A stretch of 31,278 nt of DNA from a virus. The notes below the pieces were generated by a model, which made no database searches, was not told where the DNA came from, and saw only the letters and a list, made by a program, of their open reading frames with translations. Shown here in pieces: positions 1-31,278 of this stretch. How positions within the stretch are numbered: the stretch's first letter is position 1; the number at the start of each line of letters is the position of its first letter. The stretch spans positions 1-31,278 of IMG/VR virus record IMGVR_UViG_3300017762_000037. One strand, 5' to 3'. The position numbers and the translations under genes are program-made.

Positions 1-1133
1 GATCGTCTTGATTGCCATAACATATGCGGTTGGTGATCTAATGATTCATCTTCTAAAGGTATTTCTAGATCATGCGCTCTATCCACTATAGATTCCCATG
101 CTTTATTCTCTAAGAGATGATGGTAAAGATCGTCGGGGTGCTGTCTTGATCCAATGACGACCATTCCTGTATGTTCTTCTTTACGCGATTGTAATGTTGT
201 AGTCCACCAGTTCCTGGTGTTTTCTCTAGCACTTGGTTGCACAGTTGTGCCATGATCTTCGATGTCGTCTGCAATAATAAGGTCTGCGTCTCGGGAAAGG
301 ATTTTACCTCCCTTTCCAATTGCGACAAGAGTTGGTGACTTAATACCAGAGACTGTTCTAGTTGCAACAGTAAATTGACTGGACGACCAACTTTTTCCAC
401 CTCTATTAGAAGGTCTAAATCCGTCGTAGTCTCCGTAATCTTGTATGAGTCCTTCATTATTCTCCAAATGGTCTAGTACCGCACCTACAGAGTTACGTGC
501 AATGTCTTCGTTACCACCGCACCACATAACACGTATGTTTGGATTTTTACATATCATGTAAATACAAAAGTGAGTTAAGAGATCTGTCTTACCATGTCTA
601 GGTGGAGACAAAATCATAAGTCGCTTACCATACTTTATACTATCTAAGATAGCAGCTATCCACTTCTTTTGGAAGTCAGGTGTTTCATAATTTTCCCCAC
701 GCTCTGTTAGGAAATATTCATCTCTAAACTTTACAAAGGACTCTACGTCCGCCTGCAGCTCGAAGGGATCCCCCCTCTTTTCGTGCAGCGCTTCTTTCTC
801 TACGTCCTCTAAGTAAGCAGCTACTGCCCTAGATACGGTTGATGGACTGCAGCTTAATATATTAGCGATCTCTTTTTTAGTCTTAGTACCACTCATTATG
901 TCGTGAAAAAAATTTTTCTGTTTCATTATGGCATAATAATCCCCACGTCGTTTCTGTACATTTTCATCTACCTGCTTGGGGTTCTGTATCTCTGCTGTGG
1001 GTTTACTAGCTCTCCACGCTCTCTGTCGTGTTCTTTTAGAACACCTATCACTACAATACTTCTTACGACCTTCTGGTAAAGGGATCAGACAGTTGTCTGC
1101 TGTGCAGATGGTGATTTTTTCTTTATTTGACAT
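1..1133 (-). CDS. terL: Terminase large subunit, 5' part (C-terminus cut by window edge)
   Basis: DNA-packaging motor ATPase. I translated 377 open residues from ATG at 1133; the frame runs off the left edge, so the nuclease domain is missing. The Walker A motif is SPPRHGKTD at residues 176-184, the Walker B is LIIADDIED around 285-293, and the coupling segment VIGSRQHPDDL is at about 326-336; all are typical of TerL. Unusually, about 130 residues precede the ATPase: a zinc-knuckle-like Cys set (C10, C15, C27, C31) and a probable helix-turn-helix at about 82-110 (KTKKEIANILSCSPSTVSRA). Such DNA-binding parts normally belong to the small terminase subunit, and no separate small subunit is seen here. 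The ribosome site is weak (AGAG just upstream). It follows an 820-base noncoding region. The TerL call is firm; the role of the N-terminus is inferred. Confidence 0.93.
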   Translation of the reverse strand, partial: MSNKEKITICTADNCLIPLPEGRKKYCSDRCSKRTRQRAWRASKPTAEIQNPKQVDENVQKRRGDYYAIMKQKNFFHDIMSGTKTKKEIANILSCSPSTVSRAVAAYLEDVEKEALHEKRGDPFELQADVESFVKFRDEYFLTERGENYETPDFQKKWIAAILDSIKYGKRLMILSPPRHGKTDLLTHFCIYMICKNPNIRVMWCGGNEDIARNSVGAVLDHLENNEGLIQDYGDYDGFRPSNRGGKSWSSSQFTVATRTVSGIKSPTLVAIGKGGKILSRDADLIIADDIEDHGTTVQPSARENTRNWWTTTLQSRKEEHTGMVVIGSRQHPDDLYHHLLENKAWESIVDRAHDLEIPLEDESLDHQPHMLWQSRR

Positions 1134-1375
1134 ATCTCTATGGTATAGTGTAGCATACGTGGGATAAGTAATGTGGTGTTCCTGCCTATACAAACACCAT
1201 ATGATAATACAAAAGAGTTGTGGTTGGACTAGCAGGACCGCCTTAGTCATCCGTTGAGGGATCTTCCTCACATTTTATTTATTAGAGAGAGACAATATTT
1301 TTACGTTACTGCACTTAATAAACTGCGTTGGGTTGGGAGTGACACAGGGATTGCTACGACTGCCGCGCGCTCGAC

Positions 1376-1406
1376 TGTTATATTACAGGATCTGCGTAAT
1401 ATAACA
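1376..1406. repeat. 11-bp perfect inverted repeat
   Basis: TGTTATATTAC at 1376-1386 and its exact reverse complement GTAATATAACA at 1396-1406, with a 9-base spacer. There is no T-run on either side, so it is not a simple terminator. Its position 65 bases upstream of the tmRNA-like RNA start would suit a dimeric protein-binding site or an origin element; this role is inferred. Confidence 0.8.
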
Positions 1407-1414
1407 TACTATTG

Positions 1415-1459
1415 GTAGTTATACCACATATAGTGGTTATAGACTACACTATATATAGT
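1415..1459. repeat. Imperfect inverted repeat and ACTATATATAGT palindrome
   Basis: GTAGTTATACCAC (from about 1416) faces GTGGTTATAGACTAC (to 1445) as an imperfect inverted repeat with two extra bases on one side. It is followed directly by the perfect 12-bp palindrome ACTATATATAGT at 1448-1459, which overlaps the start of the -10 box of the tmRNA-like RNA promoter. It may be an operator for that promoter. Confidence 0.6.
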
Positions 1460-1464
1460 ATACT
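1436..1464 (+). promoter_or_regulatory. Probable promoter of the tmRNA-like RNA
   Basis: The -10 hexamer TATACT at 1459-1464 lies 7 bases before G1472, the first base of the folded RNA, which is the spacing expected for a start at G1471 or G1472. The -35 region at about 1436-1441 is poor. The -10 overlaps the last base of an inverted-repeat palindrome, so repression is possible. It is plus-strand, opposite to the neighbouring genes. Confidence 0.5.
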
Positions 1465-1471
1465 GTAGACG

Positions 1472-1551
1472 GGGGGTGTACTGGTTTCGTGTTAGATCTT
1501 ATCCCATATAAACATCTAATAACAGTGGGTTCGACTCCCACCACCTCCACA
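1472..1551 (+). ncRNA. tmRNA-like tRNA domain lacking the mRNA-like part
   Basis: The RNA folds as the tRNA-like end of tmRNA and not as an ordinary tRNA. The acceptor stem is GGGGGTG (1472-1478) with CACCTCC (1542-1548): seven pairs, including G3.U70, the alanyl-tRNA synthetase identity pair, followed by discriminator A1549 and CA. The T arm is GTGGG, loop TTCGACT, CCCAC (1525-1541), directly joined to the acceptor as in tmRNA. After the 5' acceptor comes TACTGGTTTCG, matching the tmRNA D-loop, with no D stem. In place of the roughly 250-base pseudoknot and tag region there is one hairpin: TGTTAGAT/ATCTAATA (1490-1497 with 1514-1521, one G-U) with a 16-base loop. There is no anticodon stem with a 7-base loop. 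CCA is not fully encoded (CA only). Function unknown: decoy of SmpB/AlaRS, relic, or integration-site remnant. Confidence 0.7.
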
Positions 1552-1649
1552 AATTGCCAGGTTTAAATTGACTAATTCATACATATTTTATGCGCCCCGA
1601 GATTAAGGTATGGGGGTTAATACTTGCTTTGTATGCGTGTGTGTGGGTA

Positions 1650-1667
1650 GTGCGGCGCGGTGCGGCG
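1650..1667. repeat. GC-rich tandem direct repeat
   Basis: GTGCGGCG occurs at 1650-1657 and again at 1660-1667, one helical turn apart, inside an unusually GC-rich patch of an AT-rich genome. It could be a binding site for terminase or a replication initiator; nothing else supports a function. Confidence 0.6.
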
Positions 1668-1767
1668 AATCGTAGGCGGTTTGTCCTGGACTGCTGACTT
1701 ATGCGTTCGCCTATCAAATCGACTACTCGCAGCTTAAAATAGAGGATATACGTCTCTCCAGAAGTTC

Positions 1768-1814
1768 CGATCTACAAAATTTTCTTCCAGGATTTTTCGA
1801 TCTACAAAATTTTC
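1768..1814. repeat. 17-bp direct repeat, 30-bp period
   Basis: CGATCTACAAAATTTTC is present at 1768-1784 and again, exactly, at 1798-1814. The 30-bp period is close to three helical turns, so both copies face the same side of DNA. Two weaker GATCTATT matches follow within 50 bases. It lies just downstream of the leftward terminator and upstream (in the minus sense) of terL. Iteron or operator is possible. Confidence 0.8.
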
Positions 1815-1870
1815 ACGGAGATCTATTCGTGTTTCTTCTGACTTGGTGATCTATTATTCTCTCACAATGA

Positions 1871-1893
1871 GAAAAGCGGCACCGTAGCGCCGC
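1871..1893 (-). terminator. Intrinsic terminator with UACG tetraloop
   Basis: On the minus strand, GCGGCGC pairs with GTGCCGC (one G-U) around the very stable loop TACG and is followed by TTTTCTC. It lies about 65 bases past the stop of the last gene of the ArdA operon and closes that transcript. Confidence 0.85.
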
Positions 1894-1956
1894 CTGTCTC
1901 TCTCTCCTGGTTAGTACGTAAACAATTAGGGGATTGCTTATTCCAGGAGTTGCACC

Positions 1957-2142
1957 TTATTCTTTCGTTCGCTCGACTTCTTCCTTTAAGTCCGCTAACT
2001 CTTGCATAAGTCCGTAAAACTTATCGCTCAAATCAACCTTACTATTCGGTAGCATTCCGTAACCTTGCTCTAAGAAGTCGTAAGCGTTTTGTACTTCTGC
2101 CGCGACCTCTTCCACTTTGTAGTTGTCTTTACTTACCGCCAT
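1957..2142 (-). CDS. Small hypothetical protein (61 aa)
   Basis: Last gene of the short operon headed by the ArdA-like gene. The ATG has GAGAGGA about nine bases upstream and begins one base after the stop of the gene before it. The product is acidic, without Cys or membrane segments; the C-terminal third (residues 40-61, LMQELADLKEEVERTKE) should form a helix or short coiled coil. I do not recognise the family. Its company suggests an accessory or host-takeover role. Confidence 0.75.
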   Translation of the reverse strand: MAVSKDNYKVEEVAAEVQNAYDFLEQGYGMLPNSKVDLSDKFYGLMQELADLKEEVERTKE

Positions 2143-2143
2143 T

Positions 2144-2347
2144 TTAATTGTCCTCTCTCTCTATTCTTAACTCTTTTAATCCTGGTACTTTAAACTCCTG
2201 CAACTTTTCTTCCCTCTCTCTGAATACATCCTTGATTGTTCCAAGCACGTACGCTTCCACTCTGTCCGCTTGACTGCTTCCTAACTCTAAGCTCTTCCAA
2301 TTCTCATCGAACATTTTCTTTATAGCTTTAATTAATTCATTCTTCAT
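2144..2347 (-). CDS. Small hypothetical helical protein (67 aa)
   Basis: Predicted mostly helical and rich in Lys and Glu, with no Cys and no membrane segment. The ATG at 2347 overlaps the TAA of the upstream 53-residue gene by only the gap of the adjoining bases, so translation is probably coupled. Its 3' end supplies the ribosome site of the next gene (AGAGAGGA). No family recognised. Confidence 0.75.
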   Translation of the reverse strand: MKNELIKAIKKMFDENWKSLELGSSQADRVEAYVLGTIKDVFREREEKLQEFKVPGLKELRIEREDN

Positions 2348-2509
2348 TTAAATTTCTCCCCTCTCTTTTGCTGCTGCAAATTCATCTCCAATATAATTAA
2401 CGTACTCTTCCAGGTCTGCTTGTGTCTCTCTTAGTTCCTGGCGTAAACTCCAGGCATAGACAACAAGGAACGAATGGCTAGCTATGAGTAACAATATAAA
2501 CAGATTCAT
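2348..2509 (-). CDS. Single-membrane-span small protein (53 aa)
   Basis: Start and stop overlap their neighbours: its ATG shares an A with the TAA of the ArdA-like gene (TAATG) and its own TAA touches the next ATG. Residues 2-20 (NLFILLLIASHSFLVVYAW) form one hydrophobic span; the rest is a charged helix (LRQELRETQADLEEYV) ending GEI. This looks like a small inner-membrane phage protein. Spanin or exclusion roles are possible but unsupported. Confidence 0.75.
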   Translation of the reverse strand: MNLFILLLIASHSFLVVYAWSLRQELRETQADLEEYVNYIGDEFAAAKERGEI

Positions 2510-3084
2510 TAGAAGCTACCCCATAGATACGTAACCCCGTTAATCTCTGCGCGCTCTAATCCATTAAGCATATACTCGCGGACTTCTCGCCAATTTATAA
2601 ACGGCGTAAGATATTCTGGAACATCATAATGTTCTACAAATCTATCTTCTAGCGCGTTCTCTTCCTCTTCCCGTGATGTAAAGACTGTTACACTGTCTGC
2701 AAAATCTTTAAACGTTTCCGTTGGTTCGTGATTAACGTCCAACTCATCACCCATAAGAAACACTTCTTTAAATGCTCTTACATAATCAAAATTAGGAACC
2801 AATTGAAGCAGCTGCACAAGTCCGTAAATCTCTTCGGCTAGCATGTACTCGCCGCCGCCAAAATCATTGTCCTGTATGTGTACTTCATCCCCGCCGCATG
2901 CGTACGGAGTCTTAGCTTTTTTGTGTATCTCTTCAATATCCAATGCTTTTTGGATTTGTTTAAGCGTTGTCTCTTTGGTAATTTGGAACCAATAAAAAGT
3001 AAGGCGCCCTTGATTGTAGCAAGCTAAACAGCCAGGACATATTTCTATATAGTTATTGTTTTCGATAGTTTCGATAGTATTCAT
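2509..3084 (-). CDS. ardA: ArdA-like antirestriction protein (191 aa)
   Basis: ArdA proteins mimic bent DNA and block type I restriction enzymes in the host cytoplasm. The N-terminus IEICPGCLACYNQGRLTFYW (about 13-32) matches the family's opening strand (consensus NLAAYNxGxLxGxW). The C-terminal region LEDRFVEHYDVPEYL, followed by FINWREVREYML, matches the ArdA third domain. The protein is strongly acidic, as a DNA mimic must be, and its 191 residues are near the family length of about 165-180. A good ribosome site (GGAAGGAG) precedes the ATG at 3084. It is the first gene after its own promoter, which suits early expression before host restriction acts. The odd feature is the cysteines C16, C19 and C22, not typical of ArdA. 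Confidence 0.8.
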   Translation of the reverse strand: MNTIETIENNNYIEICPGCLACYNQGRLTFYWFQITKETTLKQIQKALDIEEIHKKAKTPYACGGDEVHIQDNDFGGGEYMLAEEIYGLVQLLQLVPNFDYVRAFKEVFLMGDELDVNHEPTETFKDFADSVTVFTSREEEENALEDRFVEHYDVPEYLTPFINWREVREYMLNGLERAEINGVTYLWGSF

Positions 3085-3115
3085 TCTTCTAACTCCTTCC
3101 TAAAGTTATAATAAA

Positions 3116-3143
3116 ATTGTACCAAAATATAAAATTTATACAA
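3116..3143 (-). promoter_or_regulatory. Leftward promoter of the ArdA operon
   Basis: On the minus strand, TTGTAT (3143-3138), 16 bases, TACAAT (3121-3116) with an AT-rich spacer. The start falls about 25 bases before the ArdA ATG, leaving room for its GGAAGGAG ribosome site. It sits just downstream of a strong terminator, so this operon is transcribed separately from the preceding one. Confidence 0.6.
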
Positions 3144-3245
3144 GCATTTAATGTAATGTTTATAGGGTTTTATGTGTGGGACATAGTGAAGCAGCAAATT
3201 CAAGGACTCTCTCATGGCTTTTAAATACCCTGTTTTTTTCCAGGT

Positions 3246-3280
3246 AAAAGAAAAAGCAGCAACGAGGCGGCGCTGCTGCT
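3246..3280 (-). terminator. Strong intrinsic terminator
   Basis: Minus-strand AGCAGCAGCG pairs over ten bases (one G-U) with CGTTGCTGCT around a 6-base loop and is followed by TTTTCTTTT. It ends the long middle operon that begins near 8519, just past the 73-residue gene. Confidence 0.9.
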
Positions 3281-3304
3281 GATTCTCTTGAATTTCTTGG
3301 GGAT

Positions 3305-3526
3305 CTATTTTTTTATGTCGCCGATCTCCTTTAATTGTCCGACTAGAATTGCGTTTATCTCTTCGAGTCTATGGTTCTCTGTCTGTGCTAGGCGTATCTC
3401 TTGGGTTATGTTCTTCCATTCCCATAATCTACGTGTCCGCCATTGCTCGTTAGCAAAATAGTAACCTAACACTACGCTGCCGAGTGCGACCATGATATGA
3501 CTCACGACATTGAAGTGGAACTCCAT
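3305..3526 (-). CDS. Membrane-anchored coiled-coil protein (73 aa)
   Basis: Last gene before the terminator. Residues 6-25 (NVVSHIMVALGSVVLGYYFA) are a membrane span; the remainder is a charged helical tail suited to a coiled coil (about 38-68). This N-in, tail-out plan resembles small inner-membrane spanin or Rz-like proteins, but the gene lies far from the holin, so that is only a guess. Start: ATG overlapping the previous stop (TAATG), with AGGAGG in the previous coding end. Confidence 0.75.
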   Translation of the reverse strand: MEFHFNVVSHIMVALGSVVLGYYFANEQWRTRRLWEWKNITQEIRLAQTENHRLEEINAILVGQLKEIGDIKK

Positions 3527-3642
3527 TATTTTTCCTCCTCTAATTCGCCTACATTAAAAGTTATTGTTATTTGATCGCCATCATCACTTTTAGTCCAATA
3601 TGATATTGGGCAACTTGCTAACCATTCATCAAATTGATCCAT
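3526..3642 (-). CDS. Tiny hypothetical protein (38 aa)
   Basis: Both ends are TAATG overlaps with neighbours, and GGAGGTG precedes the ATG at 3642, which makes it a believable gene despite its size. The product begins MDQFDEWLASCPISYW and ends ELEEEK. That acidic tail is encoded by the GAGGAGG that serves as the ribosome site of the next gene. No family recognised. Confidence 0.65.
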   Translation of the reverse strand: MDQFDEWLASCPISYWTKSDDGDQITITFNVGELEEEK

Positions 3643-3851
3643 TACTTGACACCTCCTGCATTGTATTTAACTCCGTCTACTTTATATTGATTGTGCTTGT
3701 ACTTTATAGTTACTACTTCTTTACTCTCAAAGTCAAGTATCTTTGTGTTACCTTTCTCAAATTCTGCATTGTGTAAAGTTCGTAACACTTCATCTAGTGC
3801 AAATCCAAAATCAGTTTTAATTAATAGAGTTACTTCTTCTATGTTTACCAT
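3642..3851 (-). CDS. Hypothetical protein (69 aa)
   Basis: I choose the ATG at 3851 (MVNIEEVTLL), which shares bases with the previous TAA, over an in-frame ATG 21 bases further upstream lying inside the previous gene. The C-terminal half alternates hydrophobic and charged residues (KEVVTIKYKHNQYKVDGVKY), suggesting a small beta sheet. It carries two or more lysine-rich strands and no Cys. Function unknown; it belongs to the middle DNA-metabolism operon. Confidence 0.7.
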   Translation of the reverse strand: MVNIEEVTLLIKTDFGFALDEVLRTLHNAEFEKGNTKILDFESKEVVTIKYKHNQYKVDGVKYNAGGVK

Positions 3852-4057
3852 TATTCCGCGCTCTCTATACAATCATCACACCAATCACTATCTTGTGTAA
3901 CTTTTACTACTTCTAAGTCGCTTATGTCATAATCACAAAGTGAATATTCTCTTGCGTCTTGTATTACTTCATCTTTATGATCTCCAATACCAATAACAGT
4001 TATTGAAAATGTAACTTCATGTCTATGCGTGCATTCTTTTTCTTTAAGTTTAGCCAT
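3851..4057 (-). CDS. Small Cys-containing protein (68 aa)
   Basis: Start at ATG 4057 (MAKLKEKECTHRHEV), preceded by GGAGGAGGAG; the longer reading from 4096 has no ribosome site and overlaps the gene upstream. It has C9, H11, H13 near the N-terminus and CDDC close to the C-terminus, so metal binding is possible. The middle looks like a small alpha/beta fold. Its ATG lies inside the end of the preceding gene (ATGGCTAA, 8-base overlap). Confidence 0.7.
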   Translation of the reverse strand: MAKLKEKECTHRHEVTFSITVIGIGDHKDEVIQDAREYSLCDYDISDLEVVKVTQDSDWCDDCIESAE

Positions 4058-4181
4058 TACTCTCCTCCTCCAAACAACTTCTAATATCTTTATCATCTAA
4101 GTCGTGGATATATTCTATTGCTTGTTCCATATCCATAGCTGAAAATGATACAAACATTGTATATACTTTTGGTTTAGCCAT
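4050..4181 (-). CDS. Tiny hypothetical protein (43 aa)
   Basis: Starts at ATG 4181, overlapping the TAA of the clamp-like gene, with its ribosome site in that gene's GAGGAGGAA end. The sequence MAKPKVYTMFVSFSAMDMEQ runs into a helix and ends LEEESNG; the Glu codons form the ribosome site of the next gene. It resembles a single beta-alpha unit. No family recognised. Confidence 0.65.
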   Translation of the reverse strand: MAKPKVYTMFVSFSAMDMEQAIEYIHDLDDKDIRSCLEEESNG

Positions 4182-5023
4182 TATTCTTCCTCCTCCAATT
4201 CACAGTGCTGCGGCATGATCCATAACTGCTTTTCGGTTGCGTTATCTGTGCCGCTGCAAGTTTTCTCCATGAACACTGCGGTGTCATGCTTGCCCGTGTA
4301 ACTATACATGTATGTAAAGTGTTCATCCTTATTGTATGTTAAGAACTCGAACGCCCTCTTCATGTATACAGGAGAATACTGCATATAAGTAATCGGTTGT
4401 CTTCTGTCAGGATCTATTGCACCTCTAGAATCATTATAAAAATCCAGGAACACTCCTTTATTTCTGTTTACAGAAGCACCTATGTTCGTAATTATGTATG
4501 GTTCTATGTTGTCAATACGTACAGTTAAGTTATCGACTGTAACTCCAACGTCTATTGTATGGTCTATTTCCATATCATCATTCAGTATGTCCTTAGTTAG
4601 AATCTGCTGATTACCGTTCAATGATATGTATGTATGTCCGTCAACTTCCTTAGCACTAAAGTACTTAAACAGATGTGTGAGTTTAGCATTAAACTCTTCG
4701 ATAGTGTATGTACCATATACACTTCCTCTAATGCTATACCATATCTCATCTTGTGACATTACATAATCTTCGTCACCTTTATCTACATAACTTGACGCTA
4801 TGTGTATTCTGTCTTGACTATTCCAGGTTGTCATACCTAGAACGTATGAGTCACTTACCCATACGATCAATTTATTTTTTCGTACAACAAAATTAATAGT
4901 CTGTTGTATCTTTGCACCAGGCATGTGGGATTGTCTTTGTAATTTTTTATTGTCGCCTAACTTGGTCATTGCTTTAAGCAACTTCAAGTCGTTGTAGTCT
5001 AATTTAATGTTAACTTCTAACAT
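4181..5023 (-). CDS. Sliding-clamp-like protein (280 aa), tentative
   Basis: Possibly a DNA polymerase processivity clamp of the beta/PCNA fold. The basis is the C-terminal part: PVYMKRAFEFLTYNKDEHF, a following strand-rich stretch, and the ending QLWIMPQHCE. That ending resembles the clamp C-terminus, where a helix is followed by strands and a final YVxMPMRL-type strand. At 280 residues it is shorter than bacterial clamps (about 366) but longer than many phage clamps (about 220-260). No catalytic motif of any enzyme is visible. The neighbours (a PDDEXK nuclease and an Erf/SSB-like protein) fit a replication role. Start: ATG 5023 with GGAAAGGA upstream. A clamp call should be treated as a hypothesis. 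Confidence 0.45.
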   Translation of the reverse strand: MLEVNIKLDYNDLKLLKAMTKLGDNKKLQRQSHMPGAKIQQTINFVVRKNKLIVWVSDSYVLGMTTWNSQDRIHIASSYVDKGDEDYVMSQDEIWYSIRGSVYGTYTIEEFNAKLTHLFKYFSAKEVDGHTYISLNGNQQILTKDILNDDMEIDHTIDVGVTVDNLTVRIDNIEPYIITNIGASVNRNKGVFLDFYNDSRGAIDPDRRQPITYMQYSPVYMKRAFEFLTYNKDEHFTYMYSYTGKHDTAVFMEKTCSGTDNATEKQLWIMPQHCELEEEE

Positions 5024-5075
5024 GTAACTTCCTTTCCAATATATAAATTACATGTGAAATTATTTTATGTCAAGT

Positions 5076-5270
5076 TTATTTCCAACGGTTACGTTTTACT
5101 ATTTTCTTTTTGTTGTTATCTGCTTCACAAGGTAGTCCATCTTCATGGTTAAAATATTTATGTTGACATACCATGCACTTGTAATGTCTGTTGTATTTAA
5201 AATCTACGATCGCCATGAGTGACTGTAATTTTAACGCTGTACTGCGTGCAGCTTGATCGACTTGACTCAT
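5076..5270 (-). CDS. Small putative zinc-binding protein (64 aa)
   Basis: ATG at 5270 overlaps the stop of the nuclease gene (ATGA). An in-frame TTG 15 bases upstream is possible but less likely. Residues 32-48 carry C32, C35, H37, H42 and C48, a plausible zinc site; the C-terminus is a Lys/Arg-rich tail (NNKKKIVKRNRWK). Small zinc proteins with basic tails often bind nucleic acid. It probably works with the adjacent nuclease, but this is inferred. Confidence 0.65.
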   Translation of the reverse strand: MSQVDQAARSTALKLQSLMAIVDFKYNRHYKCMVCQHKYFNHEDGLPCEADNNKKKIVKRNRWK

Positions 5271-5644
5271 GGTAGCTGCTTCCAAAATGGATCATCATAA
5301 AAACTATTACCTATCTTACTCTCTACGATCTCCAGGAATGTATCCAATGTCAAGCACACTACGATCGGTACGCCATCAGGTTGCCTACGGGATCCATCTG
5401 TTTTTACCAAGCGCTTCCATACAAGTGCAGTAAATTCCGACTTTGACTTGCGGATAGACTTAGCTAACTCACGTGTTACATTAAGTGACTGTCTTGCCTT
5501 ACACTCAACATAAAAATCTGTACCATTCCAATTAAATAATACGTCTCCTTTATCATTCTTCCCACCTTCCGCAATCCTAGAACCATTAGTCATCTTAGCT
5601 ACGAACGTTTCTAGTTTAGTTCCCTGTTGTTTTTGCTTTGACAT
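5267..5644 (-). CDS. Hjc-like PDDEXK nuclease / Holliday junction resolvase (125 aa)
   Basis: Metal-dependent nuclease of the PDDEXK fold, most like archaeal Hjc and phage resolvases that cut branched DNA before packaging. Catalytic pattern: E12 in KLETFVAK, D34 in KGDVLF, then E47 and K49 in YVECKA, followed by a helix with RELAKSIRKS. The motif RIAEGGKNDKGDV is typical of the resolvase group. Length is near the family's usual 120-150. Start: ATG overlapping the previous stop (TAATG). A general restriction-type or VRR-like nuclease cannot be excluded. Active in the cytoplasm on replicating phage DNA. Confidence 0.75.
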   Translation of the reverse strand: MSKQKQQGTKLETFVAKMTNGSRIAEGGKNDKGDVLFNWNGTDFYVECKARQSLNVTRELAKSIRKSKSEFTALVWKRLVKTDGSRRQPDGVPIVVCLTLDTFLEIVESKIGNSFYDDPFWKQLP

Positions 5645-6081
5645 TACTCTTCCTTTTTAAATAATTTCCTGTCTTTAAGTGCTTTAGGTGAATTAAGTAT
5701 CTGTGCAATAGTAGTTATATAGTCGATCATATCCCATCTAGGTAACCTACCATAATCTATTTGTGTACCACGCTGCACGAATGAGTAACTAAAGTAATCA
5801 TACATATCGTGTACGACTTCCAATTCACCCACTCCTTTATTAGTAACGATACCGACTCTAACCCCACCATAATGTGGACCAGGTTCAGTAGGAAATGAAG
5901 GATCTTGTTTTAGTATAAGCTGTACTAAGTTAGATTCCTGTGCTGTATCGTAAGGAAAAAAATCAATCTTTGCAGACTGATCCTCTTCTATACAATATGT
6001 GATAGCTTCCAAAAAACTATCGCACTCGTCCATCATACTCCATACGTTACGTGCGCCTTGTGATTGTAATACTTCTTTCAT
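5644..6081 (-). CDS. Hypothetical protein (145-147 aa)
   Basis: Two starts are possible: ATG 6087, or ATG 6081, which shares bases with the TAA of the winged-helix gene; I give the second because this TAATG junction is the rule here. Acidic protein with a run of aromatic residues (VVHDMYDYFSYSF) and a C-terminal helix ending LFKKEE, whose codons make the ribosome site of the nuclease gene. No known motif recognised. The position beside the resolvase suggests DNA metabolism. Confidence 0.7.
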   Translation of the reverse strand: MKEVLQSQGARNVWSMMDECDSFLEAITYCIEEDQSAKIDFFPYDTAQESNLVQLILKQDPSFPTEPGPHYGGVRVGIVTNKGVGELEVVHDMYDYFSYSFVQRGTQIDYGRLPRWDMIDYITTIAQILNSPKALKDRKLFKKEE

Positions 6082-6341
6082 TAACATAACTCTAGTTGAA
6101 TATGATCATCAAGTCTATTTAAAAGCTCTTGTTTTTTCTTTTGATCATTAAGTTTGTACATGCTGACACCACCTTTATGTGTGTGCATGCTGCACTTATC
6201 ACCTAGTATGTAATCTTCACCATGATCTGCACGCATTTCTGATATTCTATTTCTTGCTGACCAACCAAACTCTATAAGTTCAGTAGCACAATGCCACTCG
6301 TTATCATTAAGTAACTGCAAGATCTCATCTCTCATACCCAT
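6081..6341 (-). CDS. Winged-helix / HTH protein (86 aa)
   Basis: Residues 4-40 (RDEILQLLNDNEWHCATEL, then IEFGWSARNRISEMR) form a helix-turn-helix like the first half of a winged helix. A wing-like hairpin follows (EDYILGDKCSMHTHKGGVSMYKL), then a C-terminal helix. Proteins of this type act as small transcription regulators or replication accessory factors. The start is ATG 6341 with GGAGGAGGAATA immediately upstream; a second ATG two codons later is too close to that site. Target unknown. Confidence 0.65.
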   Translation of the reverse strand: MGMRDEILQLLNDNEWHCATELIEFGWSARNRISEMRADHGEDYILGDKCSMHTHKGGVSMYKLNDQKKKQELLNRLDDHIQLELC

Positions 6342-6364
6342 TATTCCTCCTCCTTCTTAACTTT

Positions 6365-6496
6365 TTAGTAATGTTTCTTTCTTCTATTCCAACCGTCACG
6401 AAATCCTTCCTCATAAGCATTTTGTGTTATAGGATGTGTGTATTTTTTTTCAGGCGTTTTGCGTCGTTTAATTATTTTTAGTATTATGTCTTCCAT
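6365..6496 (-). CDS. Tiny basic protein with AYEEGFRDGW motif (43 aa)
   Basis: ATG at 6496 overlaps the stop of the SET gene (TAATG), with AAAGGAGGAA upstream. The N-terminal half is Lys-rich (ILKIIKRRKTPEKKY). The C-terminus NAYEEGFRDGWNRRKKHY carries a pattern I know from many small phage proteins of unknown role (AYxEGFxDGW). Function unknown. Confidence 0.7.
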   Translation of the reverse strand: MEDIILKIIKRRKTPEKKYTHPITQNAYEEGFRDGWNRRKKHY

Positions 6497-6798
6497 TATT
6501 CTTCCTCCTTTGGTTTATACCATTCGTAACGTAAAGTTAATTCTGTACCTGCTGCAATGTGATCTCTTGTAAAAACATAGTGGTATCTTTGTACTTCAAC
6601 TCTTTGTAAGTTAGGATCTTCTGCATGATTAATAAAACCACCGAGTGGTGTACGATGTAGCTTCTTAGTTATGAAATCTTCTACGTGTGTTATGCCTAAA
6701 CACTCACTCATAGGTATATCTTTTAATGTAAATAGACCTAGCCCATCTATCTTGCTAGGTTGTATTGTTAAATGTTTAGGAAGTGGACGGTATGTCAT
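6496..6798 (-). CDS. SET-domain protein, putative lysine methyltransferase (100 aa)
   Basis: SET domains transfer methyl groups from S-adenosylmethionine to protein lysines. The core motifs are present in order: SKIDGLGLF at 15-23 (N-terminal strand, usual SxIHGxGxF), GGFINHAEDPN at 53-63 (usual RFINHSCxPN, the SAM-binding knot) and GTELTLRYEWY at 84-94 (usual GEELTYDY, with the catalytic Tyr). At about 100 residues it is a minimal SET core without pre/post-SET zinc sites. I use ATG 6798 (MTYRPLPKHL). An ATG at 6828 gives ten extra residues but lies deeper in the preceding gene; neither has a strong ribosome site. The C-terminal KEEE encodes the next gene's GGAGGAA. Substrate unknown. Confidence 0.8.
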   Translation of the reverse strand: MTYRPLPKHLTIQPSKIDGLGLFTLKDIPMSECLGITHVEDFITKKLHRTPLGGFINHAEDPNLQRVEVQRYHYVFTRDHIAAGTELTLRYEWYKPKEEE

Positions 6799-6919
6799 TG
6801 CCCAAATCAAAGTCTTCATCAGGATCATTATGTTTATTGATCATAACTCCTAACACCATCTCTTCAAATTCTTTTGAACCTATTTTATAACCTGGTCCAT
6901 CAAACATATTCTTAGCCAC
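6776..6919 (-). CDS. Tiny acidic protein (47 aa, GTG start)
   Basis: GTG at 6919 with GGAAGAGGTGG upstream, overlapping the end of the 37-residue gene by eight bases (GTGGCTAA); an ATG four codons later is the alternative. The product contains NMFDGPGYKIGSKEFEEMVL and a very acidic C-terminal half (DPDEDFDLGNDIP). No family recognised. Its end overlaps the SET gene start by 23 bases. Confidence 0.6.
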   Translation of the reverse strand: MAKNMFDGPGYKIGSKEFEEMVLGVMINKHNDPDEDFDLGNDIPSTS

Positions 6920-7025
6920 GTTCCACCTCTTCCCTTACATCTATTGGTATGTGCTTCGGTGCATTTTCAAACTCAATGTCCTGGAATACACCTGCACTAT
7001 CCACTTTAATTACTATTGTAAACAT
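6912..7025 (-). CDS. Tiny hypothetical protein (37 aa)
   Basis: ATG 7025 shares bases with the TAA of the Erf/SSB-like gene, and its 3' end contains the ribosome site and start of the next gene, so it is bracketed by coupled junctions. The sequence MFTIVIKVDSAGVFQDIEF suggests a small beta hairpin. Function unknown. Confidence 0.6.
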   Translation of the reverse strand: MFTIVIKVDSAGVFQDIEFENAPKHIPIDVREEVERG

Positions 7026-7825
7026 TAGAACGGTGCTGTACCTGGTGCTGTCTCATCTATTGGTTTAGCTTTTGGCATTGATGGCATGAACCATTCTTCA
7101 GGTGCTTGCTTTGCTGCATTGAAACTCTCCATGTAATAGATACGTGGGTTACCATTGTCGCAATCTTTATTCTTACACTTCCAATCAGGATAAGTTTCCT
7201 TGATCTTACCATTAGCTTTATCTATTCTGTTGTCCCATAGATCACTCTTGCAGCTTAAACATTTAGGTTCTATTGTACCGTTAGTAACAACCTTTTCCTC
7301 TACTACAATACCTATTGCTTCTAGTGCTTCTTCTGTAGATTTATTTTCTAAGTTACCAACTGATCCCTCTGTCTTTTGTTGTACAGATTGTGGAGGAGTA
7401 TAACTATTGCTATTGCTAGTTTTAGCTACACTCTTGGTAACTTGATTAGATATCCTATCATTAGAGGTAGGTTGGTTGCCCGCACTACCTTTCAAGTTCT
7501 CCACTTTCTGCATTTCTGTGACTGATGGTCTTGCTTTTGCTGTATAACCGTACCAGTTTGCAAGTCCACGACCTATTGCAGATGTCTCTGCATTTTCAAT
7601 CCATGATGTTAAGTTAGCACCTTTAGGACCTTGCTGATCCTGTGCTATACCTGTTGCTACAGGATTTATATCTTCTATATCTTTATATATCATAGCTCTT
7701 ACAACTATGCTTTGATGATCAGGTGATATAGATAGTTGCTCTGTATAAACTCTACCATTAGGATTAGCTGCCCAAAACTTTGCTAGTCTATCCTCTACTT
7801 GATCGTACTCATCTTGCCAACCCAT
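7025..7825 (-). CDS. Erf/SSB-like recombination protein with C-terminal zinc ribbon (266 aa)
   Basis: Residues about 5-105 match a family common in actinobacterial phages that I know as ssDNA-binding or Erf-type annealing proteins: VEDRLAKFWAANPNGRVYTE, VVVRAMIY-type strands, and the signature IENAETSAIGRGLANWYGY at about 76-94. A low-complexity Ser/Gln/Asn linker (about 110-165) follows. Then comes a four-Cys zinc ribbon (C189, C192, C217, C222) and a Pro-rich end ...TAPF that recalls the terminal Pro-Phe of SSB tails. Expected to coat or anneal single strands during replication or recombination, together with the nearby nuclease. Start: ATG 7825, TAATG coupled, with GGAGGAGGAA. Whether it is a true annealase or only an SSB cannot be told here. 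Confidence 0.6.
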   Translation of the reverse strand: MGWQDEYDQVEDRLAKFWAANPNGRVYTEQLSISPDHQSIVVRAMIYKDIEDINPVATGIAQDQQGPKGANLTSWIENAETSAIGRGLANWYGYTAKARPSVTEMQKVENLKGSAGNQPTSNDRISNQVTKSVAKTSNSNSYTPPQSVQQKTEGSVGNLENKSTEEALEAIGIVVEEKVVTNGTIEPKCLSCKSDLWDNRIDKANGKIKETYPDWKCKNKDCDNGNPRIYYMESFNAAKQAPEEWFMPSMPKAKPIDETAPGTAPF

Positions 7826-8061
7826 TATTCCTCCTCCGACATTCCTATGTCTTCATCAATGTGATACTCACACCACACGCTAGTCATTTTTCTTACTCCA
7901 TATTGTCGTAATATATCTGTAATACTTTGTTCCATTGTATTATAGATCAAGTCAAACAAATTTTCTGCTTGTTCTACACTATTAGCTCTAATTATAAAGT
8001 CACGTGTACTGTTGTCAGTAAACATAATAGACACTTGTCGTGGTTCTTTTGGTTTACTCAC
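7825..8061 (-). CDS. Hypothetical protein (78 aa, GTG start)
   Basis: The start codon is GTG at 8061 overlapping the previous TGA (GTGA), with AAGGAAGAAGA as ribosome site. An N-terminal beta stretch (QVSIMFTDNSTRDFIIRA) is followed by a helix (NSVEQAENLFDLIYNTMEQS), and the acidic end MSEEE encodes the next gene's GGAGGAGGAA. Function unknown. Confidence 0.7.
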   Translation of the reverse strand: MSKPKEPRQVSIMFTDNSTRDFIIRANSVEQAENLFDLIYNTMEQSITDILRQYGVRKMTSVWCEYHIDEDIGMSEEE

Positions 8062-8291
8062 TCTTCTTCCTTACCTACTTCTTGTAAAGAGATCTCTCCT
8101 TGTGCTAACTTTATAGCTTCTAACATTTGCTCATTGTAATCCTGAACAAACTTTACTGATAGCTTTTGTACTTTATCAGGACGATGATTGTTTAATTTAA
8201 GTGATGTCTGTGTTACTTCTTGACCACCGCATGCGTTAGCCATAGCTATCGCCCACTTCTTCATCTCCTTTTTACTTGTAAATATGTTCAT
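8058..8291 (-). CDS. Hypothetical protein (77 aa)
   Basis: Second gene of the operon that starts at the strong promoter near 8560. Mixed alpha-helical protein, Lys-rich, ending GKEEE. It is unlike any family I recognise; helices at about 6-20 and 48-65 are likely. ATG at 8291 with GGTGG eleven bases upstream, three bases after the previous stop. Confidence 0.7.
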   Translation of the reverse strand: MNIFTSKKEMKKWAIAMANACGGQEVTQTSLKLNNHRPDKVQKLSVKFVQDYNEQMLEAIKLAQGEISLQEVGKEEE

Positions 8292-8294
8292 GTA

Positions 8295-8519
8295 TTAATC
8301 GCCACCACGCTCACCACGTACAAACACATAATGTATTATGTTATTCCATAACTCGAACTCATAAATAAATAGATCATTTGCTTTTAAATAATCTTGCAGT
8401 TCTTTTATAGAATCAATGTACAATGGTTTACCATTACGACAGACTAGAAACTTAGCACCAGTCTTAGCAACAGATGTACGTAATTCAGATAACATATAGT
8501 CATCTACAATTGCAGTCAT
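8295..8519 (-). CDS. Small protein, first gene of the middle operon (74 aa)
   Basis: I place the start at ATG 8519 (MTAIVDDYMLSELR) because GGAAAGG stands nine bases upstream and the promoter -10 lies at 8539-8544; a longer reading to 8579 would start upstream of that promoter. Small alpha/beta protein (AKFLVCRNGKPLYIDSIKEL) ending RGERGGD. As first gene it may be regulatory, but no DNA-binding motif is evident. Confidence 0.7.
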   Translation of the reverse strand: MTAIVDDYMLSELRTSVAKTGAKFLVCRNGKPLYIDSIKELQDYLKANDLFIYEFELWNNIIHYVFVRGERGGD

Positions 8520-8538
8520 TCTTACCTTTCCACTCTTA

Positions 8539-8566
8539 ATTATATACACAAAAAAGCGGATGACAA
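8539..8566 (-). promoter_or_regulatory. Strong leftward promoter of the middle operon
   Basis: Minus-strand TTGTCA (8566-8561), 16 bases, TATAAT (8544-8539): nearly consensus sigma-70 form and the best promoter I found in the window. It drives the 8519-3305 operon, which has no other evident internal promoter. Confidence 0.75.
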
Positions 8567-8577
8567 GATTTTTATAC

Positions 8578-8612
8578 AAAAAACAGCAAACTTAACTATG
8601 TCAAATTTGCTG
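8578..8612 (-). terminator. Leftward stem-loop with T-run just upstream of the operon promoter
   Basis: On the minus strand CAGCAAA (8612-8606) pairs with TTTGCTG (8590-8584), with TGAC/GTTA extending the stem after a 2-base mismatch, then six T. It would stop transcripts arriving from the right before the promoter at 8539-8566. It overlaps the start of the plus-strand ORF, so it may also shape that ORF's leader. Confidence 0.65.
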
Positions 8613-8717
8613 CCAAAGACGAAGGTAAAGGAGGAAACCCATCGCCTAAGAAAAGAGTTGCATATAATTATACCATATGGTATCTTAGATAATGTAGTTA
8701 ACCTTTATTCAAGGTAA
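8598..8717 (+). CDS. Candidate small plus-strand gene (39 aa)
   Basis: The only rightward ORF I can support. It runs from ATG 8598 to TAA 8717 and is followed after 20 bases by an intrinsic terminator with a plus-strand T-run. The product begins MSNLLPKTKVKEETHRLRK and contains ELHIIIPYGILDNVVNLYS: basic and helical, then a hydrophobic helix. This shape fits a small DNA-binding regulator, but no family is recognised. There is no clear ribosome site, and the upstream -10 (TATACA, 8573-8578) lacks a -35, so a chance ORF remains possible. The palindrome ATACCATATGGTAT lies inside it at 8670-8683. Confidence 0.4.
   Translation: MSNLLPKTKVKEETHRLRKELHIIIPYGILDNVVNLYSR
8670..8683. repeat. 14-bp perfect palindrome
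   Basis: ATACCATATGGTAT reads the same on both strands. It overlaps a minus-strand TATAAT (8672-8667) and lies about 105 bases upstream of the strong leftward promoter. It could be an operator for a small dimeric repressor, possibly the 39-residue product encoded across it. Confidence 0.6.
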
Positions 8718-8736
8718 CTCCTTCCCAATTAGGAAG

Positions 8737-8764
8737 AACCTGGTCTAGCCCGACCAGGTTTTTT
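8737..8764 (+). terminator. Intrinsic terminator, best in plus orientation
   Basis: AACCTGGTC (8737-8745) pairs perfectly with GACCAGGTT (8752-8760) and is followed on the plus strand by TTTTTTCTTT. Read on the minus strand the tail is only TTCTTCC, so it may also end the metallophosphoesterase transcript less efficiently. A second small hairpin, CTTCC/GGAAG, precedes it. Confidence 0.85.
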
Positions 8765-8766
8765 CT

Positions 8767-9987
8767 TTATACGATCTCTAAATTATTGTGACCATTCTTA
8801 TCTACAACCATAGTCACTACACCTTGCCTAGTTTTCTTACCTGCTTGTTGTTCAAAGTAAGTACTCTCATCTAAGCTAGGTACCTGGATCCAGGTTCGTG
8901 GATCATGTACTTGTCTAAAGTGATGGTAATGTCCTGTCACTAGAATCGACGAGGATCCTGCATGAAAACCACCAAAGGTTTGATTCTTCCACCAGTTCAT
9001 AAGTTTATTTTCTACAGTACCACTAAAACCTGCAAGATGTCCATGCGTAAAACTCATGTTAGTTCCGCATACATTAATAGATAGATGGGGTTCATCGGGT
9101 ATCACAAACTTAATGTGATTGTATTGTGGTTTGTCTGCAAAGATCTCACCTATTTGTTCAAAGACTTCTAGGTCATAGTTGTCCATCTCACCTGTTGGTG
9201 CTAAGTTCTTTGCAATTCTTTTAGTTCCATGATTTCCAGGAACTGCACCTACTACTACAACATCAAAGTCTTTAGACCATTCAACTAATGCTTTAGCAAT
9301 GAGTCTTCTAGCTAACTTCATTTGATTTCTATAGTCTAGCTCTACGCCGTTAGGTCCCATTGCTTGTGGGTAGAACCCTACGCACCCTTCAACGATATCA
9401 CCTAATCCTACAACAGTAAGTTGATCCATCTCTACTCCTGCCGCACGTAAGAAGTTATACCTATCACGTACTGTGTCTATTTTTTCTAAGAATCTTTTGA
9501 CAATAGCTTCAGTACCTCCGCCATCTCGTTTGCCTAACTGTAGATCTGCAACCGCTACAAAAAAACTAGCTTTAGTTTTCTTTACTTTAGGTTTAGCTTT
9601 ACGCTTGTAAGACTGTATCCATTTCTCTATCTTTGTATAGTCTTCTTGATCTATGGTTGCTTCTGTTGCTACAATCTGTGCTTTATATGCCCATGCTTGA
9701 TGTATGTCTCCCTTACCGACGTTCATATCCCATGTACTTACACGCAATGTATCATTAACTATTGCATATTTTTTAGGATCGAATCCCCACTCTTGTAATA
9801 GAGTATCAAATTCAGGAGTTGAACTACTCATAGCCCTTGATGTTATGGTTCCAGTTTTAGTTTTATAATCAAACTTAACGCCTGGTTCCCATCCATTAGG
9901 GTGCGCAACACCCTCCTTTACGTCATTGTGTGCTACGTCCTGTTGGGTTTCGGTAAGTTTACTTACCTGCGAGTTGTTTTTTTGCAT
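8767..9987 (-). CDS. Calcineurin-like metallophosphoesterase (406 aa)
   Basis: Two-metal phosphoesterase or nuclease. Motifs in order: D148 in VADLQLGK, GD at 196-197 in GLGDIVEG, GNH at 251-253, the helix RIAKNLAPTGEMDN, H315/H317 in FTHGHLAG, and GHYHH at 352-356. All five calcineurin-family blocks are present, but motif I is D-x-Q where D-x-H is usual. Residues 1-135 are a separate N-terminal region (about 55-105 contains PEFDTLLQEWGFDPKKY and WAYKAQIV) of unknown role. It is encoded last in the lysis region and its ATG overlaps the holin gene by 29 bases. Substrate unknown: phage DNA ends, nucleotides or RNA are all possible. Confidence 0.85.
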   Translation of the reverse strand: MQKNNSQVSKLTETQQDVAHNDVKEGVAHPNGWEPGVKFDYKTKTGTITSRAMSSSTPEFDTLLQEWGFDPKKYAIVNDTLRVSTWDMNVGKGDIHQAWAYKAQIVATEATIDQEDYTKIEKWIQSYKRKAKPKVKKTKASFFVAVADLQLGKRDGGGTEAIVKRFLEKIDTVRDRYNFLRAAGVEMDQLTVVGLGDIVEGCVGFYPQAMGPNGVELDYRNQMKLARRLIAKALVEWSKDFDVVVVGAVPGNHGTKRIAKNLAPTGEMDNYDLEVFEQIGEIFADKPQYNHIKFVIPDEPHLSINVCGTNMSFTHGHLAGFSGTVENKLMNWWKNQTFGGFHAGSSSILVTGHYHHFRQVHDPRTWIQVPSLDESTYFEQQAGKKTRQGVVTMVVDKNGHNNLEIV

Positions 9988-10150
9988 ACTCTTTTAACAC
10001 TACTATTACGGCACCGCCACCTGCAATTGCTGCAGCTTCAAGTGTTGTAATTTCTAGGTCTAATGCAGGACCAACCAACAAAGCAGAACCGAATGCTTCG
10101 ATGAATGTCCATACAACTTTTTCAACAAGTTGTTTGAGTTCGTCACTCAT
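9959..10150 (-). CDS. Holin-like protein, two membrane helices (63 aa)
   Basis: Holins open the inner membrane to let the endolysin reach the wall. The N-terminal WTFIEAFGSALLVG (about 14-27) and the second span TLEAAAIAGGGAVIVVL (about 36-52), followed by a basic tail KEYAKKQLAGK, fit the r1t-type holins of Gram-positive phages. It sits directly downstream of the DUF5675 gene. The start is ATG 10150; the end overlaps the metallophosphoesterase start. Confidence 0.75.
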   Translation of the reverse strand: MSDELKQLVEKVVWTFIEAFGSALLVGPALDLEITTLEAAAIAGGGAVIVVLKEYAKKQLAGK

Positions 10151-10161
10151 ATTACTCCAAT

Positions 10162-10725
10162 CTATATAATAGGTTTTCCTCTTAGCTTACTGTCTATGCG
10201 TGTCACTTTTTCGTGAATAGCATGTAACATTTTACTATCGGAACTTTGTTGTGGTTCGCTTGAACCATCAAGATTTATCTTGCTAACCTCTAATGTGACT
10301 GGTTTACCTTGTAGTAATACTGCTGCCACTTTTTTGTACATACGTTCATACGCGTTACGTGACTGTCCAATCATACCGTCTTTACCTAAGTCAAGATCTT
10401 GTTGAGTATTTCCTGTCAATATACAACCCGAAGTATGCTCATCGGTGTTGCCTGAATGAATTAATATATATTTAAAGTCGGGTACATCTTGTAGTTCAAG
10501 CATACCATAGTGTGCATTCTTATAACGTGCGCTATATTTAGCGTGGAACCCACCAACTTTTCTAAATTTAATTGCATATGTACCTTCAGGTATGCAGGTT
10601 TCGTGCATAACTTTGACTGCTTGATACTGATCTTCGAGGGTATAATTTTCAAACTTACCATCGATAAACATCATTCCATTGGTAGCGTCAATACCGAACT
10701 GTGTTCTTACAACTTGTATCTTCAT
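10162..10725 (-). CDS. DUF5675 family protein, candidate lysis enzyme (187 aa)
   Basis: Residues 20-135 show the DUF5675 pattern: YTLED (28-32), CIPEGTY (44-50), GGFHAKY (58-64), HYGMLELQDVP (72-82) and ILIHSGNT with SGCIL (87-103). The conserved HSGN plus Cys is reminiscent of L,D-transpeptidase-like active sites, so a peptidoglycan role is often suggested for this domain; that is inference. The C-terminal 50 residues (linker with QQSSDS, then KMLHAIHEKVTRIDSKL) are an add-on helix. There is no other endolysin between here and the holin next door, which makes it the best candidate. ATG 10725 overlaps the previous TGA. Confidence 0.8.
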   Translation of the reverse strand: MKIQVVRTQFGIDATNGMMFIDGKFENYTLEDQYQAVKVMHETCIPEGTYAIKFRKVGGFHAKYSARYKNAHYGMLELQDVPDFKYILIHSGNTDEHTSGCILTGNTQQDLDLGKDGMIGQSRNAYERMYKKVAAVLLQGKPVTLEVSKINLDGSSEPQQSSDSKMLHAIHEKVTRIDSKLRGKPII

Positions 10726-10841
10726 ATAGACTCCCTGTTTATCTTAGTATAGTCTAAACAATCAGGATTTGTACAGTATAATTTAAACGGGTTTAAATCT
10801 ACTTCAAGTGGTTGTCCGCATTTAGGACAAGATACTTTCAA
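10722..10841 (-). CDS. Zinc-ribbon microprotein (39 aa, TTG start)
   Basis: The frame opens after an in-frame TAA, so the start must be TTG 10841 (or the ATT before it). The sequence contains CPKCGQPLEV and YCTNPDCLDY: Cys pairs C-x2-C and C-x4-C about 15 residues apart, a rubredoxin-like zinc ribbon. Its stop overlaps the DUF5675 start (ATGA). Small zinc ribbons usually contact nucleic acid or a larger protein; the partner is unknown. Confidence 0.65.
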   Translation of the reverse strand: MKVSCPKCGQPLEVDLNPFKLYCTNPDCLDYTKINRESI

Positions 10842-10847
10842 AATATA

Positions 10848-11012
10848 TTATCTGTTTGCTGCCCACATATTATCCACCATGTTAGGGTACTTGCGACCAT
10901 TAGCTTTAGCTCTTGCTTTTGCTTTAGACTTTTGTGCAGGTGATAGCTTCTTGCTTTTACCTAATCCACTAGGTCTTGGTTTGTCCCATACGGGTTTACT
11001 TTTTTTTGCCAT
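10848..11012 (-). CDS. Small basic conserved phage protein (54 aa)
   Basis: Very Lys/Arg-rich: MAKKSKPVWDKPRPSGLG, then KKLSPAQKSKAKARAKANGR and PNMVDNMWAANR. This pattern, with SPxQKxxAKxRAKxxGR and PNxVDN, recurs in phage proteins that I know only as domains of unknown function. Likely binds DNA or sits inside the head; no proof. The ATG stands five bases from a TATAAT, so the mRNA may be leaderless. Confidence 0.75.
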   Translation of the reverse strand: MAKKSKPVWDKPRPSGLGKSKKLSPAQKSKAKARAKANGRKYPNMVDNMWAANR

Positions 11013-11017
11013 AGTAT

Positions 11018-11044
11018 ATTATAACCTACCATTTATGTTTGCAA
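11018..11044 (-). promoter_or_regulatory. Probable promoter giving a leaderless mRNA
   Basis: Minus-strand TTGCAA (11044-11039), 15 bases, TATAAT (11023-11018). The ATG of the 54-residue gene is at 11012, only five bases past the -10, so transcription would start at or next to the start codon. It would drive the lysis block. Confidence 0.45.
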
Positions 11045-11277
11045 GCCCAATAACCTGCTGTAAGTTTGCTCTTCTTAGAAGAACACTTATGTCTTGCATG
11101 GAAGTTTTGATTCCTTTTAGTTCCTTTAGGACTACCTTTTTTGCCTGCTTGCCCAAAGCGTACCATCTTGACAGTACCTTTTTCTTTAGCCAAAACAACA
11201 TGTGATTTACCGCCAGACGTTTGTGCTTTAGGTTTGTTGTAACCACTAAAGGATTGTCCTCTGTAGTTAATAGCCAT
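11026..11277 (-). CDS. Small basic conserved phage protein, RFGQAG type (83 aa)
   Basis: The core MVRFGQAGKKGSPKGTK, followed by NFHARHKC and LTAGYWACKHKW, matches a short protein found in many aquatic phages (consensus RFGxxG...FxARH...GKxTxxYWA...KW). Strongly basic; C65, H61 and C79 might bind metal. Function is unknown; capsid-interior DNA binding is a guess. It starts two bases after the stop of the 22-residue gene. Confidence 0.75.
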   Translation of the reverse strand: MAINYRGQSFSGYNKPKAQTSGGKSHVVLAKEKGTVKMVRFGQAGKKGSPKGTKRNQNFHARHKCSSKKSKLTAGYWACKHKW

Positions 11278-11279
11278 AA

Positions 11280-11348
11280 CTACTTAGTCATTTTTTTCTT
11301 ACGCTTGGAAGAGTATTTCTTTTTCTTACCTGTTTTGCTGTAAGGCAT
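11280..11348 (-). CDS. Lysine-rich micro-ORF (22 aa)
   Basis: ATG overlaps the TAA of the membrane-protein gene (TAATG) and its stop is two bases before the next ATG, which is the only evidence that it is real. The product, MPYSKTGKKKKYSSKRKKKM plus TK, is half Lys/Arg with no fold expected. It may be a DNA-condensing peptide like the basic proteins beside it. Confidence 0.5.
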   Translation of the reverse strand: MPYSKTGKKKKYSSKRKKKMTK

Positions 11349-11575
11349 TATCTGCTCACTTTCTTTTTATTTTTATCTTCAGGTTTATCTTTACGTAAAC
11401 CTATTGTTAATAACCATAAGACTATTGATAGAAGTATAGCAATACCTACTATATCTTTTGCTGTTCCTGTGAGGGTTAGCCATGCTATAAAAAAACCTAG
11501 CAACGTAAACGTTTGCGCAATAGTTTCTTTAAGGATCTCTCCTACCCATGTAAATAATTTTTTAATATATTTCAT
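11348..11575 (-). CDS. Small membrane protein (75 aa)
   Basis: Two hydrophobic segments, about 21-38 (AQTFTLLGFFIAWLTLTG) and 42-60 (IVGIAILLSIVLWLLTIGL), separated by a short loop, with a strongly basic C-terminus KDKPEDKNKKKVSR. The shape suits a holin or pinholin-like partner, but the stronger holin candidate lies at 10150-9959. TAATG overlap with the large surface-protein gene upstream. Confidence 0.7.
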   Translation of the reverse strand: MKYIKKLFTWVGEILKETIAQTFTLLGFFIAWLTLTGTAKDIVGIAILLSIVLWLLTIGLRKDKPEDKNKKKVSR

Positions 11576-13425
11576 TAGCTACGTCTTATTCTAACGGGTA
11601 CCACTTGCATACTAGCTATAATTTGCGAAGCTATGATCACTGGTACTACAACTTCTTGTGCTTTTTCTTTTTGATCGCTTGTCATATCTGATCCAATTTC
11701 TGCTAGATCTATTTGATCTATCTGTATGTCAACGAATGAACCTATTGGATCAGCAAGGAATTGTTCTGTCTGTACCTCTGTCACTACGTCAGCAAGTGAG
11801 TAGTTTTCCACATCACTATTCTCTACTGCTCTCTCGACATACTCTTCTACAGCTTCACTAATAGCTTCATCTTTTTTTACAGCTGCAGCAATGATCTCCA
11901 CGTCAGCTGCTTCTACTTGTAAAACTTCTGCAACTACTTCTACTTGTTCTTCTGTTAGTTCTTGTACATCAGCAATAGCTTCTTCAACAACAGCTTGCAC
12001 AACTTCCTGTATTTCTTCTGTAGCTTGATCAAGATTTTGTACACCAATGTCATTTACTTCTTCAAGGACTTCAACAACTTCTTCTTCGGTAAGGTCTTGT
12101 ACATACTCTTGTATTGCTTCTTGTTTAGATTCTTCATCAGTCTCCTCTGTTATTGGTAGATTCACAATGTCTTCTATTTGTGAAACTTCTTCCTGTATTT
12201 CTTCTTCAGTAAGATCTAAGGGTTCTGTATCTTCCACTCCTGGAGTGTCTCGTTTTGTATCTTCTTCAACAACTTCCTGTATTGACTCATCCAAAATTTT
12301 CTCATCATTCTTTTCATCTACAATCTCCTCTATTTCATCTTGTATTGGTATCTCATCCACGATTTCGGTAACAATATCTTCCAAATCAAATTCAATAATC
12401 TCGAACTCAATAGGTTGTTCTTCAAACTCCACCACTTCATCTTCAATAACTTCCTCTTTAGGTGTGTCGAGTATAGAATTATCATTCTTAGGAAGGATGT
12501 CATCCACATCTTCTTTAACTTCTTCTTCAATTATTACCTCTTCCTTAATTATATCTTCTTCTTCTATGATCTCAACATCTTCCTCTAGAATCTCAATCTC
12601 TTCTTTAGGTTTAGGTATTTCACAATCACCACGATCTATCTGTGCGTCAGTCATAAAACAACCGTATTCATTTTCATTATCTATACGTTCCTGATCTCTC
12701 TCTATAGTCCCATCATTAACGTCTGCCTGTGTGTATGTTTTATCAACACCTTCAACAACTATATCTACAATAATTTCTTGTGGTGTTGGAGGAGGTGGAG
12801 GAGGTGGAGGAGGTGGAGGTGGAGGAGGAGGTGGAACAGTTGTGGTTGTAGTTGTGGTAGTAGTGGTAGTAGATGTTGTACTAGATGTAGTAGTCACAGG
12901 GATCTCTACATACTGCCAGTACAGTGTGTCTAATACAGATATATCAGTTAATATAACTTCAAACTTTGTAATAAATTTATCTGTGTTAGCTTCATCATTG
13001 TTGTAATCAGTGAATGATTTGTAGAAATCATCATACATAGTATTGCCATCTTCTCCCCAAGATTGTGCTGCTTTGTTTATAGTTTCATCTGTTTCATCAG
13101 AGTAGTAATACTTAACATCATAAGTATTATTTACTGCACCAACTAGAAATGCTACTTCATATACATCTTCTGCAAATTCAAATACATAAGTACCGCTTTG
13201 TAAAGCTAGTGAACAACCTGTAGTTCCATACCTACCTTGTTCATTACAGTAAATATACGCAGCAATACTACCTCCGCTAATAGTTAAACCTTCTTGATAA
13301 GTGTCATCACTGAAATCTTCGTTGATGGTAACTTCGTTAGGTACTTCCTCTGCGACTACAGGTATAGGTACTATAAGAAAAAGTACGATACATATACGTA
13401 CTAGACTATTAAATTTATATAACAC
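11575..13425 (-). CDS. Secreted or surface-anchored protein with Thr/Pro linker and acidic stalk (616 aa)
   Basis: The start is GTG 13425. Residues 1-25 are a signal peptide (ICIVLFLIVPIPVVA, cut before EE). Residues 28-175 look like a beta-sandwich (jelly-roll or carbohydrate-binding type) with C60 and C71. A Ser/Thr run (177-196) and a 16-Pro run (198-213) follow, then a short domain to about 270. After that comes a roughly 270-residue, extremely Glu/Asp/Val/Ile-rich stalk and a C-terminal domain. The last residues (VVVPVIIASQIIASMQVVPV, then RIRRS) could be a weak membrane anchor with a basic stop. Thr-rich then Pro-rich linkers like this are common in secreted proteins of aquatic Acidimicrobiia. 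It may be displayed on the infected cell, or be a virion fibre; the signal peptide favours the first. Confidence 0.65.
   Translation of the reverse strand: MLYKFNSLVRICIVLFLIVPIPVVAEEVPNEVTINEDFSDDTYQEGLTISGGSIAAYIYCNEQGRYGTTGCSLALQSGTYVFEFAEDVYEVAFLVGAVNNTYDVKYYYSDETDETINKAAQSWGEDGNTMYDDFYKSFTDYNNDEANTDKFITKFEVILTDISVLDTLYWQYVEIPVTTTSSTTSTTTTTTTTTTTVPPPPPPPPPPPPPPPPTPQEIIVDIVVEGVDKTYTQADVNDGTIERDQERIDNENEYGCFMTDAQIDRGDCEIPKPKEEIEILEEDVEIIEEEDIIKEEVIIEEEVKEDVDDILPKNDNSILDTPKEEVIEDEVVEFEEQPIEFEIIEFDLEDIVTEIVDEIPIQDEIEEIVDEKNDEKILDESIQEVVEEDTKRDTPGVEDTEPLDLTEEEIQEEVSQIEDIVNLPITEETDEESKQEAIQEYVQDLTEEEVVEVLEEVNDIGVQNLDQATEEIQEVVQAVVEEAIADVQELTEEQVEVVAEVLQVEAADVEIIAAAVKKDEAISEAVEEYVERAVENSDVENYSLADVVTEVQTEQFLADPIGSFVDIQIDQIDLAEIGSDMTSDQKEKAQEVVVPVIIASQIIASMQVVPVRIRRS
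12784..12890. repeat. Low-complexity tract encoding the Pro and Thr runs
   Basis: Near-perfect repetition of GGA/GGT triplets on the plus strand (CCN Pro codons on the coding strand), followed by a GTA/GTT/GTG tract (Thr codons). Such tracts change length by slippage, so linker length may vary between strains. Confidence 0.85.
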
Positions 13426-13430
13426 GGAAC

Positions 13431-13478
13431 TTACTTAGTTCCGCAACAACCACCACCGCAACAACCGTCACTACCCAT
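13431..13478 (-). CDS. Cys/Gly microprotein MGSDGCCGGGCCGTK (15 aa)
   Basis: ATG 13478 has a very good ribosome site (GGGAGAGGAATAGATC before it) and overlaps the previous stop by eight bases (ATGGGTAG). The product has two CC pairs spaced by GGG, as in small metal- or cluster-binding peptides. Only the start signal and the composition support it; function is unknown. Confidence 0.5.
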   Translation of the reverse strand: MGSDGCCGGGCCGTK

Positions 13479-13752
13479 GATCTATTCCTCTCCCGTTCAT
13501 ATCGTTATGTGTTTTACTATCAAGAATACCGAATGCCTGGTTGACTTCATCGTATGTCAGTTGTCCATCATTAAGATATTTTCTCGCTAAGATTTCTAGT
13601 ACGTTAGCTACTCCAAGTAATCCTGCTAGTAATGCAGAACTAAATACATCTATACCTACAAGACTGCCTGCACCTATAACACTTAATGCTTGTGCTATAA
13701 AGACAGCTATCATACGTTTAGATATATTCCAATACAATTTGTAACCCTTCAT
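13471..13752 (-). CDS. Phage membrane protein (93 aa)
   Basis: Two membrane helices at about 13-32 (MIAVFIAQALSVIGAGSLVG) and 37-55 (FSSALLAGLLGVANVLEIL), followed by a cytoplasmic tail ARKYLNDGQLTYDEVNQAF, a helix-loop pattern seen in phage membrane proteins near lysis genes. It could be a holin or exclusion factor. TAATG overlap with the preceding gene. Confidence 0.7.
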   Translation of the reverse strand: MKGYKLYWNISKRMIAVFIAQALSVIGAGSLVGIDVFSSALLAGLLGVANVLEILARKYLNDGQLTYDEVNQAFGILDSKTHNDMNGRGIDHG

Positions 13753-13919
13753 TACATTAAGAAGCTACCTACAATTAATATAACTGTGGCAACTAATCCT
13801 ATTACTTTATAAAATTCTGATTTATCTAACTTCTCATCTAGCTTTTTATCAATGTCATCTAATTTGTCAAAGATCATTTTGTTTAATTCTTTTTGGGTAA
13901 AGCCATTGGAAGTAGTCAT
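13752..13919 (-). CDS. Coiled coil plus C-terminal membrane span (55 aa)
   Basis: The charged helix KLDDIDKKLDEKLDKSEFYK is followed by the span VIGLVATVILIVGSFLM at the extreme C-terminus. This is the layout of hemolysin XhlA-like lysis accessory proteins (coil outside the membrane, C-terminal anchor). TAATG at both ends. The XhlA-like role is inferred from shape only. Confidence 0.7.
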   Translation of the reverse strand: MTTSNGFTQKELNKMIFDKLDDIDKKLDEKLDKSEFYKVIGLVATVILIVGSFLM

Positions 13920-14053
13920 TATGGTAAGTCATCATGGGATAACATATCCCAGTCCTCATCTAAGAAAATAGTTTCAGATGTGCTTATATACTTTAATAAT
14001 TTATATATTTCTTTTACACTATATCCAAAAATAAATCCAATTAAATAATCCAT
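13919..14053 (-). CDS. Small hypothetical protein (44 aa), probably leaderless
   Basis: ATG 14053 follows an extended -10 box (TGTTATAAT) by only seven bases and has no ribosome site, so the mRNA is probably leaderless. Hydrophobic N-terminus (DYLIGFIFGYSV) and an acidic end (DEDWDMLSHDDLP). First gene of the membrane/lysis block. No family recognised. Confidence 0.6.
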   Translation of the reverse strand: MDYLIGFIFGYSVKEIYKLLKYISTSETIFLDEDWDMLSHDDLP

Positions 14054-14060
14054 AAAGAAT

Positions 14061-14069
14061 ATTATAACA
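14061..14069 (-). promoter_or_regulatory. Extended -10 promoter before the membrane/lysis block
   Basis: Minus-strand TGTTATAAT (14069-14061), an extended -10 with no clear -35. Just upstream, AAGTAGCTAAGTAGC is a short tandem repeat. Transcription would start about one base from ATG 14053. Confidence 0.5.
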
Positions 14070-14105
14070 TGTGGCTACTTAGCTACTTAATATTTGTAGA
14101 TCGTA

Positions 14106-14837
14106 TCATACAATATTTAATTTAATTTCTTCTAACACTTTTTTCTGCGCATTTGAAGCATGAAACTTTGCATATCTTTTTGCTAAAGGCACACCACTCC
14201 ACCAAGCAGAACTTTCAGCACACGAACTTGCTATGTTGTATAGTTTTTCAGTTAAATGAAATCTATGTAATTTTATTTTTTCTTGTGTATTAAAGTTTAC
14301 ATAAGCTAAAGGTTCATCTTCTTCTATCTTCCATTCGTTTATACCTTCCCATAAATTTATTTCAAATCGTAAAGGTCTAAACCAACTGCCTATATCATAT
14401 CTACCTGGAACAACAGCACCATATTTAGTATGTTTTGCTTGATGAAAATAAGGTGCAGTCAAGGTTATATCTACAGATTTATCTGCAAAAAATATATGTG
14501 GCATATGATAATCAAACATCTTTTGTCCTGTTAATGTATCGTCTCTTAATATTTCTGAATGCATATGGTTTTTAGAAGTAGGTATTACTGGTGATTGTCT
14601 ATTAGGTAAATAAAAATCAGTAAATTTACTATGTGTTTGTATTGGATTTTTTATAACTAATGTATGCGTACCTAAATCTTGAAAAGCTGTACATTCATCA
14701 AATCCTGGCATATCTTTTTGTCTATTTTTATTTTTGTTTTTAATTTTGCTTTTAAACAAAGACTGTGGTTCTTCATACATCCAAGAAAAATCATCTTCAG
14801 TTGGATGATTGAATGCAGAATAATAAATATTGATCAT
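14106..14837 (-). CDS. Conserved aquatic-phage protein of unknown function, oxygenase partner (243 aa)
   Basis: ATG 14837 overlaps the end of the 2OG oxygenase gene (ATGA). It starts INIYYSAFNHP and contains FDECTAFQDLGTHTLVI. The central segment VVPGRYDIGSWFRPLRFEIN is followed by LWEGINEWKIEEDEPLAYVNF. I recall this pattern (IYYS..., D-I-G-W-F-R-P, GDPLxYVxF) from proteins next to 2OG-Fe(II) oxygenases in marine phages, but its activity is not known. No signal peptide or membrane span. Codon use is more AT-rich than the tail genes. It probably acts with the oxygenase on a shared substrate, perhaps a virion protein or sugar. Confidence 0.65.
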   Translation of the reverse strand: MINIYYSAFNHPTEDDFSWMYEEPQSLFKSKIKNKNKNRQKDMPGFDECTAFQDLGTHTLVIKNPIQTHSKFTDFYLPNRQSPVIPTSKNHMHSEILRDDTLTGQKMFDYHMPHIFFADKSVDITLTAPYFHQAKHTKYGAVVPGRYDIGSWFRPLRFEINLWEGINEWKIEEDEPLAYVNFNTQEKIKLHRFHLTEKLYNIASSCAESSAWWSGVPLAKRYAKFHASNAQKKVLEEIKLNIV

Positions 14838-15349
14838 GAAAAATCAAAGTTAACTAATACTCTTATAGGAGTATCTGATTGTGTAACTCCACTATGTAAA
14901 CTTTTACCATCAAAAACTAGCAGACTATTTTGTACACTATCAAAAAATTTATTAGGTTTATAAAATTTAGTACCACCATTACAAGTTGTTAAATTATAAA
15001 CTGCTGTTGTGTAACTATCTAATTCAGGATAATCTTCATGTTGTTCATGCGTTATATTAACACCACTATTTGTGTATAAATTAGCTTTTATTCTTAAAAG
15101 ATTAGTATGTTTTTTACCAACATAAGCACTAATTGTATTTAATAAAGGAATAAACTCTTGAAATTGTGGACTATTTATACCTGTGTTTACATCATATAAA
15201 CTGTGTGCAAACATAAAATCATCATCTTGTGTTGATAATTCTTTATGCAATGAAGTTGCGTAATGATACCAAGCAAAATAATTACCTGTTGTTATGTTTA
15301 ATAAAGAATTGTAATTGTCGTCAGATAAAATATTTGTATGTAAATGCAA
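14834..15349 (-). CDS. 2OG-Fe(II) oxygenase (171 aa, TTG start)
   Basis: Non-haem iron dioxygenase of the prolyl-4-hydroxylase type. The iron triad is visible as H104-E-D106 (EQHEDYPEL), H152 (KSLHSGV) and, for 2-oxoglutarate, R163 (TPIRVLVNF), with the usual 11-residue distance from His to Arg. NGGTKFY (124-130) is the standard strand before the second His. The start is TTG 15349 with AAAGGTGG five bases upstream. Such genes are frequent in marine phages and may hydroxylate a virion protein or a nucleotide; the substrate here is unknown. It lies between the tail genes and the lysis block. Confidence 0.85.
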   Translation of the reverse strand: MHLHTNILSDDNYNSLLNITTGNYFAWYHYATSLHKELSTQDDDFMFAHSLYDVNTGINSPQFQEFIPLLNTISAYVGKKHTNLLRIKANLYTNSGVNITHEQHEDYPELDSYTTAVYNLTTCNGGTKFYKPNKFFDSVQNSLLVFDGKSLHSGVTQSDTPIRVLVNFDFS

Positions 15350-15365
15350 GTTCCACCTTTTGTAT

Positions 15366-15827
15366 TTAGTATACTCCAGTATCTTCTAAATCACCAGTGT
15401 ATAAATCCATAGTTAAAACAACCCAACCTGTTGTGTTATCTGCTTGATAGGCGTCTTCATCCCATCTACAATCTATTTCTGTTCCAACATCATCACCATC
15501 AATAGATACACCTTCACTAGATACAGTTGGTTTAGCTATAGGTGCTTCCCAATAACCTGTTGTTGTATTTAATACCCAACTAGGATATGGTTTTGGTTTG
15601 TGAAATAGATCATTGTCAGCGTCATACAGATCACCTACACCAGGAAATCTTTTCTTAACGTTTTCATTATATGAACATTGGACCCATGTTGCTTCTCCAA
15701 AAGTATCAGTCAAAAATGTTTGTCCAAGAGTTTCTTGTTCATCTCCATTTTCATCTAATAAAACTTCATTAGCAACTACTGTTACTTGTTCTACTGTTCC
15801 ATCTATTACTTTTGCAAAATGTGCCAT
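15366..15827 (-). CDS. Conserved virion-region protein (153 aa)
   Basis: The opening MAHFAKVIDGTVEQVTVVAN and LLDENGDEQETLGQTFL, then TWVQCSYNENVKKRFPGVGD, YDADNDLF, KPYPSWVLNTTTGYWEAPI, matches a protein common in cyanophages and pelagic phages beside tail-fibre genes. Its function is not known; it is thought to be structural or to assist fibre assembly. It is followed by the oxygenase gene and coupled to the adhesin gene upstream (TAATG). Confidence 0.75.
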   Translation of the reverse strand: MAHFAKVIDGTVEQVTVVANEVLLDENGDEQETLGQTFLTDTFGEATWVQCSYNENVKKRFPGVGDLYDADNDLFHKPKPYPSWVLNTTTGYWEAPIAKPTVSSEGVSIDGDDVGTEIDCRWDEDAYQADNTTGWVVLTMDLYTGDLEDTGVY

Positions 15828-16810
15828 TAGAAAGTTATTGTCCCATCTCCTGTAAATTTATAATATTTATATCCACCTGTTGTATATAAAGTTGGCGAAC
15901 CTGTTGTACTAGCTGCGTCTGCTAATGTGTCAGAATATCTTAATAAGAAAATTCCTGAACCACCATTACCACCATTACCTGATGTTCCTGAATTATTTCC
16001 ATACCCTGCACCACCTGCACCTCCACCTGAACCTGTGTTAGCTGAAGCTGAACCACCAGTACCATAAGCACCTGAACCTGCACCACCTGAACCGCCACCT
16101 GCAGTACCTGTAAAACTTGCACCTCCGCCACCACCTGCGTACTGACTACCTGAACCTGATGATGTTGCTGTTGCCCATGTAGAGTAAGCATTTGTTCCTG
16201 CACCGCCACTACCATGACTTCTCGAACCTGCGTTATTTCCTTTTGCACCTGCTGCACCGCCACCTGAACCATTGCGACCATCTCCGCCACCTGCAGTACC
16301 ACCTTCGTGACCTACATTGTCATAACCAAAACCGCTATCTTGAACTGCGATTAAAGCACCATCTTCAACTTGATAAGGTTGAGTTACGCCACCATGATTA
16401 GGAGAGTTACCATAAGCACCTCCGCCACCTGAACCACCTTGTTTGCTATTGTAAGTTCCTCCACCATTACAACGAGTTACTGTGACTCCTCCTATTGTGA
16501 CTGTACTATCTGAACCTTTAGCATTACTACCTCCACCTGCACCAATATCAACTGTTATTGCAGCACCCTTAGCTGTAGCTATAGAACCAGTACGAACTTC
16601 TCCTGCACCTCCGCCACCACCGCCAGAAACATTTCCGCTTCTACCGCCACCGCCGCCTGCAATAAGTACATACTCAATAACTGGACCTGTTTTAGCCCAC
16701 TTACTATCGCTTAATAAATCTTGTTGTTCATCTATAGAGAATATACCTTTATTACCTGTTGTTTCACTTTGCGCAGGTGCTGTATTTCCTATATATCCAA
16801 ATTGTCCCAT
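15827..16810 (-). CDS. Glycine-rich tail adhesin (327 aa)
   Basis: After a 35-residue N-terminus (MGQFGYIGNTAPAQSETTGN and IFSIDEQQDL) comes IEYVLIAGGGGGRSG, the standard opening of phage glycine-rich domains. A long series of Gly-rich loops follows (about 50-285), ending GGSGIFLLRYSDTL and YKYYKFTGDGTITF, the usual closing strand. Such domains fold as polyglycine-II-type bundles and carry the receptor-binding tips of phage fibres. Expected at the distal tail; likely fast-evolving in host recognition. The start is ATG 16810 with AGGAG upstream. Confidence 0.75.
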   Translation of the reverse strand: MGQFGYIGNTAPAQSETTGNKGIFSIDEQQDLLSDSKWAKTGPVIEYVLIAGGGGGRSGNVSGGGGGGAGEVRTGSIATAKGAAITVDIGAGGGSNAKGSDSTVTIGGVTVTRCNGGGTYNSKQGGSGGGGAYGNSPNHGGVTQPYQVEDGALIAVQDSGFGYDNVGHEGGTAGGGDGRNGSGGGAAGAKGNNAGSRSHGSGGAGTNAYSTWATATSSGSGSQYAGGGGGASFTGTAGGGSGGAGSGAYGTGGSASANTGSGGGAGGAGYGNNSGTSGNGGNGGSGIFLLRYSDTLADAASTTGSPTLYTTGGYKYYKFTGDGTITF

Positions 16811-16822
16811 CTTAAAAAACTC

Positions 16823-17155
16823 CTATGCGGTAATTTCTAATAAAGAAAGTGTCAATTCAAGATCTGAAGCTGCGCCTGCCCATGCTCTTAACTCATCATT
16901 TGCTTTTAGTACAAGTTTTCCTCCAATAGGATTCACTGCACTATCAGCAGGTACTGATAAAGTTGAGACTAAAGCTGCAACTACTGAACCATCATTCATG
17001 TCAATGTTAAGATCTGCTGCGTTTGAACCATCAACATTAGCAACCTGGCAATGTATAACAATTGCTGTTTCTAATCCTGATGTGTTAGCTGTATAAACTA
17101 CAGCGTCTGCGCTATCGCCCAACGCTACATTGACTGTCTTAAATAATTCTGCCAT
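16823..17155 (-). CDS. Small beta-rich structural protein (110 aa)
   Basis: Alternating Val/Ala/Leu strands (VVYTANTSGLETAIVIHCQV, then LSVPADSAVNPIGGKLVLKA) suggest an immunoglobulin-like or jelly-roll fold used in fibres or decorations. ATG 17155 with AGGAG nine bases upstream; lies between fibre-like genes. Function inferred from place and fold only. Confidence 0.65.
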   Translation of the reverse strand: MAELFKTVNVALGDSADAVVYTANTSGLETAIVIHCQVANVDGSNAADLNIDMNDGSVVAALVSTLSVPADSAVNPIGGKLVLKANDELRAWAGAASDLELTLSLLEITA

Positions 17156-17177
17156 ATTCTATTCTCCTAGTAATTAA

Positions 17178-17381
17178 TTAACTATCTCCCATAACTATAG
17201 CACGAGGTTTTGATCCTGATCCTGTAGAAGTAGTAGATAGACTTCGCATTATTAATCTAAATGCTAAGGATTGTTGTCCACCTGTATCAGGTAATAAATC
17301 TAGATCTTCGTCAATAGGTTTATTACCTATTGTATCTATACCTAAACTACCACCTTCTTTAAGAAGTATTAACATACTCAT
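17178..17381 (-). CDS. Small hypothetical protein (67 aa)
   Basis: GGAGGTTAAC directly before ATG 17381 is formed by the last codons and stop of the previous gene, so the pair is coupled. The product is loop-rich (GNKPIDEDLDLLPDTGGQQS, then SLSTTSTGSGSKPR). No family recognised; virion location is suggested by neighbours. Confidence 0.65.
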   Translation of the reverse strand: MSMLILLKEGGSLGIDTIGNKPIDEDLDLLPDTGGQQSLAFRLIMRSLSTTSTGSGSKPRAIVMGDS

Positions 17382-17382
17382 G

Positions 17383-18009
17383 TTAACCTCCTAATGCTAT
17401 TACTAATCCGAGACTTGCTTTTGTAGCAACTTGTCCATCAACGTATACTTTTATAGACTGTTGTGAAGCAGCTGCTGTTGCACTGTTGCTAGCCATGTTA
17501 TCTTCATCGAGTAAAGTAACAGCACTAGCGTCAACATAAGATTTATTTGCAACATCTGCTGCTGCTGTAGGTGTAGTAAGGTTTGTAATTTTGTTATTAT
17601 TAGCGTCTAAGATCGCAGCTAATTTAGGTGTACCTGCTGTACCTGAAGCATAACTTACATCTACTACTTGACCAATTGCGTCAAACATATCTTCATATAC
17701 TTGTTGTACAGGAACCATACGTACTACAGAGTTCTGTGGATGTGATAGTCCTGAAGCTGCTGCTGATCCTGTTAAATATCTATTGTCGCCAGTAGAAGTT
17801 ACTAACTGTGTAGAAGTAAATGTTCCATCAAAAAATACATACTCACGTTGTGTTGAACTATCAGGTTCAATAACTAAATAACAGGGACTTACTAGCCCTG
17901 ATGTAGAAGCTACTGTTGCTGTTGTGTCTGTAGCACCGAATGTACTAGATAGCGTAGTTTCAAACGCATTCCTTGTAAATGTCTCTGCTGCTTTTCTTGT
18001 ACTTGCCAT
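17383..18009 (-). CDS. Tail-fibre-like protein (208 aa)
   Basis: A beta-rich N-terminal part (FETTLSSTFGATDTTATVAS, PCYLVIEPDSSTQREYVFF) is followed by LDANNNKITNLTTPTAAADV and ANKSYVD, the recurrent stalk motif of phage tail fibres (NKITNLxxPxxxxDAANKxYVD). The C-terminus is a Ser/Ala-rich helical stretch. Probably a fibre or its adaptor, coupling the virion to the glycine-rich adhesin gene three genes downstream. The start is ATG 18009 with CAGGAGAAA upstream. Confidence 0.7.
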   Translation of the reverse strand: MASTRKAAETFTRNAFETTLSSTFGATDTTATVASTSGLVSPCYLVIEPDSSTQREYVFFDGTFTSTQLVTSTGDNRYLTGSAAASGLSHPQNSVVRMVPVQQVYEDMFDAIGQVVDVSYASGTAGTPKLAAILDANNNKITNLTTPTAAADVANKSYVDASAVTLLDEDNMASNSATAAASQQSIKVYVDGQVATKASLGLVIALGG

Positions 18010-18034
18010 AGGTTAATTTCTCCTGTTTAGTATA

Positions 18035-20023
18035 TCACACACCAAATTGGTGTATTCCCAATCTTCCAATACCAAGCGCACCTAATGATGTAACTTCTCC
18101 AGTTGCAGACGCTTGTCTCTGACCACGTACTTGTATAGTACAAAATACCATAGTAGATCCTAGCTTAGTAATCTCTTGTATAGGTAATGTAACATTTTCT
18201 ACAATACCTCTTACTATCTCATCAGGTTTAAAGAGAGTAAGAGTTACTGATTTACCTTCTAATTTTTTAACAGCGTCAAATAATTTTTTACCTATACCAG
18301 GTATATTCTTAGCACGTTTACCTGGACGTTCTATACGATCAGATACGTTAATAGGAATACGTGCAATAATATCTTCAGGTTCAGGGAATGCACGATAGCT
18401 ATAAGAATAAACTTCAGGACTAGCTGTTCTTCCTGAATTAGAACTTATAGTTATCTTTGCAACTAACCACCTGTTAATTACATTGATCATAGGAACTTCA
18501 TTACCACTCTCTGCTGTCTCTATTTTTGTTAAGGTTGAAAAACTTGTAGCATTTGGATCTTCTAATGCGTCTAATTCTGTACTAAATTCAGCTAATACGT
18601 TAGAACCTGCGGGTATATCGTTAGTATAGATACGACCACCTATCCATTGTTTAGCTTGTGAAGTATAAAAATCTGCAGCAGGAAGTATTAGGTAACCGTC
18701 ATCAACTAATGTGGCAGCTTCTTTAATTAGACCTATACCTGCAACAATAAAAAATAATTTACCTTTAGCTATAGCTATACCTGTTACTTTACCTGATGTG
18801 CCTGTGTAATAAATATTTCTAGCGTAACCTAATGTAGGTAAGTATATAGAATATAAATCTGTCTCTGTACCACTATCAACAATGCCAAAATATATTTGAT
18901 CTCTTGTGTTAAAAAATGCAGTAGGACTTTTATCTACTGTTGTATTGTTGTCACCAAATTCTTTAATCAATTGTCTATCATCAACTGTGTAAAGAACTCC
19001 GTCTGTTGCAATAGTAGCTCTGTAAACTCTGCCTATCTTACCGTCACCTGCTGATGTTTGCGATGTAGAAAAAAAGATAATACCATTACTCTCTGTCATA
19101 TCTACAATGTCTTCACCTTCAATGTAAGTTTGACCTGCTAATACAAGACCTGATGTTAGATCATCTTTAATAGCGTATATGTAACCATCATCAGCTGCTG
19201 CTAATATTACTGATCCACCATCTACGACGCTTGTCCACAATGATCCTGAAGGTAGATCTTTTATTGTACCTGGTGATCCTGTACCGTCTAATTCAAGTAA
19301 CTTACCATTAGAATCTGTTGCAATAAGATAGTTCTTAACATTAAACAGTCCTGTATAAAGGTGACTAGAGTGTACGTTCATATAGTTAGACCAACCACCT
19401 GCTATGTTATCTGCGTCAAGTTTTCTAACAATACTATCTGTACCATCGTTTAGTGCTACGTACAGTATGTGTCCTTCAAGAACCATACCTGTAATATTAA
19501 AACTTGATCCTGCTGAATAAGGATCTGATGTTGTCCAGGTATCTCCACCGTTTGATGAATAATAAACATTGTGTCCTTGACCAACGTACAATACATCTTC
19601 ATGTGCAATAATTTCTTGATAAGCACTTGCACTAGCTCTGCTTGTTATCGCTGTGGTATCATTTAATAACTCTATAGAGTATGCTTTGCCACTGTCATCC
19701 GCATTCTTGAATACATCTATACCTTTGCTATCAAAAAATCTTCTAAAGTCATTAGTGCCTTGTTGTCTACTGTGTGCTTGATCTAAACCTGCACCACCTG
19801 AAAAATCAGATCTTGCAAATGATTGACCAAACTCTGCTCTAAATTCTTCAGGTACTTGTGCTGTGTTAACCTGTTGCGCAGATAATGGTGCGGTAGTAAT
19901 AGTTAATTCTCTTCCTGGTGCTACTGCTAGACGTAAAAGTATATCAGTAATGCCATCAGATATTTGTGCCTGGTATCCAAAAGCTAATGGATTTGAAACG
20001 TTAGACGTTGACGGTAAAGGCAT
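18035..20023 (-). CDS. Large tail protein with beta-propeller-like repeats (662 aa)
   Basis: The N-terminus (PGRELTITTAPLSAQQVNTA, then EFGQSFARSDFSGGAGLD) is a conserved opening of virion proteins in aquatic phages. Residues about 120-450 are a series of short strand-rich repeats (LYVGQGHNVYYSSNGGDTW, ILYVALNDG, YIYAIKDD, GKIGRVYRA) suggesting a beta-propeller. The C-terminal part (residues about 470-662) contains RIPINVSDRIERPGKRAKN. Probably a tail-hub or tail-fibre protein. TAATG overlap with the gene upstream; no enzyme motif recognised. Confidence 0.65.
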   Translation of the reverse strand: MPLPSTSNVSNPLAFGYQAQISDGITDILLRLAVAPGRELTITTAPLSAQQVNTAQVPEEFRAEFGQSFARSDFSGGAGLDQAHSRQQGTNDFRRFFDSKGIDVFKNADDSGKAYSIELLNDTTAITSRASASAYQEIIAHEDVLYVGQGHNVYYSSNGGDTWTTSDPYSAGSSFNITGMVLEGHILYVALNDGTDSIVRKLDADNIAGGWSNYMNVHSSHLYTGLFNVKNYLIATDSNGKLLELDGTGSPGTIKDLPSGSLWTSVVDGGSVILAAADDGYIYAIKDDLTSGLVLAGQTYIEGEDIVDMTESNGIIFFSTSQTSAGDGKIGRVYRATIATDGVLYTVDDRQLIKEFGDNNTTVDKSPTAFFNTRDQIYFGIVDSGTETDLYSIYLPTLGYARNIYYTGTSGKVTGIAIAKGKLFFIVAGIGLIKEAATLVDDGYLILPAADFYTSQAKQWIGGRIYTNDIPAGSNVLAEFSTELDALEDPNATSFSTLTKIETAESGNEVPMINVINRWLVAKITISSNSGRTASPEVYSYSYRAFPEPEDIIARIPINVSDRIERPGKRAKNIPGIGKKLFDAVKKLEGKSVTLTLFKPDEIVRGIVENVTLPIQEITKLGSTMVFCTIQVRGQRQASATGEVTSLGALGIGRLGIHQFGV

Positions 20024-20958
20024 TAGGTAAAAGTTATTCCGTAAAGTTCCACACCTTGTGGGAATCTTGACCTCTGTTCTCTTCTCGCTCTATCTAGTAA
20101 GACACCATAGTATCTAAGTAAAGCATTTCTTAAACGTTCACCTGATCCAACAGGTACTCCTCTTTGTTCTAAGTTTTCTGTAATATAGTTTTGTGTTGTT
20201 GCGTCAACATCTAGTTCTGATAATAACTGTGCAACAGCACCAACCATTACTATCTGTTCGTGAAAATCTTCTAACCCTGATACTGAATTTAAATCTGTAG
20301 TTTCAGCTGATGGTCTTGTAAACTTTGAAGCATATACAACATAAACAGTTTTACCTGATGTAGGTCCTGAAGGGAATTGTACTGCTGCGTCTGTTGTAGA
20401 TCCTGCAAAGTCTGTTATTAACTCTAAGGGTATGTCACTATAAACTGTTGTGTTTGCTGTACTGTTATTAATCTTTGCTTGCAATATTCTTTGTGTACCT
20501 GCAGGCATTTCAACAAATTGTGTAGAAGCTGTTGTAATAGTAGTTTTCTTTATTGCATACAAGGCAGGAAACAATCCAATTACTTGATCACCAATAGCAT
20601 TAGCTACATTAAGTCTCGGATATTTAGGTTTAAGAATAATGTCGGTATCTTCTGCATGTTGTGCTGCTGTAGATCCTAACCTACCACGTTCTACTGTGAT
20701 CTCTCGTGATACAGTGTTAATGTCTTCGACCATAACTAACTCACTGTCTATTTCTAAAACACTGCCTGCGCCAATAAGTTCTTCTTCTTCAGGCGTAAAC
20801 AATCCTTCTTTATATTTAAGTGTTGTACCTGTAGCAGTTATACCCTGACCACCTGTAATAGTGTCAAGGTTAGCTACTTGTGATAGAGGTTCTTGTTCCT
20901 CTACAGGTCTAAGATACTCTCTGTAAGTTCTGTCAATAAGTTGACCAAATGTTGACAA
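20023..20958 (-). CDS. Adaptor/connector-like virion protein (311 aa, TTG start)
   Basis: The start is TTG 20958 with a full AGGAGG eight bases upstream. It opens TFGQLIDRTYREYLRP and has a beta segment (VLEIDSELVMVEDINTVSRE), VERGRLGSTAAQHAEDTDI, and a C-terminal helical part ending with RYYGVLLDRARREQRSRFPQ. The pattern ERGxxGTxAxxHxxG is common in head-tail connector or baseplate-type proteins of aquatic phages. Location between capsid and large tail genes fits a head-to-tail adaptor. Confidence 0.6.
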   Translation of the reverse strand: MSTFGQLIDRTYREYLRPVEEQEPLSQVANLDTITGGQGITATGTTLKYKEGLFTPEEEELIGAGSVLEIDSELVMVEDINTVSREITVERGRLGSTAAQHAEDTDIILKPKYPRLNVANAIGDQVIGLFPALYAIKKTTITTASTQFVEMPAGTQRILQAKINNSTANTTVYSDIPLELITDFAGSTTDAAVQFPSGPTSGKTVYVVYASKFTRPSAETTDLNSVSGLEDFHEQIVMVGAVAQLLSELDVDATTQNYITENLEQRGVPVGSGERLRNALLRYYGVLLDRARREQRSRFPQGVELYGITFT

Positions 20959-20966
20959 AGGTCCTC

Positions 20967-21311
20967 CTAAGCAGTTCTAAATATTAAATTAATTTTTCTA
21001 TCTGCAGCTTCTGTTCCATCTGAAGTAATCCTAAGAAAACCACCGCTAGCAAAAGCCCAACCACTAGGATCTACACGTGTCGCATTACCTGCACTCACTG
21101 TGTATGATACCTCTGTGCCGTCAGTCTCAACTACATCTACCCATGATGATCCATCTACTGAAAAATCAAAAGAAATGTTAGATCCAGTCATAGCAGCTGG
21201 AAATACTATCCCTGCTAAGAGCATGTTATCTACATTGACTGATGTACTGTTGCTTGCGTCATCCGAAATGTCTATTAAAGCTACTGTGCTTTTACTTCTA
21301 CCGTATACCAT
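20967..21311 (-). CDS. Beta-sandwich head/decoration-type protein (114 aa)
   Basis: Strand-rich with FDFSVDGSSWVDVVE, TDGTEVSYTVSAGNATRVDP and GGFLRITSDGTEAADRKINL, resembling small Ig-like capsid decoration or fibre domains. It follows the major capsid gene after a stable hairpin. Function is inferred from position and fold. Confidence 0.6.
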   Translation of the reverse strand: MVYGRSKSTVALIDISDDASNSTSVNVDNMLLAGIVFPAAMTGSNISFDFSVDGSSWVDVVETDGTEVSYTVSAGNATRVDPSGWAFASGGFLRITSDGTEAADRKINLIFRTA

Positions 21312-21328
21312 ATTGTAAATTCTAACAT

Positions 21329-21367
21329 ACTCAAAACACCACTATGGTGGAATAGCGGTGTTTGAGT
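21329..21367 (-). other. Stem-loop after the major capsid gene
   Basis: On the minus strand ACTCAAACACC (21367-21357) pairs with GGTGTTTTGAGT (21340-21329), 11 pairs with one bulged T, and CCAC/GTGG nested in the loop. There is no T-run after it, so it is more likely an RNA-stabilising or partial-attenuation hairpin than a full terminator. Confidence 0.7.
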
Positions 21368-21383
21368 AATTAATGAATAGGGA

Positions 21384-22430
21384 TTAACCTACTACGTTAT
21401 CAATTGCACAGTGATATTGTTGAGGTCCGAAATCGAACGCCATTTCCATATATACTGCTTTAGCAATTCTTGCTTGATCGTTTTGATCTAAGTCTCTTAC
21501 AAACATAGTTCCATAACCTGGAATGTTAAGGAATACTGGTTTGACGAAACTAAGGTCAACGATAAATGCTTGCTTAGATCCTGATATAGTACCTGCAGGC
21601 AAGACATCGGATAATGCTAGACCGATAGATCCAAATGGTGTAACCACTGTATCAATGTCAACACCTCCAATGTTTCTGTCTCTTGGTAAAATACCATAAT
21701 TCACAGATCCAACTGTAGCTTTAATTAACTCTTTGTTTAGATCCAACAACATTGTTGGGGAAACGAAAAGTACTGGTTGTCTCATTGGCGCACCTGCGTC
21801 ATAGAGAGTTTTCATTGCTGAAGCAATGATGTCCCAGTTAATTTTTTGAGCTGCAGGTGTTCCTGCGCCGTTATCGTTATTAACGGAGTTGCCGCCTGTT
21901 AAGTCTTGGTGTGCTTTAAGACCTCTCATCTGACGGTTGCCTGAAGCACCATCAGAATAAGTTGCGTTAAATGCTGCCCACTCTACTTTCTTTGCGACTT
22001 GTTCTAATACTAATTCCATCTGATAAGCTAACTCATCATTGATTGGACTTGTTCCTGCTAGTGCGAGTGCAGGATCAGAGTTCTTGTAGTTCCCTGAAAG
22101 ATTAAACGGTACGATTTCGCCTGAAGCTGCTTGTGCAGTATAAGATACTTGCGCGGCTTCATGAAAAATCTGTAGTACACCCTGTTGTGACGCTCTGCTT
22201 CTACCTGAATAGTTTGGGGATCCACCCTCATCATCAGGAGTAACAGCGGTAACAACTGCATTGTCTTGTGTTTGGAATTGGAAGAATGTCGAGTTAATCG
22301 CATTTCCACCATTCAAACCACCTGCTGCTGCAAGTAAAGGTGTCCTATGAGGTGTAATCTTGAATAGTTCACCAGTAAAGTTATTAACGTCACTAGCTAC
22401 TATTGGGTTTGCACCTGATATTGCTGCCAT
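21384..22430 (-). CDS. Major capsid protein, DUF5309/SU10-type HK97 fold (348 aa)
   Basis: Shell subunit of the head. The N-terminal ELFKITPHRTPLLAAAGGLN is the usual opening of the SU10-type capsid family. The sections ISFVSYTA-like (FHEAAQVSYTAQAASGEIVP), ELAYQMELVLEQVAKKVEWA (spine helix) and QPVLFVSPTMLLDLNKELI, and the C-terminal FVRDLDQNDQARIAKAVYME, fit the HK97 fold. Length (348) is normal. It is preceded by a scaffold gene and followed by a hairpin. No cleaved delta domain is seen. Start: ATG 22430, about 30 bases after the scaffold stop. Confidence 0.88.
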   Translation of the reverse strand: MAAISGANPIVASDVNNFTGELFKITPHRTPLLAAAGGLNGGNAINSTFFQFQTQDNAVVTAVTPDDEGGSPNYSGRSRASQQGVLQIFHEAAQVSYTAQAASGEIVPFNLSGNYKNSDPALALAGTSPINDELAYQMELVLEQVAKKVEWAAFNATYSDGASGNRQMRGLKAHQDLTGGNSVNNDNGAGTPAAQKINWDIIASAMKTLYDAGAPMRQPVLFVSPTMLLDLNKELIKATVGSVNYGILPRDRNIGGVDIDTVVTPFGSIGLALSDVLPAGTISGSKQAFIVDLSFVKPVFLNIPGYGTMFVRDLDQNDQARIAKAVYMEMAFDFGPQQYHCAIDNVVG

Positions 22431-22459
22431 GTTTTAGCTGCCTTTCTACTCTTACGAGT

Positions 22460-22909
22460 TTATTTTTTCTTTGCTTCTTCTTGTAAAGCTATTTTTGCTC
22501 TAAGACTATCTCTTACAGATGTGTCTCCACTTGAAATAACATCTTGCATTTTCTGTGTCCAGTCAGCAGGTGTTTGTGCAACAGAATTTTGTTGTATAGT
22601 TTGTAACTTATCGTCACTATCAGCGATCTTCGCAGCAGCTACTTCGTTGTTCTGCTGTACGTTAGTATCGATGTTATAGTTTTCTTTAAGCCATGATCCT
22701 AGTTCGCCAGTGTTTGGTTTTCCGTCATATAGATCGAAAGCCATTTTACCAGTTCCTGAATCAGGATCTAATCCAACATCTTTAAAAAGTGAAGTCTTAA
22801 CTACACTCTTTAATTCTTTATTCTCTTGTTCAACTGATTTAAGTTTTTCTCTTAAACCTTTTATGCCGTCATTGTTTTCCATGCCGTCCATTGTTTGCTC
22901 GTCTGTCAT
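22460..22909 (-). CDS. Capsid scaffolding protein (149 aa)
   Basis: Position directly before the capsid gene and composition are the evidence. A charged coiled-coil (GLREKLKSVEQENKELKSVV, about 18-37) precedes LFKDVGLDPDSGTGKMAFDL, a motif I associate with scaffold proteins of actinobacterial phages; the end is a Lys-rich helix. Such proteins fill the procapsid and leave or are degraded. Start: ATG 22909 with GGAGAATATCA upstream. Confidence 0.75.
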   Translation of the reverse strand: MTDEQTMDGMENNDGIKGLREKLKSVEQENKELKSVVKTSLFKDVGLDPDSGTGKMAFDLYDGKPNTGELGSWLKENYNIDTNVQQNNEVAAAKIADSDDKLQTIQQNSVAQTPADWTQKMQDVISSGDTSVRDSLRAKIALQEEAKKK

Positions 22910-23090
22910 TGATATTCTCCATTTCTCACACGATTACACTATTCTCCAATAAGGTGTGGTACATATTGGGAGTGGTTACAAAATTTAATTACATGTTGAA
23001 TCGGCGCTGCAACATACGCATACAACACCTCTACGAATTTAATACGTAGCTAGGACGTAGGAACCCTAAGCTAGAGTGTCGATCTATTAT
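22910..23090 (-). promoter_or_regulatory. Noncoding structured leader of the scaffold-capsid genes
   Basis: No gene is seen in these 181 bases. Two hairpins compete for the same bases: CTACG/CGTAG (23031-23035 with 23045-23049) and TAGCTAGG/CCTAAGCTA (23047-23054 with 23065-23073, one bulge). GTTG/CAAC (22995-22998 with 23010-23013) is a weaker third. Neither main stem has a T-run, so the leader looks like a regulatory RNA or promoter region for scaffold and capsid; no consensus -35/-10 pair was found. Confidence 0.45.
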
Positions 23091-23264
23091 TTACTTGGCG
23101 GATACTGACCACGCCAATAGAATTATTATAACACACAAAAACACGGTAATTAGTTTTTTTCCTTGTTCTGTTAATATTATTTTGTAAGCGTCATTCCACC
23201 AGGTCCATGCTTTGTCAGACTTATAGTGACCTTTTTTATTTCTTGCTCTTACCCACTTAAACAT
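23091..23264 (-). CDS. Small membrane protein (57 aa)
   Basis: Start ATG 23264 overlaps the stop of the 441-residue gene (TAATG). The basic, Trp-rich N-terminal half (FKWVRARNKKGHYKSDKAWT) precedes a C-terminal membrane span LITVFLCVIIILLAWSV. Its place between internal-protein genes and scaffold is unusual for a membrane protein; it may help ejection or assembly. Family unknown. Confidence 0.65.
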   Translation of the reverse strand: MFKWVRARNKKGHYKSDKAWTWWNDAYKIILTEQGKKLITVFLCVIIILLAWSVSAK

Positions 23265-24589
23265 TATTGTTCAATTAATCCTGTAACACCTGCTTGTGTA
23301 GCAGCTGCACCTTCAGCTCTTGTGAAAACTGACGCTTGTTCTGACTCTAATCTCTCTTCTAGTTGTGCTGCTGTACCTTCACCGAATACTTCTGATTCAA
23401 TAAATTCTGATAAACCAAAGATGTCTTCTCTACCTGTAAATCTTTTAGCAAGTCGTTGTAATCTAGGTAACCTAGCTTCTGCTCTTTGTGCTATCTGTTG
23501 CGCACCTGTGCCGCTAAGTCCTGCACTAACTAATCGTTGTGCTTGATCTGCAGATATAGTCAAGTCTTCTTCACCAAAAGCACCACCTATTTGTGATACC
23601 TTGACTCTCTGTTCTATTATGTCAGATGATATATCTTCACTAATAAATGAAGCAAATATAGCTTCATCAGTTAGATCATCTGTTGATGGAAATATACCAG
23701 GATAGTTTTGTACGTAGTATTGTTTAACAGCGTCAAACTGTGTAAACAAGGATGTATATGCAGTTTCTAATCTGTTAGCAAAAGTACTAGGATCTACGTC
23801 ATTAGTAAACAAGTCTGTCATTTGATTTTCAAAGTAATCAGGATTCAAATTGTAATCTTCTAAGTATGTTCTGTAATCCTCTTTAATTTTTATGTAATCT
23901 AATTCAGGTGTATTACTCTCTATTCTAAGTGTTGTACCATCTTCTCTAAAGATTCCAGGAAACTTATCTTTGTATGCTTGTGTAGTACGCATACCTCTTA
24001 GTGCTTCGTCTGCGTCACCACCGTTAACATTGTATTCATCAATAAATAAATCTAATAACTCTTGACCTAAGAAACCATAGTTAGCTTGTGCAAATTCTTT
24101 GACATTAAATTTTTCTACAGGATCTCCTGGTACTGGTGCTACTTCTCCTCCACCACCGCTTCCTCCTCCGCCACTAGGACCTAGATCACTTTTAAATGTT
24201 CTGCTAACTATGTTACCTTCAGAGTCTCTAACAATAGTGTAAACAAGTAACCTTCCATTTTCTATAACAGTTTCATCACTTGGTGGCATATTTTCCAATT
24301 TACCACCACCTGTGACAACTGGATCTGTTTCATCGTCACCTGATTTATCTGTAGCAGGTCCTGAATTAATACTTAAATCTTTAAAATTGTAATCTCCTTG
24401 TGTAGCTGCTTCTTGTTCAGCTACGTATCGATCTGCAATAGCTTCTACTTCTACTTCTGATGGTCTATCATTAGCCATTGTTGCAGGTCCTGCTGCAACA
24501 GCTCTTGGACCAGTTTGTCTTGAAGCTGCAATTGCTTGTCTATCTTCTTCAGGTAAAAACTGTATTATTCTATCAAATATATCTGCCAT
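23264..24589 (-). CDS. Probable internal virion protein (441 aa)
   Basis: Unknown family. Begins IFDRIIQFLPEEDRQAIAAS, has a central acidic, flexible stretch with a GGGGSGGGG linker at about 140-148, then a long helical part (residues about 160-400; TQFDAVKQYYVQNYPGIFPS, LPRLQRLAKRFTGREDIFG). The Gln/Ala-rich helical C-terminus recalls internal ejected proteins. Placed between the 413-residue gene and scaffold, all TAATG coupled. No enzyme motif seen. Confidence 0.55.
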   Translation of the reverse strand: MADIFDRIIQFLPEEDRQAIAASRQTGPRAVAAGPATMANDRPSEVEVEAIADRYVAEQEAATQGDYNFKDLSINSGPATDKSGDDETDPVVTGGGKLENMPPSDETVIENGRLLVYTIVRDSEGNIVSRTFKSDLGPSGGGGSGGGGEVAPVPGDPVEKFNVKEFAQANYGFLGQELLDLFIDEYNVNGGDADEALRGMRTTQAYKDKFPGIFREDGTTLRIESNTPELDYIKIKEDYRTYLEDYNLNPDYFENQMTDLFTNDVDPSTFANRLETAYTSLFTQFDAVKQYYVQNYPGIFPSTDDLTDEAIFASFISEDISSDIIEQRVKVSQIGGAFGEEDLTISADQAQRLVSAGLSGTGAQQIAQRAEARLPRLQRLAKRFTGREDIFGLSEFIESEVFGEGTAAQLEERLESEQASVFTRAEGAAATQAGVTGLIEQ

Positions 24590-25830
24590 TATCTAAACGA
24601 TCCTCCTCCTGTTGCTCGCGCACCTGCTTTACCAAAGTTGTTTTCTAAATCACTTATTACTTGATCTCTATATGCTTGTGTACCTAGCTCTGCTGCTGCT
24701 GCGAATGCTATATCTTTACGTTCTGCTATATCATTAGTAGCAGCAAACTGTTTCCATTGTGCAGTGGTTTCGTCTGCTTTTTGTCCTGTTATGCTTACCC
24801 ATTCACTTCTTAAACTTGGTGCTATTTCTTCATATGCTTTGACGTTAGTACCTTTGTACTGTGCGTATGTAGTTTGAAATTGATCTTGTAACTTAGGTAA
24901 AAACTCTTGCGTGAAAGCTGTAGGGTTATCTGTATAGTCTGCACTAAGTTGTTCTAAGTTAAAGTTATCTGATGTACCAGGACCTAGTATGGAGTTAATT
25001 GTATTTTCCATTTGTCTTGTAAATTCTATAGTTTCTAAAGTCTTGCCTTCTAATGCAGCTTTAACTTCAGGATCTAATGTAAATCTAATTAATGGATTAG
25101 CAAGTTTGTTAATCGTGTTAGTTATATCTTTATCATCAAACATACCGTATTGTTTTTTCTGTGTAATAGCGTCAATGACTGCAGGATCTAATGTTGTTAA
25201 ACCTGCTGATAACATCCTGCCAATAATATCTTCTCTTGTTTTAATACCTTGTTGACTAAATGTAGCAGGATCTTTATGTGCAAAGTTCATCTGCTGTCTC
25301 TCTGTATCTGTATGCTTTAGCCACCAGGTAGTTTGTGATAGTTCTGATTCTCTAGCTGTCCTACCTTCTTTAGCTGCTTCTAATGCAACGGCAAGATAAT
25401 CATATTGACCTGCTGCATTCTTACTGAATATGTAAGGTTTATATTTAGACTCTTGTTCTAATGCTTCTATAAAGTATTCATAACCAACTGCACCTGCTTC
25501 CATACCACCATGTATAGCTGCTAGTTGCGTATGATCTCCAAAGTAAAAACTGTTTGTATATTCATCAGCTGTAATATTTGAACTACCTTCTGTACTATAG
25601 ACTTCGCCATTCTTTGTAATGACTACGTCAGGTGTTACAGTACCTGTAGCAGTAATTGATTTCAAATCTTTAACCTTATATCTGAATGTAAAGTTCTCTA
25701 AACCAGGTGATAGTTCTGCTGCTTCTTGCGGTAGTTTATAAACAAGATAATATATAGATTGACCTGATTCATTTATCTCTTGCCAAACTTGTGTATCGCT
25801 TGGTAACTGTGGTATTAAATTAGCTGCCAT
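24589..25830 (-). CDS. Probable internal virion protein (413 aa)
   Basis: Start ATG 25830 (MAANLIPQLPSDTQVW), with AGGG upstream and overlapping the transglycosylase gene by 11 bases; an ATG four codons earlier is less well placed. An N-terminal strand-rich part (YYLVYKLPQEAAELSPGLEN) leads into a long helical body (about 190-400) rich in Glu, Thr and Gln. Function unknown; operon position among ejected-type proteins is the only clue. Confidence 0.55.
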   Translation of the reverse strand: MAANLIPQLPSDTQVWQEINESGQSIYYLVYKLPQEAAELSPGLENFTFRYKVKDLKSITATGTVTPDVVITKNGEVYSTEGSSNITADEYTNSFYFGDHTQLAAIHGGMEAGAVGYEYFIEALEQESKYKPYIFSKNAAGQYDYLAVALEAAKEGRTARESELSQTTWWLKHTDTERQQMNFAHKDPATFSQQGIKTREDIIGRMLSAGLTTLDPAVIDAITQKKQYGMFDDKDITNTINKLANPLIRFTLDPEVKAALEGKTLETIEFTRQMENTINSILGPGTSDNFNLEQLSADYTDNPTAFTQEFLPKLQDQFQTTYAQYKGTNVKAYEEIAPSLRSEWVSITGQKADETTAQWKQFAATNDIAERKDIAFAAAAELGTQAYRDQVISDLENNFGKAGARATGGGSFR

Positions 25831-26698
25831 ATATCCCTGCAAATGGTTTTAGTTTTTCTATTTTCTTATCAGCAAAATCAGTCATATCTTCACGTCTTTC
25901 TTTTAAAGAAGTGTATGCGTCTATCAATGCTTTCGCTCTATCCTCTATATTAACAGGCATTTCGTCACGTAATTCCAATATACGTAACATGTCTGCTGTG
26001 TTCTTACGGTTTTGAATCATAAGATCCTGGTCCCATGTGCTGTACACACGCTCTTCATTAGCTAATTGTACTGATTCATATAGATCTTTAAATCCCTGAT
26101 CGTTACCATTCTTATAATTACCGTAAGCATTCCAACCATCCATACCATTGTCATTAAATATAGTACTAGCAATCATCATATGTTTATCTATATTGTTTAT
26201 GTCTTTAAGAAAACCTATAGCTTCATCTCTATTTTCTTCAAATAGCTTTGCACCTATAGCGTTACGTTCAGTTACTGAAGTAGCTTTATTTATTTCCTCT
26301 GCATACTTATTATCCATTGCCATCATCACATAGGTTTTATTGTCACCCATAACGTCTATTTGCATTAATCCATAACTTTCACCACTACCTGGTACGTTAT
26401 ATTCTGCATGTGCATTGTAAGGTATATTATTAATATTTAAAATCTCACCATCTTTAGTGCGATTACTTGCACTCTCAACACCAAATACTGTTAACAGTTC
26501 ATCTGCCATGTCTTTACCGTTTTCATACCATGCTACTTTTTTTCTACCGTTGTAGTCTCTAGCATTAGATTTTCTGTGATTCATCATAGCTTCATATACT
26601 CTGTTAGGATCTACTACACCAATACCGTCTTCTCTATATTTAATAAGTGGATAATTACCTCCACCCTCTATAACTGGAAAACTTCTTGCGTCAAACAT
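25820..26698 (-). CDS. Virion lytic transglycosylase-like protein (292 aa)
   Basis: Start ATG 26698 (MFDARSFPVI), with TAGGAGAT five bases upstream; a longer in-frame start lies inside the giant gene. The SLT/lysozyme-like signature is E75 in FGVESASN (candidate catalytic acid), GESYGLMQI at about 106-114, and DGWNAYGNYKNG at about 187-198, matching the usual E...SxGLMQI...W..Y order. It lacks a signal peptide, so it would be carried in the virion and cut peptidoglycan during DNA entry. The helical C-terminus (about 240-285) is charged. It overlaps both neighbours. Confidence 0.7.
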   Translation of the reverse strand: MFDARSFPVIEGGGNYPLIKYREDGIGVVDPNRVYEAMMNHRKSNARDYNGRKKVAWYENGKDMADELLTVFGVESASNRTKDGEILNINNIPYNAHAEYNVPGSGESYGLMQIDVMGDNKTYVMMAMDNKYAEEINKATSVTERNAIGAKLFEENRDEAIGFLKDINNIDKHMMIASTIFNDNGMDGWNAYGNYKNGNDQGFKDLYESVQLANEERVYSTWDQDLMIQNRKNTADMLRILELRDEMPVNIEDRAKALIDAYTSLKERREDMTDFADKKIEKLKPFAGIYGS

Positions 26699-26699
26699 A

Positions 26700-29600
26700 T
26701 TATCTCCTACCTGGATTGTACTTAGGAAAATTAGTACTGTCAGCAACATCTAATGGTCTCCCGTATTTATCTTCTAGTTTTGGTAAACCTGCTTCATATT
26801 CTGATTCTAGTTGTGAAACAAGTCCTGATGGTATACGTCTATCTTTACCATTGTAACCTTTTTCTTTTAGTTTAGTAGATACATACATATCTCTTTTGAC
26901 ATTGTATATCCAATCGTTCATACCGAACCCATCTTTGACAGTATCTAATGCTGAAATAGCACCTTCTTTAATACTCTCAAACATTGGTCCGAGTAACTTA
27001 TTGTTCTTTGCTTCTTCAACTATAGGATTAGCTGCTTCTTTATATATATCGAATGTACCACTTACACTACCTGCTAAGGTACCTTGATCTTCAGGAGATC
27101 CATATAGCTTTTCAAAAGTTGTGTCAGTTTTGCTTGGATCATAAATGTCTTGTGCAACATCTGCGACTGCACCACCTATAGTTTCAGTAGCATTTCCTAC
27201 ACCTGTTGTCTTTGAAACTAAAAGATCTAACATAACTGGTCCTAATACTGCAGCGTCAAATAGATCAAACCCATTACCTAATGTTTGGAGTAGACCATTT
27301 CTTGCTGCTACTTTTGCTACATTTTCTGCAGGTACTTGTGCAAACAATTCATCCATAACTTTTGTTGCATGATTTTGTACTACGTTATCTTGGACATCAC
27401 CAAATATAGATTGTCTTGCAATAAGTTCTCTAAGCTCGTCAAAGTTTTGTAAAAATACACCATCAATTGCTGTAGGATTTATTTCACTAAGATTAAAAAA
27501 CCGTTCGTCATTAATATTTAATGTACTATACAACTCTAAATACTGTTGTTTTTTTATATCAGTAAGTTCTTCATTTTGCATAATTGTCTCTATAGGTATA
27601 AAATTAGCAATTTGTTTAATACTGTTATCATCAAGATCATTAAGACTTGTTGTACCCATATTTATTTGATCAAGTAAAAATAAAGTATCTTCATTTAATT
27701 CTGTTGCTTTAATATCGTAGGTTGTTTTTCTTGGTATTCCTGTACCAAACTTGTCACCTGGATCTACTATACCGAAAACATCATGGAAATTATTTCTTGC
27801 ACGACCACCGCCTGTACCTGCAACTATCTCTATACCGCTTTCGGATAGAGATTTTAATAAAGCTATATCTGCGTATTTAGTTGGATTTCCTCCTGGTATT
27901 GGAGTGCTTCTAGTTTGTCCATTCATCTGATTTAAAAAGTTTATAAGGTCTCTATCTCCATCTTTAAAACCAAAAGATTCGTAAACTAAATCATCTACTA
28001 ACTTACTTCCACCATTTTCATTAGGATTATAGTCTCTAAAGTTACCATCTAGATTTTTTGCTTCATAGCGTAGTGCATGTTTTTGTCTAATTAGTTCAGC
28101 AGCTATAGCCATATCTTGTAGGAGATTATCATTTATGCTGATTCCATTCCCACCTTTTGCAATATATTCATATCCCATTTCCAATGGTAAATCTTTAAAG
28201 AACTCTGCTTTAAGTTGTGGATAATCATTTAGATACTCTGTAATATTTTTAATGGACAACAATTCAGAAATAGCTTGATGTGAACCTAGTGAAGCAGGAT
28301 CTACTTGCGTTGCAGCAAATTCAAACATATCTTCAAATTGTATTCTTTTATATGGAAAAAACTCATCTGCTTTTGCAGTAAATAAAACGTGTCCTGCTGT
28401 AGTTCGATTCGTATGGTACCATTCGGGAGTAACAAATGTTGTACTATCAAAAGTACGATCAACTTTTTTAATATACTGAAATGCTTCATTATATAGTTCA
28501 GTTGCTATTGCTTCTCTTGGTCTAATCATTCCTGCCATAATATCTTGCATATTACTAAAGTTTATTTTAAATTCATCTTTGCCTTTAAGAATATTTTTAA
28601 TAACAACTTCCATACCTTCATCGGTACTCATAATATTTGTATAATATTTTTTAATTGTTTCTCTTGCAGGACCATCTTTTCTTGCGTCAAGTAACATTTG
28701 AGAAACTATTCTATCTGCTTCTTCAGTTCTTATAACTTGAAAATCTCTACTTGTTGCTGCTTTGTGTAAATCTTCTATTAAATAATCAAGTGACTCTTCT
28801 GATAGCACATGTTCAGGACTAGAGTTCTGTATAACCTGTCCTAATAGTTTTGTAACATTAGGATTATTAGTTTGTCTTATAAGTGGCATGTCTGTATGTA
28901 ATATTGAATTTGGTTCTGCATTGAATTTTATTTGCATAATACCTGGATCAACTAACAATGTGTTTTCATTAGTTACACTTTTTAAATAGTTTCCTTCTTT
29001 AGGATTCACTACTACTTCTAAACCAATTTCACGTAAATCACGATTCATCATGTCTATTAAGTCTGTATCATCTACATCTAGAATATCTTGGTGATTTAAT
29101 ATTTGATATACTGCGTCGAACACTTCATTATTCATAGCACTTATTGTTCCTGGATTATGACCACCTGTTGCATATGAAGCTGCAAGAAATGGATTTGAAG
29201 TTGTGTACATATAATTTAAACGTAGTTGTTGGTTTCTATATTTTCTAGGATCTAACCAGTCAATATTATTTTCGTAGGTAATACGGTTTAAAAATCCTTG
29301 CATAGTATTTTCAAATTCCATCATAGGTGCAGTTGTTCCAAAATTTGTAGCAGGTAAATATGTTTGCAGTATGTCTAAAACTTTTCTACCTTTTGCGTTA
29401 AGACCATTACCACCGTGATAAACCATCCCACTTAAATTACCGTCAGCAGTTTTAACTAGCTTTTGTGTATCTAACATAGCTTCAGGCATAGCAGGTGAAT
29501 TGTTTTTATAGTAATCCCATGCAGGTGTATATATCTCTTCGGGAAATGTTTTAGTATAAAACTTGTTATTTTTATTTCTAATAGATTCCATCGCATTACC

Positions 29601-31278
29601 TACTGCAGGATTGTTATTTTTTTGATACTCAATAAGATCATCAACTGCAACCTCTAAACCTTCTTTAGCAATGATTGTATTTTGGGGATCTAAAAAAGAA
29701 TAAAGTGCAGCGTCAGTATCAGCACTTTTTAAATAATACAAATTGTCATCTGCTTCTTCCACCATTACTCGTTCAAATGATTCTGAAATTATTGTTTTAA
29801 ATTCTTGACTGTTAATAATTTTATCTGCATTTTGTTGCATAGCAACAATAACTGGTGTTATTTGCATGCCTTCGTTTAATTTTCTTTTTAATAAAGATCT
29901 GTAATATCTTTTAGTATGTTCTGTAATTAATTTTGTAACGCGCTTTTTACCTTTCTCAGTTAGGTCTGCGTCAAAAATAAACTCGCTGTTCATCATTTGA
30001 TTTCTTGTAGGTACTACATTGCCTTCAATATCTGCAGAACCTAATGTAACTATTGTTGGGTTTTTTATTGCAGAGTGCATAATATCTATAAATATAAAGT
30101 CAGATCTCATTTGATCCATAGCATTGAATTTTATATTATTGCCATAATCCATTTTACCCATTTGTCTAATGCTATCAATCATTGCTTTGTTTTGACGATC
30201 AATAACATTGTTACCTTCTATAGGTATTATTGGTTGACCAACTTGTTCACGTACTACATTACTACCGTTTATAATATCAATGTTTCGTTTTGCAGCAGCT
30301 TGTGTTTGTATTTTAAGATTTTCAACATCTTCAAAATCATATACAGCTGTGCCTTTAATTATTGTAAACATATTAGATTTATCAAAATATTTGTTTTTTA
30401 AAGAAGTTGTTAATGCGTCTTCTACAAACTCTGTGTGTCCAAATGCAAGTTCTGCTGATCCGTCAATAACATCTTCAAGTTTTATCCATTGATAAGATAA
30501 AGCGTCATCTCCTGCTTTTGGTTTCCATTCTGTAAAAGTAGATTTTATTTGTCCGTTGACTACTTCATCATTTTGTAAATCTTTTATAATCGTAAACGCA
30601 CCACCAACGTTTACACCACTAGCTGCTCTTGCGTCCCAATCATATCTATTGTATTTAATAGGTAAAGGTTGTGAAGCTCTAATAAATTTACTCTCTAAAC
30701 CAACTTCTTCAACTGCTTCACGCAATGCTTCTAATGCAAAAATTCTAGAAGCACTTCCGCTTTCGTTTGGTATAAATTTACCATCAATATTAAAATAGAA
30801 CTCTTGCAAACGTCCTACTTCATTAGGATCAACAACACTTTTAATTATTTTTTCATCAGACATTTCTGCTTCAACTATGCCACCAGGTAACGCAAACAAA
30901 TCTCTATGTGGACCACGCTTGCGTTTAATAACAAGAAGTTCTATAGTCCCATCTTGTGCTTCTTTAAAAATTACATTGTCTGCTGTGTTCTGACGATCTT
31001 TAAATTTCTCATATACAAAGTCATTGTTAACTTCTGCAACATCGTCAGATAGTCCTTCGTCTAATAGCAAACTTTCTTTTGCAAATCTTGAACTTTGAGG
31101 ATCTCCTTCGTAATTATAGAATGCTGAAGCTGTATCATCATCAAGATCAAATCCCATGTTTCTCCAAAAGCTACTACTGTATGCTGATTCTAAAGTTTTA
31201 TCTAATAAAGTAATAGGTACATTTATTTCGTCTGATAATTGTTTTAAAGCGTCAACCATTTTTCTACCAATGCCTTGA
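26700..31278 (-). CDS. Giant virion protein with NUDIX and possible ADP-ribosyltransferase-like domain (partial, open at right edge)
   Basis: The frame stays open to the window edge: six codons upstream of ATG 31259 are open and no ribosome site precedes it, so the true start may be off-window. From that ATG there are 1519 residues. Residues about 92-285 are a NUDIX hydrolase: DNVIFKEA, ELLVIKRKRG, then FALPGG (122-127). The second half of the Nudix box, ALREAVEEVGLE (178-189), follows after about 45 inserted residues. A second region (about 611-790) shows VYHGGNG (613-619) and YMYTTSNPFLAASYATGG (683-700), which recall the H-Y part of ART/PARP-like folds; this is tentative. The rest is mainly helical, with an amphipathic C-terminal portion (about 1335-1445). 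Followed by the transglycosylase gene, so ejection with DNA is likely. Confidence 0.7.
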   Translation of the reverse strand, partial: QGIGRKMVDALKQLSDEINVPITLLDKTLESAYSSSFWRNMGFDLDDDTASAFYNYEGDPQSSRFAKESLLLDEGLSDDVAEVNNDFVYEKFKDRQNTADNVIFKEAQDGTIELLVIKRKRGPHRDLFALPGGIVEAEMSDEKIIKSVVDPNEVGRLQEFYFNIDGKFIPNESGSASRIFALEALREAVEEVGLESKFIRASQPLPIKYNRYDWDARAASGVNVGGAFTIIKDLQNDEVVNGQIKSTFTEWKPKAGDDALSYQWIKLEDVIDGSAELAFGHTEFVEDALTTSLKNKYFDKSNMFTIIKGTAVYDFEDVENLKIQTQAAAKRNIDIINGSNVVREQVGQPIIPIEGNNVIDRQNKAMIDSIRQMGKMDYGNNIKFNAMDQMRSDFIFIDIMHSAIKNPTIVTLGSADIEGNVVPTRNQMMNSEFIFDADLTEKGKKRVTKLITEHTKRYYRSLLKRKLNEGMQITPVIVAMQQNADKIINSQEFKTIISESFERVMVEEADDNLYYLKSADTDAALYSFLDPQNTIIAKEGLEVAVDDLIEYQKNNNPAVGNAMESIRNKNNKFYTKTFPEEIYTPAWDYYKNNSPAMPEAMLDTQKLVKTADGNLSGMVYHGGNGLNAKGRKVLDILQTYLPATNFGTTAPMMEFENTMQGFLNRITYENNIDWLDPRKYRNQQLRLNYMYTTSNPFLAASYATGGHNPGTISAMNNEVFDAVYQILNHQDILDVDDTDLIDMMNRDLREIGLEVVVNPKEGNYLKSVTNENTLLVDPGIMQIKFNAEPNSILHTDMPLIRQTNNPNVTKLLGQVIQNSSPEHVLSEESLDYLIEDLHKAATSRDFQVIRTEEADRIVSQMLLDARKDGPARETIKKYYTNIMSTDEGMEVVIKNILKGKDEFKINFSNMQDIMAGMIRPREAIATELYNEAFQYIKKVDRTFDSTTFVTPEWYHTNRTTAGHVLFTAKADEFFPYKRIQFEDMFEFAATQVDPASLGSHQAISELLSIKNITEYLNDYPQLKAEFFKDLPLEMGYEYIAKGGNGISINDNLLQDMAIAAELIRQKHALRYEAKNLDGNFRDYNPNENGGSKLVDDLVYESFGFKDGDRDLINFLNQMNGQTRSTPIPGGNPTKYADIALLKSLSESGIEIVAGTGGGRARNNFHDVFGIVDPGDKFGTGIPRKTTYDIKATELNEDTLFLLDQINMGTTSLNDLDDNSIKQIANFIPIETIMQNEELTDIKKQQYLELYSTLNINDERFFNLSEINPTAIDGVFLQNFDELRELIARQSIFGDVQDNVVQNHATKVMDELFAQVPAENVAKVAARNGLLQTLGNGFDLFDAAVLGPVMLDLLVSKTTGVGNATETIGGAVADVAQDIYDPSKTDTTFEKLYGSPEDQGTLAGSVSGTFDIYKEAANPIVEEAKNNKLLGPMFESIKEGAISALDTVKDGFGMNDWIYNVKRDMYVSTKLKEKGYNGKDRRIPSGLVSQLESEYEAGLPKLEDKYGRPLDVADSTNFPKYNPGRR

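Follow-up and report, generated by a model that had tools for sequence, protein, structure and literature searches.

The window analysed here is the whole 31,278-base stretch of an IMG/VR virus record. One end of it holds the large terminase subunit gene terL, and upstream of terL lie two structured RNAs, which we call RNA1 and RNA2 (Table 1). As the preliminary description of this locus had stated, RNA2 runs on the plus strand, opposite to its neighbouring genes. The start codon chosen for terL corresponds to residue 47 of the listed open reading frame (ORF), and distant homologues match that frame only from residues 43-68. The capsid and terminase proteins match best, at ~31% identity, to those of phages of Streptomyces, Mycobacterium and other actinobacteria, which makes a marine actinobacterium our guess for the host. 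No DNA match to named phages was obtained for the window region, and one structural protein gave no match. Three further gene products are listed at the foot of the table.

Table 1. Features of the window, with the basis on which each was assigned
Feature	Position	Strand	Basis
terL, large terminase subunit gene (partial)	3..1133	-	PHROG 38, E 1.4e-45; start codon probably 1133
TGGTATAGT, putative extended -10 box of RNA1	1141..1149	+	motif TGnTATAGTG at equivalent place in relatives
RNA1, conserved structured non-coding RNA (ends approximate)	1156..1410	+	alignment, covarying hairpins
RNA1 5' segment UGGGAUAAG, complementary to RNA2 loop	1160..1168	+	family comparison
Palindromic operator-like repeats CCACATATAGTGG, ACTATATATAGT (type ACATATAGT) 5' of RNA2	1424..1464	+	sequence
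TATACT, putative -10 box of RNA2	1459..1464	+	7 bases 5' of 1472; similar boxes in relatives
RNA2, compact tmRNA-like RNA (tRNA-like domain only), to A73	1472..1549	+	RF00023 and model R1 matches, family covariation
Acceptor 5' strand GGGGGUG, G3 at 1474	1472..1478	+	7 bp with 1542-1548
D-loop-like stretch UACUGGUUUCG	1479..1489	+	sequence, family comparison; tmRNA type in window clade only
P2-like hairpin, stem 1490-1497/1514-1521 (8 bp)	1490..1521	+	minimum-energy fold; family comparison
Hairpin-loop segment CUUAUCCCA, complementary to RNA1 1160-1168	1498..1506	+	partly within weak inner stem of predicted fold
T arm, loop UUCGACU	1525..1541	+	sequence, family comparison
Acceptor 3' strand CACCUCC (U70 = 1546) and discriminator A73 (1549)	1542..1549	+	sequence, family comparison
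Stretch just 3' of RNA2 (ACAAATTGCCA...TTGAC...; ATTAAGGTATGGGGGTT); may be another signal or RNA	1553..1625		family-conserved
ArdA-like antirestriction protein, beyond two small ORFs next to RNA2	2509..3084	-	26.3 bits; Pfam cut-off 27
Small phage protein with partial SET domain	6496..6828	-	33.9 bits
Endonuclease V-like protein	14834..15349	-	PHROG 274

Identity of the compact RNA

The preliminary description had proposed a compact tmRNA-like RNA with no mRNA-like domain, and the parts that it named are present in RNA2: a 7-bp acceptor with the G3.U70 pair and A73, a T arm joined to the acceptor, and a single 8-bp hairpin in place of the tag and the pseudoknots. This 32-nt hairpin alone joins the two halves of the tRNA-like domain (TLD), and both a tag reading frame and pseudoknots are absent from RNA2. 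CCA is not encoded at the 3' end, where CAA comes after A73. The minimum-energy fold reproduces this shape and places a weak 4-bp stem inside the 16-nt hairpin loop. The folding energy by itself is weak evidence for RNA2, because its z is only -1.9 and 7 of 200 shuffles fold equally well.

The matches to structural models are beyond chance. RNA2 scores over the curated cut-off of the Rfam tmRNA model RF00023 (52.6 bits, cut-off 47, E 3.6e-18) in a match which spans the first to the last model position, with the message part and the pseudoknots skipped, and the Rfam tRNA model RF00005 gives 30.8 bits. A plain tRNA or tRNA-Ala was rejected: there is no anticodon arm with a 7-nt loop, no D stem and a loop of 16 nt, and ARAGORN reports nothing at RNA2. 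A second covariance model, R1, built from 42 other viral compact RNAs with the window's phage family excluded, gives 55.3 bits (E 2.8e-11), the pattern that gathered those 42 RNAs having itself been modelled on the window's acceptor and T arm. RNA2 begins with the same 18 bases as full-length viral tmRNAs; this exact 18-mer occurs in 52 loci (52 of 53 matching stretches were read), comprising 24 full-length forms, 9 compact ones, all from the window's family, and 19 unresolved. RNA2 shares with bacterial tmRNA (RF00023) the G3.U70 acceptor, A73, the position of P2, the T arm and, in the window clade, the GGUUUCG D-loop, but differs from it in the loss of tag frame and pseudoknots. Its length is 78 nt, compared with 355-479 nt for the 24 full-length viral tmRNAs and 269-281 nt for those of Streptomyces phages. 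It is a phage RNA that has a TLD with G3.U70 and A73 and hardly exceeds this domain, as in the TLD-only type of phage DS6A. It is thus well supported that RNA2 is a virus-encoded, message-less tmRNA cut down to its tRNA-like domain.

The -10 box reported in the preliminary description is there as the sequence TATACT, and relatives carry TATACT, TACACT or TACAAT at the equivalent position; a sigma-70 scan, however, gives no promoter directly 5' of RNA2 and leaves this box, which has no -35 partner, unlisted. The palindromic repeats 5' of RNA2 resemble the operators to which a regulator might bind.

RNA2 and RNA1 in the marine phage family

Marine relatives of the window phage carry diverged copies of RNA2 upstream of terL. 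The best 80 of at least 600 loci from a terL search were used. Among L011-L047 the upstream stretch is available in 33 loci, and RNA2 is found in 32 of these (31 by the structural script and L038 by hand), with a broken copy in L047; seven of L011-L050 end before the RNA2 position. In the more distant L051-L090, with terL at most 59% identical, the pattern finds RNA2 in 0 of 40 loci and R1 finds it in 0 of the 20 searched. R1 scores the marine family RNAs at 29-55 bits and finds one copy each in 13 of 17 records tried, the remaining four being more distant terL relatives, and RF00023 matches 9 of 20 related records at 26.5-45.3 bits, none over its cut-off.

Fifteen distinct RNAs, the window's included, represent this family. 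G3.U70 and A73 are kept in all 15, as read by a script which assumed those letters, yet which together with L038 accounts for 32 of the 33 loci. Compensatory changes in the stems, to which the preliminary description had pointed as a check, are found in these related phages. All 12 acceptor and T-stem pairs, including all seven positions of the acceptor, form in 15/15 RNAs (100% of cells paired vs 92.9% in shuffles), and four of the 12 show double changes, for instance pair 7, which passes from G-C to A-U in the L043 clade. The P2 hairpin stem differs by clade (UGUUAGAU/AUCUAAUA, AGUUAG/CUAACU, AGUAAG/CUUACU, UAGUUAGUU/AACUAACUA, UAGUUGGUU/AACCAACUA) and is kept despite the change of sequence, with one mismatch in 6 of the 15. 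The comparison supports the view that RNA2 is a selected RNA, which keeps the identity elements of alanyl-tRNA synthetase (AlaRS) while other pairs change. The tmRNA-type D-loop GGTTTCG noted in the preliminary description is present in the window's RNA2 but confined to its sub-clade, and relatives keep just TGG or TAG there. The letters of the D and T loops change together in 15/15 RNAs (TGG with a T loop of UUCGA, TAG with UGCAA), through few evolutionary events, and this co-change fits a contact between the two loops. An unusual marine variant of RNA2 (L043:3467-3573, minus strand) reaches 107 nt through a long insert in the hairpin loop.

RNA1 lies between terL and RNA2 throughout the family. 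The TGnTATAGTG box precedes it in 21 of 21 loci, and then in 81 of 81; the sigma-70 scan instead pairs TTGACA at 1127 with TAGCAT at 1151-1156 as the promoter before RNA1. RNA1 could end earlier, since it contains a terminator-like site at 1255-1270. Double changes occur in its hairpins (16 of 66 predicted pairs, for example in alignment columns 32-41/54-63). Rfam gives no match to RNA1 (best E 4.4), and no ORF of conserved length was found in it. A tag ORF ending at TAATAA, which stands in columns 190-195 in 19/19 sequences, was not accepted because the open frame before it varies from 1 to 29 codons.

The segment of RNA1 which is complementary to the RNA2 hairpin loop lies 9-28 bases past the TGnTATAGTG box. 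The complementarity extends over 7-11 nt in 21/21 of the first loci and in 27/27 distinct combinations, a set which was fetched partly via the RNA1 motif. At least 9 nt are reached in 23 of the 27 real combinations vs 26 of 5,400 shuffled-loop trials, and 44 of 436 cross-clade combinations of RNA1 and loop also reach 9-10 nt. Independent changes are few, because the clades are few and many of the 27 combinations are near-identical. For single sequences, a complement of 9-10 nt within 600 nt upstream is not rare, and therefore only the family-wide covariation counts; the window by itself is weak, as 25 of 500 shuffled loops pair equally well. In an alignment of RNA1 with RNA2 which excludes the L043/L044 clade, and in which the window clade counts as unpaired or G-U in several pairs, three of nine pairs are changed on both sides, with G-U between in L032 and L038. 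Cells are paired at 86% vs 78.6% when shuffled, with the window clade misregistered by one column, and counts of pairs and of pair types are not above shuffles. The L043 clade has a different complementary pair, CTTATAAAA with TTTTATAAG. By duplex energy, RNA1 pairs best with the loop of its own clade in four of five clades; the window-clade RNA1 gives -14.3 with its own loop and -16.8 with that of another clade, with which two other clades pair nearly as well.

A total of 88 RNA1 copies were counted over the scanned loci, with overlapping loci representing some contigs: 81 with RNA2, five cut off at a contig end, and two, in one contig, with a broken RNA2. RNA1 and intact RNA2 co-occur in 81 of the 83 untruncated loci. 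In that one contig (L047 and L392) the 3' strands of the RNA2 T arm and acceptor are deleted, and RNA1 and the loop segment stay. Because the complementarity is maintained, RNA1 probably matters for RNA2, be it as a regulator, a scaffold or a second half; the complementarity could also be a contact inside one transcript.

A class of message-less RNAs in viruses

Compact RNAs of this kind extend well beyond the marine family. A pattern that asks for an acceptor and a T arm at short spacing gave at least 120 stretches in viral contigs, of which 80 were read; all 80 give a compact match, and ARAGORN calls four of them tRNA. Structure filters on acceptor, T arm, P2 and length removed 27 of 85 matches. 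Removal of three loci called tRNA by ARAGORN (a fourth had already failed) and of near-duplicates left 43 RNAs, and exclusion of L205, a member of the window's family, left the 42 on which R1 was built. A strict pattern, which adds GGTTTCGAC, gave at least 120 viral stretches vs two in 84,980 bacterial and archaeal species, showing that the strict compact form is nearly restricted to viruses. The two cellular matches (L289:20-97 and L290:150-228) are both in contigs of metagenome-assembled genomes (MAGs), one near a contig edge and the other in a 20.8-kb contig labelled archaeon, and these may be viral contigs.

Together, the viral and cellular strict matches comprise 81 distinct RNAs in 122 loci, mostly of 78-79 nt. 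An alignment was made of 63 of the 70 non-redundant strict RNAs (61 viral and two MAG), the seven of unusual length being excluded. Pairing in the P2 and T stems reaches 97.7% of its cells vs 61.7% when shuffled, and the covariation score is 0.891 vs 0.161, a signal which is destroyed when partners are slid by one column; measures that merely count pairs or pair types are not above shuffles for these 63 RNAs. The pattern itself prescribes G1-G3, U6 and G7 in the acceptor and several of the letters paired to them, as well as A73 and the D-loop, and these letters provide no evidence in the class. Before the T arm the class keeps a tmRNA-like GGA(C), which, unlike GGTTTCGAC there, is not fixed by the pattern.

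The surroundings of class members vary. There is no recurring neighbour gene (maximum 7 of 69 loci), a tRNA lies within 1 kb in only 15 of 69 strict loci, and a rule based on tRNA clusters or common neighbours was therefore dropped. Mechanically called ORFs of at least 80 aa overlap 30 of 69 members. When 14 viral contigs were compared with RF00023, the compact form was the best match, and no full-length tmRNA was seen in them. No RNA1-like partner was recognised within 600 nt upstream for the rest of the class. No relative of the L323-type RNA was found in the phage collection, and the structural finder gave no compact RNA at the Salinibacter phage match L288.

The class is also present in isolated phages. 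BLAST with the Genie2 copy gave 83 records (82 Streptomyces and one uncultured, with GenBank and RefSeq copies of the same phage both counted), the match covering 80% or more of the query in 82, and no annotation lies under the 60 matches listed. The Katzastrophic copy gave 31 records, of which 17, all Microbacterium, cover at least 80% of the query, and none of its 26 Microbacterium matches is annotated. G3.U70 and A73 are present in 5/5 Streptomyces and 5/5 Microbacterium copies read out; these 10 copies came from BLAST searches with the 3' end, with U70 and A73 within the query match and G3 outside it. Their acceptor varies (GGGUCUG, GGGUUUG, GGGCCUG). Another class query, L217, matches in full a further three Streptomyces phages. 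The L217-type copy of GiJojo lies under an annotated hypothetical protein, and the LuckySocke and pSt2308 copies share the shape of the class. The Streptomyces and Microbacterium copies sit among or adjoin annotated tRNA genes. All five Streptomyces phages with the compact RNA whose records were compared (MK359332, MZ958750, MK494112, MF155946 and MT684590) also carry a full tmRNA of 269-281 nt; RF00023 lists the full form in 5/5 and the compact form in 4/5, the fifth compact copy having been read by the structural finder. Microbacterium phage Camille (L152) has a tRNA-like end without G3.U70 and was excluded. Directly 3' of this unannotated end, at L152:1585-1643, lies a Pistol ribozyme (RF02679, 36.2 bits).

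Function of RNA2 and alternative readings

A message-less phage tmRNA is a kind already known, and it is its breadth that is new. The accessible text of PMC4131195 and PMC11915505 names one TLD-only phage example, mycobacteriophage DS6A with its 'TLD only' tmRNA (tmID 11587), and PMC11915505 counts nine unique 'standard, no CDS' sequences in all in the 2025 tmRNA database. According to the accessible text of both, citing Mao et al. 2009, the DS6A-type TLD-only tmRNA inhibits tmRNA in E. coli; the inhibition is reported for DS6A's own form (PMC11915505) or for a similar molecule (PMC4131195), 'perhaps acting by titrating SmpB' (PMC4131195). In a comparison by description, RNA2 resembles the DS6A form as a phage-encoded RNA of hardly more than the tRNA-like domain of tmRNA, and differs in that those accounts of DS6A describe no partner RNA. 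The organellar CDS-less tmRNAs (in mitochondria, and as ~65-bp plastid genes; PMC11915505) are likewise tag-less, but they are organellar and that account reports no partner RNA for them. Among the matches listed in open-licence papers, the class is undescribed beyond DS6A and these organellar forms, and no description of a covarying partner RNA was found.

We propose a mechanism in which RNA2 would be transcribed independently, receive CCA and then alanine from the host AlaRS, and engage EF-Tu, SmpB and stalled ribosomes without a tag template. It would thereby compete with or divert host trans-translation during infection, as reported for the DS6A type. In the marine family, RNA1, from the adjacent upstream stretch, would dock its 5' end on the RNA2 P2 loop and probably control or position RNA2, as the covariation suggests. 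An SmpB gene was found in none of the 25 phage records searched, some of which may be fragments, and a host partner would therefore be needed. Given the inhibition of tmRNA reported for a DS6A-type TLD-only tmRNA, we hold it most likely, at about one half, that RNA2 competes with host trans-translation or diverts it. The same even balance applies to the explanation as a whole, a TLD-only viral tmRNA diverting host ribosome rescue, with RNA1 docking in the marine family.

This agrees in part with the decoy function suggested in the preliminary description, in that the AlaRS elements are kept, the message is missing and DS6A offers a precedent. The D-loop of tmRNA is part of the SmpB site. Most of the window's relatives are without a tmRNA-type D-loop, which speaks against a plain SmpB decoy, and a full tmRNA beside the compact RNA in five of five Streptomyces phages is odd for a blocker of trans-translation. 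Against the wider explanation stand the missing sigma-70 promoter before RNA2, the one relative that lost the 3' half of RNA2 and kept RNA1, the lack of a recurring neighbour gene (at most 7/69) and the ORFs across 30/69 class members.

Three other readings seem unlikely to us and nevertheless deserve to be weighed. RNA2 might be the alanine-bearing half of a bipartite machine, a split and tag-less tmRNA whose other half is RNA1, the two being paired through loop and 5' end and acting on ribosomes or AlaRS in a non-inhibitory way. We regard this as a tentative proposal. It draws on the complementarity in 27/27 combinations with double changes in three of nine pairs and G-U in L032 and L038, on the covarying RNA1 hairpins, on the promoter-like boxes that are alike before RNA1 and RNA2, and on the presence of intact RNA2 in 81 of 83 untruncated RNA1 loci. 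However, RNA1 has no tag ORF, with open frames of varying length before the conserved stop columns, no RNA1-like partner was recognised in the rest of the class, few clades mean few independent changes, 44/436 cross-clade combinations reach 9-10 nt, and the window-clade RNA1 prefers the loop of another clade. The pieces of a two-piece tmRNA are joined by base pairing. The two-piece permuted tmRNA of phage Melnitz, as far as it is described in the accessible text of PMC9004378, is similar in giving two RNA pieces from one locus, but RNA2 carries both acceptor strands, its gene order is unpermuted and RNA1 is without a recognisable tag frame. A combined version, in which alanine-charged RNA2 docked through its P2 loop on the RNA1 5' end would take over stalled ribosomes, and in which message-less tmRNAs would commonly serve viruses to counter or replace host rescue, is in our estimation equally doubtful.

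As the third reading, alanine-charged RNA2 may be a stand-in cofactor or regulator, sensed by or titrating AlaRS, EF-Tu or a tRNA-cutting defence enzyme, and have no part in rescue. The AlaRS determinants kept throughout, the relatives which lack the tmRNA D-loop while their D- and T-loop letters co-change, and the Streptomyces and Microbacterium copies in or beside phage tRNA genes would all be consistent with such a role, whereas the tmRNA-like GGA(C) that the class keeps before the T arm, and the tRNA found within 1 kb in only 15/69 strict loci, argue against it; we consider it improbable, though not negligible.

A packaging or replication signal beside terL, folding like a tRNA by coincidence, is very unlikely. 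RNA1 and RNA2 do lie directly upstream of terL in the family, but G3.U70 stays G.U in 15/15 RNAs, which matters only in RNA of the plus strand, and the Streptomyces and Microbacterium members of the class adjoin tRNA genes and unrelated genes. The ssrA gene is a site into which phages integrate, and RNA2 shares its first 18 bases with full-length viral tmRNAs, but the preliminary description's alternatives of a degenerate attachment site or a relic of a captured host ssrA are hardly credible, as the tyrosine integrase PF00589 is found in 0 of 15 related records (which may be fragments, serine integrases lying outside this profile search) and no integrase family among the scanned window ORFs, both halves of RNA2 and not a 3'-end block are conserved with compensatory changes, RNA2 is not a relic because of its covariation across the family, and the strict compact form hardly occurs in cellular genomes.

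The TLD-only viral tmRNA diverting host ribosome rescue, with RNA1 docking in the marine family, is thus the explanation which we prefer. The compact form is common in viruses, compared with the single phage, DS6A, named in the accessible text of two tmRNA surveys. An Rfam score alone would label these compact RNAs as ordinary tmRNA, as 13 of the 14 viral contigs compared are over the cut-off. Their unannotated presence in laboratory Streptomyces and Microbacterium phages makes a phage attack on trans-translation, or its re-use, directly testable.

Follow-up and report, generated by a model that had tools for sequence, protein, structure and literature searches.

Gene organization of the SET locus

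The window analysed here, a stretch of 31,278 nucleotides comprising positions 1 to 31,278 of the IMG/VR virus record IMGVR_UViG_3300017762_000037, encodes a small SET-domain protein in a row of genes arranged in the order 266-aa gene, SET gene, g86, g147, RusA-like/PDDEXK-like nuclease gene and clamp-like gene (Table 1). The initial annotation had placed the SET gene in an operon with Erf/SSB-like, nuclease and clamp-like genes. This context stood for the nuclease-like gene and, weakly, for the clamp-like gene, but for the 266-aa neighbour neither Pfam, PDB profiles nor PHROGs confirmed the Erf/SSB-like label: the protein had no match in Pfam or PDB profiles, and its PHROGs match carries no function. 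One relative in the loose neighbour cluster of this gene gave a borderline Rad52 match (20.2 bits vs 20.3). Matches to up45, a small ORF overlapping the start of the SET gene, came from 107 fetched loci, a number that includes overlapping loci and repeated contigs.

Table 1. Genes of the SET locus and conserved motifs of the SET protein (window coordinates; residues in 100-aa numbering)
Feature	Position	Strand	Description	Basis
266-aa gene (upstream neighbour)	7025..7825	minus	266 aa; PHROG_11717 (no function given)	PHROGs match
up45	6776..6919	minus	small upstream ORF, 47 aa, GTG start; overlaps first 23 bases of SET gene	read from sequence
SET gene	6496..6798	minus	SET-domain protein; ATG start, 100 aa + stop	ORF, Pfam SET, AlphaFold2 model, fold matches
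G19-L20-G21	6736..6744	minus	GxG motif, SET motif I, putatively SAM-binding	relatives' column counts; role from general SET knowledge
R49-[TL]-P-L-G-G-F55	6634..6654	minus	family signature directly before NH motif	88-sequence alignment
N57-H58...P62-N63	6610..6630	minus	SET motif III of pseudoknot	column counts; aligns with NHSKDPN of vSET 1n3j
E86-L-T-L-R-Y91	6526..6543	minus	SET motif IV, presumed catalytic Tyr	column counts; Y91 aligns with residue 105 of 1n3j_A
g86 (downstream neighbour)	6081..6341	minus	86 aa; no known family	Pfam/PHROG searches
g147	5644..6087	minus	147 aa; no Pfam match	
RusA-like resolvase/PDDEXK-like nuclease candidate	5267..5644	minus	125 aa	PHROG_244, E 2.6e-8; Pfam PDDEXK_15 only E 0.12
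Clamp-like protein	4181..5023	minus	280 aa; weak support	sole PDB profile match, beta sliding clamp, E 0.0058

The longest ORF at the SET locus (6496-6828) encodes 110 aa, and this form of the protein also matches Pfam SET. Because the ATG of the MTY start lies one codon past an in-frame stop in relatives such as that of locus L006, the start at 6798 (MTYRPLP..., 100 aa) was preferred over 6828, as in the initial annotation. The resulting 100-residue product is MTYRPLPKHLTIQPSKIDGLGLFTLKDIPMSECLGITHVEDFITKKLHRTPLGGFINHAEDPNLQRVEVQRYHYVFTRDHIAAGTELTLRYEWYKPKEEE, and its ends read MTYRPLPKHLTI...EWYKPKEEE. The dN/dS of the SET gene, calculated against relatives differing appreciably from it, was 0.07-0.22, and the ORF is a real gene under purifying selection.

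Sequence features and predicted structure of the SET protein

The 100-aa protein matched Pfam SET (PF00856) at residues 51-91 with an E-value of 3.1e-8; the score, 34.4 bits against a curated cutoff of 22.4, bears out the assignment for which the initial annotation had proposed this profile search. All 92 members of the relatives' alignment individually matched Pfam SET. A profile built from these relatives was compared with solved structures, and the SET domain of MLL4/KMT2D was the best match (E 4.5e-10), with vSET also found (E 4.6e-8). Almost the full profile of PHROG_28741 was covered by the protein (1-97 of 100; E 5.5e-19); judging from this match, the family is already present, unnamed, in PHROGs. 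The PADLOC models of anti-phage defence proteins gave no match to the SET protein.

In SET enzymes, SAM binding and catalysis depend on the motifs GxG and NH...PN and on the terminal Tyr. Their counterparts in the window protein are G19-L-G21, N57-H58-A-E-D-P62-N63 and E86-L-T-L-R-Y91; the core motifs that had been noticed within about 100 residues are thus present, and they are conserved in 88 relatives. Fourteen positions (L6, S15, G21, G35, H38, R49, P51, L52, G53, F55, N57, N63, E86 and Y91) are invariant in all 88 sequences, H58 (87/88) and G19 (84/88) are nearly so and P62 is kept in 76 of 88, while identities to the window protein fall as low as 37% within the set of relatives. A Tyr is found at position 94 in 71 of the 88. 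In the alignment, R49-[TL]-P-L-G-G-F and GxxH form a signature of this SET family. RFINHxCxPN and ELxFDY have been described as SET pseudoknot motifs (PMC3980110).

An AlphaFold2 model based on the 88-sequence alignment reached a mean pLDDT of 91.8 and a pTM of 0.79; clear uncertainty is confined to the ten C-terminal residues (pLDDT 66), at which the lysine channel is expected to close. The first-ranking Foldseek hit of the model was vSET (3kma; E 1.9e-5, TM 0.69/0.66). In VIA-align, the vSET and MLL1 SET domains tied as best matches (Z 11.6), vSET being aligned over 87 residues at 2.2 A; this alignment spans residues 5-91 of the model, with both predicted knot motifs inside. PR-domain structures were also among the Foldseek and VIA matches. 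The protein is therefore confidently predicted to be a SET domain with nothing around it, nearest to vSET and MLL-type SET domains. A model lacking the SET pseudoknot or a SAM pocket had been named beforehand as an argument against the assignment; at the level of the fold, the model obtained is a SET domain. Taken with the Pfam score above the cutoff and the preserved motifs, it lends good support to the earlier prediction of a minimal SET methyltransferase.

Comparison with known SET proteins

vSET (PBCV-1 A612L; PDB 1n3j and 3kma), a histone H3K27 methyltransferase of a chlorella virus, is a stand-alone minimal viral SET protein like the phage protein. It is the closest structural match by Foldseek and, tied, by VIA, and its NH...DPN and Tyr motifs align with those of the phage protein. 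It differs in its length (119 vs 100 residues), in sequence (about 23% identity) and in the absence of RTPLGGF, the signature of the phage family, from the part aligned. The substrate of vSET is a eukaryotic histone, whereas the host of the phage is presumably a bacterium and should have no H3. MLL/COMPASS-type SET domains (KMT2A-D), which gave the best sequence-profile match and shared the best VIA match, are eukaryotic and have their own extra SET-flanking regions and activator subunits.

Among phage proteins, PHROG_28741 represents the same family as the window protein, and PHROGs assigns no function to it. Two uncultured Caudovirales proteins in BFVD, A0A6J5PTS6 and A0A6J5L8Y2, also have the SET fold and are already annotated as SET, but they are longer (263 and 128 residues, respectively) and 18-26% identical to the window protein over the aligned part. 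SET relatives were thus already known in phages, as PHROG_28741 and under UniProt-derived SET names; the identification of PHROG_28741 as SET is made here. A full-text literature search returned no paper on phage SET proteins, which does not equal absence from the literature. Chlamydia NUE and Legionella RomA/LegAS4 are secreted SET effectors whose target is chromatin in their eukaryotic hosts (PMC2904774, PMC10653858). They are likewise prokaryote-encoded SET methyltransferases, whereas the window gene is phage-borne and has marine bacterial relatives.

Presence and absence of the SET gene in the operon

In total, 78 loci were fetched by the 266-aa gene, and the SET gene was located downstream of it on the same strand in 42 of them, 174-321 bases behind in 41 of the 42. 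Of 81 viral loci, 32 had, close to SET, a member of the loose neighbour cluster that holds the 266-aa (PHROG_11717-type) gene. When the fetched viral loci showing both the 266-aa gene and the nuclease gene were considered (51 loci, which are not independent and include several close relatives), SET was present in 35 and absent in 16. The alignment of one such SET-less locus (L193) with a SET-containing one (L177) showed that exactly the SET gene is missing from the former, the flanks being closely similar on both sides, and no SET match was found anywhere on the 44-kb contig of L193. These patterns, 35 loci with and 16 without SET and one lacking exactly this gene, show SET to be an optional cassette that occupies a constant position in the operon. 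SET is genuinely, though not obligatorily, linked to these DNA-metabolism genes.

Different neighbourhoods were found in cultured phages. In P-SSM7, SET comes shortly after nrdB, separated from it by a single small gene; in P-RSM6, SET is followed by a gp25-like gene; and in Kolga, a gene with an AAA-protein annotation precedes SET, and genes on the opposite strand face it.

Distribution in viruses and bacteria

Among 50,697 named phage records, the SET family was found in four phages (six records), namely Prochlorococcus phages P-SSM7 and P-RSM6, Pelagibacter phage Kolga and marine virus AG-345-P14, in which the genes are annotated as hypothetical at most or left unannotated. The DNA of the window itself had no match among named phages. 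At least 592 viral-contig stretches in IMG/VR encode a SET relative (592 of the 600 pattern-matching stretches listed). The earlier statement that SET proteins are uncommon in phages therefore holds for named records but not for marine viral contigs.

When one genome per species was searched (84,980 species), 54 contigs carried a SET relative, most of them marine by title; the plasmids searched contained no match to the family. Several bacterial copies reside on long contigs with shared gene order, at fixed chromosomal sites: for example, six Porticoccaceae-type genomes share the order fabB-SET-peroxiredoxin-ssb, and three genomes share argC-SET-proC, the neighbours having been named by reading their sequences. 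In loci L116, L118 and L123 (about 3000-4900), an argC-like and a proC-like gene immediately flank SET, which apparently lies within a row of arginine/proline biosynthesis genes. The chromosomal neighbours (fabB, peroxiredoxin and ssb; argC and proC; M16 peptidase and glycosyltransferase-like) differ among the groups and gave no clue to the substrate. A tree of 126 members (108 columns) was poorly resolved, with viral and genome-contig sequences interleaved and at least five changes between the two labels forced by starred branches, although some of the 'genome contigs' may be phage themselves. The SET family is rare among cultured phages, common in ocean viruses and also present in some marine bacteria.

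Possible function and targets

Since the motifs are conserved in a set of relatives with identities down to 37%, the SET protein is best read as a SAM-dependent protein lysine methyltransferase that is active. Such an enzyme would bind SAM via G19-x-G21 and N57-H58, the C-terminal E86...Y91 strand would thread through the NH...PN loop, and Y91 would place the substrate lysine for methyl transfer. As pre- and post-SET parts are absent, the lysine channel may be closed by the protein's own short tail (Tyr 94) or by pairing with another molecule. The gene would be an accessory one acting on a host protein, or on an otherwise broadly available one, rather than a fixed part of a replication module. 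This role appears the most likely because of the clean gain or loss of the gene in a constant operon, its occurrence within unrelated gene orders in cyanophages and in one pelagiphage, and its relatives on marine bacterial chromosomes; the host-directed action is suggested by gene distribution alone. We consider it probable that, as predicted, the protein is a catalytically active lysine methyltransferase whose role is accessory and probably host-directed.

Most work on SET enzymes has concerned eukaryotes and intracellular pathogens that target eukaryotic chromatin. A large family of SET proteins of about 100 residues in ocean phages and marine bacteria implies non-histone substrates in prokaryotes. 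A broader and more tentative proposal, which we regard as possible but rather doubtful, is that minimal SET enzymes widespread in marine phages, carried as an optional cassette, act during infection by lysine methylation, rewriting host or host-defence proteins, as a prokaryotic counterpart of the action of vSET on host histones. The question of the target is directly testable, given the small protein, the isolate members (P-SSM7, P-RSM6 and Kolga) and the natural operon variants with and without SET.

The enzyme might instead methylate a phage protein encoded in its own operon (the 266-aa, nuclease or clamp-like protein) and thereby tune replication or recombination, much as the initial annotation had suggested in naming a replication protein as a possible target. 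Because the PHROG_11717-type neighbour recurs beside SET in many viral contigs, at the spacing described above, some probability must be left to an operon partner. This proposal is, however, weakened by the 16 of 51 contigs that contain both operon ends without SET, one of them a clean SET-less version, and by the other locations of SET, close to nrdB or to a gp25-like gene in cyanophages and also on bacterial chromosomes. For a gene that is optional and found in unrelated gene orders, a replication protein of this operon is an unlikely target. The other target named in the initial annotation, a host nucleoid protein, was neither favoured nor contradicted by these results. A non-catalytic SET fold that serves for binding, a role possible for some PR/SET domains, would accord with the PR-domain structures among the fold matches and with the short and poorly modelled tail that is meant to complete the active site; yet GxG, NH and Tyr are kept in essentially all of the 88 diverse relatives, which is unexpected for a dead enzyme and renders this reading improbable. 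A chance resemblance to SET, or an ORF that is not a gene, might be argued from the single-sequence Pfam match covering residues 51-91 only, but such a reading has a negligible probability and is ruled out by a dN/dS well below 1, by the SET match of every relative on its own and by the confidently predicted fold with SET proteins as top hits.

Other genes in the window

Several other genes of the window, all on the minus strand, were also inspected. The product of 2509-3084 (191 aa), located downstream in the same gene block as SET, matched ArdA antirestriction proteins just under the cutoff (PF07275, 26.3 bits vs 27) and is a possible anti-defence gene by this similarity. A weak resemblance to NUDIX proteins was seen in a stretch close to the N-terminus of the 1519-aa product of 26700-31259 (Pfam E 0.0047; PHROG MutT/NUDIX E 0.0024). 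The gene at 14834-15349 matched PHROG_274, labelled DNA endonuclease V (E 3.9e-29), but this label may be doubtful because Pfam gave only a weak DUF6445 match (E 0.059). An SU10-type major capsid protein is encoded at 21384-22430. Its nearest named relatives are in Mycobacterium phages (about 31% identity), and Propionibacterium and Bifidobacterium phages were also among the hits; these distant relatives give only a hint of an actinobacterial host. Small lysine-rich basic proteins of 54 and 83 aa, neither with a Pfam match, are encoded at 10848-11012 and 11026-11277, respectively, and are conceivable candidate substrates of a lysine methyltransferase.
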